A DNA stretch of 64,000 bases from Caldilineaceae bacterium. GTDB lineage: Bacteria; Chloroflexota; Anaerolineae; Caldilineales; Caldilineaceae. The DNA is taken from NCBI GenBank assembly GCA_020846635.1, contig JADLDO010000006.1:62001-126000 (forward strand), given 5' to 3'. The notes beneath the pieces are model-generated. The model searched no databases. It saw nothing but the letters and a program-made list of their open reading frames with translations, and was not told the DNA's origin. Position 1 is the first letter of the stretch. Each line of letters opens with the position of its first letter. Both the position numbers and the translations under genes were made by a program. This document shows, in pieces, positions 1 to 64,000 of the stretch.

Positions 1-551
1 GCTGCACGCGTGCGGAAGATATCGCGCACTTCGGGGTTGGCAATCAAATCCACATAGCGGCGACGATAGCGTGTCTCGCGATCGCGCACCCCATGCCACT
101 TGTCGGGCATCGGCTTGAGTGTCTTGCTCAAGAACTGGATCGAAGTGGCATCCACGCTCACCTCGCCCGTTTTGGTCACGGTTAAGGGGCCTGTCGCCCC
201 AATGAAGTCACCCAGATCGACAAACTTCTTCCAGATGTTGTTGTAGAAACCTTCTGGAAGATTGTCACGGCGCAGGAGGATTTGGATTGTGCCGCTGCCA
301 TCTTCGATGTTGGCAAAGCTCATCTTGCCCATGTCGCGGATGCGCTTGAGCCGCCCGGTCACAACGACAATCTCTTCGCTAGCGCCGGATTCATAGAGGG
401 CGCGCGCTTCGGCGATGGTGTGGGTACGCTGGACGCGCGCCGGATAGGGGTCGATGCCCGCGGCAATCAACCCCTTCAAATTGGCAAGGCGCGCTTGTTC
501 TTGGTCCGTTAGGTTGCTGGGGTCAAACAAGTCCAGAGGCGAATCGGTCAC
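1..551 (-). CDS. lysS: Lysine--tRNA ligase (N-terminal part, truncated by left window edge)
   Basis: Reverse-strand translation from GTG at 551: VTDSPLDLFDPSNLTDQEQARLANLKGLIAAGIDPYP...VVTGRLKRIRDMGKMSFANIEDGSGTIQ...KWHGVRDRETRYRRRYVDLIANPEVR, typical of class II LysRS anticodon-binding domain and motif 1 region. Confidence 0.9.
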   Translation of the reverse strand, partial: MTDSPLDLFDPSNLTDQEQARLANLKGLIAAGIDPYPARVQRTHTIAEARALYESGASEEIVVVTGRLKRIRDMGKMSFANIEDGSGTIQILLRRDNLPEGFYNNIWKKFVDLGDFIGATGPLTVTKTGEVSVDATSIQFLSKTLKPMPDKWHGVRDRETRYRRRYVDLIANPEVRDIFRTRA

Positions 552-668
552 CGTCGCTGTCCTTTTGAATCTATATGGCTTTTGAAAGATTGAGCTTACA
601 GCGATCGGCCCGCAGATGACAAGTTTGGCTTTGTCTCAAATGGGAGTTGCACAGCCGATGCAGGGGCG

Positions 669-1145
669 TTATTTGATCTTCAATACTTCGAAGATAATTT
701 CGCCACCAGGAGATTGAACCGTCGCCTTGTGACCGACACGTTTGCCAATCAATGCCTTGCCAATTGGGCTGCTGTTGCTGATGCGCCCCTGTGTGGGGTC
801 AGCTTCCACCGAACCAACGATGGTATAGGTCTCCTCGAAATCTGTGCCCTCTTCGCGCACAATCACTGTGCGACCGAGTGAGACTTCACCCTTGGGCTGC
901 GCATGATCTTCGATGAGTTGGGCATTCTTGAGTAGGTTTTCTAACTCACGGATACGGCCTTCTAAGAAGCCTTGCGCTGTCTTGGCCTCGTCATAGCCTG
1001 CGTTCTCGCTGATATCGCCCTCGGCCTTCGCCTCCGCGATCATCTGCGCGACTTCCTTACGCTTGGTTTCCGTAAGATATTCGTATTCCTCTTGAATCTT
1101 CTTAAGACCTTCACCTGTTAAATAGACTGGTTCATTGTTCGCCAT
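669..1145 (-). CDS. greA: Transcription elongation factor GreA
   Basis: 158 aa; YLTGEGLKKIQEEYEYLTETKRKEVAQMIAEAKAEGDISENAGYDEAK is the GreA coiled-coil; C-terminal SPIGKALIGKRVGHKATVQSPGGE. Confidence 0.96.
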   Translation of the reverse strand: MANNEPVYLTGEGLKKIQEEYEYLTETKRKEVAQMIAEAKAEGDISENAGYDEAKTAQGFLEGRIRELENLLKNAQLIEDHAQPKGEVSLGRTVIVREEGTDFEETYTIVGSVEADPTQGRISNSSPIGKALIGKRVGHKATVQSPGGEIIFEVLKIK

Positions 1146-1480
1146 AACCGCATTTCTCCATGAAAAAACACCGCCTGGTGGGGCGGCGCCTCCAAAACTA
1201 CTGTTGTGCTTAGCATAAAGTAATGGCCGACCTGCCCTGTGTGCCAGTTGTTCGTACGAGACTGGACTTTACACAGCGACTTAGGGTCGGCTCAATCTTC
1301 TTCTCCCTATTATAGCTCATATGTCCAGATATGCAAATCCAATTTGGCGCTAACCTGGAGACAGGGCTATGATCGAGTGCAAGCGACCTGCTGTGATTCT
1401 CGACTGTGATTTTTGGTAATGATTTTTGGCAAAGGCTCTTGCCCACATCTGCGGCGAGCCTAAGAAGATTTGGATATCCC

Positions 1481-2278
1481 ATGACGCAAGCAACCGAGTC
1501 TACCCGTCTGGTTTTTGACCGCTTCACCCGCTTCTATGACGAGGATTACCGGCACTATGACGAGGACATTGAGGCCATTGTCCACTTGGCGCAAGAGATG
1601 GATGGGCCGGTGTTGGAGCTAGGGTGCGGTACGGGGCGGCTGCTGCTGCCGCTGGTGGCGGCTGGGTTGCCGGTCACGGGCGTGGACATTAGCCCGGCAT
1701 TGCTGGCGCTGGCACGCGCCAAGTTGGGCAAGGTTCCGCATGGCGACCGTGTGACGCTGGTGGAGGCCGATCTGCGTGACTTGACGTTGCCCCAGCGCGA
1801 CTACGCCTTTGCCTTTTGCACCAGCAACACGTTGATGCACCTGGCTGATGCCGCCGACCAGTTGACCGCGTTGGAGCGCGCTGCGACTCATTTGCGCCCT
1901 GGCGGTCTGTTGATGCTTGACCTGTTTCACCCCGACATTGCACGCTTGGTAGAGGTGCATGGCGTGATGGAACTGGCCGATCAATGGCTGCGGGAGGATG
2001 GCACAGAGGTGATGAAATGGAGTGTGCGTACGCTCGATTTGGCGGAGCAACTGCAAGAGACGCTTTTCATCTATGAGGAGATCGGCCCCGACGGCAGCGT
2101 GCGGCGAACGCGCTGTCCTTTTACCTTGCGCTTTCTGTGGCGCAATGAAGCGGAGTTGATGCTGCGGCTGGCGGGGCTACAGGTGGAGGCCGTCTGGGGC
2201 GATTTTGAGGGTACGCCCTATGACAATCAGAGCGAACATCTGATTCTGCTGGCGACAAAGCCTGATAGCAGCAGGTAA
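1481..2278 (+). CDS. Class I SAM-dependent methyltransferase
   Basis: VLELGCGTGRLLLPLVAAGLPVTGVDISPALLALAR motif I; start chosen at internal ATG 1481 (ORF opens at 1406). Confidence 0.85.
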   Translation: MTQATESTRLVFDRFTRFYDEDYRHYDEDIEAIVHLAQEMDGPVLELGCGTGRLLLPLVAAGLPVTGVDISPALLALARAKLGKVPHGDRVTLVEADLRDLTLPQRDYAFAFCTSNTLMHLADAADQLTALERAATHLRPGGLLMLDLFHPDIARLVEVHGVMELADQWLREDGTEVMKWSVRTLDLAEQLQETLFIYEEIGPDGSVRRTRCPFTLRFLWRNEAELMLRLAGLQVEAVWGDFEGTPYDNQSEHLILLATKPDSSR

Positions 2279-2360
2279 ACTTTGCAAACTGGCGCACCCA
2301 GAAGAAACTCACGTTCAGAGTGAGCTTCTTCTGGGTACGTATGGGTAGATATTCTCGGCG

Positions 2361-2777
2361 TTACGCTTTTTGACCAGCGATGTTCACCATCCAGTTAACG
2401 CCGAACTTGTCAGTGAGCATACCAAATGTGTCACCCCACGGGGCCTTCTCGAATGGCACCGTGATCGTGCTGCCGCTCGAAAGCTTGTCCCAGTAGCCTC
2501 TTAATTCTGCCTCGTTTTCGCCACTGAGCGATATACTAAGCTGTGACCCCTCGCTGTATTCCATGCCATTGGGTGTGTCAGACGCCATCAACGTGATGCC
2601 GTTGTTCGCTTCCAACTGCGCGTGCATAATTTTGTTGTCTTCGCTGGGGTCTTGAGATGCATGAGATTCTTTGAAGGTGTTCAGCGTAAGGTTGCCGCCA
2701 AAGACGGATTTATAGAACTCCATCGCCTCGCGGGCATTATCCTTAAAGCTAATGTACGGGTTGAGTAGGGTGGGCAT
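2361..2777 (-). CDS. VOC family / PhnB-like protein
   Basis: 138 aa; LLNPYISFKDNAREAMEFYKSVFGGNLTL...GDTFGMLTDKFGVNWMVNI, typical of PhnB/glyoxalase-fold proteins. Confidence 0.88.
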   Translation of the reverse strand: MPTLLNPYISFKDNAREAMEFYKSVFGGNLTLNTFKESHASQDPSEDNKIMHAQLEANNGITLMASDTPNGMEYSEGSQLSISLSGENEAELRGYWDKLSSGSTITVPFEKAPWGDTFGMLTDKFGVNWMVNIAGQKA

Positions 2778-2976
2778 AGTTCCTCCTGGGTTCGCGCTTA
2801 TATGACAAAACTGTCTGTAGGATAGAGGGGATGAGCCGTTGGCATCCGTTCAGGTTTGGCTCAGGTCAGATGCCTGCACACGAAATTATAGAACAAAAGT
2901 TCTGATATGTCAACGTCCAATTTTTTTCTTGAAGGGGACGTTTGTATCAGAAATATAAGTTTGGCGTCATGAAGTA

Positions 2977-3004
2977 TTGACATACTGTGGTATAGTAGTA
3001 TGTA
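2977..3004 (+). promoter_or_regulatory. Candidate sigma70-type promoter with overlapping inverted repeat
   Basis: TTGACA at 2977-2982, weak TATGTA at 2999-3004 (16-bp spacer); ACATACT (2980-2986) and AGTATGT (2997-3003) form a perfect 7-bp inverted repeat. Confidence 0.4.
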
Positions 3005-3006
3005 GC

Positions 3007-3103
3007 GAGCTGGGTGGTCACAGGGCAAATGAGTGCCCCTTGAGGGTAGCAGGCTTCGCCTGACCGTGTGACATTTATGTCCCTCGTGGACTTCCCCAGC
3101 TTC
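3007..3103 (+). ncRNA. Candidate compact structured RNA, possible pseudoknot
   Basis: By-eye pairing: 3008-3014/3095-3101, 3017-3022/3067-3072, 3023-3027/3034-3038, 3050-3054/3058-3062, and 3042-3046 (GAGGG)/3081-3085 (CCCUC) crossing the second stem; U-rich tract follows. Strand not proven. Confidence 0.4.
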
Positions 3104-3105
3104 TT

Positions 3106-3600
3106 TTATTTCTGTAATAGACGAGCGATCTCCTCATAGCTAATTACGCGTTCGGCTGTTGCCTTGCCATCGTATATCTGCTTTGCCAGCCTATCAGCCT
3201 TGCTTCCTTTTACGTTCTCAAAAATGATCATCCCAGACGTAGCATCTGGCTTATTGGTACGGATGAGTGCCAAGAGTAGATTCTTGATCGTTGCCTCTAC
3301 CTGAGGGCCGTCATAATCCTTGTCAATGACAATCAAGTCAATTGTGCCGAATGACTCACGCACGACTAGGTACACCAGTACTGCCAGCAAGCGATAGCGA
3401 TCTGATTTTACTCCATACAGTTCCTTAATCAGTCTCCGAGCCTTCTGCTTTACATTGTGGGGTACCATATAGGCTCGTTGCTGTTGGTCATTTGCCATCA
3501 CTATGGCGCTGTTTCGTACCCAATGCTCTATCTTGGCACTGAGATCGACGTAGACTGTGATTGCCACTCGCGTTGATTCTCCTAAATGAAGCTTGCCCAT
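3106..3600 (-). CDS. Small hypothetical protein, possible RNase H-like fold
   Basis: 164 aa; VYVDLS (first strand with Asp), DLIVIDKDYDG, and C-terminal ENVKGSKADRLAKQIYDGK resemble the Asp positions and the AD-x-LA helix of RNase H-like proteins. Confidence 0.5.
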   Translation of the reverse strand: MGKLHLGESTRVAITVYVDLSAKIEHWVRNSAIVMANDQQQRAYMVPHNVKQKARRLIKELYGVKSDRYRLLAVLVYLVVRESFGTIDLIVIDKDYDGPQVEATIKNLLLALIRTNKPDATSGMIIFENVKGSKADRLAKQIYDGKATAERVISYEEIARLLQK

Positions 3601-3740
3601 GTCTGGAACAGCCTGACGTTAAGGAGCCAGAATCTTGGCAACAAAAAACGTCCCTGATCGGACGGTTAAAGAAGGGGTATTGGGTATCTTTGTACGCGAT
3701 TTCTAAACAGTCAGTAATTAACCGTGTCTTTACATAGGAT

Positions 3741-3790
3741 ATATAGATGTAAGGGATTGGACCATATGGTCCAATCCCTTACATCTATAT
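3741..3790. repeat. Perfect 50-bp palindrome
   Basis: ATATAGATGTAAGGGATTGGACCAT (3741-3765) followed directly by its exact reverse complement ATGGTCCAATCCCTTACATCTATAT (3766-3790). Confidence 0.97.
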
Positions 3791-3820
3791 CGGCGCATGA
3801 TTAAACGCGAACTTTTACCC

Positions 3821-6472
3821 CTAGCACTCGCTGTACCCACACGTTGCACACTTGCGGCAGCCTTCGATGTTGAGGAAGGCTGCTTCACCACATTCGGGAC
3901 AGATGTCGCCGATGGGACGTTGGGCGATGGGCAGAGCTAGCTGTTCGTGCCGTTCTTCCTCGCGCATGGGGGGTAGGTCGCTTAGATGCTCGGCGAGGAC
4001 TTGGGCGACGCCATCGGGCAGACTGCGTACGCGGTTCGCACCAAAGCCCAGCGGTCTCCCGCCACCGATACCCGCCATTTCATCCAGCACCCAGCGCAGC
4101 CGTTCGTTTGCCGGTAGAGCGGAGGGCATGCGCAGGATGAGGCTGATCAAACGGCCTGTGGCCTCGGAGACGGCGGCAACATCGCTGCCGACCTTACCGA
4201 CATTGAGGAAGACCTCAAAGGGTTCGCCACGCTCATCGCTGTTGACGGTGATGTAGGCAGTACCGAGCGGCGTCTCCTTGCGATAGGTGCTGCCGCGCAG
4301 GATCGAGGGACGCGGGCGTTTGGTGACGACCGGCCTGACATCATGCACCGCCGGTGTGATCTCGGCACGCTTGCTTTCATGGCCCGCGGTGCCGTTGCCA
4401 TTGGTCCCGTTCGCATATGCAGCTTCGGGCGCGTGCCCATTTGCCGTAATGGCGCTGACGGCGACGGGCGCATCGTCAGTCTTCTTCTCTTTGGTCGCTT
4501 TGGTCTCCAACACAACCTCTTGTCGGCTGCCCGTGACGTAGACGGTCAAGCCCTTGCAGCCCAACTCCCATGCCAACAGATAGGCATTGGCAACATCGGC
4601 CTCGGTCGCACCTTCGGGGAAGTTACAGGTCTTGCTGATGCTGTTGTCCACAAAGGCTTGGATGGCCGCTTGCATGCGTACATGCTCGTCGGCGCTGATG
4701 TCGCTGCTGACGACAAAGGTATGGCGCAACGCTTCGGGCAGCTCCATGATGTCTTGGCAGCTTCCACTCATGGCAACCCGCTGCTTGATCGACTCCTTCT
4801 GCCTCTCGCTCAACTCGGTAGCATTAAGCGCCTCCTCAAAGCGGGGGCTGGTGTAGGGCAGTTCTACATTCTTGTCGCCGTCCTTAAAGTGGCGAATATA
4901 GCCCAGAGCAAAGACCGGCTCACAGCCATAGCCTTCGCAGCCGCAGACCGTGGCAATCGTGCCGGTGGGGGCTACGGTGGTCTGGGCAGCGTTGCGGATG
5001 CCATGTTCTTCAATGCCACCGACGATCATTTGCCAATCCAGCGAAGGACGGCCCCAATCGCGGCGGAAGGGGGTGACAGGGGTAGGGGTCTGCCACTTCA
5101 TGCCGCCCGCCTGCTTGGGATCATAGATGGAGCCTTCGTAGGCGAGAAATGGGCCGCGGTCGCCTGCAAGCTCGATGCTCTTTTCCATGCAGTGATAGCG
5201 CACAAATTCCATAATCTGGGCGGCGAACTCCTGCCCTTCTTCGCTGCCATAGCGGATGCCCAGGAGGTACATCATATCGCCCAGCCCCATGATGCCCAGG
5301 CCGATACGACGGGCGCGATAAGCTGCCTCCGCCACTTCGGGAATAACCGGCACATAGGCGTTGGCTGTCACAACATTATCCAGGAAATGGGTACTTTCAT
5401 AGATAGAGCGGCGCAGCAGATCCCAATCGACTACCGGCTTGCCGTTAGCGTCATACGTGACATGGACACCCAAGTTGATTGAGCCAAGGCAGCAGTTCTC
5501 ATAGGGGCCGAGCCACTGTTCTCCGCATGGGTTTGTCGCCTCCAGGGCATAGAGATGAGGGACGGGATTGGAACGGTTGGCGGCGTCGATAAAGAGCGCG
5601 CCCGGCTCGCCGTTGTGGTGGGCATATTTGACGATCTTGTCAAAGAGGTCGCGGGCGCGTACGCTCTTCCAGACTTCGCCATTGCGCGGGTTGATCAGCT
5701 CAAAATCGGTGTCATCCTTGACCGCTTGCATAAAGGCATCGGTGATGGCAACGGAGATGTTAAAGTTGGAAATGGAGCCTTCTTTGGCCTTGCACTCGAT
5801 AAATTCTTCGATGTCCGGATGATCCACGCGCAGGACACCCATATTGGCACCGCGCCTTGTGCCGCCCTGTGCGATCTCACCAAAAGCTTGGTCATAGACG
5901 CGCAGGAAGCCTACCGGGCCGGTGGCGCGACCGGCAGAGGTGTGAACAATGTCGTTCTTGGGGCGCAGGCGGCTGAAGGAGAAGCCGTTGCCACCACCGG
6001 TCTGTTGGATGAGGGCAGCGACACGCAAAGTGCTAAAGATGCCGTCGCGCCCCTTGCCCATATCATCTTCGATGGGCAGCACAAAACAGGCTGCCAGTTG
6101 GCCCAGGGGTGTGCCTGCGCCGGTAAAGGTAGGGCTGTTGGGGAAGAAGCGATATTCGGAAAGCAGCTTATAGAATGCTTCTGCCGCGCCTTCGGCATCG
6201 CCCTTGTGCTGGTTTTCGGCCTGGGCAATGTGATAGGCGATGCGATAGAACATGCCCGCCGGGGTCTCCAGCAGATTGCCGTCGAGGTCGCGGCGCAGAT
6301 AGCGCCGCTCCAGCACCTTGCGGCTGTTGTCGGTTAGGTTGATCTTGCTTTCCTCTACATAATCGGGTGGTGTGAGTGTGACACGCTGCCCGGCCACATT
6401 TTCAATGACAGTCGTTGCCCCATGCCGGTTGGTGGGAGCAGTGTCGGCGGTCAGGGTGGCTTTTGTTTGCAT
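3821..6472 (-). CDS. nrdJ: Vitamin B12-dependent ribonucleotide reductase (class II)
   Basis: 883 aa; [70 protein letters not shown]-type C-terminal domain and CPECG...[12 protein letters not shown] tail. Confidence 0.95.
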
Positions 6473-6596
6473 GATCGATTCTCCTCCAGGTAGACACCAC
6501 TATGATAGCTAGGCGGTTTGCACAACGCAGATACCAAACTGCCGCAATAGAAATTCATGCCAAAGCAAGCCTCAAAGAGCCGCACTGGCACATGGG

Positions 6597-6631
6597 AAAA
6601 AAAGCGCAGGCTGCGGCTGGGCCAAGCCTGC
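6597..6631 (-). terminator. Intrinsic terminator between nrdR and nrdJ
   Basis: On minus strand: GCAGGCT...AGCCTGC stem (6606-6612/6625-6631) followed by GCTTTTTTT (A-run at 6597-6603 on plus). Confidence 0.7.
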
Positions 6632-6750
6632 ACTATGAAGAAGTACTTCGACTTCAACTGTGCTTAAATTGAAAGGAACCTAAGAACGATGACGAAAGCT
6701 ACACCATTTGGCTACGCCGATTTAGATACATTTCTCGGTCTAGTTGGGGT

Positions 6751-7194
6751 CTAGCGACCCATCAAGCGGTCGATCTCGGAGCGCAGTTCGTTGAGATCGT
6801 TGATCTCCAGATAGACACTGGCAAAACGGATATAGGCGACTTGATCGGTTTGGGCCAGATGGTCGAGAACCAAGTTGCCGATGATGTTGCTGGACACTTC
6901 AGAGCGACCGAGGCTTTGGAGTGCTTCTTCAATCTGCACGACGATGTGCTCAATGGCGTCACTGCTAACGGGGCGTTTGGTGGCGGCGATTTGAATCCCA
7001 GAGAGCAACTTTTGCCGGTCATAGGCTTCGCGGCGTCCATCACTCTTGACGACCAACAGGCTGGCGGCGACATGCTCATAGGTAGTAAAACGCTGGTCAC
7101 AATTTTCACAGCGCCGCCGCCGCCGGATGCCATCGGCGGCATCGCGGGTATCAATCACTTTGTGTTGAGAATGCCCACAATGGGGACAGCGCAT
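6751..7194 (-). CDS. nrdR: Transcriptional repressor NrdR
   Basis: 147 aa; [42 protein letters not shown] zinc ribbon plus ATP-cone. Confidence 0.96.
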
Positions 7195-7304
7195 AGCAAT
7201 TTTGACTAGATCTGTTTAGAAATTTGATTGGAAAGTTGGTTAGAATTGAAACCTACGCTCTCTCCCTTTTGCCTATCCAATGGGGCCGGGGAAGGAGACA
7301 TAAC

Positions 7305-7351
7305 TCACCATATATTGTGTTATTGTTAATGAATGCTACTATATATAGGCT
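7305..7351 (-). promoter_or_regulatory. Pair of NrdR boxes upstream of nrdR
   Basis: TCACCATATATTGTGT (7305-7320) and CTACTATATATAGGCT (7336-7351), 31 bp start-to-start, similar to the ACACWATATATWGTGT-type consensus. Confidence 0.75.
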
Positions 7352-7568
7352 GTTTCGGTGCGTAGTGTAGCATACCTTTACGGGGCTTGCAAATAGAAAA
7401 ACAGGTGTTCTGTCAGGAGAACAGGGGTATTTCCAGGCGTGCAACCAGAAAATTTAAGGTGGGAAGATCTGTTGCGATTCGGCATACTGGATGCAACAAA
7501 AGAATGGGGAGGAGAGGGATCGCCGTAGATAGAATAGGGCAACGCCAAAGGCGGATAAAATGAAACAG

Positions 7569-7601
7569 AAAAAGCGGGTGTATCGACTAGACACACCCGC
7601 T
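7569..7601 (-). terminator. Intrinsic terminator downstream of ftsZ
   Basis: Minus strand AGCGGGTGT...ACACCCGCT stem followed by TTTTT. Confidence 0.8.
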
Positions 7602-7658
7602 TCGGGGCTGCAAAAGTGGGGGACAGAAACCTAGAAATCAGGGGAGAATTGGCGACGG

Positions 7659-8807
7659 TTAGCGCCCGTTGCTGCGTGAGCGGCGCAGGAAAGACGGAAT
7701 ATCCAGGTCGTCGCGCTCAAAGGTACGCACCTTGTAATCGTTGGGAGGCGGGGGTTGCTGTGGCCGGCTGGTCTCTGGACGCGGCTGATTTGAACGATTG
7801 TCATAATTGCGCTGGTTGTTATATTGCGGCAGATCCTCGCTATCCTGGCGATCAAAGCCGGTGGCGATGACCGTCAGATGGATCTCCTCCTTGATGTTCG
7901 GGTCGATGACCGCACCAAAGATGATATTAGACTCAGGGTGAGCCGCAGCGCGAATGACCTCGGCAGCTTCGTTGACCTCAAAGAGGCTTAGGTCATTGCC
8001 TCCCTTGATATTAAAGAGGATCGAGCGTGCACCGTCGATGGAGACATCGAGCAGCGCGCTGTGGATGGCCTCCTGCACAGCATCTTTGGCGCGATTCTCG
8101 CCCGTCCCGCGGCCAATTGCCATCAGGGCCGCGCCGCCTTCGATCATCACCGCGCGCACATCGGCAAAGTCGAGATTGACCAAGCCAGGAATGGTGATCA
8201 ATTCGCTGATGCCCTGAATACCCTGTCGCAGCACATCATCGGCAGTGCGGAAGGCTTGGTTGATGCTGACCTTCTTGTCCACTACCTGTAAAAGCCGGTC
8301 GTTGGGGATGGCGATGAGCGTATCCACATTGTTCTTTAGCTCATCCAGCGCGCCTTCCGCCGAACGGCGGCGATGGCTGCCCTCAAAGGTGAAAGGCCGC
8401 GTGACGACGCCAATGGTCAGCGCACCCAAATCGCGCGCAATACCGGCGATGACCGGCGATGCACCCGACCCTGTGCCGCCACCCATACCCGCGGTCACAA
8501 AGATCATGTCTGCGCCTTCGAGAACCTCTCGAATCTCCTCGCGGCTTTCTTCCGCGGCGCGCTGCCCGATCTCCGGGTTGCCACCAGAGCCAAGCCCTTT
8601 GGTCAACTTGTCGCCAATGCGTAGACGAATCGGGGAATTCGAGAGCATGAGCGCTTGGGCATCGGTGTTGACCGAAATGAATTCGACACCTTGCAGACCT
8701 TCTTCGATCATACGATTGACCGCGTTTTGACCACCGCCGCCAATCCCCACTACTTTGATCTTGGCAAAATTTTCAACGAACTGAGGCTGAGAATTACTTC
8801 GCGCCAT
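7659..8807 (-). CDS. ftsZ: Cell division protein FtsZ
   Basis: [36 protein letters not shown]...[12 protein letters not shown]; conserved C-terminal [11 protein letters not shown]; start placed at the internal Met (MARSNSQPQ). Confidence 0.97.
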
Positions 8808-8930
8808 GTTCTGCTCCTTCTGTTGACCCATATCTTGTCCAAACGAGTCCATTACACCACCATCTCCCTTGACATAACAACCGTACTTCCCTACATCCAT
8901 ACTCAACCGATATGCAATCCTCTACCCAAT

Positions 8931-8966
8931 CTCTGCTTAATTCTCTGCTTAATTCTCTGCTTAATA
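8931..8966. repeat. 12-bp tandem repeat x3 upstream of ftsZ
   Basis: CTCTGCTTAATT CTCTGCTTAATT CTCTGCTTAATA. Confidence 0.95.
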
Positions 8967-9116
8967 AGGTCAGTGTAGCCACATGATGATAGATAATAAG
9001 AACGATGATCTGTGGGGCTGCCTTAGCACGTGGTTCCGCAACTAGATAGCGGCAATGTGGTCATTGTGTGCGTAATTACTACGTGATTATGTACATAGTA
9101 TAAATGGTTAGACCTA

Positions 9117-10367
9117 TCACGGCAACAAGCCTCGCAGGAAGTCTAGCGCGCGATTCTTCCAGTCAATCCCTTGTCGAGGTTGCGCGTAGTTCTGGCGGAT
9201 CTTACGCGCATCTTCGTGCAAGCCCCACAGCAGAAGCCCGATACTGGTGGAGTAAGCAGGGCTTTGGAGCGTGCGGCTCATCCCTGTCACCGGCAGGCGG
9301 TTGGAGGGTGTGCCAATGCGTACCGGCATCGCCAGCACACTGCGCCCAAGCTCTGTCAGCCCCGGCACTTGGCTGGAACCTCCTGTGAGGACAACACCCG
9401 CCGAAAGATGGTCATAGTAGCCACTCTCATCAAGCTTCGTGCCGATGATCTCAAGCATTTCGACGGCGCGCGCTTCAAGAATTTCGCAGATAAAGCGGCG
9501 GCTGAAGCTGCGCTCTGCTTTTTCGCCAAAGACCGTTGCCCACACCTTGTCGTCTTCGGGGACGCTCTCCGGCAGCACACTGCCATAGCGCAACTTGAGT
9601 TCTTCGCAGGTTTCAAAGGGCGCATGAAGCCCCACGGCAATATCTTGCGAAAAGTGATTACCGCCCATATCCAATACAATTGTGTGGCAAAGAGCATCCT
9701 CTAAAAATACAGCAATATCGGTTGTACCCCCGCCGATATCGACAACCGCCACACCCATACGCCGCTCATCCGCGCGCAGAACCGCTTCGTTGGCAGCCAG
9801 CGGCTCCAACACCAATTCGTCGACCGCGACATCGTGGGCGGTTACACATTGGGTGATGTCTTTAATTGCCATGCTGCTGCCCGTGACCACATGAGCATCG
9901 ACTTCCAGGCGAAAACCGCTCATGCCCAACGGGTGCTGGACATTGTTTTGTCCATCGACAATCCATTCACGGGCGATGGTGTGGACGATCTCTTTGCTTT
10001 GGGGAAGCGCCACCGCGCGCGCCCCTTCAAGCGCCCGCTGCATGTCGTGCATGGTGACACCCTGGCGGGCATCGACTGGACTAACGCCTTTGCTGTTGAG
10101 GGTGGCGATGTGACTGCCGGCAATGCCCACATAGGCGCTTTCCATATGCTGGCCTGCGTCGGTTTCACATCGTTCGATGGCCTCACCAATGCAAGCAATG
10201 GCTTCGGTGACATTGACCACCACGCCGCGGCGGATCCCCTGGCTCACCGACGTTCCTTCGCCCAGAACGCGCAGCGCCAGATTGCCCAAACTGTCATGGG
10301 TTACACCTGCAAGCAGGGCACATATTTTGGTCGTGCCAATATCAATGGCAGAGATAAATTCTTCCAT
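9117..10367 (-). CDS. ftsA: Cell division protein FtsA
   Basis: 416 aa; [44 protein letters not shown] actin-fold motifs, next to ftsZ. Confidence 0.96.
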
Positions 10368-10399
10368 GCGCTACTTTTTCACTCACCAACTCTGTTCAA

Positions 10400-11395
10400 T
10401 TAACGGACATAAGGCCGGTCTATGAAGCGGACATCCAGGATTTGCGCTGGTTCTTCGGCATTGCGGATCAGGTCGCGCGACACCGATAGATTCTCTAACT
10501 TACTTTCCATATCAAAACCGTCACCCCAGTATACCCAAACTGCGGGATCTGGCAAAGGAAAATTCAAACCTATGGACTTGTTATAGCGGATGATGCCATC
10601 CAACTCCGGCATAGCTTCCACCAATGCCAGCGCGCTGGTCAGGATCTGGGGGTCAATCGCAAGCGGGCCATCGCCGATGACACGCGCTTCCTGCAAGCTG
10701 TCAATAATTTGGGGGAGGGCCAGCTCCGGCAGGGCGCTTTCTTCCAGCGTGGCAACGGGAAGCGCAGCGCCATTCGCCGCCAGCCAATAATTGCCTGCAT
10801 TTGTGACCCACACCGCGGCGGGGGGCATCTCTATGACATTGACGGCAACGGTCGCGGGTAGGCTGACAGCGACCTGGGCATCCTCTACCCAGGGGAGGGC
10901 AAGAAGACGAGCGCGGATCGCTTCGGGTTCCAGCCAAAAGATATTCCAGCCGTCTAGATCGGCGATCTGATAGAGATCGTCGCCGCGCAGCCGGATTAGG
11001 TTGTGGAAGCGCACATCTTCGCGATAGACAAACCACTCCTCTGCGGTGTGGAGCATAAACAGGCTTGTCAATGCGCCCACCACCAAGAGCAGGCTCAGCG
11101 CCTTGCTCAGAGACCAGGGGGTGGGTTGCAGTACCGCGGGCATTTCAAGCCCCTGCAAGTGGCTGCCCAAGTCCGTGGGCATAGGAATGCGCGCAAAGAC
11201 TGCCTCAAAGCGACGTTTCTGGCGTGAGGCCGCACGCTTGCGCCGCGCCTGATGATAGGGATTGGGCAAAGTGCTTTTGCTGCGCCCTGGCGAACGATTT
11301 GGGGAAGGCTTTTGCGACGGCTGTTGGGCCGGTTTCTGCCGTGATCCGCGGGGCGATCCAGAAGCAGATGTACGCAACACGGGCTGGCTGTTCAT
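10400..11395 (-). CDS. ftsQ: Cell division protein FtsQ/DivIB (POTRA domain)
   Basis: 331 aa; basic N-terminus, one TM segment, LIRLRGDDLYQIADLDGWNIFWLEPEAIRARLLALPWVEDAQVAVSLPATVAVNVIEMPPAAVW POTRA; position in dcw cluster. Confidence 0.85.
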   Translation of the reverse strand: MNSQPVLRTSASGSPRGSRQKPAQQPSQKPSPNRSPGRSKSTLPNPYHQARRKRAASRQKRRFEAVFARIPMPTDLGSHLQGLEMPAVLQPTPWSLSKALSLLLVVGALTSLFMLHTAEEWFVYREDVRFHNLIRLRGDDLYQIADLDGWNIFWLEPEAIRARLLALPWVEDAQVAVSLPATVAVNVIEMPPAAVWVTNAGNYWLAANGAALPVATLEESALPELALPQIIDSLQEARVIGDGPLAIDPQILTSALALVEAMPELDGIIRYNKSIGLNFPLPDPAVWVYWGDGFDMESKLENLSVSRDLIRNAEEPAQILDVRFIDRPYVR

Positions 11396-11404
11396 GGGCA
11401 GTCC

Positions 11405-12562
11405 CTAGTGAGTTGTGCTGTTTTGTTGGCGGTCATCATAACGGGCCAACGCTAATTGTACCAGACGATCGACAAGTTCGGGATAGGGGATACCGCTCGC
11501 TTCCCATAGCTTGGGATACATGCTGATGTGCGTAAAACCAGGCATGGTGTTAATTTCATTCAAATAGAAATTGCCGCTTTGGTCATCCAGCAAAAAGTCA
11601 ACGCGTGCCAGCCCTGTGCCGTCAACGGCATGAAAGGCAGCGATCGCCATCTCCTGCACGCGGGCTGCCTGGTGGGGCGTGAGTTGTGCGGGGATGAGCA
11701 GTTGGCTGGAATCATCCAGATACTTGGCGGCATAATCATAGAACTCGCGACCGGGGATGATCTCGCCCGGCACGCTGGCAATGGCGTCGTCGTTGCCCAA
11801 GACACTGACTTCGATCTCGCGACAGTGGGGAACCGCCTCCTCGACCAATACCTTGCGGTCATAGCGCGCGGCGATGCCGATGGCCGCGCGTAGTTCTTGC
11901 CGGTTGCGCGCTTTGGTCACACCGACGCTGCTGCCCATGTTGGCAGGCTTGACAAAGAGGGGATAGGGCATGGCTGCTTCGATGGCGGCACAAATTGCCT
12001 CTGGATCGGCCTCATAGGCATTGCGTAGGATCACGCGGTGCGGCGCTTGGGGCAGCCCTGCGGCGGCAAACAATTGTTTTGCCAGGGCCTTATCCATCGC
12101 CAGGGCACTGCTGGCAACGCCGCAACCCACATAGGGTAAGTTCGCCATCTCAAGCAGCCCCTGAATCGTGCCGTCTTCGCCATAGGGGCCGTGGAGAACC
12201 GGGAAAATTACGTCGATGGCCGCCAGTTGCGGCGCCTGGTTTGTGCTGGGCAAGAGCGCCCAATTCTCCGTAGGCTCACCCTGGTCTATCGTCGTTTGGC
12301 CGTTTTCGGCGTAGGGCGAACCTGCGGCGTTGTCGCTGAGAAGCTTCATTGGGTCGCCACCAATCAACCAACGCCCGGCGGGCGTGATGCCGATGGGCGC
12401 CACTTGGTAGCCGGCGCGGCCAAGCGCATCGATGACATTGGCGGCGCTTGCCAAAGAGACTTCATGTTCGCTGCTGCGCCCGCCAAAGACAACGCCGATG
12501 CGCAATGGTTTTTCAAAGCCGTTAGGCTTAGATACATTTTGATCAGTCACTGGACCATTCAC
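11405..12562 (-). CDS. ddl: D-alanine--D-alanine ligase
   Basis: 385 aa; [67 protein letters not shown]. Confidence 0.96.
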
Positions 12563-13547
12563 CTATAAGCTGTACTTCCGGCGTTAGGACGATGCCGAAG
12601 CGCCCTTCTACGGTAGTTTGGATTTGCGCCATCAAGCGCACGACATCTTGGGCCGTGGCTGCGCCCACCCCGCCAGGATTGACAATGAAATTGGCGTGAA
12701 GGCTGCTGACCTCCACCCCGCCGACGCGGGCTCCTTTGAGCCCGGCTGCTTCGATCAGCCGTCCGGCATGGTCGCCGGGTGGGTTGACAAAGGTGCTGCC
12801 CAAACTAGGCTCCACCGGTTGGGTGCGCCGCCGGTGCTGGAGAAACTGGTCGGCGCGGCTGCGAATTTCGGCTTCTTCGCCCCGGTTCAGGCGGAAATAG
12901 GCGCTCAACACCACTGGATTGAACCCGGCACGCAGCGCCGTAGGCTGTTTGAGCCGGCTGGCGCGGTAGGCATAGGCGAAATCTGGCTGCGGGACTTCCA
13001 CCACATCCCCGGCGGCGTCAATCAGCATGGCGCAGGCGAGTGTATCCTTGACTTCGCCGCCATGCGCCCCGGCATTGCCCACCACCGCACCCCCCACAGT
13101 GCCGGGCACACTCACGGCCCACTCCAGCCCGGTCAACCCCTCGCGCACGCTCTGGCGCGCAACCCCGGCCATGAGCGCACCACTTTCTGCCATCAGATAG
13201 GGCCGCGGATCGTGCGGCTGATCACAGCGGGGGGGAGCTTCCACGCGCACTTGGCGACAGCGGTTGTGGATGACCAAGCCACGAATGCCCGCATCGCTGA
13301 TCAGCATATTACTGCCGCCACCCAAGAGAAAATAGGGCAGTTCTACCCTGCGCGCCCATTGCACCAACTGTACCATCTGCTCCGTGCTCTTCACGGTGGC
13401 AAAGTATTGTGCAGGGCCGCCCACCTTCATAGAGGTGTAGGGCGCAAGCATGACGCCGCTTTGGATGGTGAGCCCCAGTTGCGCGGGAAGTGCCAGATCG
13501 AGCAGGTTTGTTGTTCCTTTTGCGTTCTCCGGTATAGCCGGCGGCAT
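12543..13547 (-). CDS. murB: UDP-N-acetylenolpyruvoylglucosamine reductase
   Basis: 334 aa; [72 protein letters not shown]. Confidence 0.95.
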
Positions 13548-13549
13548 GG

Positions 13550-15085
13550 CTACTGCTCTTTGCTTTCTGGTTTTCGCGCCAACTGCCGGTCATGGAGTTG
13601 GGCCAGGAGCAATTCCCCGATGCGATAGCTGTCGCCTGCGCCGAGGATGATGACAACATCGCCCGGTTGCACGGCCTCGGCAAGAGACTCGGCGCTTTCT
13701 ACCAGACCGCCGCTGTAACGGATGGCGGGGTGGGGGCTGGCGGCTACCACGGCCTCGGCACTGACGCTGCCGTCATCCTGTTCGCGCGCCGCAAAAATGT
13801 TGGTCACAAGCACCTGGTCGGCGTCGCTGAAACTGTGTGCCATCTCATGCAGCAGCAGGCGCGTGCGGCTAAAGGTGTGGGGCTGAAAGACTGCCCAAAT
13901 GCGACGCGTGGGGAAACGGTCACGCGCTGCGCCCAATGTCGCCCTGATCTTGGTGGGATGGTGGGCGTAGTCATCAATGACCACAATGTCATTGATCTCG
14001 CCGATCTGCTGGAAGCGACGATCCGCGCCGCGGTAGCTGCTGAGGGCGTTGCAGGCGTCGGTGATGTCAACCTCGCACCAGACCGCGGCGGCAATGGCGG
14101 CGAGGGCGTTGCGTACGTTGTGATGCCCCGGCACTTCTAATGTGAGCGTACAGGCGGGCAGCCCCCAGTGCAGCAGCTCGGCATGAGAGCCACTGCCGGC
14201 AACCGGCGCAAGGTTGACGGCTTGCAGGTCGGCTGCGGGGTCAAGACCATAGGTGATCCAATCTGGCCCGCGCGAGAAGCCATAGGCGCGCAACTGTTCG
14301 GCCCCAGCATCATCACGGCAGGTGATCATCAATCCCCGGCGGTCAACATTATCCACAAATTGCATAAAGGCGTGGCGGAAGCTGGCGGGCGTGGGGTAGC
14401 AGTCGGGATGGTCCCACTCGACGTTGGTGATGACGGCAACGGTGGGATGGAGGCCAAGAAACATATGGTCATATTCGTCCGCTTCGACGACAAAATACGG
14501 ACTTGTCCCCGCGGCGGCGTTGCCGATCCCCGGCAGGTCGGCCCCAATGATGTAGCCAGGGGCAAGACCGGCGTGGGTCAAGATATGGACGAGCATGGCT
14601 GTGGTGGTGCTTTTGCCCGCGGTGCCTGCCACCGCAATGACGCGACGGCCCGCCAAGAGCGCAGGTAGAAAATCCAGGCGTTTGACGACTGGAATACCCA
14701 ACCTTTCCGCGGCTTGACGTTCTGGATTCTCGCGATGGATGGCGCTGCTGATCAGCACCACATCGGGGCGTTGGTCAACAGGCAGGCCAAGCAAGTTCTC
14801 TGCGGCCTGTTGGGGGGCGACCATTGCCCCGCGCTCGACCAAGCGCTCGGTCTTGGCATTGGGCTGGCGGTCGCTGCCGCTGACACGTATCCCCATGTCG
14901 AGCAGGACATGGGCGATCGGGCTCATCCCTGCCCCGCCGATGCCCAGCAGGTGGATATGCAGTTGGGGATCGCGCTGCTCAAGACGTGTTGCCCACGGGT
15001 GAGCGATTACATTCGGATCCGGAAAGTTCGGATCAGGCAAACTCGAATCAGACAAGCTTGTGTCCCTATCAGTCGTGCTAGCCAC
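13550..15085 (-). CDS. murC: UDP-N-acetylmuramate--L-alanine ligase
   Basis: 511 aa; [57 protein letters not shown]. Confidence 0.96.
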
Positions 15086-15626
15086 GCACGCGAATGATCA
15101 ATAAGACCGCAACCGGCACAATCCAATAGACTGGATTGTCAAAGAGCACGGGGGGAAGGTAATCCACCAGGGTCGTCGCCAGGTTGGTCAGTTGGTTGTC
15201 GAACGTTACCAATTGACCGATAGGATAGCCATAGGCGTCCTGGTAGTACCAGAGTGTTCCGGCAATCAGGTAGCCATTGAGCAAACCAATCAGCAGGCTG
15301 ATCAAGGTTCCCTGTGGAGGGGGAGCGGGCGTTCCGACAAAGTTAAGCGTCCGTCCAGAATAGGCCCCAAAGACAATGATAATAAAGATGAGGCTATAGA
15401 AGGTGCTGAGAAGCAGGTCGTTTGCCGTGCCACCCTCGCCGCCACCGCCAAAAGAAGCGCCCAGGGCTGTGAGCAGGCTTGTCAGTTGATCTTCAAAAAA
15501 AGTCAAAATGAAAATCGCCACCAAGATGATCAGGGTGCTGCCTAGCTCTTTGACATAGCCGCGGGCTAGTCCGATTAAAGCCACCATCAGCGCGATGCTG
15601 ATAAAGACAAGTTCAACTGGTCCCAT
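15078..15626 (-). CDS. Multi-TM membrane protein, CvpA-like
   Basis: 182 aa; [41 protein letters not shown] resembles the CvpA family N-terminus; several hydrophobic segments. Confidence 0.55.
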
Positions 15627-15725
15627 GATGCCGTCGCATACGGCTCGTCCAAGTAGTCGCCAAACGGCTTGCTGCGTCTGAAGTTCATGCCGTTTCAGCG
15701 CCGGGCCGGGTAACGAAGAAGAAAG

Positions 15726-16385
15726 TTACGTTTTTGCTTTGGCGCCACCTTTGATGGTGGTGGCAGCCAATACCAAGAGCAGGGTTAACAGGATGACAAG
15801 CCCCAAATTGCCTGCCGAGGTGACAACACCCCACAGGCTGCTGATACCGTCCCAAATTAGTTGCAGCCCGCCGCCCAATAGGCCCGACAGGTTGAGCCCT
15901 TCTTCATCGACGATGGTGAATTCGCCGCCAGGAGCAAAGAGCGCCACCAGGCTTGGCCCAAAGGCAACCGCGAAAAAGAGGCCGTTGAGAATGCCGAAAA
16001 GAATTGCCCAGCCATTACGCAGGCTTTTCTTATCGTCGATCATGATATTGGAAAGTATATAGGAGCCCACAAAGAGCGCCACCCAGGCCACAAAGAGAAA
16101 CGATGTACGCGCATCTTCGGCGACCAGGGCTGGGGCGCTGCCAATGGCGGCGAGGGCATCCTCTTGGTTGCCGGTAAAGCCACCCTCTTGGGCAAAGGTC
16201 AACGCTGCACCCCCCAAGTTGGCGATGTTGATAATCATGTCGCCTTCTTGTTGCAGCAAAAGCCAGGCAATGAGGGCAATGAGAAAAACGGTGAGTTCGC
16301 GGCGTGCGCCCCGTCGCCATCCCAGCCATCCAAAAAAGGCCAAAAATATGATAAAGGAAATGATAATCGCTGCTTGGCCGGTCAT
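15726..16385 (-). CDS. Multi-TM membrane protein, weakly CvpA-like
   Basis: 219 aa; IIISFIIFLAFFGWLGWRRGARRELTVFLIALIAWLLL and further TM segments. Confidence 0.5.
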   Translation of the reverse strand: MTGQAAIIISFIIFLAFFGWLGWRRGARRELTVFLIALIAWLLLQQEGDMIINIANLGGAALTFAQEGGFTGNQEDALAAIGSAPALVAEDARTSFLFVAWVALFVGSYILSNIMIDDKKSLRNGWAILFGILNGLFFAVAFGPSLVALFAPGGEFTIVDEEGLNLSGLLGGGLQLIWDGISSLWGVVTSAGNLGLVILLTLLLVLAATTIKGGAKAKT

Positions 16386-16430
16386 AGCCTGGATGCCCGC
16401 ACCTCTGGCGGGCGTTACACTGGAATGTTC

Positions 16431-17657
16431 TTATCCTTTAGCGGTCATTGCGATCAGCGTATCGGCAATGTTCTGCGCGGCGTTGGGTTGAGCCAATGCT
16501 GCCGCGGCTTCGGCCATTGCAGTGCGCCGCTCACTTTGGTTTAGCAACTCTACCACAACACGCGCCAAATCATCGGCTAACTTGTTGTCAGCGACGATGA
16601 CCGCAGCTCCATGTTGGGCCAGTTGTTCGGCGTTGCGCTGTTGATTGACGCCGGTTTGGGGCAACGGCACCAAGATGGACGGTAGCCCCGCGACAGGAAA
16701 TTCACCCAATGTACTCGCCCCTGCGCGTGCCACGGTGAGATCCGCCGCGGCCAGAGCCAGGGACATCGTTTCATGCAGATAGTCCACAGGATGATAGCGA
16801 CGCAGCGACCCTCCATCCAAAATCCCTGTCGCGCGTATCGTCTGCATCTGCTCTTTGGCAAGCCCCCAATCACGCTGACCCACGACATGAAGCACATGCG
16901 CGTGGGGAAGGAGATCGGGCAGGGCCGCCCAAGTTGCCTGGTTGATGCTGCGCGAGCCTTGACTGCCTCCCCAAACCAAGACCAGCGGCAGGTCATCGCT
17001 GCCATCCATCGCTGGGCGGTCGATCGTCCGCGCGAGTTGCTGGCGTGCGCTTGCGCGGCTCTGTGCTGCCTCCACCAATTCCCGGCGTACAGGATAGCCG
17101 GTGACGACTGCTTTGCCCCTGGGTGCAAGACCACCGAAATAGCTTGCCGCTTCGGGAAAACTCACTGCCACTCGCTGCGCCAAACGACTTAACCAGAGAA
17201 TGGCCGCGCCTGGTATCATGTCCGGCAGATAGATCAGCACTGGAATCCGCCGCCAACGACAGGCCAGAACGACAGGGGCGCATACATAACCCCCGGTTAC
17301 GAAACAGACATCGGGGCGAAAATCGCGCAGGATGGCAAGACTTTGACGAACCCCTTTGAGCATCTTGCCAAGATTCGCCAGTGCCGTAAGTGGGTTCTTG
17401 CCACGCAGTTGACCGGTGTCGATGCCCCGGTATGGAATTTCGGCCCGCTCTACCAAGCCCTGCTCCATGCCGCCCACACTACCCACCCAAAGCAGTTGAA
17501 CCGCCTCAGGTGCGGTGGCTGCTGCGGGAGCTGTTGCGGGGACGGACGGGTTGTCCGGCGCTGCGGCTGTTTGTCCCACTTGGGCCAGTTGTGACGCTAC
17601 GGCTAGCGCGGGGTAGACGTGTCCCCCCGTTCCCCCACCCGAAATTAAAACGCGCAT
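16431..17657 (-). CDS. murG: UDP-N-acetylglucosamine--N-acetylmuramyl-(pentapeptide) pyrophosphoryl-undecaprenol N-acetylglucosamine transferase
   Basis: 408 aa; MRVLISGGGTGGHVYPALAVASQL, WGGSQGSRSINQ, AADLTVARAGASTLGEFPVAGLPSILVPLP. Confidence 0.96.
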   Translation of the reverse strand: MRVLISGGGTGGHVYPALAVASQLAQVGQTAAAPDNPSVPATAPAAATAPEAVQLLWVGSVGGMEQGLVERAEIPYRGIDTGQLRGKNPLTALANLGKMLKGVRQSLAILRDFRPDVCFVTGGYVCAPVVLACRWRRIPVLIYLPDMIPGAAILWLSRLAQRVAVSFPEAASYFGGLAPRGKAVVTGYPVRRELVEAAQSRASARQQLARTIDRPAMDGSDDLPLVLVWGGSQGSRSINQATWAALPDLLPHAHVLHVVGQRDWGLAKEQMQTIRATGILDGGSLRRYHPVDYLHETMSLALAAADLTVARAGASTLGEFPVAGLPSILVPLPQTGVNQQRNAEQLAQHGAAVIVADNKLADDLARVVVELLNQSERRTAMAEAAAALAQPNAAQNIADTLIAMTAKG

Positions 17658-18849
17658 AGGCTGTCTGCGGATCAGTTGAGATTGGGGATGCCGCGGTGGC
17701 CTCCCGGCTGATACTGAGTAAGATTCCGACGGCAGCCATTACCGTCAACAGCGAACTGCCCCCATACGAAATGAAAGGCAGGGTGATACCTGTTGCTGGG
17801 GCAATGGCAAGCGCCACGCCTGCATTCAGCAGAGCCTGGAGCGCCAACAAGGATGTGATGCCAGTCGCAAGCAACATACCAAATGTATCGGGGGCGCGCA
17901 AGGCAGTGCGTAGCCCTCGATAGACCAACAGGCAGAAGAGGAAGATGACCAGGAGCGTACCCAAAAGCCCCAGTTCTTCACCGATAATGGCAAAAATATT
18001 GTCGCTCCAGCCCAATGGCACACCCCCAGGAAGCTTATAGTCACTGCCACCAAGTCCTTGACCGAAGATTCCCCCGTTGACGATGGCGCGCAGGGTGCGC
18101 GTTGCCTGCCATTCCTGGCTTTCCAGCGGGTTGGAGATTCCCTGTAAATAGCGTTCGATACGCGGGCCGGCATAGGCGCTGTAGTGAATGATCAGCCAGA
18201 AGGTGGCGCTGCCCCCCAACCCCACAACCAATAACTGGCGCAGTTCGGCCCCGGCAATGAAGAACATGATGGAGGCTGTGGCAACAATCAGGACGGCTGT
18301 ACTAATTTTGGGTTGGGCCACCAGCAAGAGGGTGACAATCCCCATCAACACGGCAAAGGGAAGCAAACCGACCTGGACATTGCGGATGCGTTCGCCCTTG
18401 CTGGCGAGCCAGGCGCTGACATAGACAATAATGATGATCTGGGCGGGTTCGGCGGGCTGGATACTGCCGGAAAAGAGTGTGCGTGTCGAGCCGAGAATCT
18501 CAACGCCCAAGACAATGACCGCGGTGAGGGCGAGGAAGGCCCCGATCATCAGCAGCACGCTCCAACGCTGCCACAGGGTATAGGGAATACGCATCGTCAC
18601 AATCATGGCGACCGTGCCGACCCCCAGCCACATGAGCTGCCTGATGAAGTAGTAGAGGGGGTCATCAAATACGTAGATGCCAATCGTGTAGCTGGCGCTA
18701 AAGACCATGATGACGCCGAGCGTGAGCAAGGTCGCCACGATGGTGAGCAGTCCCCAATCATAGCTGCCGCTGTGGGCTTTGGTCGAGGATGGCTTGGAGG
18801 TTGCTGGCTTGCTTGGCATTGCTTTGGCTGTCATTGCTCTGGTTGCCAT
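17506..18849 (-). CDS. ftsW: Lipid II polymerase/flippase FtsW (SEDS)
   Basis: 447 aa; LGVIMVFSASYTIGI, NIFAIIGEELGLLGTLLVIFLFCLLVYRGL, GITLPFISYGGSSLL. Confidence 0.95.
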   Translation of the reverse strand: MATRAMTAKAMPSKPATSKPSSTKAHSGSYDWGLLTIVATLLTLGVIMVFSASYTIGIYVFDDPLYYFIRQLMWLGVGTVAMIVTMRIPYTLWQRWSVLLMIGAFLALTAVIVLGVEILGSTRTLFSGSIQPAEPAQIIIIVYVSAWLASKGERIRNVQVGLLPFAVLMGIVTLLLVAQPKISTAVLIVATASIMFFIAGAELRQLLVVGLGGSATFWLIIHYSAYAGPRIERYLQGISNPLESQEWQATRTLRAIVNGGIFGQGLGGSDYKLPGGVPLGWSDNIFAIIGEELGLLGTLLVIFLFCLLVYRGLRTALRAPDTFGMLLATGITSLLALQALLNAGVALAIAPATGITLPFISYGGSSLLTVMAAVGILLSISREATAASPISTDPQTAYARFNFGWGNGGTRLPRASRSVTTGPSGTNSRSAGQPVRPRNSSRSSHRT

Positions 18850-18882
18850 TTTTGTAAATCGCTCGCTGTTAATCGGCCGCTG

Positions 18883-20643
18883 TTAATCGGCGTTGGAGCC
18901 TACGCGTGTTTCGGAAACTTCGCGTTGTTGTATAGTACGACGTACAAGTTGCCGAAAGTGTTCGCCACGTTCTTCAAAATCTTGATATGCGTCAAAACTG
19001 GTGCCGCCGGGCGAGAGCAAAATGACACTGTTGGGGCCTGCCACGCGCGCGGCCAACTCCACTGCCTCGTCGAGCCGTTGCACCACGGCACAGTTGGGGG
19101 CCTTCTGTTGCAGGAAGCGAGCGCGCTCCTGCACTGTACGTACGATCATCGGCCCGCTTTGTCCAAAACCGATCAGGAAGTTGACCCGTCCTACGGCTTC
19201 GCTGGCAAAGGTATCCCAGGGCAGATTCTTATCCTTGCCGCCAGCCAGCAGAATGATCGTCTGCTTGGCAGGGTCAAAGCTGCGAATGGCGGCGATGGCG
19301 CGTTCCGGCGAGGTCGCGATGCTGTCGTTGATCCAGGTGACATTGCCCGTGCCGCCGATTACTTCGAGCCGGTGGGCGACTCCATGAAAATCGCGGGCGG
19401 TTGCGCTCATGGCGGCTGTTTCTGCGCCAGCCGCATAGGCAACTGCACAGGCGGTCAGCAGATTGCTGATGTTGTGGTCGCCGCGCAGTTGTACTTCGTC
19501 GCGCGTGCAGATGGGCTGGCCGTTGATCATCAGCATATTGCCTGCCAGCCATGCTCCCTGCTCAAGTTCGGCTTGGCGTGAGACGGGGACAATTTGGACG
19601 CCTTGTTCTTCGAGCGCGGCGCGCGTCTCGGCCAGCATATCTTCCAACTTCCAGTCGCCCGGCAGTTTGCGCCGCTTGATGTTCTTGAGCGGTGGCGCGA
19701 GGCGGCTGGTCACTGGGTCATCCAAATTGACGACCAGGGTCGAGCCGGCCCCCATTTGGCACAGGAGGTTGAGCTTGGCCTCGGCATAGGCCGCCATGTT
19801 GGGATGGCGATCCAAATGGTTGGGTGTTAGGTTGGTAATGGTCGCAATATCTGGCCCCAGGCGTTCCATCGGCCCCCAAGCGATGGTGGGGTCAAAGAGT
19901 TCCAACTGGAAGCTGCTCAGTTCAAGAACCAGCGGCTCATGTGGCTCCACGGTCTGCAAGCGGTCAATCAGCGGTGCGCCGATGTTGCCGCCCACGTGTG
20001 GCGTTAGCCCTTGCGCCTCTAGGATTTTGCCGATGAGCGTGGTCGTTGTGGTTTTGCCACTGCTGCCGGTGACGCCAATCAGCGGCCCCAGACGCAAAGT
20101 TTGTGCCATCTGAAAGGTCAAGAGGCTGTCGTTGCTTAAAGGAATGTTTTGCGACAAGGCTGCTTGCACAAATGGGTTCTGTGGGGGAACGCCGCCGCTG
20201 AGGCAGAGCAAGGCGCACTCATTGAGGAGCGACAGCGGATGGCTTCCCAAGACCAATTCGATGGGTAAGTCTCCCAGAGAGACAATCTCGGCGTGCAATT
20301 TTTCGGGTGAAGCGAGATCGCTGATGACGACATTGGCCCCGACACCCGCAAAAAAGCGCGCAAGCGCCAATCCCTGGCGTGCCAGGCCCAAGATCACGAC
20401 TTTGCGTCCGGCAAAGGCTTGTGCAACCGTCACTTTGCTGGCGAGATGCGGAATGGTGATGTTCCCGTTGTTGCCCACGACAGTCACTCTCGTTTCAGCC
20501 TTGGGAAGGAGGGTCCGAACAGGCGTCGCCGCGCGCCCGCCTGGGGTGGCGAGGGCGGGATGCTGCTCTTGCCGGATCTGTTCTGGTTCCCAATGCACAT
20601 TTTTTGTGCCTCGTATTGCGGTTCCACCTTTTGATCGTCGCAC
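18883..20643 (-). CDS. murD: UDP-N-acetylmuramoylalanine--D-glutamate ligase
   Basis: KVVILGLARQGLALARFFAGVGANVVISD, GVTGSSGKTTTTTLIGKIL, WINDSIATSPERAIAAIRSF; true start probably downstream of annotated Met. Confidence 0.93.
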   Translation of the reverse strand: MRRSKGGTAIRGTKNVHWEPEQIRQEQHPALATPGGRAATPVRTLLPKAETRVTVVGNNGNITIPHLASKVTVAQAFAGRKVVILGLARQGLALARFFAGVGANVVISDLASPEKLHAEIVSLGDLPIELVLGSHPLSLLNECALLCLSGGVPPQNPFVQAALSQNIPLSNDSLLTFQMAQTLRLGPLIGVTGSSGKTTTTTLIGKILEAQGLTPHVGGNIGAPLIDRLQTVEPHEPLVLELSSFQLELFDPTIAWGPMERLGPDIATITNLTPNHLDRHPNMAAYAEAKLNLLCQMGAGSTLVVNLDDPVTSRLAPPLKNIKRRKLPGDWKLEDMLAETRAALEEQGVQIVPVSRQAELEQGAWLAGNMLMINGQPICTRDEVQLRGDHNISNLLTACAVAYAAGAETAAMSATARDFHGVAHRLEVIGGTGNVTWINDSIATSPERAIAAIRSFDPAKQTIILLAGGKDKNLPWDTFASEAVGRVNFLIGFGQSGPMIVRTVQERARFLQQKAPNCAVVQRLDEAVELAARVAGPNSVILLSPGGTSFDAYQDFEERGEHFRQLVRRTIQQREVSETRVGSNAD

Positions 20644-20746
20644 GATCGCCCTCCCTTGGCTGCTTCAGCACAGCAGATACCGATCCAGAGCGGGCCACCT
20701 ATGTCCTGTATGGAACAGGGGGATGGTCCCTACGAAGCCGCTCCTT

Positions 20747-21751
20747 CTAGATCAAGGCCAGCGCCACACCGAGCATGCCACACAATACACCTACAATCCA
20801 GAAGCGTTCTTTTACTTGCATTTCACTCCAGCCCAGAAGCTCAAAGTGATAGTGCAGCGGCGACATCTTAAAGATACGTCGCCCTTCGCCATAAAGACGC
20901 TTTGTCCACTTAAAGTACGAAACCTGCATGATTACGCTGAGGGCTTCGGCCACAAAGACAAAGCCGACAACGGGGAGCAGCAACCACTGTCCTGTCATGA
21001 CGGCGACGTAGCCCAGGGTTGCGCCCAGCGCCAAACTGCCTGTATCGCCCATAAACATCTGTGCCGGATGGGCGTTATACCAGAGAAAAGCCAAGAGCGA
21101 ACCGACAATTGTAAAGCAGAAGATCATCAGCGGCTCTTGCTGTTGCAGATAGGCAATCAGCCCATAACAGGCGAATGCCAAACTGGCAAGACTTCCAGCG
21201 AGACTGTCCAGCCCATCGGCCAAGTTGACCGCATTGCTCATGCCGACGATAACCAGCACCGTGACTGGAATGATCCACGGCCCGATCTGGAAAAAGTCGG
21301 GGAAGCCAGGAACACCCACGTAATCCCAATGGGGCGGGCCGAAATAGATGATCAGCGCCAAAATGGTGGCGAAAAGCACCTGAAAGCTGCTTTTCATGCG
21401 GGCGCTCATGCCCTCGCCGCGCCCCCGAATGCCCTTAATCCCCTGCCAGTCGTCAACCGCCCCCAAAATGGCATGAGAACCGAGACAGAAAATGTGAATG
21501 AGGGTACTTTGACCGATCGAGTTGAAACCCAACAAATTGCCGATATTGAGAATACCTGTGATAAATACAACTGGAACGACGACCAAAAACCCACCCATTG
21601 TGGGGGTGCCGGTTTTGAGTTGATGCCCTTCCGGCTCTTCGACCCGAATCTGTTTGCCAATCCCCAACCGCTTGAGCAAATTGATTAAGGGACGACCCCA
21701 AATGACAGCCAGAAAGAAACTGACTGTCCCTAATGTCAACGCATACGCCAT
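20747..21751 (-). CDS. mraY: Phospho-N-acetylmuramoyl-pentapeptide-transferase
   Basis: 334 aa; [72 protein letters not shown]. Confidence 0.97.
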
Positions 21752-21855
21752 AGGAACCTTATTCGCGGTGGTTAATGCGACTGTTTAATCTGCCTAGTTT
21801 TTAATCTGCCTAGTTCATGTGCCCGATGAATGGCTTTGGTTCATTTTTGAGCGAA

Positions 21856-23427
21856 TCAATGATGATGCACGCTTTGATGAGCAGTATCATCGCGGCTGAT
21901 CGCCGGCACAATCCGGTCCATGCCCAACGCGCGGCTGCCTTTTACCAGCACCATGTCATTGGCATGGATGGCCCGTTGGATCAGGGCAATGGCTTCTTCG
22001 GATGTTTTGGTGACGAAAAGTCGTTCGGGTGAAAGTCCGACTGAACGCGCTTCCTCACCAATCGCCCGCCCTAATTCACCCACTGTAATCAGAATGTCGA
22101 CCACATCCGCAGCACGCCGCCCGACAATTTTATGTCCCTCGTCGGTATGGTCGCCCAACTCGCGCATGTCGCCCAACACAGCCACACGACGTCCCATGTT
22201 CTCTGGCGCAATGTCGTTGAGCAGATTGAGCGCGGCGATCATGCTCGCTGGGCTGGCGTTGTAGGTGTCATCGATCAGTGTAGAGCCATTGATGCCAGGC
22301 ACCACCACCAAACGAATTTGGCTGGATAGACTTTGCAAGCCTGCGACAATCTCCTCCCAACTCAATCCCTCCACAAGTCCCAACGAGGCGGCACGCAGCG
22401 CGGTATGGACGCTATGGCGGCCCAGCAGGGGGACACGCACATGCAGCGATTCCACCTTGCCACCTTTCGGGCCATCTTCGGCGTGGCGTTGATGGAAGCG
22501 GAAGCGGATACCGTTCATGCCGTCGCTACTGATCTCGTCTGCCCAGAGATCGGCTTCAGGGGTCAGCCCATAGCGAAAGATGCGCGCTGTCGTCAATTCG
22601 GCCATGCCCTTGACCCATTCGTCATCCCAATTGAGAATGGCGACGCCGCCATCTTCGGCGGAGGGCAAGGCACGCACCAATTCGGATTTTGCCTGGGCGA
22701 TGTTTTCGATGCTCCCCATGCGGCTGAGATGGACCGGGCCGACATTGGTGATGATACCAATGCGCGGGCGGGCCAATATCGTCATGGTGTGGATTTCGCC
22801 CAGGGCATACATCCCCATTTCGAGAATCGCGCGCTCATGCTCCGACTCAAGTTCCAGCAGCGTTAAGGGGAGGCCCTGCTCGCTGTTGAGGTTGCCCTTG
22901 TTGTGCAGCGTCTTATAACGCTGGCGCAGGACGGCATAGCTCAATTCTTTGGTGCTGGTCTTGCCCACGCTGCCGGTAATCCCGATCACGCTGAGATTGG
23001 GATTGGCGCGGTGGATGCGCTGAAAGCCCCCCACTCGTTGCAGCCCCTCAACACTGTTATCCACCAGGTAGACCAACGGACGTCCTGCCAGGCTGTTGGT
23101 AGGGGCATCCCGCCAAATTTGTGTGGCAGAAGCCGGGGCCTCGCGGCGGCAGTCGATGATCAGCGCGCCCGCCGCTTCGGCCTGAATACGCCCGCGGCTT
23201 TCACAGATGACAGCCTGCGCGCCACGGTGGATCGCCTGGCCTACATAGTGATGACCGTCGGTCTGTTCGCCTTGAAAGGCAATAAAAAGATCACCCGCGT
23301 TCATGTCGCGGCTGTCCAACCCGGCGTGTGCAATGGGCACAGGCGGAAGCGCGAGCGGTGGCAGGTCGCCCGTAAGCGCCTGCCACAGCAGATGTTGGTT
23401 GATCTGAGTCGGAAGAATCGGTGGCAA
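21856..23427 (-). CDS. murF: UDP-N-acetylmuramoyl-tripeptide--D-alanyl-D-alanine ligase
   Basis: 523 aa; [70 protein letters not shown]. Confidence 0.95.
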
Positions 23428-23429
23428 TG

Positions 23430-25271
23430 TTACTCCCCTGATCCTGACGCAGCAGCCAAACGCAGATCGTCGGGTGGCACGCTGAAATGGTCAAGCAATC
23501 GTTGCGAAATGCGGCTAAAGACGGGGCCTGCGGTTTGGCCTGCCCAGACGTTAATTTCGGGGTCAGGGCGATCCATTTTGACCAGCAGAACGAACTTGGG
23601 ATCATTCGCTGGGGCAAAACCCACATAGCTAACAATCGTTTCCCGTTGTACATAGCCTTCGGGGGAAGGGATTTGAGCAGTACCGCTCTTGCCCGCCACA
23701 GAATAGCCCGGCACGCCGGACAGCGAACCGTTGCTGTCTACCACTGCGGTCATCATCTCTGCCATCTCCTGCGCGGTTTCCGGCTTAATGACCTGGCGCG
23801 CAACCACCGGCTCGGTGACCTGGGCCTGTCCACCTGCCACGCGCGCCTCAACAATATAGGGCTGCACCAAACGCCCACCGTTGGCAATGACGGCAGTGGC
23901 GTTGAGCATCTGGAGCGGCGTGCAAGCAAGCCCCTGCCCAAAGCTGTTCGTGCCCAAATCGGCTGGGCTCCAGTTTGGGTCGCGTGGGGTTTTGATGATG
24001 CCGTTGATCTCACCGGAGAGATCGACATTGGTTGCTTCACCAAAACCAAAGAGGCGTACATAGCGATAGAACTTCTCCGGCCCCAGGTCTTCAGCGATCT
24101 GCGCGGTGACGACGTTGAGCGAGAGGGCCAATGCATCCGTGGCACTCACGCGCCCGTTGGCGGTGCGGGTGCTGTTAAAGATGACGCGCCCGCCAATGGT
24201 GATGCTGCCGCTATCCGTAAAGATGGTTGTGGGCGTTATGTCGCCCGCATCCAGCGCCGCAGCCATCGTGATGATCTTGTAGACTGACCCCGGCTCGTAT
24301 TGGGCGCTGACGGCTGGATTGTTAAAGAGGTTGTAGCTCTCCTGGGGAACCATCTCGTAACGGTTGGGGTCATAATCGGGCAAGCTCACCATGCCGTAGA
24401 TGGCCCCCGTATGCGGATCCATGGCGATGGCTGTGCCGCTGACTGCTTTGAATTCTTCCAGGCCGCGCATCAACTCCTCGCGCAGAATCCACTGCACAGT
24501 GCTATCCAGCGTGAGCACCAGATCCTTGCCCACTGATGAGGGGACAAAGCGCAGGACATCTTGCGAGAGCGTATTGACCGGGATGCTCTTTTGACCCAAA
24601 AGCCCGGCTCCATGTTGCAGGAGGAAGCCGTTGTAATACTCCTCAATGCCGGTGACGCCGCCGAGGTTGGGTTGGACAAAGCCGAGCAGATGCGAGGTTA
24701 ACTCCGCCTGGGGATAATAGCGCTTGGTCATGGGAACGGCTTCGACATACATCAACGGAAAGCTGCTGCGGCTTTCGTTGAGCGCTTGCTGCTTCGCCGC
24801 GATCTTGCGCGCATCCTCCAGCGTAATCGCATCCGCTAACTTGGCCCACATCAACCCCGCCGAATTGGTGAGGGTATCAAAGGTCTGCTGATAGGGCAGT
24901 GCGATCAACTCTTGGAGTTGTTGGGCGATTTCATGCCGCTCTTCGGGCGTTTTGATATGGGCGGGAGTAACGGTCAATTCGAAGAAGTACCGGTTGACCA
25001 CCAAAGGTGTGCCATTGTGATCGACAATGGCACCGCGTGTATCCATCACCGTTGCAGCGGTTGTCCCTTCCTCGATTTTGGAGGGGAATAGTTGGTAGCG
25101 GAGCAGTTGTGCAACAAGGGCTGCCAACAGGAGCAGCATAAAAGCAACGACCACCCAGATTCGCCACGGGGAACGTGCTACAGGAGTCCCCAGAGCTGTA
25201 TCCGGTGGCGTATTGTTTGGGGCTGATGTGCTGGTGCTGCCCGATGGCATCAACCGTGAGGTGGATTGCAT
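23430..25271 (-). CDS. Penicillin-binding protein / FtsI-type transpeptidase
   Basis: TM segment, dimerisation domain, [19 protein letters not shown] (SxxK), [36 protein letters not shown] (KSGTA); start placed at Met 34 of the ORF. Confidence 0.93.
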
Positions 25272-25395
25272 GATTAGGCTCCGCCCATTTGCACAAAAGT
25301 AAAAAATCGGCCCTGATTCACAGCCGCGCGTGCCTTCGTATATGCCGGTGTGCAGCCTGGCGCGCCCCAATTCCCGCTAAGCTTCAAGGTGTGCA

Positions 25396-26244
25396 TTATT
25401 GGCTGCCAAACTGATCCAATAGCTTTGAACCTTGAGCGGTCACTTGTTCCCACCAGGTTGTCCACTGGCTGGGCGTGGCGCTAGACGCGTTGGCGCGGCT
25501 GGAAGCTATGTTCGTTGTGCTGCTCGTTGTACTACCCGGTGCAGCGTTGACGCCTGCGTTTGCGGACGCTGCGCGCCAGGTCGTATTCCAGAATTCGCCC
25601 CAGCGCGCAAATTGGCTGCCGTCCAAATTGATCGTGGGCAAGTTAACCGCGGGCAATCTGGGCGCGGCAAAAGCTGTGAACGCTGATTGGCTGGAAGCGG
25701 CTGGATTGGCGTCACTGTTGGGCAGCGCGTCGGGTGCCGCATTGGCCTGGGCGCTCTCCTCGACCATTTCGACATCGGCCAGCGATTCACTGGGAAGGAA
25801 GACATACTCACGATCGCGCACCGGCTCATAGCCCTGGGCGATAATTCGCTCCTGCAGACGCGCCATGTTGGTTTCGCGCGCAATCTGGAAGATGATGTCG
25901 CCGTTCTGTTGTTCAATGGCGCGGTATTCTTCCTGGAGCCGGCTCAGCGTAAATTCCGCTTGCATGATCTGGGCCGCGACCAGGACATGCAGAAACGCGC
26001 CTGCAAAGACAATGGCAAGCCCTGCCAGGTAAATCATAAATGTGCGTGGTGTGTTGGGCAGGCGCAGCGAACTGTCCAGCACGCCGATGAGTTGCTGGAG
26101 CCGGTTTAACGAGGCTTGTGGGTCCAATCCATCCTTGTCGAAGGAGGGAATTGAGGCCACTGACAGAGGTGGCGAAACTGACATGGAGGAGATCTGGAGG
26201 CTTGGGTTAGATGAAAAATGAGTACCTGGTTGATGCATGGTCAT
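25396..26244 (-). CDS. FtsL-like membrane protein with long C-terminal extension
   Basis: 282 aa; single TM followed by coiled-coil (EFTLSRLQEEYRAIEQQNGDIIFQIARETNMARLQERIIAQGYEPVRDREYVFLP) between rsmH and ftsI, as FtsL; Ala/Ser/Thr-rich tail. Confidence 0.65.
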   Translation of the reverse strand: MTMHQPGTHFSSNPSLQISSMSVSPPLSVASIPSFDKDGLDPQASLNRLQQLIGVLDSSLRLPNTPRTFMIYLAGLAIVFAGAFLHVLVAAQIMQAEFTLSRLQEEYRAIEQQNGDIIFQIARETNMARLQERIIAQGYEPVRDREYVFLPSESLADVEMVEESAQANAAPDALPNSDANPAASSQSAFTAFAAPRLPAVNLPTINLDGSQFARWGEFWNTTWRAASANAGVNAAPGSTTSSTTNIASSRANASSATPSQWTTWWEQVTAQGSKLLDQFGSQ

Positions 26245-26326
26245 CCCTACCTAAGTTCCTAAACCGAATCCTGATAAGTGCAAGACACAATCCATAATGA
26301 TGAGAGCCGATGATGAGAGCTATGAG

Positions 26327-27271
26327 TTAGAGCCGTTCGACAATTCGCAATTTGGCGGAACGGCTGCGTGGGTTCCGTTCAACTTCCAATGATGACGCTG
26401 TGACAGGTTTGGGAGTCACGATCCGCACTGTTGGCGTGCGTGCGTAGCCGCCGTATGGATGCATCCGGTCATGCACAAAGTCCGCTGCCTCGGCCTGTGC
26501 CCACTGCTTGACAATCCTGTCTTCCAGACTGTGAAAGCTGATCACTGCCAGCCGGCCCCCTGGACGTAACAAAGATAAAGATTGGGGCAGGACTGTCGCA
26601 AGTTGTTCTAGCTCTCGGTTGACTGCAATCCGCAGCGCCTGGAAGGTGCGAGTCGCCGGGTGAATACGTTCGCCCCGTCGCCCACCGGCTGCCCGTGACA
26701 CCAACTCGGCCAATTCCTCTGTGGTGGTAATCGGGCGGTTCTTTACCAAAAAACGAGCAATCCGGCGGCTGTGGCGTTCTTCGCCATATTGATAGATCAG
26801 GTCTGCAAGTTCCTGTTCGGGCCAGCTATTGACAATATCGGCTGCGCTTGGCGATTGCTGCGGGTCGAAGCGCATATCAAGCGGCCCCGGCTGCATCAAG
26901 GAGAATCCTCGTTCGGCTTGATCCAACTGGAAACTGCTGACCCCTAAATCCATCATCATGGCATCTACTTGGGCAAAGCCGTTCGCTTCTGCCACTTGCG
27001 ACACCTGTTCAAAGGCGGATTGGGCCAAGACCAAACGACCCGCAGCGATTTCTGCCTGGAAGCGACTTGCCACCCGCTCAATCGCATCGGGATCGGCATC
27101 GAGCCCCAACACCCGGCCTGTGGGTGCTGTTTGCGCCAGGATTTGTGCCGTGTGCCCGCCGCCGCCCAGAGTACAGTCGATGGCTGTCGCGCCGCTGTGC
27201 AGCTTCAGCCCTGCCAGAACTTCATCCAAGAGTACCGAGATGTGACCTGGCTCCGCGCTAGACTCAGACAT
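26327..27271 (-). CDS. rsmH: 16S rRNA (cytosine(1402)-N(4))-methyltransferase RsmH
   Basis: 314 aa; HISVLLDEVLAGL, AIDCTLGGGGHTAQIL, RGFSLMQPGPLDMRFD, LAVISFHSLEDRIVK. Confidence 0.97.
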   Translation of the reverse strand: MSESSAEPGHISVLLDEVLAGLKLHSGATAIDCTLGGGGHTAQILAQTAPTGRVLGLDADPDAIERVASRFQAEIAAGRLVLAQSAFEQVSQVAEANGFAQVDAMMMDLGVSSFQLDQAERGFSLMQPGPLDMRFDPQQSPSAADIVNSWPEQELADLIYQYGEERHSRRIARFLVKNRPITTTEELAELVSRAAGGRRGERIHPATRTFQALRIAVNRELEQLATVLPQSLSLLRPGGRLAVISFHSLEDRIVKQWAQAEAADFVHDRMHPYGGYARTPTVRIVTPKPVTASSLEVERNPRSRSAKLRIVERL

Positions 27272-27279
27272 GGCTCGAC

Positions 27280-27714
27280 TCAGACATTGAGGGCTGCAAA
27301 AAGCTCTCCGTCAATGGCTCCGCTTTGCAACTGTTGCAGAACCTTTTCTTCCCACATTTGCGGCTGCCAGAGTTCGATAAATGTGTTGACACCCGCAATG
27401 ACGATGTCAGTCTGAATCTGGGCATACTCACGCAGCCGTTGGCTAATCAGGATGCGCCCCTGCCGGTCGGGCTTGAAGTCTTCGGCGGCGCTAAAGATGG
27501 CTCGACGCAGCAGCGCAGAGCGAGGGTCTGCCAGCGGCAAGGCGTTGACCTTGGATGCCACTTCCTCCCACTTGTCCTGCGGCATGAGCAAGAGGCAGCG
27601 ATCCTGGGGACTGCGCGTTACAACCAAGCCGGGTGCGAGTTGGTCACGAAACTTAGCCGGAATGGTTAGCCGGCCTTTGCTATCTAGACTGTGACTAAAT
27701 TCACCTAGGAACAC
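27280..27714 (-). CDS. mraZ: Transcriptional regulator MraZ
   Basis: 144 aa; MFLGEFSHSLDSKGRLTIPAKFRDQL and SQRLREYAQIQTDIVIAGVNTFIELW double AbrB-like repeats. Confidence 0.97.
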   Translation of the reverse strand: MFLGEFSHSLDSKGRLTIPAKFRDQLAPGLVVTRSPQDRCLLLMPQDKWEEVASKVNALPLADPRSALLRRAIFSAAEDFKPDRQGRILISQRLREYAQIQTDIVIAGVNTFIELWQPQMWEEKVLQQLQSGAIDGELFAALNV

Positions 27715-27856
27715 GCTGATGTTGCCCGTCTGGTTGGCTAGTGTAGGAAGCGCCCCACAGGTTGCTGCGCATATCCCAAATTAATCCAAGTCGACGCTCA
27801 AGCGGCTCTCATTCCCCACAATTGTGCATCGTCTTGACTGCTTTCAGGCATTATAC

Positions 27857-27880
27857 CCCACTTTACCCCATTACGTCCCA
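27857..27880 (-). promoter_or_regulatory. MraZ-binding-type repeats with adjacent TATAAT
   Basis: CCCA at 27857-60, 27867-70, 27877-80 (TGGG on minus, exact 10-bp period); TATAAT on minus at 27850-27855. Confidence 0.7.
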
Positions 27881-28982
27881 CATTATAGCGAACATCAAAG
27901 AATGTGACAACCCCGAAATTAGGCAGAATCGGGTATTGAATTGGGATATTAGATTGGGATAAAGAGAGCTAGCTTACGGTGTTACAGGAGAGAAAGGCCT
28001 ATAATGTGGGCTCGTGATGACGTTGTACGCGAAGCAATTACAGGGAAATATTTAGAAGATCAGCGTAATTTTGTGGCCGGAACAGCGTCAAAATAAATGG
28101 AGATCTGTTTCCTGGATTCTCTACAAGTCGTTAAAACAAGCGCGTTAAAACACAATCAAATAGGCTGCTCAATGAAACCCTCGCGATTGGCATCCGTTTT
28201 TTGAATTTGGGATTTGACAATTGAGCTACGCTGTGCTAACGTTATAAGTCGCGTTCAAAACTATGCATGTAGTCATAATGTACAAACATATCGCATAGTG
28301 GTATGCTATCGTAGTAGAGTCGTTGTAGAAGCGTAGTATAGTGTGTATCCATGTGACGATCCGAATAGCCGGAAGGTGGCGAAGGGGTCGTTGCGTTAGG
28401 GCTGAAGATGGGGTCTCGTACCCAATTTGTCGGCCTGATAATGTTCCCTGACTGTACATTCTGAAGGTATTTCCACACAGGCCGGATGTGGAGACAGGCG
28501 GACGTTACGTATGAAGATCAAGCGGCTGGATGGGCTTGCGCCCTATGTAGGTTGGGCCTGCGGCTGGAGGATAGCAACCCAAACGGATGCCCTATGATCT
28601 TACAGATAGGGAACTGGTTGCCCATGTGTTTTATGCGACAAGGTTCCATCTGGAACGGGTGCATGGAACGCATTGGATTTCCAAAAGCCGTTTGTGCTGT
28701 TGTAACTCGAACTTGCCTTGAAATATCAAAGACACCTGAAGTAGGTAGTGATTTAAGCAGCGGCGTCGCTGGTTAGTAACTATCTATCCTGGTGTCTTAT
28801 TGCTATTTTCCGGTCAAATGAGTTTTTTGCTTGCTTTTTTGAAAGCAACCAGATGAAAAGTCGCGGGTTAAAGCGTAGGTTTGAAGTGATTTTGCGAGGT
28901 TATTTCATAGATGTATGGGCTGTTTCCGATCTTTCATACAAATCAGGCCTCGTCCATAGTTGTGTAAGGAGCTGAGTGCTAC

Positions 28983-32867
<3,885 letters not shown>

Positions 32868-33031
32868 GGAACTGCGCCCATGATTTATCCGGCGCAGAGA
32901 TGAGACTATACCGGCTGTGGGGGTAATGCAGAATTGCCCCCACAGTTGCCCCAGAATGGTGAATTCTGGGCCGGAAATAGCTCGCCTTCCCGAGGTTGTC
33001 CGCCTTCTGTGGAGCGAAAGAGAAGGAACAA

Positions 33032-36000
33032 ATGGAAGTAAAGAATTTTGACGCGATTCGTATTTCACTAGCCTCACCCGAAAAGATCCGAGAATGGAGC
33101 TATGGTGAGGTCACCAAGCCTGAGACAATTAATTACCGCACGCTGCGCCCGGAGCGTGACGGTCTGTTTTGCGAACGCATTTTTGGCCCAACCAAAGATT
33201 GGGAGTGTGCTTGTGGCAAATACAAGCGGGTGCGTTATAAGGGCATTGTCTGTGATAAGTGTGGCGTAGAGGTTGCGCCCAGCCGCGTGCGCCGCGAGCG
33301 CATGGGGCATATTGAGCTGGCTTCGCCTGTCAGCCACATCTGGTATGTAAAGGGCGTGCCCAGCCGTTTGGGGCTGCTGCTCAATATCAGCCCGCGCCAT
33401 CTGGAGCGTGTGCTTTACTTTGCCCAATACATCGTCACCAACGTCAACGAAGACGCGCGCAGCCGCGCCATTCTACGCCATGAGCGCGAACTCTCTATGC
33501 GCCTCAGCCGCATTGATAATGAAGTGGCGGACTCTATGGGCAGCCAGGAGAGCGCCCTGGATGCTGCACTCAACGCGCTGGATGAGGAAGAAGAAGTGCA
33601 GGTGCGCGAGTTGGACGAGCGGATCAACACTGAATCGTCCAAAGTAATTGCCGAAGCACAGACGCTGCAAACCTGGCTTTCAACCCGCGTCGGTCAAAAG
33701 GCCAGCGAGCCCAAGACGCTTTCCTGGTCGGATCAGCCGATTTTCCAGAGTGGTGAGGTCATCTCACGTGACCATGATATTCTGATCAATGATTTGGTGC
33801 AGGATCGCTTGAATGAGCTTCAGCACCAGTCGGACGAAGAAAAGACCGACATCCGCATGATGACCGGGGCCAAGCGCGAGCATGTGCGCCGCGACCTGGG
33901 CGCAGAGTTGGACGAGCTGCGCCAAAGCGTTGAGGAGAAGAAGGATCGCATCCGCCAGGCGATGGAGCGCGATCTGGATGAACTCAAGACGCTGGAAGAG
34001 CGGATGCTGTTGACCGAAAATCGCTACCGCGAACTGGCTGACAAGTGGGGCAATGTCTTCACGGGTGGCATGGGCGCGGAAGCTGTGCGCGATATTGTGG
34101 CAAAGGTAGACTTGGAAAAGCTGACCAAAGAACTGCGCCGCGAGATTCGCACAACCCGCAGCAAGCAGCGCCGCAAGAAGGCTGCCAAGCGGCTGCGCGT
34201 GGTGGAAAACTTCCGCAAGAGTGGCTACCGGCCCGATGGCAACCATGCCGAGCCGAACCGGCCCGAGTGGATGATCCTGACCGCGCTGCCGGTCATCCCC
34301 CCCGATCTGCGCCCGATGGTGCAGTTGGATGGTGGGCGTTTTGCCACGTCGGACTTGAATGATCTCTATCGTCGTGTGATCAATCGCAACAACCGCCTGC
34401 GCCGTTTGATGGAACTGGGCGCGCCGGATGTGATTGTGCGCAATGAAAAGCGCATGTTGCAAGAAGCGGTGGATAGCTTGGTGGACAATGGGCGGCGCGG
34501 TCGTGCGGTCAGCCGCAGCGGCAAGCGCAAGCTCAAGAGCCTGAGCGATCTGCTCAAGGGCAAGCAGGGCCGTTTCCGTCGTAACCTGTTGGGCAAGCGC
34601 GTGGACTACTCCGGTCGTTCGGTGATCGTGATTGGGCCAACGCTCAAGCTCTATCAGTGTGGTTTGCCCAAGAAGATGGCGCTGGAGCTGTTCAAGCCCT
34701 TTGTCATGCGCCGCTTGGTGGAAGAGAACTTTGCACACAATATCAAGAGCGCCAAGCGCATGGTGGATCGCTTCAGCCCCGAAGTGTGGGATGTCTTGGA
34801 GGAGATCTGCCATGAGCGTCCTGTGCTGCTCAACCGCGCGCCGACGCTGCATCGCTTGGGTATTCAAGCCTTTGAGGTGGTGTTGGTAGAAGGCAGCGCG
34901 ATCAATTTGCATCCGCTGACCTGTGCCGCATTTAACGCCGACTTTGACGGCGACCAAATGGCTGTGCATGTGCCTTTGAGCGAACAAGCTGTACGCGAGG
35001 CGCGCGAACTGATGTTGGCAAGCAAGAACTTGCTCAAGCCCAGCAGCGGTGATCCCATCGTCGGGCCTTCTAAGGACATGGTGATGGGTGTCTACTACCT
35101 GACGGTTGTGGAGCCGCGACGCAAGCAGCGCCCTTCGCCCTATGCGAATGGTAATGGCAGTAATGGCAGCAACGGGCACAGCGAAGAAGATTACTTGCCC
35201 GCGTTTGCAACCATGGAGGAGGCTGAATACGCCTATGACATGGGCATTATCAAGCTGCGCGAACCGATTCGCGTCTGGTTCACCAACAAGTTTGACCAGA
35301 TGCCACTTGCCGACCTGGTACAAGGCTCTGAATTCATGGCCTCAAAGGGCGAAGAAGCAGGGCTGAGCCAGCGGGCGCTAGAGGCATTGGAAAACTTTGG
35401 CATCAAGAGCGTGGGCGAGTTGATGGATCACTTTACCCGCGGCGAAGCCGAGATGGTCAAGGAGATCCCTGACTTCGGGGCTGCGGCAATGAATGAGACG
35501 CGCGAGGCGTTGCGGGTGTTGGGGATGTTGGGGGCCAACTGGCCTGCCGACCGCCTGATCACCACCACCGTTGGGCGCATTATCTTCAATCGCCATCTGC
35601 CCGAACAGTTGTGGTATGTCAACGAAGTGCTGGACCGCAAGGGCGTAGATGCAGTGGTCGCCCGATGCTACAAGCACCTAGGCCGCGATGTGACCTCCGA
35701 CGTGGTGGATAACATCAAGGACATGGGCTTTAAGTATGCAACTCGCTCCGGCATCACCATTGCCGTCAGTGATATCCAGGTGCCGGAGGTCAAGGCTGAG
35801 ATTCTGGATCGCACGACACGCGAGGTGGAGCTTTCCGAGCAGCAATATCGCCGTGGTCTGATTACTTCGGAAGAGCAATACAATAAGATCGTTGAACTGT
35901 GGACGCGAGCCACAGATGAAGTGACCGATGCCGTTAAGTCGCTGCTGAGTCCGGCCCATGGGCTGGGTGCAATGGCGCAGTCGGGCGCAACGAAGGGTGG

Positions 36001-37855
36001 TATCAATCCGATTCGCCAGTTGGCGGGTATGCGCGGTTTGATGGCTGACCCCAACGGGCGCATTATCCCGCTGCCGATTCGCTCGAACTTCCGCGAAGGC
36101 TTGACCGCGTTGGAATACTTCCTGAGCACCCACGGCGCACGCAAGGGTCTTGCCGACACCGCGCTGCGCACGGCAGACGCAGGTTATCTGACCCGTCGTC
36201 TGGTGGATGTGGCCCAGGATGTGATCATCACCGAAGATGACTGTGGCACTGTGACAGGTATCTGGCTCGACGCGGCGCAGGCTAAGGCCATCGGCCAGAC
36301 TTTCCAGGATCGGATCACCGGTCGTTATCTGGCAGGTGAGATCACCGACCCGAAGACGGGTGAGGTCCTTCTGGGGCGCAACGCGTTCTTGGATGAGGCT
36401 GCGCTGGCAACGATTGCGCGGCACAACGTTACGAAGGCCTTTGTGCGTAGTGCGTTGACCTGTGAATCGCGCTTCGGCCTCTGTGAAAAGTGCTATGGTG
36501 AAGACCTGGCCCGCGGTGGTATTGTCGGCATGGGTGAAGCAGTGGGTATCATCGCTGCACAGTCCATTGGCGAGCCGGGTACACAGTTGACGCTGCGTAC
36601 CTTCCACACAGGTGGTGTAGCGGGTACGGATGATATTACTCAGGGTCTGCCCCGTGTCGAGGAGTTGTTCGAGGCACGTAATCCTAAGGGTGAAGCTGTC
36701 ATTGCTGAGATGGATGGCCTGGTGGATATCTACTGGGAGGGCGAGGTGCGTATGCTCAAGGTGAGCAACACCGAGCTCAAGAGCCGGACGATAGAAGTTC
36801 CCGCGGGCTATTCGTTGTTGGTAACGGACGGCGACCGCGTCCAAGAAGATGTGGTAATTGCGCTGCCGCCGGGCGTTGATGCGTCGGCCATCCAAGCGGC
36901 TGCCCTAGAGGCAGAAGAGGGTGAAGAACCGGAGAGCGTTGGGCTTGTTGCGGGCATGGGTGGCGAAGTCTTCCTGGAGAACCGGGAGGATGGCAGTGTG
37001 GTTGCCACCGTCCGCCGCGAGGAAACCAATGTATGGGAAGTGGATATTCCCGCCAATGCCCGCCTGCGCGTTGAAAAGGGCGCAGAGGTGAAGGCCGGGG
37101 ATCAACTCACCGAAGGTGCGAAGAACCCGAAGGAGATTCTGCGTATCCAGGGGCGCGAGGCATGCCAGATCTATCTGTTGGAAGAGGTGCAGAAGGTCTA
37201 TCGCAGCCAGGGTGTCGGTATCCACGACAAGCACATTGAAGTAGTGCTGCGCCAATTGCTGCGCCGGATTATGATCCGCGCCACAGGCGACACAGACCTG
37301 CTGCCCGGCGAATTGGTGGATCGCTTTGTCTTTGAGGACATTAACAACGAAGTCATGGCACAGGGTGGCAAGCCCGCCCGCGGTGAGCCGATTGTACTTG
37401 GTTTGACCAAGGCCGCGCTTAACACGGAGAGCTTCCTGGCCGCTGCGAGCTTCCAAGAGACGACCCGTGTATTGACCGAGGCAGCCATCCGCGGTCAGCA
37501 GGATGACCTGCGCGGCTTGAAGGAAAATGTCATCATCGGTAAGCTGATTCCGGTGGGGACAGGCTTCCATACGCGCGCCGAGCGCCAGCAGAATCGCCAG
37601 TTGAAGATGGCTCCAGATAGCGAGCTGTATGAACTGGCAGAGGACGATGTCGATCTGGAGATGGACATGGAGATGGACGACCTGGACTTTGCTGACCTGG
37701 ACATTAGTGATATGTCCGGTGTGGCAGAGTTGGGGATGGACTCTCTGGACGGTGATGCCACAGGTCTGGATGACGACGAGGATGAGGACTTGGAACTCGA
37801 CTTCGAGTCGTTTGATGACAGTGACAATGATGAGATCGACGTAGACATGGGCTAA
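33032..37855 (+). CDS. rpoC: DNA-directed RNA polymerase subunit beta'
   Basis: [21 protein letters not shown] zinc finger, [16 protein letters not shown] active site, [19 protein letters not shown]; start at Met 13 of ORF ([12 protein letters not shown]). Confidence 0.99.
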
Positions 37856-37885
37856 GGGCCTGTGTTGCGGATTGTAGAAAAGGAA

Positions 37886-37919
37886 ACCCTCCCGGAAGCT
37901 TCTGAGCTTCCGGGAGGGT
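37886..37919. repeat. Dispersed hairpin repeat, copy 1
   Basis: ACCCTCCCGGAAGCTTCTGAGCTTCCGGGAGGGT. Confidence 0.85.
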
Positions 37920-37927
37920 GTAGAGTA

Positions 37928-37970
37928 ACGAGGGGAGTGACTGATTTGTCAGTCACTCCCCTCGTTTTTT
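37928..37970 (+). terminator. Strong intrinsic terminator downstream of rpoC
   Basis: ACGAGGGGAGTGACTGA-TTTG-TCAGTCACTCCCCTCGT followed by TTTTT. Confidence 0.93.
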
Positions 37971-37989
37971 GTTAGGATATTCGTGATTT

Positions 37990-39231
37990 CTAGCGCGCGC
38001 TAAGCCCTGCTACAACTGCGGCGTGAGCGGCGGGACGTAGATGGGAGATGGGCTCAGGGTTGCGTCCGTGGTAGACGCGATTGGTGAGCAATGTCACCAC
38101 CAAGTCGCGATCCGGGTCACACCAGATCGAGGTGCCGGTCGTTCCCATGTGACCGAAACTACGCGGGCCGAAGGCGGTGCTGCATGACACATCGGGATCG
38201 CTGCGTAGCATCCAGCCCAAGCCGTGACGAATATCCGTTGCCAGCGTCAAAACCGCGCTATGATGGCCCCCAACCGGCGCCAAAGGGATGCCGGCGGCGC
38301 TGGTTTCGATCTGCGCGCTGATGCTGGCGGCAACGGTGTTGCGATGCAGCAGCTTGCCGCCTCGTTCCAAGTAGAGGTTGCCAAGACGGCAGAGGTCGGT
38401 GGCTGTTCCAAAAAGACCGGCATGACCGGCGATGCCACCCAGACCGGCAGCATTCTCGTCATGGACCTCGCCGTGAAGGCGGCGCTGTCGCCATGCACAA
38501 AATTCGGTGGGGGCGACACGATCCACGACCACGCTCGATGGGTTGAAGTGAGCGCCGAGACCTAAGGGCCTCAAGACCCAGTTGCGTAATGTTTCGGCGA
38601 CGGTCGGGTCGCCTGCACAAGCCGCCAGCGCGCTGCCCAGCAGTATCGGCCCGATTTCGCTGTAGATGGAACTCTCACCGGGTGGATAGGCGAAGTTGAA
38701 GCCGCAGATGGCGGCAAGCCCCACGCGTTGGCGGCGCAGCAGTTCGGCGCGATGGGTGGCATTGGGGCGTTGCGGGATACCGCCACAGATGGAATAGAGA
38801 TTGCGCCAGCCAGGCAGACCAGAGCTGTGACTCAAGAGTTGGCGGAAGGTGATCTGTGTGGCGCTCAAGGCCCCTGTATAGTTGCGCCACGGGTCAGGAG
38901 GTGGCACAGCCTCTTTGGTGATTGGGTCTTCGACCGGGCCAATATAGCGCGGCCCTGCAAAATCCGGCAAAAAGTCGGACACAGGCTGATCGAGGTCCAG
39001 CAAGCCTGCATCGTGCATACGCAGACAGGCTGTGCTGGTAAATAACTGGGTGAGCGACGCAAAGTCAAAGAGGGTTTCGGTGCATACTGCTTGTCGCTTG
39101 AGCATCGGGTTGATCCACCCGTAGCCGCGTGCAAAGAGTACGCGGCCCCCCTGTTCAACCTGACAGACCAGAGCAGGGGCGACGGTGGGGACAGCAGCTT
39201 GGAGCAGGTGATCGAGCTTTGTGAAGTTCAT
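37990..39231 (-). CDS. Serine hydrolase (beta-lactamase class C/PBP-like)
   Basis: 413 aa; LFDFASLTQLFTSTACLRM (SxxT/K-like region), LLSHSSGLPGW, IYSEIGPILLG, FGHMGTTGTSIWCDP. Confidence 0.82.
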   Translation of the reverse strand: MNFTKLDHLLQAAVPTVAPALVCQVEQGGRVLFARGYGWINPMLKRQAVCTETLFDFASLTQLFTSTACLRMHDAGLLDLDQPVSDFLPDFAGPRYIGPVEDPITKEAVPPPDPWRNYTGALSATQITFRQLLSHSSGLPGWRNLYSICGGIPQRPNATHRAELLRRQRVGLAAICGFNFAYPPGESSIYSEIGPILLGSALAACAGDPTVAETLRNWVLRPLGLGAHFNPSSVVVDRVAPTEFCAWRQRRLHGEVHDENAAGLGGIAGHAGLFGTATDLCRLGNLYLERGGKLLHRNTVAASISAQIETSAAGIPLAPVGGHHSAVLTLATDIRHGLGWMLRSDPDVSCSTAFGPRSFGHMGTTGTSIWCDPDRDLVVTLLTNRVYHGRNPEPISHLRPAAHAAVVAGLSAR

Positions 39232-39525
39232 GACTATGGCCCAGACGCGAAACTATAATGGAAAAATGGATTATTGGGACTGAGAATGGTTTTGTAATAA
39301 GAGGGAGCGGGCGGCTAAAGGCTGCTGTCCCCGTTATTGTCGAGCAATGCACATTTGCTAGAATGATTAGGCTTTCTTAACAAGAAAAGACGTACCTTGT
39401 CATAAAAAGGTACGCTCTCCTACTTTAATCATTGGTGTACCCCAGTAGCGAGGTCGCCCAGAGCTAAAGCCACAGGGCTACCAAACAACGCCCCCTGAAC
39501 GGGGTTTACCAGGCCAACTAAGACC

Positions 39526-39559
39526 ACCCTCCCGGAAGCTTCTGAGTTTCCGGCAGGGT
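39526..39559. repeat. Dispersed hairpin repeat, copy 2 (two substitutions)
   Basis: ACCCTCCCGGAAGCTTCTGAGTTTCCGGCAGGGT. Confidence 0.8.
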
Positions 39560-39642
39560 TCATGCCAGGAGGGTTCAGGCCACGATACTTCGTTTAGTAT
39601 CCGGTATCTGATTCGGTACGTGAGATAGTCACTTCACTTAGT

Positions 39643-40626
39643 CTAGGGTTTAGGCTCTAGAGGCTTGGAGAGGATGAGATAACTGCGGTAGGGGGTGAAG
39701 CCGAATTTGCCGTAGAAGTCCAAGAGGTTAGTCCAGTCAATCACACAGCCGTTGACGCCGTTGTTGTGGAGCCGACGCAAACCGGCATCGAGCAGGGCCG
39801 CGCCAAAGCCCTGGCCGCGGCGATCTTCGCTGACACCGATGGAGCCGAGTTGGCCCCAGGGGCGTGGGAGGCGATAGGGGTAAAAGCGTTCGATGGGATG
39901 GTGCGAGTCCTCAAAGGTCAGCATACAGCAGCCATCCACGCCGCGCTCTGTCCACAAAACCATGAAGTCGGCGATACGCGTGCCTTCTGCGACCGACTGC
40001 TCAAATTCATAGCGCCAGCGGTCTGGGAACTCACGTTGTAGGAAGGCTAGGATCGCCTCATAATCACGTGGCTGGGCAGGGCGCACAAGGCCATCAATCT
40101 CGCGGACTGTGCGGGGGGGTGTATAGGTGGCGAGGTTGGCGGCTACATCCCATTCACGTATCGCCAATTCAGGCTTGCCGCCATAGCCATGTCGCTCAAA
40201 GAATCCCACACTGTTCAGTTCTTCGGGAACACCGGGGACAAAGGGGCGCAGACTGGCCCCCACTGTCATGATTTGTGTGCCTTTTTGGTGATGCCACGCT
40301 TCGGCCCATTGCAGCAGCGCCGTACCTATCCCGTTTCTTTGTGCGTCGGGCGCGACGGCAATGGCATCGATCCAGCCGGAGTGGGGCGCGGCGACGGTGG
40401 GGTCATTGAGATAGGAGGTCGAGACAAAGCCGACCGGGCGGCCCTCATGCCATGCAAGACACGCGGCTTGATCCCCGCCAGGGCTAGGGCGCAAGTTGTA
40501 GGTAACGAAGCGTGGGGAAATGGCGAGTTCCTCGCCACATGCCATGTTCCAAAGGTTGACCACTTCTTGGATGTGCGTGCTGTTGGCTGCATCGATTGGT
40601 TGGAATTCAACGGGTATTGTCATCAT
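39643..40626 (-). CDS. GNAT family N-acetyltransferase (two GNAT-like domains)
   Basis: 327 aa; IAVAPDAQRNGIGTALLQWAE and IGVSEDRRGQGFGAALLDAGLRRL, two acetyl-CoA-binding motifs. Confidence 0.88.
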   Translation of the reverse strand: MMTIPVEFQPIDAANSTHIQEVVNLWNMACGEELAISPRFVTYNLRPSPGGDQAACLAWHEGRPVGFVSTSYLNDPTVAAPHSGWIDAIAVAPDAQRNGIGTALLQWAEAWHHQKGTQIMTVGASLRPFVPGVPEELNSVGFFERHGYGGKPELAIREWDVAANLATYTPPRTVREIDGLVRPAQPRDYEAILAFLQREFPDRWRYEFEQSVAEGTRIADFMVLWTERGVDGCCMLTFEDSHHPIERFYPYRLPRPWGQLGSIGVSEDRRGQGFGAALLDAGLRRLHNNGVNGCVIDWTNLLDFYGKFGFTPYRSYLILSKPLEPKP

Positions 40627-40683
40627 GTGTCTAAGTGGGTGTGCCTAAGTGAGTGTGCTTAAGAGTGGGCTTGGTTCTATGGA

Positions 40684-41430
40684 TTAACTGGCGTCTGTTG
40701 CAGTGGGCGACGGTTCGGGTGTAGGGTCGGGCGGATCGACGAAACAGCGGATGCTGTCGGCGACCCCACGCGCGGCGCGGTCTGCCTGCTTCGTCAACAG
40801 CTCTTGGTCGCCCCCCAGGAAACCCAGTTCGAGGATGGCCGCCGGTGTGGTGGGGCCAACCTTGCGAAAGGCGTGATATTCGGTCATATTGTGGGTGATG
40901 GTATTGGCATGTTGGGTTAACCCTGTGGCCGCGGGATAGTAAAGGTCAATGCAATCGACCAAGCGCGCATCCTCGGCGGGGATTGTGCTGTATAGATAAT
41001 AGGCAGCTTTATAGCCGCTGGCATCGATGCAGCTATCGGCGTGGAGGCTGACCAATGCATCGACTTGCAAGTTATTGATCCGTGGATCATATTCTTCCAA
41101 GATGGCTACATCCATGCCCGCGCTGCGCAGCAGTTTGGCGGCTCGGTCGGCGATGTCGGCGCTGACTTCGGCTTCTGTCAGCATGGTGTTGCCCTCCTCA
41201 TCGGCACAGATGGCCCCGGAATCAAAGCCGGCATGCCCACTAATCAGGGCAATCTGTTCTTTGGGGGCGGGTACGGGTAGGGGCAGCACTACATTTTGTG
41301 TGATGGGAAATTGCTCCCAGGAGAAACCCACGTTGGCGATGCGTGCCACGATCAAAACAATGCCGACAAAGGCTGCGAAGCCAATGATGGCGAAAAGTCG
41401 CTGAATACGATAGATTGCGGCTCGGCGCAT
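40684..41430 (-). CDS. N-acetylmuramoyl-L-alanine amidase (Amidase_3)
   Basis: 248 aa; ALISGHAGFDSGAICADEEG...LTEAEVSADIADRAAKLLRSAGMDVAIL...VDALVSLHADS...PAAILELGFLGGDQELL. Confidence 0.85.
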   Translation of the reverse strand: MRRAAIYRIQRLFAIIGFAAFVGIVLIVARIANVGFSWEQFPITQNVVLPLPVPAPKEQIALISGHAGFDSGAICADEEGNTMLTEAEVSADIADRAAKLLRSAGMDVAILEEYDPRINNLQVDALVSLHADSCIDASGYKAAYYLYSTIPAEDARLVDCIDLYYPAATGLTQHANTITHNMTEYHAFRKVGPTTPAAILELGFLGGDQELLTKQADRAARGVADSIRCFVDPPDPTPEPSPTATDAS

Positions 41431-41769
41431 GAGATGCTTCTCTGTGAGGCTCCCTGCAAGCTAGCTATGCCAGCCACATAAAGCCGGCTATAGGCAGGCG
41501 GCTAGGCGATGAACTCCCCAGCTATTGTAGCCTGTGACGCAGGGCTGTCAACTTCGCAGGCGCGGGGGCGAAATCGCACAGAAATGGTATACTAGGGAGT
41601 TGTCGGGTATAATTCAGGCATAATTACAGTATAATTGACAAAGGCTGTAGCGCACGCTAGACTTTCTGGCATGGTTTGCCCAGGCGTGGCGTTGTAAAAA
41701 GCTGCAAGAGCGTCAATAGATTCTATAAAATCCGTATGAGCGTGTGGTATAGCAGACGATTGGTACATA

Positions 41770-43152
41770 GTGAACACTTTTTCGCGCAAACCCTCCCGGT
41801 CTGATCCTTCAATAGCTGTATTCCCTTCCCCTGGGCGTGGCGGAGCTTCTCCGGTCCATGCATTGGGCGGTATGCTGCGCGAGCGGCGCGAGGCGATGGG
41901 CGTCACCCTGGCAGAGGTAGAGGTCGCCACGCGCATACGCCAGAAGTATCTTTCGGCGCTAGAGGCGGAAGATTGGCATCTGCTACCTGGCGAGGTGGTA
42001 GGGCGCGGTTTCCTACGCAACTATGCCGATTATTTGGGGCTAGACCCCCAGGAGATCATGGACCGGCGGCGGGCCATCACCGACGTGGGCATGACGCAGG
42101 CGCTTTCCACGACCAGCGCGGGCGCGCCGCTGCCGCCGGAGCGCGAAGTGGATTATCGCCCCAAAGAAGTTGAGTTAAAGGATGAGGGCGATGGGATTCA
42201 GCGCGGCGAGATCCGGCTGACGCCGATCCTGGCGATTATCGGCGTGGCAGTAGTGGTCGGCCTGGGCTTGTGGGGGCTGTCCATGCTGCGCGAGCCGTTG
42301 AGTGCCATGTTGTCGGGCGCACAGGCGGGGGTGATGGAGATATTTGATCGCCCCGACCCCACAGCGACGACGACAGTGAGTTCGGCAATCGGTGTCATCA
42401 ACGAGCAGAATTTGAACAACGGCCAAGCGGCTGGGACTGAGATGACGCCAGCCGTAACCACGGATAACAGCGTGGACGAAGGTGTTGTGGTTTTGGGGAG
42501 CGGCAGTGGCACCGCGCCCGCGGAGGGCACGCAAGGCGGTGGTGGAGAGGTAAATCCGCCGCCACCGGCAGCACCCGTAGGTCAAGAAGGCGGCGTGATT
42601 TTGGTACCCACGGCGACACCAGGGACTGAGGCGATCCTCGCGCCAACCGCAACGCCGGAGGTTCCAGCGGCAGAAGCGGTCGCACCGATGGCGGAAGTGC
42701 CGACGGCGACGCCGGAGATGCCGACTGCTACGCCGGAGCCGCCTACGCCCACCCTAGAGCCGCCGACGGCGACCCCTGAATTGCCACCGACGGAGACACC
42801 CACACCAGAGCCACCACCCGCGCCTGTGGTGGTCGCTGCTTCCTGTGGCGACCCGCGTTCTGTGATCAGCGCGCCAGGTGTCAACCAAGCGTTGGCGGGT
42901 GTCACCACCATCAGCGGCGTGGCTACGCATGAGGCGTTCCAATTTTATAAGCTGGAGTATGCGCCAGGTGCGAATGCAGGCGGAGGCTATACCTATTTTG
43001 GTGGTGGGCAAGTTCAGATTGCCGGTGGGGTGTTGGGCAACCTGGATACGACGGTTTTGCCGAATGGCGAGTATACGATCCGGCTGACGGTGGTCGACCA
43101 GGTGGGTAACTTCCCCCCACCTTGTGATGTTTCGGTGATCGTACAGAACTAA
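41770..43152 (+). CDS. RodZ-like helix-turn-helix membrane protein
   Basis: 460 aa; GGMLRERREAMGVTLAEVEVATRIRQKYLSALEAEDWHLLPGEVVGRGFLRNYADYLGLDP (HTH_25), one TM (PILAIIGVAVVVGLGLWGLSM), TATPE-rich linker, C-terminal Ig-like region. Confidence 0.85.
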   Translation: MNTFSRKPSRSDPSIAVFPSPGRGGASPVHALGGMLRERREAMGVTLAEVEVATRIRQKYLSALEAEDWHLLPGEVVGRGFLRNYADYLGLDPQEIMDRRRAITDVGMTQALSTTSAGAPLPPEREVDYRPKEVELKDEGDGIQRGEIRLTPILAIIGVAVVVGLGLWGLSMLREPLSAMLSGAQAGVMEIFDRPDPTATTTVSSAIGVINEQNLNNGQAAGTEMTPAVTTDNSVDEGVVVLGSGSGTAPAEGTQGGGGEVNPPPPAAPVGQEGGVILVPTATPGTEAILAPTATPEVPAAEAVAPMAEVPTATPEMPTATPEPPTPTLEPPTATPELPPTETPTPEPPPAPVVVAASCGDPRSVISAPGVNQALAGVTTISGVATHEAFQFYKLEYAPGANAGGGYTYFGGGQVQIAGGVLGNLDTTVLPNGEYTIRLTVVDQVGNFPPPCDVSVIVQN

Positions 43153-43184
43153 AACCTCAAGGTATAGACTGTTTCTGACCGTAG

Positions 43185-43208
43185 GGACACCCTAGAGGGT
43201 GTCCTTTT
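43185..43208 (+). terminator. Intrinsic terminator downstream of rodZ-like gene
   Basis: GGACACCC-TAGA-GGGTGTCC-TTTT. Confidence 0.8.
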
Positions 43209-43252
43209 CGCATTTCTACCGGCGAATCCATGATGATCGGCTGAATGGGGTG

Positions 43253-43804
43253 CTACTTATTGCGCCGCGGCTGATAGTGGAGAGCAACAACGCCCGTATC
43301 GAAAGTCTTTGCTTCTAAAAGTTTCAGGCGAGTTAGATCGATCTTTTCAAAGATACGTTCTCCGCTCCCGACCACAACCGGGAAGAGCAGAAAGTGGAAC
43401 TCATCGACGAGGCCATGCTGCATCAACGTATGGGTCAATTCTCCGATGCCATATTGCAGAATGTCTTGACCCGGTTGCTGCTTTAATTTGGCGACTTCTT
43501 CTGCTATATCCCCTTTGATCAAGGTCGCATTCCACTCCAGCGGCCCTTGCAAAGTCCTCGAAGCAACAAACTTGGGGAGGCGATTGATTCGATCCGCAAA
43601 CTCATCTGTCCCGGCAAGAGTAGGCCAAACTTCGGCAAATGCCTCGTAGGTCACACGCCCCATCAAGAGCGCATCCGACGCAGAGAGTTGGTCTTTGACA
43701 TACTTCTCGATTTCCTCATTGTGAAAATCAAAGACCCACAACTGTGGATTCTCCATCACTGCATCAAGCGATATCTCGGTCTGGACGATTACTTTTCTCA
43801 TCAT
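43253..43804 (-). CDS. Dihydrofolate reductase family protein (RibD C-terminal-like)
   Basis: MMRKVIVQTEISLDAVMENPQLW...DALLMGRVTYEAFAEVWP...LLFPVVVGSGERIFE; AAAGGAGAGA RBS before ATGATG. Confidence 0.88.
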   Translation of the reverse strand: MMRKVIVQTEISLDAVMENPQLWVFDFHNEEIEKYVKDQLSASDALLMGRVTYEAFAEVWPTLAGTDEFADRINRLPKFVASRTLQGPLEWNATLIKGDIAEEVAKLKQQPGQDILQYGIGELTHTLMQHGLVDEFHFLLFPVVVGSGERIFEKIDLTRLKLLEAKTFDTGVVALHYQPRRNK

Positions 43805-43945
43805 TCTCTCCTTTTGCTGTTCACGTTGTTTGCATATCATAGCGTCACAAAAGGAGATAGTCTTGTATAAAAACGCATCTACTCGTTCTCGCGCAGACTA
43901 ATGAGCGGCGTCCCCAGGATGTTCGTCGGTAGATTATGTTGTAGA

Positions 43946-44503
43946 TTATGAGGTCGATGTTGGTGAGAGTGTTTCGCCGATGGGAATCGCTTCGATCTCG
44001 CCTTCGGCGTTCTTGACCAGCCGGTAGACCTGTTGGGCGCGGTCGGTCATCAAAACACCATGCAGGTGGTCGATCTCATGTTGAAAGATACGAGCAAGCC
44101 AGTCGTAGACTTTGTAGCGCACTTCGTTGCCATTGCGATCCTGGGCACGCACAATCAGTTGGGTTGCTCGATCCACATCCGCTGCTAAACCGGGAATACT
44201 TAAGCAGCCTTCTTGGGCAACCTCGGAGCCTTTTGCCTTGATAATCTCCGGGTTGATCAACTCGTAGATGCGTTTCGTTTCTTCGGGCCGTTCTTCATCA
44301 TCGGGATATTCGATGACTGCGATGCGTTGGCCTAGACCAATTTGAGGGGCAGCCAGGCCTACACCAGAGGCACTGCGCATCGCTTCTATCATTTGATCCA
44401 AGAGGCGATGCAGCCCTGGCCCAAATTCGCGGACACGCGTTGCTGGTTGGTGTAATACAGCGTCATCGCGATCACCGGCAACTACAATTTTTAGTTCAGA
44501 CAT
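43946..44503 (-). CDS. def: Peptide deformylase
   Basis: GVGLAAPQIGLGQRIAVIE, EGCLSIPG, FQHEIDHLHGVLMTDR motifs. Confidence 0.95.
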   Translation of the reverse strand: MSELKIVVAGDRDDAVLHQPATRVREFGPGLHRLLDQMIEAMRSASGVGLAAPQIGLGQRIAVIEYPDDEERPEETKRIYELINPEIIKAKGSEVAQEGCLSIPGLAADVDRATQLIVRAQDRNGNEVRYKVYDWLARIFQHEIDHLHGVLMTDRAQQVYRLVKNAEGEIEAIPIGETLSPTSTS

Positions 44504-44731
44504 ATCTTCCTCATACAACACGCATCCGTGGACAAAAACGGCGATAGGATTGGGTCAGAGTCAGCCGTCGCGACAGACGATTGTAGGGTATCCGGCAGGC
44601 TTTGTCAAACCTTTAGCGGGTGTCCCCTGTGCTAAAGTATAGCAAAGGTGTCCAGTTCGCTCTGTGCGGCGACTTCCGATGACCGGCCTGCCGCGTGGAG
44701 ATTGAGCTGAATCCCCGGTGCAGAAGAATGA

Positions 44732-44758
44732 ACGGGCTTGGCATTGCGCCAAGCCCGT
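44732..44758. other. Strong hairpin downstream of secreted protein gene (possible terminator)
   Basis: ACGGGCTTGGC-ATTGC-GCCAAGCCCGT; only a weak T-rich tract on the minus strand. Confidence 0.5.
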
Positions 44759-44790
44759 GTACTTTGCAGCCGTTGCAGATCTCTATTGGG

Positions 44791-47700
44791 CTAGTTATTG
44801 CCCAGCGAGGGGAGATAGAGATCACCCGGAGCAGAGGGTTGCTCTGTGGGTGGCTCATTGGTGGGCAACAGCGGATCGAGATAGTCGGGGATGCCGTTGC
44901 GGTTCCAATCGCCAGTCCCTTCTTCGTTGTCGGGAATCCCATCCCCGTCCTGGTCTTGGCCCGGTGCGGAGATGGTGACGGTTGCTTGTGCGACAGCGAC
45001 CACGGGAATTGTCGCCTGGAGCGCGCTGATAGTGGGCGCTACCTGTTGAGTCGTGGCGTCTGCTGTCCAGGTGGCAATGTTGGTCGTGTTGGTCTGGAGC
45101 GTGCTTGTGACCTTGATGCCAACGTCCACGGTAGAGAAGCTCTGTCCTGGCCCCACATCGCGCTTGAAGGCGCTGAGAATGGTGCCGAGGAGGTTATCCG
45201 TCAACGTATGGGTGCTGAGGGTATAGCTACCGGTGTTGGTGATGGTATAGCAATACTTCACCGCGCTGCCGACGGGAACGGTGATCGCAGATGCCAATGC
45301 ACATTCGGATGGATTGAATTGTGGGTTGGACGCATCTCCCCCATTCACCTCGCGATAGCCATCGACATAGGCTGTCTTGGTGAGGATAAAACTGGCGACG
45401 ACGACTTCGGCGCTTGCTGTGTCGCTGACGCGCGCACCGGCAGGGCCACTTTCGAGCAGCGCAACGCCTCCCGCCTCAATCGTGTTTACAAAGTTGCTGG
45501 TGACTGCGGGTTGTGAACAACTGAAGGTGATGCTGCCACCCACAGCCAGATTGGCAAGCGAACGCGTACAACTGGGCGTATTCGCGTCTGCAACGGCGAC
45601 ATTGGTCAAGGCAATGTCACCCATGTTTTGGACAGTGACGGTAAAGACTGCGCTTTGGCCTGTAGGCACAATTTGCATAGCAGGCGATTTGGTCACGGCG
45701 ATAGCTGGGGTGGCGACTGGCACGTTGAGGATGGGAGACAGACCACAAGGGCCATCTAGCCGTACCGCCATGACCCCAGGGGCTGTAGGCGTCGCTGTGC
45801 CGTTGATATAGGTGTTGAGGATGGACTTCGCCGGCGGGCTGTCCACGATTGTGCCGTTGGTCGCACTGAGATTGAAGATCGGGCCGTTGTGCGGATCGCC
45901 TACGCCATTCTCCAGGAAGTAAGTCGCTGCCGCATCACGGAAACGATACTCAAGCGAGACGGGGATACTGGGAAGCGTTGGGCTGGGGACTGCCGTAGCC
46001 TGGAGGGTGTTGATCCACGGGTCGAATTGCAGCTCTACTGCATTAGCAGCGATGGTGGGCTGGATATTGAGCGGCGCGATTTCAATCCTGTTCCCGGCGC
46101 CGTCCTCATTTCCGGGTGCATAGGGGCCGGTCGTGCTGCCCCACCAGTTGCCGCGCGCATCCACACTCAGCAGGAAATCGCCAATGTCCTGGGTGGTGAT
46201 TCCACGGCCGCTCAGTAAGGCAACTTGCTCTGCGCGCAGGCCGACGCCGTTTTCACAGAGAATCGTGCTGTGGACAGCGTTGGTCGAGATAGGAGCAGGG
46301 GGGAAACTCACATCTTGTTGGTAGATCAGGCCATGAGTCACGTTGCCTTGGATGAGTGAATTGAAGATCAGCGTTCCAGGTCCAACGTCACTGGCGCGGA
46401 GAGTGGGGCTATCCACACTGCCTACGCATAGGCAATCATCGGATGCGAGAAACGCAACGCCCGTAATATTGGATAAGGCACTGATATTGGTGAGCGTGAC
46501 GGGCAGGAACGGATCGATGACTGCAAAGCCTGCGCCGCTGTTGGCGATGGCGCTGCTGTTGCTGATGACGAGACTTGGGTTGAATGCAATCGCCTTGACT
46601 TCATAGCGGGCTGCGGAGGTGCGTTCAATGCCTGCTTTGGAGATGCTTTGTCCACCAGCCGCGACTGGAAAAATCCCGAGACAGTCAGTGCCATAGCTGA
46701 AACCGTCGCCAAGATTGGCTTCTGCCAACGCGTCCTCAACAACGGCATCGAGATCACTATAGAGGCAGAAGCCAAAGCCTGTATTCCCCTCAGCGATTGT
46801 CCCATCACCTACCCAAATCCCTCCACCGCTATCCAGGCTGATACCGCCAAAGAGCGGGTCATACGGTATTGCAACCTCGATGTCGCCCACTGAATCAATG
46901 ATGGGTGCATCGCCCCACCCGTTATTCGCAGCATAGCTGTCTGCGACTTCGATGCGAGTATAGGAACATGGAAGCCAACTGTAAACATCGAGACCCGTGA
47001 GACCGTTGTCGGTCACTTCAACGTCATTGGCATAGACATCTACCCCTTCATCGACCCAAATGCCGTAGCCCAGGTTGTCATTTGCCGACACTGATTCAAG
47101 TAGAATAAAGGGCGCATCACCAACCCCACAGAGGGCATAGTCATTGCTCCGGTAGATGCTATAGCCCTGGTAGATATAGATGCCTTCCCCATAGCCGTTA
47201 TATTCGACTTCTAGGCCATTGCCGCTGGCTTCCGTATTGTATATCTCAATATTTCCAGGGCTCTCGATGTAGATCCCATCCAAGTAGTTTCTGTTCGCCG
47301 TGACGCCATTTAGGTAGACGGATGGAAATGGATCGACTGACACGGGCTCATGATGGATTTCTAGTCCCTCGAAATAATCATCGCCGCCCAGGGAGCTATT
47401 GTTGCTAAAAATACTGTTCTCAATTGTGATATAGCCTGTGGCGCGGATGAACGCCCCCCACTCAGGATTATTCGTTGTGTGAACATCGGAGAGGACGACG
47501 CTGCCGTCCACAATACTCTCAGCACCGTCGTTCGGGCTGCCCAAGTCAATTCCGCTACCGGTGCCCGTGTCCACACGGATATTCATGATGGTGATGTTGC
47601 CGGGGAATGTGTCATTCCAGCCAAGATAGAGGCCAGAACCGGATGCCGGATTGATGAGTACGTCACCCGTCGAACCGGGACGTTTGCGTAGGGTGAGGTC

Positions 47701-48027
47701 GCCCCTTTCGCCCCCGCCGCTGTTCGAAGCCATCGCCGAGAGATCGACGGATTCGGGATAGGTGCCGGGGCAGATGTTGATGACGGTGCCAGAAATGGCT
47801 GCGTTGACGGCATCCTGAATGGTATCGTGATCTGAAGCGAAACCACAACGAACGAGGCCACCCACGGTGATCTCACCGGCAGCCTGGGCCACTGGCCCAT
47901 TTTGCATGGTGACGATCAACATTGAGAATAAGAGCAAAGGCACAGCGAGAAGGACAATCCACCGCGAAACGCGTGGTGGAAGATGCGAGCGCGCGATAGC
48001 CGCGCGGTCGTCGAGGGAGTTCATCAT
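44791..48027 (-). CDS. Large secreted parallel beta-helix protein with DUF11-type repeats
   Basis: About 1078 aa; signal-like WIVLLAVPLLLFSMLIVTMQNGPVAQAAGE; IQDAVNAAISGTVINICPGTYPE pectin-lyase-like opening; DUF11-like VTVQNMGDIALTNVAVAD; DQDGDGIPDNEEGTGDWNRNGIPDYLDP Ca-binding-type repeat. Confidence 0.8.
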   Translation of the reverse strand: MMNSLDDRAAIARSHLPPRVSRWIVLLAVPLLLFSMLIVTMQNGPVAQAAGEITVGGLVRCGFASDHDTIQDAVNAAISGTVINICPGTYPESVDLSAMASNSGGGERGDLTLRKRPGSTGDVLINPASGSGLYLGWNDTFPGNITIMNIRVDTGTGSGIDLGSPNDGAESIVDGSVVLSDVHTTNNPEWGAFIRATGYITIENSIFSNNSSLGGDDYFEGLEIHHEPVSVDPFPSVYLNGVTANRNYLDGIYIESPGNIEIYNTEASGNGLEVEYNGYGEGIYIYQGYSIYRSNDYALCGVGDAPFILLESVSANDNLGYGIWVDEGVDVYANDVEVTDNGLTGLDVYSWLPCSYTRIEVADSYAANNGWGDAPIIDSVGDIEVAIPYDPLFGGISLDSGGGIWVGDGTIAEGNTGFGFCLYSDLDAVVEDALAEANLGDGFSYGTDCLGIFPVAAGGQSISKAGIERTSAARYEVKAIAFNPSLVISNSSAIANSGAGFAVIDPFLPVTLTNISALSNITGVAFLASDDCLCVGSVDSPTLRASDVGPGTLIFNSLIQGNVTHGLIYQQDVSFPPAPISTNAVHSTILCENGVGLRAEQVALLSGRGITTQDIGDFLLSVDARGNWWGSTTGPYAPGNEDGAGNRIEIAPLNIQPTIAANAVELQFDPWINTLQATAVPSPTLPSIPVSLEYRFRDAAATYFLENGVGDPHNGPIFNLSATNGTIVDSPPAKSILNTYINGTATPTAPGVMAVRLDGPCGLSPILNVPVATPAIAVTKSPAMQIVPTGQSAVFTVTVQNMGDIALTNVAVADANTPSCTRSLANLAVGGSITFSCSQPAVTSNFVNTIEAGGVALLESGPAGARVSDTASAEVVVASFILTKTAYVDGYREVNGGDASNPQFNPSECALASAITVPVGSAVKYCYTITNTGSYTLSTHTLTDNLLGTILSAFKRDVGPGQSFSTVDVGIKVTSTLQTNTTNIATWTADATTQQVAPTISALQATIPVVAVAQATVTISAPGQDQDGDGIPDNEEGTGDWNRNGIPDYLDPLLPTNEPPTEQPSAPGDLYLPSLGNN

Positions 48028-48274
48028 GATTCTTCCTCCAGAAGAGAACATATGAAAATATAATGGTATGATCTTGGACGGGGAAACTGCCTGTGGCTGA
48101 ACTTGTGGTCAGATACTGCAATGGCCCCAAAACTGTTGTCTGCCCGTAGTATAATGTTGGATTCGGAGATCATCAAACATTTGCAGAGTTATGGGTGGAT
48201 TATACGGAGCGAATTTTTGCCCTACCACTAGGTCATATAAGATCTACGGAACAAAAGGGACGCTTAGAGGTAGA

Positions 48275-48304
48275 TTGACAGACAATTCTGCGTCGTGCTA
48301 TACT
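48275..48304 (+). promoter_or_regulatory. Promoter of sugar catabolic cluster
   Basis: TTGACA (48275-48280), 18-bp spacer, TATACT (48299-48304). Confidence 0.75.
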
Positions 48305-48312
48305 GAAATTGT

Positions 48313-48333
48313 TGAAATGGTCAGACCATTTCA
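48313..48333. promoter_or_regulatory. FadR/GntR-type operator
   Basis: Perfect 21-bp palindrome TGAAATGGTC-A-GACCATTTCA containing TGGTCAGACCA. Confidence 0.8.
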
Positions 48334-48404
48334 TTTGCAGCCTCTGATGCAGGGGTTCCCCTTCCCAAAAAATTATCAAACTCAAAGCGTAGTTAGGAGC
48401 CACC

Positions 48405-49283
48405 ATGAAACTCGTTACATACAAGCCTGCTGGTGCAGGCGCGCAATTAGGCGCTCTGGTTGATGGCAAGGTGATCAATTTGGCCGAGGCGTCGGGCGGG
48501 CGCTTGCCGAATGATATGCGTTCTTTCATCGAACAGGGCGAATCCGCTGTGGAGTTGGCGAAACAGATTGCCGCCGATGGAAGCAGTCAAGGTGTCCCCG
48601 TGGGGGATGTGAAGCTACTGGCTCCCATCAGCAACCCCTCCAAATTGATCGCAATTGGTCTGAACTATATGGATCATGTGCGCGAGACGGGTTCCAAAGT
48701 GCCCAGCATTGCCGTCATGTTCACGAAATATACCTCGTCGATTATTGGCCCCGGCGATGAGATTCGCTGGGACCCGACCCTGACACAGAAGGTGGACTTT
48801 GAGGCTGAGTTGGCTGTTGTGATTGGCAAGCGCGCCAGCAAAGTCAAGGAAGAGGATGCCTTTGATTACATTTTGGGCTACATGAACTGCCATGATGTCA
48901 GCGCCCGCGACCTGCAATCGGAGCGGGGCGACCAGTGGATCATGGGCAAGTCGCTCGACACCTTCTGCCCGCTTGGCCCCTATTTGGTGACAAAGGATGA
49001 GGTTGCCGATCCGAATAATTTGTCAATTAAGTGCATTGTCAATGGCAAGGCTCTGCAAGATTCCAACACGCGCGAGATGATCTTTAAGATCCCCTACCTG
49101 ATCGCCTATCTGTCGCGAGCGATTACGCTGCTGCCGGGTGATGTGATCACCACGGGGACGCCCGATGGCGTTGGTTTTGCCCGCAAGCCACCCGTCCTGC
49201 TCAAGAATGGCGATGTGGTGACGGTGGAAGTTGAAGGGCTGGGCCAGTTGACCAACACCTGTGTGGAGGAAGTACCGGCATGA
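48405..49283 (+). CDS. Fumarylacetoacetate hydrolase family protein
   Basis: 292 aa; KLIAIGLNYMDHVRETGSKVP, DFEAELAVVIGKRASKV, LGYMNCHDVSARDLQ, LLPGDVITTGTPDGVGFARKP. Confidence 0.93.
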   Translation: MKLVTYKPAGAGAQLGALVDGKVINLAEASGGRLPNDMRSFIEQGESAVELAKQIAADGSSQGVPVGDVKLLAPISNPSKLIAIGLNYMDHVRETGSKVPSIAVMFTKYTSSIIGPGDEIRWDPTLTQKVDFEAELAVVIGKRASKVKEEDAFDYILGYMNCHDVSARDLQSERGDQWIMGKSLDTFCPLGPYLVTKDEVADPNNLSIKCIVNGKALQDSNTREMIFKIPYLIAYLSRAITLLPGDVITTGTPDGVGFARKPPVLLKNGDVVTVEVEGLGQLTNTCVEEVPA

Positions 49284-50263
49284 GCGTCGAAACCTTCATG
49301 CTGACCGGTTCCATGGGCTGCATTGGCGCATGGACACTGCGTAACTTGGTGCGTGAAGGAGTGCGGGTGGTGGCGACTGACCTCGCCACCGACCCGGTGC
49401 GCCCGCGCCAGGTGATGTCTGAAGAGGAACTGGCGCAGGTCACTTTCGCCAAGCTCGATGTGACCGACCTGAACGCCGTCAAGCAAATTGTGGCAGAACA
49501 GGGCATCACGCACGTCATCCACTTGGCAGGGCTGCAAGTGCCCTTCTGCCGGGCGAATCCATCGGTGGGCGCTGCCGTGAATGTGGTCGGCACTGTCAAT
49601 ATCCTGGAAGCGGTGCGCGCCCATTGGGGGCAGGTCAAGGGGCTCTCCTATGCCAGTTCATTGGCGGTATTGGGGCCAGCCGACCAGTACCTGGAGACTC
49701 CTGTGCGGGACGACGCGCCGCTGCTGCCCGCCACGCTCTATGGTGTCTATAAACAGGCCAACGAGTGGACAGCGCGTATCTACTGGCAGGATTGGCAGAT
49801 CCCAAGCATTGGTCTGCGCCCCTACATTGTCTATGGCGTGGCGCGCGACCAGGGGATGACTTCGGACATTGCGAAGGCGCTGTTGGCTGTGGCGGCGGGG
49901 CGACCCTACCATCTCCGTTTTGGTGGGCCGGTGGCGCTGCAATATGCCGACGACGTGGCGCGCATCTTTATCGAGACGGCGCGGTCGGGCTATCAGGGGG
50001 CAACCGCCTGCAATCTGCGTAACGACGTGGTGGATGTGGGCGACTTTGTGGCGATGGTGAAGGCGCGCTTCCCCAATGCTCAATTGACCTACACAGCCGA
50101 TAATCTGCTGCCCTTCCCCTATGATTTGGATGACAGCGGGCTGAAGAGGATTTTGGGCACTGTCCCGCATACGCCACTGGAACAGGCAATTGATGAAACC
50201 GTTGTCATGTTCAAGACACTTCTGGCAGAGAATCTAATCGATCTCAAGCAACTCGACGGATAG
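49280..50263 (+). CDS. NAD-dependent epimerase/dehydratase family protein
   Basis: 327 aa; MLTGSMGCIGAWTLRNLVREGVRVVATDL Rossmann start, YGVYKQANEW (YxxxK). Confidence 0.9.
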   Translation: MSVETFMLTGSMGCIGAWTLRNLVREGVRVVATDLATDPVRPRQVMSEEELAQVTFAKLDVTDLNAVKQIVAEQGITHVIHLAGLQVPFCRANPSVGAAVNVVGTVNILEAVRAHWGQVKGLSYASSLAVLGPADQYLETPVRDDAPLLPATLYGVYKQANEWTARIYWQDWQIPSIGLRPYIVYGVARDQGMTSDIAKALLAVAAGRPYHLRFGGPVALQYADDVARIFIETARSGYQGATACNLRNDVVDVGDFVAMVKARFPNAQLTYTADNLLPFPYDLDDSGLKRILGTVPHTPLEQAIDETVVMFKTLLAENLIDLKQLDG

Positions 50264-50278
50264 CACTGGATACATACA

Positions 50279-51226
50279 ATGAACAGCTTGCAACCACCCC
50301 AAAATCAATTGGGCAACCGCGATGTCACCGTTTCGCGCATGGGGTTTGGCAGTGCGCCGATTGGCAGCTCCAAAACCGTTTCTGTTGAGCAAGCGATTGC
50401 CACCATCCATTATGCATTGGAGCAGGGCATTACGCTCTTTGACACGGCTCCGCTCTATGGCGCGGGGCGTTCTGAGGAGATCTTGGGGCAGGCCCTGTCG
50501 GGCGTGCCGCGCTCTGAATTTGTGCTTTCTACCAAAGTGGGGCGTGTCTTGGATGAAGGGACGCGCACGCTGACCTTTGACTATTCGCGCGATGGCGTGC
50601 TGCGGAGCCTGGAGAGCAGCCTCAAGCGGCTCAAGCTGGATCATGTCGATCTGCTGCTGATTCACGACCCGGACGACCATCCAGAGCAAGCCCTGACGGA
50701 AGCCTTTCCCACGCTGGAGGAGTTGCGCCGCGAGGGCGTGATCCGCGGGATTGGCGCGGGGATGAATCAATGGCAGGTCTTGTCGCGCTTTGCCCAAGAG
50801 GCAGACTTTGATTGCTTCTTGCTGGCAGGACGCTATACGCTGCTCGAACAGACTTCATTGGATTTCTTGGAGCTGTGTCGCTCTAAGGGGATTGGTATTT
50901 TGTTGGGTGGGGTCTTTAACAGCGGCATCTTGGCGACAGGAGCCGTACCGGGCGCTACCTTTCAATATGCAGCCCCACCCGTTGAGATTGTGGAAAAGAC
51001 GAATGCCATCGCCGCCATTTGTGCGCGCCACGGTGTCGCGCTCAATGCCGCGGCGATCCAGTTTGCACAGGCCCATCCCGCTGTGTCGTCGCTGGTGCTG
51101 GGGGCCGTTTCACCGCAGGAGATCGAGGCGAACCTAACAGCGCGCCAACTTTCTCTGCCTTCGGCGCTCTGGAGCGACTTGGTGGACGCGGGCTTGGTGC
51201 AAGCCGACGCACCACTGCCTAGTTAG
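50279..51226 (+). CDS. Aldo/keto reductase (aldose/L-fucose 1-dehydrogenase-like)
   Basis: 315 aa; VSRMGFGSAPIG, LFDTAPLYGAGRSEEILGQAL, LDHVDLLLIHDPDDH. Confidence 0.88.
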   Translation: MNSLQPPQNQLGNRDVTVSRMGFGSAPIGSSKTVSVEQAIATIHYALEQGITLFDTAPLYGAGRSEEILGQALSGVPRSEFVLSTKVGRVLDEGTRTLTFDYSRDGVLRSLESSLKRLKLDHVDLLLIHDPDDHPEQALTEAFPTLEELRREGVIRGIGAGMNQWQVLSRFAQEADFDCFLLAGRYTLLEQTSLDFLELCRSKGIGILLGGVFNSGILATGAVPGATFQYAAPPVEIVEKTNAIAAICARHGVALNAAAIQFAQAHPAVSSLVLGAVSPQEIEANLTARQLSLPSALWSDLVDAGLVQADAPLPS

Positions 51227-51389
51227 GGATGAGGGATGAGGGAACTGTCGGGAGCCCGCGGGTCGCGTAGGTCACGGCTCCGGCGTGACACTAAGCTAAG
51301 GATGGGGGATGAATTGGCAGAGAAGAACCCCTCAACCTTCATCCCTTCACAGTCTAGCGTGTAGGTTTAAGAAAATTTGGGGCAATTTG

Positions 51390-52154
51390 ATGAAAGTCCG
51401 AACGTCCGACTCACTCTTTGGCACCTTTAAGAAAAGCTCTATCTCGGAAGACATTGTAGAGAACCTGCTGACTTTGATCCGCGAGCGAGAACTGCATCCT
51501 GGCGATAAGCTGCCGCCGGAACGCGAGCTGGCGGCAACCATGCAGGTGAGCCGCCCATCGCTGCGCGAGGCATTGCGCGCGCTGGCGATTATGAATGTCA
51601 TTGAGATCCGGCAGGGTGACGGGACCTATGTCACGTCGCTGGAGCCTAACCTGTTGATGTCACATTTGGACTTTGTCTTTGCGCTGAATGACATCGCCTT
51701 TTTGGAGTTGTTTGAGGCGCGCCGTATCCTGGAGCCAGGGCTGGTGGAGATGGCGGCTAAGCGCATCACCGATGAGGAGATCGCCCGGCTGGAGGAATGT
51801 GTGGCGCGCTCGATAGAAGTGGTTGATGACCACGAAGCCTTTGCCGAAGCCGATCTGGAGATGCACGAATTGATTGCCAAAGCGGCGGGCAACAGTATCT
51901 TGGAGCGTTGTATGGCGGGTGTCAGCCAACTGGGCAAAGTCAGCCGCCGGCGTACGGTGGCACTGCCAGGGGTAACACAGCGCTCGGTGCAGGATCACTT
52001 GGCGATTGTGCGTGCGCTCAAGGCGCGTGACCCGATGGCCGCGCGCGAAGCCATGCTGAACCATCTGCGCCATGTGGAGGATGAGCTAAAACACTTCGTG
52101 CCGTCCGCTGATGATGGCGACTCTCTGGACGGGAGCGACTCTCGAGGAGCGTAA
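51390..52154 (+). CDS. FadR/GntR family transcriptional regulator (FCD domain)
   Basis: LIRERELHPGDKLPPERELAATMQVSRPSLREALRALAIMNVIEIRQGDGTYV wHTH; C-terminal FCD-type helices; start at internal Met. Confidence 0.93.
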   Translation: MKVRTSDSLFGTFKKSSISEDIVENLLTLIRERELHPGDKLPPERELAATMQVSRPSLREALRALAIMNVIEIRQGDGTYVTSLEPNLLMSHLDFVFALNDIAFLELFEARRILEPGLVEMAAKRITDEEIARLEECVARSIEVVDDHEAFAEADLEMHELIAKAAGNSILERCMAGVSQLGKVSRRRTVALPGVTQRSVQDHLAIVRALKARDPMAAREAMLNHLRHVEDELKHFVPSADDGDSLDGSDSRGA

Positions 52155-52159
52155 CGCTT

Positions 52160-53155
52160 ATGTCCGAAAGCACACAAACATGGCGAGGCACATCCCATGA
52201 GGTGCAGCACTCCGGGCCGTTGACCCGGCTGGGGATGCGTCTTTTTGGTGGCAGGCGCAACTTGCAGACCAATATGACGCTGACGTTGATGGCGCTGCCT
52301 GGCATTTTGATGCTGCTGGTCTTTGCCTATTTGCCGATGGTCGGTTTGGTGATTGCGTTTAAGGATTACCGCTTTGCCGATGGCATTTGGGGGAGCGCCT
52401 GGGTGGGGTTTGAGAATTTTCGTTTTTTGTTTGGCACAGATACCGCTTGGCGCATTACGCGCAATACCCTGCTCATGAATAGCCTGTTCATCACGACCAG
52501 CACAATCGCATCGCTGGTGATTGCCTTGTTGATGAACGAAGTCTACACCAGTTGGCTGAGCAAGTATTACCAGACCATGCTTTTCTTTCCCTATTTTATC
52601 TCTTGGGTCATTGTCAGTTACTTTGTCTTTGGCTTTCTCAATGACGGAACGGGCATTGCCAACCAGGCGCTGACCGCGCTGGGGCAGGAGAAGGTTGCCT
52701 GGTATCGCGAGCCAGGCTACTGGCCCGCGATCCTCACATCAGCCCATCTGTGGAATGGGATGGGCTTCGGCAGCATTGTCTATCTTGCGGGGATGCTGGG
52801 GATTGACACTTCCTACTATGAAGCCGCCGAGATCGACGGTGCCAACAAATTTCAGCAGATCCGCTACATTACATTGCCCCTGATTTTGCCCCTGATCATC
52901 ATCCTGGTTTTGCTTGCGATTGGGCGCATTTTCAATGCTGATTTTGGCCTTTTCTTCTTTGTCCCGCGTGACAATCCAATGCTCTATAGCACGACGGATG
53001 TTATCGACACCTTTGTCTATCGCTCGCTGGTAAAACTCGGTGATATCAGCATGGCGGCAGCCGCCGGCTTTTACCAGTCCGTTGTTGGATTCGTCCTCGT
53101 CGTCCTGGCAAACTGGCTGGTGCGCCGCGTGAATCCAGATAATTCGCTCTTTTAG
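52160..53155 (+). CDS. Carbohydrate ABC transporter permease (LplB-like)
   Basis: 331 aa; multi-TM with EAAEIDGANKFQQIRYITLPLILPLI EAA motif. Confidence 0.92.
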   Translation: MSESTQTWRGTSHEVQHSGPLTRLGMRLFGGRRNLQTNMTLTLMALPGILMLLVFAYLPMVGLVIAFKDYRFADGIWGSAWVGFENFRFLFGTDTAWRITRNTLLMNSLFITTSTIASLVIALLMNEVYTSWLSKYYQTMLFFPYFISWVIVSYFVFGFLNDGTGIANQALTALGQEKVAWYREPGYWPAILTSAHLWNGMGFGSIVYLAGMLGIDTSYYEAAEIDGANKFQQIRYITLPLILPLIIILVLLAIGRIFNADFGLFFFVPRDNPMLYSTTDVIDTFVYRSLVKLGDISMAAAAGFYQSVVGFVLVVLANWLVRRVNPDNSLF

Positions 53156-53269
53156 CCACAACGGTTCTGTACACTTTCTGACTTTACTTTTTGACCTTGC
53201 GGATGCTCCCAAATCTATCATTCGCAGCCAATCTGATGTGTGACAAGTCAACCTAAGGAGGCAAAGGCA

Positions 53270-54823
53270 ATGTTGTTGAAACGGCGAAGTTGGCTGTTGT
53301 TGGCAAACCTGTTGCTGTTGGCGGTATTGGTGGCGGGTTGTGTCACGCCCGCTGCGACTCCGGCACAGAATACAGGCACGACAAGTGAGGGCAGCACCGC
53401 GCCAGCCGAAAACGCTGGAGCCATCGTAGATGTAAAGTATAGCTATGCGGGGCGTGGCGTTCCGCGCGATCTGCAACAGGTACAGGACGCCATGAATGTA
53501 ATTCTGAACGAGAAGATTGGCGTCAATCTGATCTTGGACCCCATAGATTTTGCGGCGTTCAATGATCGCATGCAGCTTCAGTTGGCGGCAGGTGAACCCT
53601 GCGACATTATCTTCACCGCACCGTGGATCAACAGCTATACCAACAACGTTGCCAATGGCAGCTTACTGGCGTTGGATGACTTGATCAAAGAGGAAGCCCC
53701 TGGGCTGTGGGCGAGTATGCCGGAGACAACCTGGGACGCGGCGCGCATCAATGGCAAGATTTATGGGGTGATCAACCAGCAGATCTTTGTCACGCCCTGG
53801 GGTGTGCATGCACGCAAGGATTTGCTGGAGAAGTACGATTTTAGCCTGGATAACGTGACCAAGTGGGAAGATATGGAGCCTTTCTTGGAAGCGGTGAAGG
53901 AAGGCGAAGGGATTACTCCCGTCTATGCCGATGATGGCGGCATTGGTTCCAGCCTATTTCTCTCACAGTATTACGGGTATGATGCGCTCGATGATGGCAT
54001 CGGTTTTATCGGCATCAAGGCAGATGATGAGACGCTGACTGTGGTCAACCTGGTTGAGACTCCTGAGTATCGCGAGGCGGCGAATCTCTCTAAAAAGTGG
54101 GTGGATGCAGGCTACTTCCCCAGCACGCTCGCCGCAGTGGATGAGGCAACCGCCGCATTTCGCGCCGGTCTTTTTGCGATGGGCTATCACAACGAAAAAC
54201 CAGGCGTCAATGCGGAATGGATGCAGCAATATGGTTGGGAATTTGAGAGCAAAATCCTAACCGACCCCATGATCCTCAACACCGCTGGCGCAACTGCCAC
54301 GATGAACGGCATTTGTACGACCTCTGAGCATCCGGTGGAAGCCATGCGTGTGCTAGAGCTTTTGAACACCGATCCGGTTGTCTACAATCTGCTTTCGCGC
54401 GGCATCGAGGGTGAGCATTGGGTATGGGCCGACGAAGCCAAGAAGGTGATCGACTACCCTGAGGGGATCGATGCTTCCACCAGCGGCTATGATCCCAATA
54501 CGGACTGGATGTTTGGCAACCAGTTTAACGCCTATTACCGCAGCGAGGCTCAAGTCGGCGCGTGGGAAGCCACCAAGAAATTGAACGATGAGGGCTATCC
54601 CTCTAAGGCAATGGGTTTTGTGGTGGATCGCACGCCGATTCAGACCGAAGTTGCACAGACGACCGCGGTGCTAGAGGAGTTTGGTCGCCCGATTACGTAT
54701 GGGTGGGTTGCCTATGATGAGGCTGCGCCAGACTTATTGGATCGCTTGAATGCGGCTGGCGCCCAAACCATTATTGACGAAGTGCAGCGCCAGTTGAACG
54801 ATTGGAAAGCGGCGCAGGAATAG
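53270..54823 (+). CDS. Extracellular solute-binding lipoprotein 1
   Basis: MLLKRRSWLLLANLLLLAVLVAGCV lipobox; family 1-like SBP sequence; in ABC cluster. Confidence 0.9.
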   Translation: MLLKRRSWLLLANLLLLAVLVAGCVTPAATPAQNTGTTSEGSTAPAENAGAIVDVKYSYAGRGVPRDLQQVQDAMNVILNEKIGVNLILDPIDFAAFNDRMQLQLAAGEPCDIIFTAPWINSYTNNVANGSLLALDDLIKEEAPGLWASMPETTWDAARINGKIYGVINQQIFVTPWGVHARKDLLEKYDFSLDNVTKWEDMEPFLEAVKEGEGITPVYADDGGIGSSLFLSQYYGYDALDDGIGFIGIKADDETLTVVNLVETPEYREAANLSKKWVDAGYFPSTLAAVDEATAAFRAGLFAMGYHNEKPGVNAEWMQQYGWEFESKILTDPMILNTAGATATMNGICTTSEHPVEAMRVLELLNTDPVVYNLLSRGIEGEHWVWADEAKKVIDYPEGIDASTSGYDPNTDWMFGNQFNAYYRSEAQVGAWEATKKLNDEGYPSKAMGFVVDRTPIQTEVAQTTAVLEEFGRPITYGWVAYDEAAPDLLDRLNAAGAQTIIDEVQRQLNDWKAAQE

Positions 54824-54946
54824 TAAAGTAAGCCGCCCCAGGGCAGTCAATGATGCGGCTGCCCTGGGGTACAACGGGGCTATGCCATATCAAGGGCCAC
54901 ATCAAAGGCCGTAGCCCTGGGGTCTATAAGAGAGGATCCGGCAGAC

Positions 54947-55861
54947 GTGACATCCACGATAACACCAGCACCGATGCAGGCGCGGCGCGCTCGCCAGAAA
55001 CCGCGTGTGCAATGGGGGCATCTTCTGGTTCATTTGCTTTTGATTACCCTCGGCATCGCCTGTCTGATTCCCATGCTGCTTATTATCTCCATTTCGCTTT
55101 CGGATGAACGCGCGATGGCGCTGCAAGGGTATAGCCTGCTTCCTGTGGGCTTTTCGACCTTTGCGTATGAATACATCTTGAAGGAACCGGGCCAAATTCT
55201 GCGCGCCTATCTTGTGACAGGGGTTGTGACCGCTACCGGTACGCTCGGTGGCCTGATCCTCTGCTCTTTGTTGGCCTATCCCCTCTCACGTAAGGATTAC
55301 AAACTGCGCGGCCCTCTCTCTTTTTACGTCTTTTTTACCCTGCTTTTCAGTGGGGGGATGGTACCTTTTTATATCTTGATGACGCGCTATCTGGGGCTAA
55401 AGGATAATCTCCTGGCGCTGATTCTGCCCTATATGGTCACGGCGTGGTACGTGTTGATCCTGCGCACATCGTTCGCCCAACTGCCGGTCGAATTGTTGGA
55501 CGCCGCGCGCATTGATGGGGCAGGGGAGTGGCGCATCTTCTTTCAGATTGTGCTGCCGCTCTCCAAGCCGGTTCTGGCGACGGTGGGGCTTTTCTTTATC
55601 TTGCGCTATTGGAATGATTGGTTTTTGGCGCTGCTCTTTATGAACAAGCCTGATTTCTATCCGCTGCAATACTTGCTCTATGTGTTGATGGCGAACATTA
55701 ATTTCATGGCGTCCAACCCGCAGACAACAGGGATGCCGATCCCCACGCAGTCGGCGCGCATGGCGATGGCGGTGTTGGCCTTTGGCCCTGCCTTATTCTC
55801 GTTCTTACTGCTGCAAAAATACTTTGTACGTGGTATCACCATCGGTGGGCTGAAGGGGTAG
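54947..55861 (+). CDS. Carbohydrate ABC transporter permease (YtcP/LplC-like)
   Basis: 304 aa; multi-TM; LPVELLDAARIDGAGEWRIFFQIVLPLSKPVLATVGLF. Confidence 0.92.
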   Translation: MTSTITPAPMQARRARQKPRVQWGHLLVHLLLITLGIACLIPMLLIISISLSDERAMALQGYSLLPVGFSTFAYEYILKEPGQILRAYLVTGVVTATGTLGGLILCSLLAYPLSRKDYKLRGPLSFYVFFTLLFSGGMVPFYILMTRYLGLKDNLLALILPYMVTAWYVLILRTSFAQLPVELLDAARIDGAGEWRIFFQIVLPLSKPVLATVGLFFILRYWNDWFLALLFMNKPDFYPLQYLLYVLMANINFMASNPQTTGMPIPTQSARMAMAVLAFGPALFSFLLLQKYFVRGITIGGLKG

Positions 55862-55983
55862 AGGAATCGGCCTTTTCGACTCGCACATGGTTTATTGTTT
55901 CCGGCACTACCTACAAGCGCTCCCTAATCTGTTTTTGATAGAAAAATCAATCGTTGGCAGGTCAACCTGAGGAGGTAGAGGAA

Positions 55984-57531
55984 ATGTTGTTGAAACGGCG
56001 AAGTTGGCTGTTGTTGGCAAATTTGGCGCTGCTGTTGGCGTTGGTGGCTGCGTGTGCGACACCCGCCGCGGCTCCGGCGCAGAACACAGGCGGCACTGAG
56101 TCTGTGGCAGCCGAAAACGTGGGTGGCGGGTTGGTGAATGTCACCTATAGCTATGGCGCAAGCGGCATCCCGCGCGATCTGCAACAGGTACAGGATGCGC
56201 TCAACACGATTTTGAACGAGGATATTGGCGTGAATCTCACGCTGGAACCGATTGACTACGCGGCCTACAATGATCGCATGCAGCTCCAGTTAGCGGCAGG
56301 TGAGACTTGTGACATCATCTTCACCGCACCGTGGATCAACAGCTATACCAACAACGTTGCTAACGGCAGCCTGTTGGAATTGGATGACCTGTTGAAAGAG
56401 GAAGCCCCTGGGTTGTGGGCGAGTATGCCGGAATCAACCTGGGACGCGGCGCGCATCAACGGCAAGATCTACGGCGTGATCAACCAGCAGATTTTCCCCA
56501 AGCCGTGGGGTGTGCATGTGCGTAAGGACTTGCTCGAGAAGTATAACTTCAGCCTCGATACCGTGACCAAGTGGGAAGATATGGAGCCTTTCTTGGAAGC
56601 GGTGAAGGAAGGCGAAGGGATTACGCCCGTTTATGCCGATGACAGCAGCGGCTCTAGCCTCTGGCGTTCGCAATATTATGGCTATGACCCGCTGGATGAT
56701 GGTCTTGGCTTTGTTGGTATCAAGGCCGACGATGAGACGCTAACAGTGGTCAATGTCATCGAAACCTCTGAATATCGCGATGCCGCCAATCTCTCGAAGA
56801 AGTGGGTCGATGCGGGCTACTTCCCCAGCACACCCACTGCCGCCGATGAGGCGCGCGCTGCCTTCCGCGCCGGTCTCTTTGCGATGGGCTATCATGTCGA
56901 AAAACCGGGTAACGATGTAGAGATGCAGACGGCTGTGGGCTGGGAATTTGAGATCAAGAACTTGACCGATCCCTTGATTCTCGACACCGCGGGCGCAACT
57001 GCTACGCTAAACGGCATCTGCGCGACCTCTGAGCATCCAATCGAGGCCATGCGCGTGTTGGAGAAGTTGAATACTGACCCGGAAGTCTATAACTTGCTGG
57101 CGCGCGGCATTGAGGGTGTGCATTGGGTTTGGGAGGATGAGGCCAACAAGGTTATCAAGTACCCGGATGGCGTTGATTCCTCGAACAGCGGCTATGAGCC
57201 GAACACCGACTGGATGTTTGGCAACCAGTTCAATGCCTACTATCGCAGCCAGGCACAGGTCGGCGCGTGGGAAGCAACCAAGAAGATGAATGATGAGGCC
57301 TACCCATCGCAGGCATTGGGCTTTGTGGTGGATCGCACGCCGATTCAAACCGAGGTGGCCCAGGTAACGGCTGTCCTCGAAGAGTTGGGTCGCCCGATTG
57401 CCTGGGGCTGGGTCGCCTATGACGACGCCGCACCGGAACTGCTTGATCGTATCAATGCTGCGGGTGCGCAAACCATTATTGACGAAGTGCAACGCCAGTT
57501 GAACGATTGGAAGGCTGCACAGGGGCAGTAG
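55984..57531 (+). CDS. Extracellular solute-binding lipoprotein 2 (paralogue of 53270-54823)
   Basis: MLLKRRSWLLLANLALLLALVAACA; long stretches nearly identical to SBP1. Confidence 0.9.
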   Translation: MLLKRRSWLLLANLALLLALVAACATPAAAPAQNTGGTESVAAENVGGGLVNVTYSYGASGIPRDLQQVQDALNTILNEDIGVNLTLEPIDYAAYNDRMQLQLAAGETCDIIFTAPWINSYTNNVANGSLLELDDLLKEEAPGLWASMPESTWDAARINGKIYGVINQQIFPKPWGVHVRKDLLEKYNFSLDTVTKWEDMEPFLEAVKEGEGITPVYADDSSGSSLWRSQYYGYDPLDDGLGFVGIKADDETLTVVNVIETSEYRDAANLSKKWVDAGYFPSTPTAADEARAAFRAGLFAMGYHVEKPGNDVEMQTAVGWEFEIKNLTDPLILDTAGATATLNGICATSEHPIEAMRVLEKLNTDPEVYNLLARGIEGVHWVWEDEANKVIKYPDGVDSSNSGYEPNTDWMFGNQFNAYYRSQAQVGAWEATKKMNDEAYPSQALGFVVDRTPIQTEVAQVTAVLEELGRPIAWGWVAYDDAAPELLDRINAAGAQTIIDEVQRQLNDWKAAQGQ

Positions 57532-57563
57532 ACCCTTGCGCTCTTGCATTTGCCGAATGGCAC

Positions 57564-57595
57564 ACCGGGGGGCCGAGCGGTCCCCCGGTCTTTTT
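57564..57595 (+). terminator. Intrinsic terminator after second SBP gene
   Basis: ACCGGGGG...CCCCCGGT followed by CTTTTT. Confidence 0.88.
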
Positions 57596-57647
57596 GTGTT
57601 GAGTCACATATATTCATTGATACAACTCTGATGGAAAGAAACAGACG

Positions 57648-59579
57648 ATGCAGACAATAACCGCCTCAGTTCCCTGCGAAATGCCGCCTGCCTGGGCGGT
57701 GCTGGAGCGCAAGCTGATGGAGGTGATGGACCAGGCAGTCTATCCCTTCTTGGAGAAATACACGCGGCCCGACGGCACGCTGATTTGGAATGAGAAGTGG
57801 TACAACTCGCGCGACGGAGCCGATGATTTCTATGAAAGCTCCTATAATTGGCCGCTCTATTACTTATTGGGAGGCGGCGATCATCTGCTGGCATTGGGGC
57901 AGCGCCAGTGGGACGCGATCACGCGCCAGTTGACCGAATTTGGGCTGGTACACAAGGAATATGAGTTTGGCTATGACCAGTTTCACCAGGCCGAAAGCTA
58001 CATTTACTTCTATTTCCTCTGTCTTGCCGACCCCACAAACCCAACCAACCTAGAACGGGCGCGTCGTTTTGCCGGCTTCTATCTGAACGAAGACCCCGAC
58101 GCACCCAACTATGACGCCGAGCACAATATCATCCGCGCCAGCCACAATGGCAGCGGCGGACCCCGTTGGGGCTTTAGCGATGGCGACCCAAGCTATGGCT
58201 GGAGCGCGAGTATGCGTGTCTACGGGCTGCCTTACTCCGATGTGGAGGGGATCACCCACTACGATGACCTGAAAGACCCGGAGAAGGCGCGGCGCATGGG
58301 GACGATCATGCAGGAGCGGATGGGGAAAGGGGACGTTGCAACCAATCTGCTGGTGACGAGCCTCTTTGCCAACGCCTATATGATGACGCAGGACGCCAAA
58401 TACCGCGCATGGACAACCACCTATGTCGATGGCTGGATGGCGCGTGCCCAGGCCAACGGCGGTTTGCTGCCCGACAATGTAGGGCTGAATGGGCAGGTGG
58501 GCGAGACGATGGGCGGCAAGTGGTATGGCGGGCTATACGGCTGGACCTGGCCGCATGGCTTCTATAACATCGGCATGGCCGCGACCGTGGCAGGGGCCAA
58601 CGCCTATCTGCTCACGCGCAATCCCGCCTATTTAGATCTGCCGCGCGCCCAATATGACACAATTGCCGCGTTGGGCGAGCGGCGCGATACGCGCGAGTTG
58701 GAGATGAGCTTGCGCCATCACTGGATCGGCGCGCTGGCAGACGAGGAAGTGGCGGCGCTGGACCCTGTGACCTGGGTTGCGCCCTACCGCTATGGCGATG
58801 AAGGTTGGTTTGACTATCAACCACTTTCGCCCATCTATCCGACCGCTATCTGGAATGTCTCGATGGATGAGGCAGATTGGGCGCGCATCGAGGCCATTCG
58901 CAGCGAAGAACCGCTTGACTGGCGGTCTGTGGGCGTTTTTCGCACCAAAGAAGAGAGTGGACATGAACGCCCCTGGCTGCGCTATCTAGCCGGGGAGAAT
59001 CCTGACTATCCAACGCGGATTTTGCAGGCGGCCTATGGCGCGGTCTGTCGCCGTTTGGCGTTGATTGCCGCCGACGAGGCCGATTTAACTCAGGTCTATA
59101 TCCATCACTGGCAGGAACTCAACCCCGTCGTCACCGAGGCGTTGGTGCAATTGACGCTGGGCGCGCCGCAGATTATCTACAATGGCGGGTTGTTGTTCTG
59201 CCCGCTGCGCTACTTCGACGCCGACCGGCAGCGACCTGGGCTGCCCGCCGACGTGGCGGCGTTGGTGGAACGGGTGGGTGCTGATGAAGCTGTGGTGACA
59301 TTGGTAAACCTGAGCCCCTTTGCGGCGCGGCGGGTTATTGTGCAGGCGGGTGGCTTTGGCGAACACCGCTTTACGACCATCGCCTATGATGAGCGCACCA
59401 GCGACTACCCCGGTTCGCAAAAACGCTATGCGGCCCCGCAACTCACGACCACCACAAAGACGGCGATAATCGAGGCGACGACCTTCCAGGTCGAGCTTCC
59501 CCCCGCCACCACGATCCGGCTGGAACTGGGCATGGATCGCTTCGTCAACGATCCATCCTACACCTTGCCGTGGATGTAA
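57648..59579 (+). CDS. Uncharacterised protein, possible alpha/alpha-barrel carbohydrate-active enzyme
   Basis: 643 aa; W/Y/G-rich WNEKWYNSRDGADDFYESSYNWPLYYLLGGGDHLLALGQRQWDAITRQL, HNGSGGPRWGFSDGDPSYGW; sits in the sugar cluster. Confidence 0.55.
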   Translation: MQTITASVPCEMPPAWAVLERKLMEVMDQAVYPFLEKYTRPDGTLIWNEKWYNSRDGADDFYESSYNWPLYYLLGGGDHLLALGQRQWDAITRQLTEFGLVHKEYEFGYDQFHQAESYIYFYFLCLADPTNPTNLERARRFAGFYLNEDPDAPNYDAEHNIIRASHNGSGGPRWGFSDGDPSYGWSASMRVYGLPYSDVEGITHYDDLKDPEKARRMGTIMQERMGKGDVATNLLVTSLFANAYMMTQDAKYRAWTTTYVDGWMARAQANGGLLPDNVGLNGQVGETMGGKWYGGLYGWTWPHGFYNIGMAATVAGANAYLLTRNPAYLDLPRAQYDTIAALGERRDTRELEMSLRHHWIGALADEEVAALDPVTWVAPYRYGDEGWFDYQPLSPIYPTAIWNVSMDEADWARIEAIRSEEPLDWRSVGVFRTKEESGHERPWLRYLAGENPDYPTRILQAAYGAVCRRLALIAADEADLTQVYIHHWQELNPVVTEALVQLTLGAPQIIYNGGLLFCPLRYFDADRQRPGLPADVAALVERVGADEAVVTLVNLSPFAARRVIVQAGGFGEHRFTTIAYDERTSDYPGSQKRYAAPQLTTTTKTAIIEATTFQVELPPATTIRLELGMDRFVNDPSYTLPWM

Positions 59580-59585
59580 GCCATC

Positions 59586-59631
59586 CACCCTCCCGGAAGC
59601 GGCCCAAAGGGCTCCCCAGCTTCCGGGAGGG
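59586..59631. repeat. Dispersed hairpin repeat, copy 3 (different loop)
   Basis: ACCCTCCCGGAAGC...GCTTCCGGGAGGGT. Confidence 0.8.
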
Positions 59632-59678
59632 TCATCTCCTTATTATAACGCGCAGCACAAACTTGAGGGACGAATTTC

Positions 59679-60518
59679 ATGATTGATACCCATTTGCATT
59701 TTTGGGATCTAGACACCTACCAACATCAGGGCTGGTTCCAGGACAAGCCTATTTTACAGCGAAGCTGGCTGCCGCCGGACTTGAAGCCGGAGTTTGACGC
59801 CTGCGGTGTGACCAGCGGCGTGATCATTGAGGCAGGCAAAGATGACCATGCGCTCAATCTCTGGTGGCTGGAATTGGCGGAAAAATATGAGTATATCGGC
59901 GCGGCGGTGTTGGGCTGTACATTGGAGCATCCGAACCTGGTGGCGTGGCTGGATGAGTATGGGCAAAGTCCATACTTTGTGGGCTTGCGCTCCAACCCCA
60001 CGGGCGATCCGCAAGGCTGGAGCAGCAACGCGGCCACTCAACGGGGGCTGGCAGCATTGGCCGAACGCGATTTAAGCCTAGATCTGCTGGTGGGGCACAA
60101 CGCCTTTGCCGCCGTAGCGGAGATCGCCGCGGCCTATCCAACGCTGCGTATCATCCTTGACCACTGCGCCCACCCTCCCATGCGCGAAGGCAATCTGCGC
60201 GTATGGGCTACAGCCCTGGAGCCGTTGGTCGCCTATCCCAATATTCAGATCAAGTATTCTTCGTTGCTGCTCTATTCCTATCCAGACAGTGAAGAGGCGC
60301 GCTTGCGCGGGGTGACTGATTTCCTGTTCTCGCGTTTTGGCGTTGGGCGCATGATGTGGGGGAGCAATTGGCCGGTTGAGTTGCTGGGCGGGAGCTATTG
60401 GGATGCGCTGACGGCCATGTCGAGCTGTGCGGAGCCACTGAGCGGCGAGGAGCGGCAGGCGCTTTTTCATGACAATGCCGCGCGATTTTACCGCGTGCAG
60501 ACGCCGGAGCAGCACTAG
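59679..60518 (+). CDS. Amidohydrolase family protein (lactonase-like, COG3618 type)
   Basis: 279 aa; MIDTHLHFWDLDTYQHQGWF, LRIILDHCAHPP, RMMWGSNWPVELLGGSY. Confidence 0.88.
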   Translation: MIDTHLHFWDLDTYQHQGWFQDKPILQRSWLPPDLKPEFDACGVTSGVIIEAGKDDHALNLWWLELAEKYEYIGAAVLGCTLEHPNLVAWLDEYGQSPYFVGLRSNPTGDPQGWSSNAATQRGLAALAERDLSLDLLVGHNAFAAVAEIAAAYPTLRIILDHCAHPPMREGNLRVWATALEPLVAYPNIQIKYSSLLLYSYPDSEEARLRGVTDFLFSRFGVGRMMWGSNWPVELLGGSYWDALTAMSSCAEPLSGEERQALFHDNAARFYRVQTPEQH

Positions 60519-61057
60519 AAAAGCCTGGGGCATCGTCCTAAAAGTGTGCATCCCAAGAATTAGGAAATGGGTGCGTCCGTCGCCCCGCTTGCATGACAGA
60601 ACGCTTTATCTCGTGTGGCAAAAATTCGCCGAGTTCCTGGGATAGACCCACCCTAAAATCTGAGTTTGACATGTAGATGCCAAGTGGTAAAATTGGGGTT
60701 GTCCTCTGAGTCGTCCCCGATATGGCGACTCACGCAACAGACTATTCACAACTTCTCCAAACGAACAATTTGAAAGCAAATCCCAGTTCCGGCTGGGATT
60801 TGACCCGACGCCGAAGCTGTGCGTCACCGAATCCCGTAGCGTCATCGAACATGGATTCCACTCATTGGTGTAGACGCGATGACTGTTATCCTGATGTTGT
60901 GCAGTATGAGATCGACCTGAATGATGCCACTTGGAGGCCAACCGGGAAAAGTAAGCCTATTGCGGTCAATCTATATGGCAAGACGACGATACGATTGATG
61001 ATTGATATCTGTCAAGTGCCGTTATCCAATTTTGTCCCAGCAAAAGGAGCCGAACAC

Positions 61058-62848
61058 ATGAAATGGTCGAGGTATGTACTGGTCTATCTGACACTTATTA
61101 CGCTACTGCTGCTGAGTGCATGCGCCGCACCGGCGGCTCCGGCTGCGAGCGGCGGAGCTGACGCCCCAGCCGCGGATACCGGGGCCGCGGTTGTACCGGA
61201 AATCGAGGGCATACCCGATATCCCCAGGAATCGTACCCTCATCGTCGCCCATCTGACACAATTTTTATCGCCAGAAATGTGGAGCCCATACAACCTGGGT
61301 GGTACACACCAACAGGGCGTCGGGCTTTTCCATGAGCCACTGGTCTACGCCGACATGCTGGACGGTCACCAGTATCCGTGGCTGGCGGAGAGTTGGGAAT
61401 ACAATGACGATAAAACCCAACTTACCTACCATCTGCGCGATGGCGTCACCTGGAGCGACGGTGAGCCGTTCACCGCATCGGACGTCGCCTATACGCTGAA
61501 CACGCTGCGCGATCTGGGCGGCAATGTGCGCCAGGGTGCCATCTACCAGACCTTTGTCAAAGAGGCGGAGGCCATCGACGATCTCACGGTGACGATCACC
61601 TTTAATGCGCCTGCCCCTCGCTTCCACGATGAGGTGATGGTCGCTAAGGGCGATTCGGCGACCTTTATTGTACCGGAACACATCTGGAAGGATGTGGACT
61701 GGGCCGAATACACTGCCTATAACGATGGCGCAGGCCCGGTGACCACAAGCCCCTGGCGCTTTGCCTACGCCGATGATACGCGGCGCATCATCGACCGCGT
61801 GAAGACGTGCGAAGAATGGTGGGCTTGCAGCACCGGCTTTGCGGAACTGCCGGAAGTCGAGCGCTTCGTGCAGATCTTCATGGCAGATCAACAGGCGCAA
61901 GCAACAGCCATGATCCGCAACGAGATCGACCAAACCCACGACATCCGTGTCGACCTGATCGAACAGATCCTAGCGCAGAACCCGGAAGCCACAACCTGGA
62001 CGGGTCGCGAAGGCCCCTATGGCATGGTTTCATGGTGGCCGACGTCGATGTACATGAACCTCAATGACAAACACTTGAGCAACCCGGAAGTGCGCTGGGC
62101 GATCAATCGCTACATTGACCGCGACAAGCTGATCGACTTCGCCTTCAACGGCAATGGGCAGAAGTCCGTTTGGCCCTTCCCGCCCTTTAGCGGCTTGCAG
62201 GCCAGTATGGACAACCTAGCTCCGCTGGAGGAAAAATACCAGCAAGGGCTCTACGACCCGGCTGATGCGGACGCGCGCCTGACCGCGGCGGGCTATACCA
62301 AAGATAGCGACGGGTCTTGGGCCGACGCCAGCGGGGAACGCATCCAGTGTAACATCCTGAGCCTGCCCCACTTCTCCGATTCGGGGCCGATTGTGGTGGA
62401 AATGTTGAAGCAGGCCGGGATCGAAACTTCATTCTCACAGCCGCCCGACATCGGCACCCGGTTGGCTGCGGGCGACTTCCAGTGCGGCCTTTGGGGACAC
62501 AACGGCTCGATGTCCGGGGATATCTACCGCACGCTGCTGATCTACACAACGGGCGATCCCGGCAACTATTCGAAGTATTCCAATTCTGAATACGATGCCC
62601 TTGTGGAACAGATGGCGACGGCGACGGACGACGAGCAGATCCGCACGCTGGAGCGCGAGGCGATGGACCTCTGGCTGCGCGACCTGCCGGAAGTGCCACT
62701 GCTACAGTTCTACAACCGCACCGGCAACAACGGGCACTACTGGACCAACTGGCCGTCCACCTCCACCGATCCGTACATGAACGGTATCCAGATGCATACA
62801 GGCTTCCCTTATACCATGTTGCAGCTCAAGGCTACCGACGCCCCCTAG
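61058..62848 (+). CDS. ABC transporter substrate-binding lipoprotein, family 5
   Basis: MKWSRYVLVYLTLITLLLLSACAAP lipobox; LAESWEYNDDKTQLTYHLRDGVTWSDGEPFTASDVAYTL; AAAGGAG RBS before ATG 61058. Confidence 0.93.
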   Translation: MKWSRYVLVYLTLITLLLLSACAAPAAPAASGGADAPAADTGAAVVPEIEGIPDIPRNRTLIVAHLTQFLSPEMWSPYNLGGTHQQGVGLFHEPLVYADMLDGHQYPWLAESWEYNDDKTQLTYHLRDGVTWSDGEPFTASDVAYTLNTLRDLGGNVRQGAIYQTFVKEAEAIDDLTVTITFNAPAPRFHDEVMVAKGDSATFIVPEHIWKDVDWAEYTAYNDGAGPVTTSPWRFAYADDTRRIIDRVKTCEEWWACSTGFAELPEVERFVQIFMADQQAQATAMIRNEIDQTHDIRVDLIEQILAQNPEATTWTGREGPYGMVSWWPTSMYMNLNDKHLSNPEVRWAINRYIDRDKLIDFAFNGNGQKSVWPFPPFSGLQASMDNLAPLEEKYQQGLYDPADADARLTAAGYTKDSDGSWADASGERIQCNILSLPHFSDSGPIVVEMLKQAGIETSFSQPPDIGTRLAAGDFQCGLWGHNGSMSGDIYRTLLIYTTGDPGNYSKYSNSEYDALVEQMATATDDEQIRTLEREAMDLWLRDLPEVPLLQFYNRTGNNGHYWTNWPSTSTDPYMNGIQMHTGFPYTMLQLKATDAP

Positions 62849-62885
62849 GGCCAGGCAGCGTACGGCGGGGTTGATTTTGGAAATG

Positions 62886-62919
62886 ACAACAGGAGCGCAG
62901 CATCCTGCGCTCCTGTTGA
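62886..62919. other. Perfect intercistronic hairpin
   Basis: CAACAGGAGCGCAG-CATC-CTGCGCTCCTGTTG. Confidence 0.75.
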
Positions 62920-63049
62920 TCGCCAGAGTACACCAGCAGCAACCACGATTTCGATAGGATTTCGATAGCGCCAGTGCCGTCCCTTACGCCTACTTAGGGA
63001 TGTTAGGGGGCAGTGCAGGGTATCTCCTTCCCGATTCCCAGGATCCATC

Positions 63050-64000
63050 ATGACTCTCAGCTATTTCCTCAAACGACTTCTCCAGTTCTTCGTCGTCGCC
63101 TTTATCGCCGCCACCATCAACTTCTTCTTCCCGCGCATGTCCGGCCAGGATCCCGTCCGTCAGAAGTTATTCCAACTGGCGACCGAGAATGTCACCGTCA
63201 CCGCCGAAGATGCCAAAGCCCTCATGGAAACCTACAATGCCAAGTTTGGTCTGGATCGACCACTTTGGCAGCAGTACCTTAGCTATCTCGGCAACATGGC
63301 CCGCCTGGACTTTGGCGTCTCTATCTCGGAGTATCCCTCTACCGTTCTTTCCAGCCTGCGGCGCACCGTTCCCTGGACTGTCGGGCTGCTCCTGATGGCA
63401 ACGCTGATCAGCTTTGGCATCGGCACTTTCGTCGGTGCGCTGCTCGCCTGGGACAAAGCGCCTTGGTTCTTGCGTACCATCTTTCCGGCCTTCTTTACTT
63501 TCTCTGCCGTCCCCTTTTATCTCATGGGCATTGTGCTGCTCTACCTTTTTGCCTTCCAGATTCCCATCTTTCCCCTTTTCGGTGGGTTCAGCACGCAGCG
63601 GATTCCCAATCTTAGCTTCGATTTTGCCCTGAATATCCTCTATCACTCCATTTTGCCTGCGCTCTCCATTGTCCTGGCCCAAGTCGGATTCTGGGCGATG
63701 GGGATGCGTTCGATGATGGTGACGATCCAGGGCGAGGATTATATGTTGCAGGCTGAGGCGAAAGGGCTGACCGATCGGCGCATCTTTTACCGCTATGCCA
63801 TGCGTAATGCCATCCTGCCCCAATTCACAGGGCTGGCGCTCTCGCTAGGTACGATCATCTCTGGGGCCATTCTGGTTGAAGTGGTCTTTTCCTATCCGGG
63901 CGTGGGCAGTCTCCTGCTCAAAGCTGTGCGCGGTTTCGATTGGTTTGTCATCCAGGGGATTGTCTTTCTGGTTATCCTGTCTGTCGCCTTCACCATGTTG
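63050..64000 (+). CDS. ABC transporter permease, DppB-like (truncated by right window edge)
   Basis: ATG 63050: MTLSYFLKRLLQFFVVAFIAATINFFFPRMSGQDPVRQ...YMLQAEAKGLTDRRIFYRYAMRNAILPQFTGLALSLGTIISGAILVEVVFSYPGVGSLLLKAV. Confidence 0.93.
   Translation, partial: MTLSYFLKRLLQFFVVAFIAATINFFFPRMSGQDPVRQKLFQLATENVTVTAEDAKALMETYNAKFGLDRPLWQQYLSYLGNMARLDFGVSISEYPSTVLSSLRRTVPWTVGLLLMATLISFGIGTFVGALLAWDKAPWFLRTIFPAFFTFSAVPFYLMGIVLLYLFAFQIPIFPLFGGFSTQRIPNLSFDFALNILYHSILPALSIVLAQVGFWAMGMRSMMVTIQGEDYMLQAEAKGLTDRRIFYRYAMRNAILPQFTGLALSLGTIISGAILVEVVFSYPGVGSLLLKAVRGFDWFVIQGIVFLVILSVAFTML

Follow-up and report, generated by a model that had tools for sequence, protein, structure and literature searches.

A compact structured RNA convergent with the gene of a predicted small RNase H-like protein: a conserved RNA-protein pair in bacteria and DPANN archaea

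The window analysed here is a stretch of 64,000 nucleotides from a Caldilineaceae bacterium (contig JADLDO010000006.1, positions 62,001 to 126,000 of the forward strand). Its positions 3007-3600 hold a two-gene cassette in which a structured RNA gene on the plus strand and a small-protein gene on the minus strand converge tail to tail. The features of the cassette, in window positions, are the following.

2988-2996, plus strand: putative extended -10 element TGGTATAGT of the RNA promoter, by direct reading
3007-3111, plus strand: structured RNA gene, from helix P1 through the end of the U-tract, about 100 nt, by covariation
3007-3014, plus strand: 5' strand of P1, GAGCUGGG, pairing with 3095-3102; two-sided changes in 4 of 8 pairs, 100% paired
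3017-3025, plus strand: 5' strand of P2, GUCACA (3017-3022) and GG (3024-3025), pairing with 3067-3072 and 3064-3065
3035-3047, plus strand: P4 hairpin, GCCC (3035-3038) with GGGU (3044-3047); 100% paired
3050-3062, plus strand: P5 hairpin, CAGGC-uuc-GCCUG; two-sided changes in 5 of 5 pairs
3064-3072, plus strand: 3' strand of P2, CC (3064-3065) and UGUGAC (3067-3072)
3079-3091, plus strand: P3 hairpin, GUCC (3079-3082) with GGAC (3088-3091); 100% paired, two-sided changes in 2 of 4 pairs
3095-3111, plus strand: 3' strand of P1, CCCAGCUU (3095-3102), and U-rich tract, by reading and covariation
3106-3600, minus strand: partner gene, encoding a basic (pI 9.6) protein of 164 aa, predicted to be RNase H-like

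The initial annotation had proposed that the RNA lies behind its own promoter, led by TTGACA at 2977. The hexamer is indeed present at 2977-2982, but it lies only 8 nt from TATAGT (2991-2996), and because of this short spacing the extended -10 is the likelier promoter element; the proposal of an own promoter stands in substance, its TTGACA-led form being the less likely one. The same spacing of 8 nt between a TTGACA-like -35 and the -10 is seen in the window and in two related loci (L012 and L013), and a third (L014) has TTGCCG at this distance, while the other RNA subgroups have 16-18 nt between -35 and -10. Among 45 bacterial loci, a sigma70-type promoter (two mismatches or fewer) stands just before the RNA in 37 and before the gene in one (shuffled sequence has on average 4.6 and 5.2 mismatches), an extended -10 precedes the RNA in 31, and several archaeal loci carry a TATA-like TTTAAATA box at the RNA. 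In most loci 5-11 nt separate the end of the -10 box from P1, and the transcript is therefore expected to begin near P1 and to extend to the U-tract. This tract follows the outer stem in the window (3103-3111), as first read, and there overlaps 3106-3108, the stop codon of the ORF on the minus strand and the point at which the RNA had been said to end; across the family it overlaps or abuts the stop of the neighbouring family gene. Judged from the sequence, P1 and the U-tract form a predicted intrinsic terminator. Farther on, between the partner gene and nrdJ, positions 3741-3790 form a perfect 25-bp palindrome (a loopless hairpin of 25 pairs), which is probably a terminator or a small palindromic repeat. 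The best relaxed Rfam matches near the locus fall on this unrelated palindrome and were rejected as evidence of a known RNA family.

Folded as a single sequence, the plus strand has a minimum free energy of -40.4 kcal/mol (z = -1.94, with 8 of 200 shuffles equally stable) and the minus strand a z of -2.76 against its shuffles. Folding energy alone is thus only mildly unusual and insufficient to establish an RNA, so that the case for it rests on comparison. We aligned the window RNA, blind to structure, by MAFFT with those of four relatives (L012, L013, L014 and L020) whose partner proteins are 45-53% identical to that of the window. In this five-locus alignment, the nested helices P1-P5 have 96.4% of cells paired as compared with 80.0% in shuffles, a percentage inflated by our having picked the structure after viewing the five sequences, which hardly explains the compensatory changes. 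Pairing falls to 32-42% when the helix partners are slid, 16 base pairs show two-sided changes (a number reached in 0 of 500 shuffles), and the covariation score is 0.559, against 0.232 for shuffled and 0.06-0.11 for slid helices. Covariance model R2 finds the window RNA at 1.6e-20 together with the four relatives, all recovered by construction. In an independent subgroup of 19 RNAs, 18 pairs have two-sided changes, again matched by 0 of 500 shuffles. Covariation across relatives, which had been put forward as the check on the initial reading, is therefore strong in two subgroups.

Several of the helices read from the single sequence are borne out by this comparison. The outer stem and the inner stem can be read directly and covary as P1 and P2 (two-sided changes in 4 of the 8 pairs of P2), and so does the CAGGC/GCCUG hairpin (3050-3054/3058-3062) as P5. 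Three other elements fared differently. The strings of the proposed pseudoknot, GAGGG/CCCUC (3042-3046/3081-3085), are present, but they are 58% paired, the level of shuffles, with no compensatory pair; it is rejected, and P4 takes its place. The proposed GGGCA/UGCCC hairpin also has its strings but no compensatory pair, and its 3' strand pairs instead with GGGU (3044-3047) in P4. GUCC/GGAC, previously regarded as a competing alternative, is instead the true, covarying helix P3, and a hairpin at this position is present in other RNA subgroups too. P4 itself is GCCC/GGGU in the window and UCC/GGA or GACC/GGUU in relatives, one of its pairs appearing as C-G, U-A and A-U. What emerges is, as first suggested, a compact structured RNA, of about 100 nt with five covarying nested helices. 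The window gave no match to any RNA family in Rfam at gathering or relaxed thresholds, and 40 relative loci gave nothing beyond tRNA and rRNA, in agreement with the initial impression that the family is not a known one.

Elsewhere in the family, the RNA element is about 60-110 nt long. A promoter leads into a GC-rich stem, typically GAUCGGG/CCCGAUC, that closes the element; this stem encloses an inner stem and, ahead of its own 3' strand, a hairpin, and the U-tract comes last. No consensus emerged when all 43 RNAs were placed in one alignment and folded blind, as the subgroups differ in their inner part; alignments per subgroup (named W, A and B) resolved this. The median z-score of folding energy over 82 RNAs is -2.8, a value biased by the picking of RNA ends by complementarity. 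RNA type tracks the protein tree, with 14 changes as against 43 after shuffling and some switching between the A and B cores. Within subgroup A, a core CUAUCCUUnACCGGACGG is nearly invariant across distant protein clades (L017, L019, L022, L028, L032, L036, L037, L039, L048, L051, L056, L062 and L068), and this constancy of sequence suggests a site of contact, with protein or in the tertiary structure, or else an exchange of RNA cores.

Searches of Pfam, NCBIfam and the PDB with the sequence of the partner protein gave no match. In the structure model of the window protein (pLDDT 94.4, pTM 0.88), strands and helices follow the RNase H order, beta-beta-beta-alpha-beta-alpha-beta-alpha as in the RNase H-like superfamily, with strands at 15-20, 31-36, 41-46, 89-93 and 125-128 and conserved acidic residues in strand 1 (D19) and at the end of strand 4 (D93). 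Foldseek matches to RNase HI, RNase HII, RuvC, other RNase H-like proteins, an integrase core and small-subunit ribosomal chains are weak, none of them lying below E = 0.001 and those in the PDB being at E >= 0.002. From the model, a small RNase H-like fold can be predicted confidently. Across 75 members, D19, S21 and K51 are invariant, D93 is kept in 91%, and position 136 is occupied by H (92%) or D (8%); position 95 is conserved as D or E. Family proteins are about 145 aa long and basic (median pI 9.7), and their genes are under strong purifying selection, with dN/dS of 0.02-0.08 where dS is measurable.

The initial reading of a compact structured RNA was right as far as it went, and it missed the constant neighbour, a conserved protein. 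Homologues of the ORF at 3600-3106 occur in 19 of 150 related genomes (its own included), with up to nine per genome. Few matches with a patchy distribution came from the phylum-wide protein search, and a protein-alignment search of the whole collection found 67 loci. These span Chloroflexota, many CPR lineages, one Planctomycetota MAG, one Nitrospinota MAG and DPANN archaea (Woesearchaeota, Pacearchaeota and Nanoarchaeota). The taxonomic labels come mainly from MAGs, but several lineages are represented by contigs of 130-430 kb, and this speaks against contamination as the general explanation. The DNA of the RNA region can hardly be aligned in relatives, giving short matches near chance level save for one true homologue (the locus in genome G005). 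No similarity to it was found in plasmids and phages, and no relatives of the protein in viral contigs and plasmids.

Essentially all of the approximately 75 family genes inspected adjoin an opposite-strand RNA of like architecture directly 3' of the gene. In one exception (L023/L137), the RNA lies on the 5' side; it points away from the family gene and towards an nrdR-like gene, with which it converges. At L067, L096 and L101 the RNA seemed missing at first and was then found to overlap the ORF, which in L067 spans the entire RNA region. A gene without an RNA beside it was never clearly seen, and in some clades the pair is retained in synteny. The existence of a conserved RNA-protein pair is, in our view, close to certain. 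Its copy number varies: three CPR and DPANN loci (L094, L099 and L103) have two tandem RNA copies per protein gene, each copy in the CPR cases apparently with its own promoter and terminator, and one contig (C105 of genome G083, 9.7-12.1 kb; L040, L150, L152 and L154) has three gene-and-RNA cassettes in a row with diverged sequences.

The linkage is looser when seen from the RNA. A covariance search blind to the protein gave 44 distinct RNA loci with retrieved flanks, of which 25 have a full gene, six a broken gene, one a contig end and 12 no gene. Furthermore, seven genomes (76-98% complete) have the RNA and no detected family protein. The RNAs without a gene keep their structure and, in most cases, their promoter; in several, the terminator is kept along with both. 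Poor or decayed promoters are seen in others, and part of the gene-less RNAs may be relics. This pattern can be illustrated by three orthologous loci (L138, L139 and L140), with flanks about 86% alike, in which the gene is eroded or absent and the RNAs are nearly identical, with compensating changes in P3.

The surroundings of the pair are diverse ordinary chromosomal genes. No enrichment of defence or mobile genes was found among the neighbours, and the hypothesis of a defence island was rejected. A search for empty sites in genomes of the same genus showed that synteny breaks directly past the neighbouring nrdJ. The nrdJ homologue of one of these (L162) loses similarity to that of the window near window position 4639, possibly owing to an intein in the ribonucleotide reductase.

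Among known systems, the closest kind is that of the DUF3800 gene/RNA pairs. DUF3800 proteins have an RNase H fold and are associated with structured RNAs (PMC10910872), whose motifs have been entered in Rfam (PMC11701678). As in the new pair, an RNase H-fold protein stands beside compact structured RNAs (DUF3800-I to XI, e.g., RF02915, DUF3800-VI) with a strong promoter of their own, and DUF3800-VI also has a closing stem with two hairpins. Kinship was not detectable by profile comparison: Pfam PF12686 (DUF3800) matched none of nine family members, and hhalign against 14 DUF3800 proteins of related genomes gave a probability of 0.7%. Nor did the Rfam DUF3800 models match the window or the 40 relative loci; in a positive control (L116), Rfam recovered DUF3800-VI. 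That locus has two tandem three-way-junction units at 2161-2274, with a promoter before and a terminator after, upstream of a DUF3800 gene and on its strand, whereas the new pair is convergent with a single unit. This layout resembles that of type III systems and strengthens the analogy of the new pair to DUF3800, not its membership.

In the type III toxin-antitoxin system ToxIN, ToxI, in which a short pseudoknot unit is repeated in tandem, lies upstream of the gene, and the toxin has a fold like that of type II RNase toxins (PMC8860590). The new pair shares with type III systems a strongly promoted RNA with its own terminator, a nuclease-like protein of about 150-170 aa and an RNA that can outlive the protein gene. 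It differs in being convergent, in the RNase H-like rather than ToxN fold, and in its RNA: where type III loci have tandem repeats and then a terminator ahead of the gene, there is one multi-helix unit 3' of the gene on the opposite strand, and the sole pseudoknot ever proposed lacks covariation. OMEGA systems, in which TnpB or IscB nucleases act with an omega RNA, likewise join an RNase H/RuvC-type fold to an adjacent non-coding RNA. The new protein is much smaller, has no further domains and matched no TnpB/RuvC family in Pfam and NCBIfam scans. An OMEGA-like guide would need a free RNA end, and here the RNA is expected to start at about P1 and has the U-tract directly after P1.

The pattern seen here is the one that would be expected of an antidote and a nuclease: strict linkage of the gene to the RNA, loose linkage of the RNA to the gene, and a strong promoter at the RNA beside a weak one, or none, at the gene. 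We tentatively favor, with somewhat less than even confidence, an RNA that restrains an RNase H-fold nuclease in the manner of a type III antitoxin. The strong promoter would supply the RNA in excess, and the P1/U-tract terminator would stop it at the stop codon of the gene. The RNA would bind the basic protein as a ribonucleoprotein and check its predicted metal-ion nuclease activity or limit it to a cognate substrate. Little protein would be made, most of it through read-through from the co-directional upstream gene, and it would act when the supply of RNA drops. This reading is favored by the constant pairing, the covariation in two independent subgroups, the RNAs that outlive the gene and the asymmetry of promoters, as well as by the RNase H-order model, the conserved D19, S21, K51, D93 and residue 136, the basic pI and the tracking of the protein tree by RNA type. 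Against it stand the dN/dS, which is low by the standard of addiction modules and would fit a useful housekeeping ribonucleoprotein as well, the ordinary chromosomal neighbors without plasmid or viral-contig relatives, the layout unlike type III, the fold matches above E = 0.001 and the decayed promoters of some gene-less RNAs.

The very low dN/dS and ordinary neighborhood, together with the same facts of linkage and promoters, leave room for another ribonucleoprotein, in which the RNA would be an activating or targeting scaffold, akin to an omega RNA, of a nuclease that is active only when complexed and that would cleave or process some nucleic acid of the cell. The strict gene-to-RNA linkage, the co-evolution of RNA type with protein clade, the invariant acidic and H residues of a basic protein, the purifying selection and the synteny retained in some clades would all fit such a cofactor. 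We nevertheless consider it unlikely, if still a serious candidate, as there is no guide-like flank or free variable sequence at either RNA end and RNAs without any detectable protein are unexpected for a pure cofactor. Improbable, in turn, is a trans-acting regulatory or structural RNA whose dedicated maturation or turnover nuclease is the protein: RNAs that keep their structure, and mostly their promoter, where no gene lies beside them, and also where the genome has no detectable family protein, would accord with it, as would the two RNA copies per gene in some CPR and DPANN loci, but a processing enzyme needs no cis linkage, and the gene was never clearly seen without an adjoining RNA. Type I-like control, in which the RNA would pair with the 3' end of the mRNA and its fold be incidental, as in the 3'-end antisense pairs TxpA/RatA and BsrG/SR4, suits the convergent 3' overlap of nearly all loci and the ORF crossing the whole RNA region in L067, but is very improbable given five compensating helices and conserved core sequences that it does not need, solitary RNAs without a local target and an RNA on the 5' side in L023/L137 that does not overlap the 3' end of the gene.

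In summary, the pair looks like an undescribed two-part genetic system, new relative to the Rfam, Pfam, NCBIfam and PDB libraries. It is possible, albeit rather doubtful, that a three-way-junction RNA here controls or directs a minimal (about 145 aa) RNase H-fold nuclease by a mechanism unlike those of toxin-antitoxin, OMEGA and DUF3800 systems, in bacteria (Chloroflexota and CPR) as well as DPANN archaea. It is rare for structured RNAs to be constantly tied to a single protein family, and such cases have often been a source of new biochemistry, as with omega RNAs, CRISPR RNAs and type III antitoxins. The pair stands out in being very small, in occurring in two domains of life, including the genome-reduced CPR and DPANN, and in being under strong purifying selection. 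Since DUF3800 shows a like association with RNA, experiments on the new pair could account for a broader class of RNase H-fold proteins and their RNAs.
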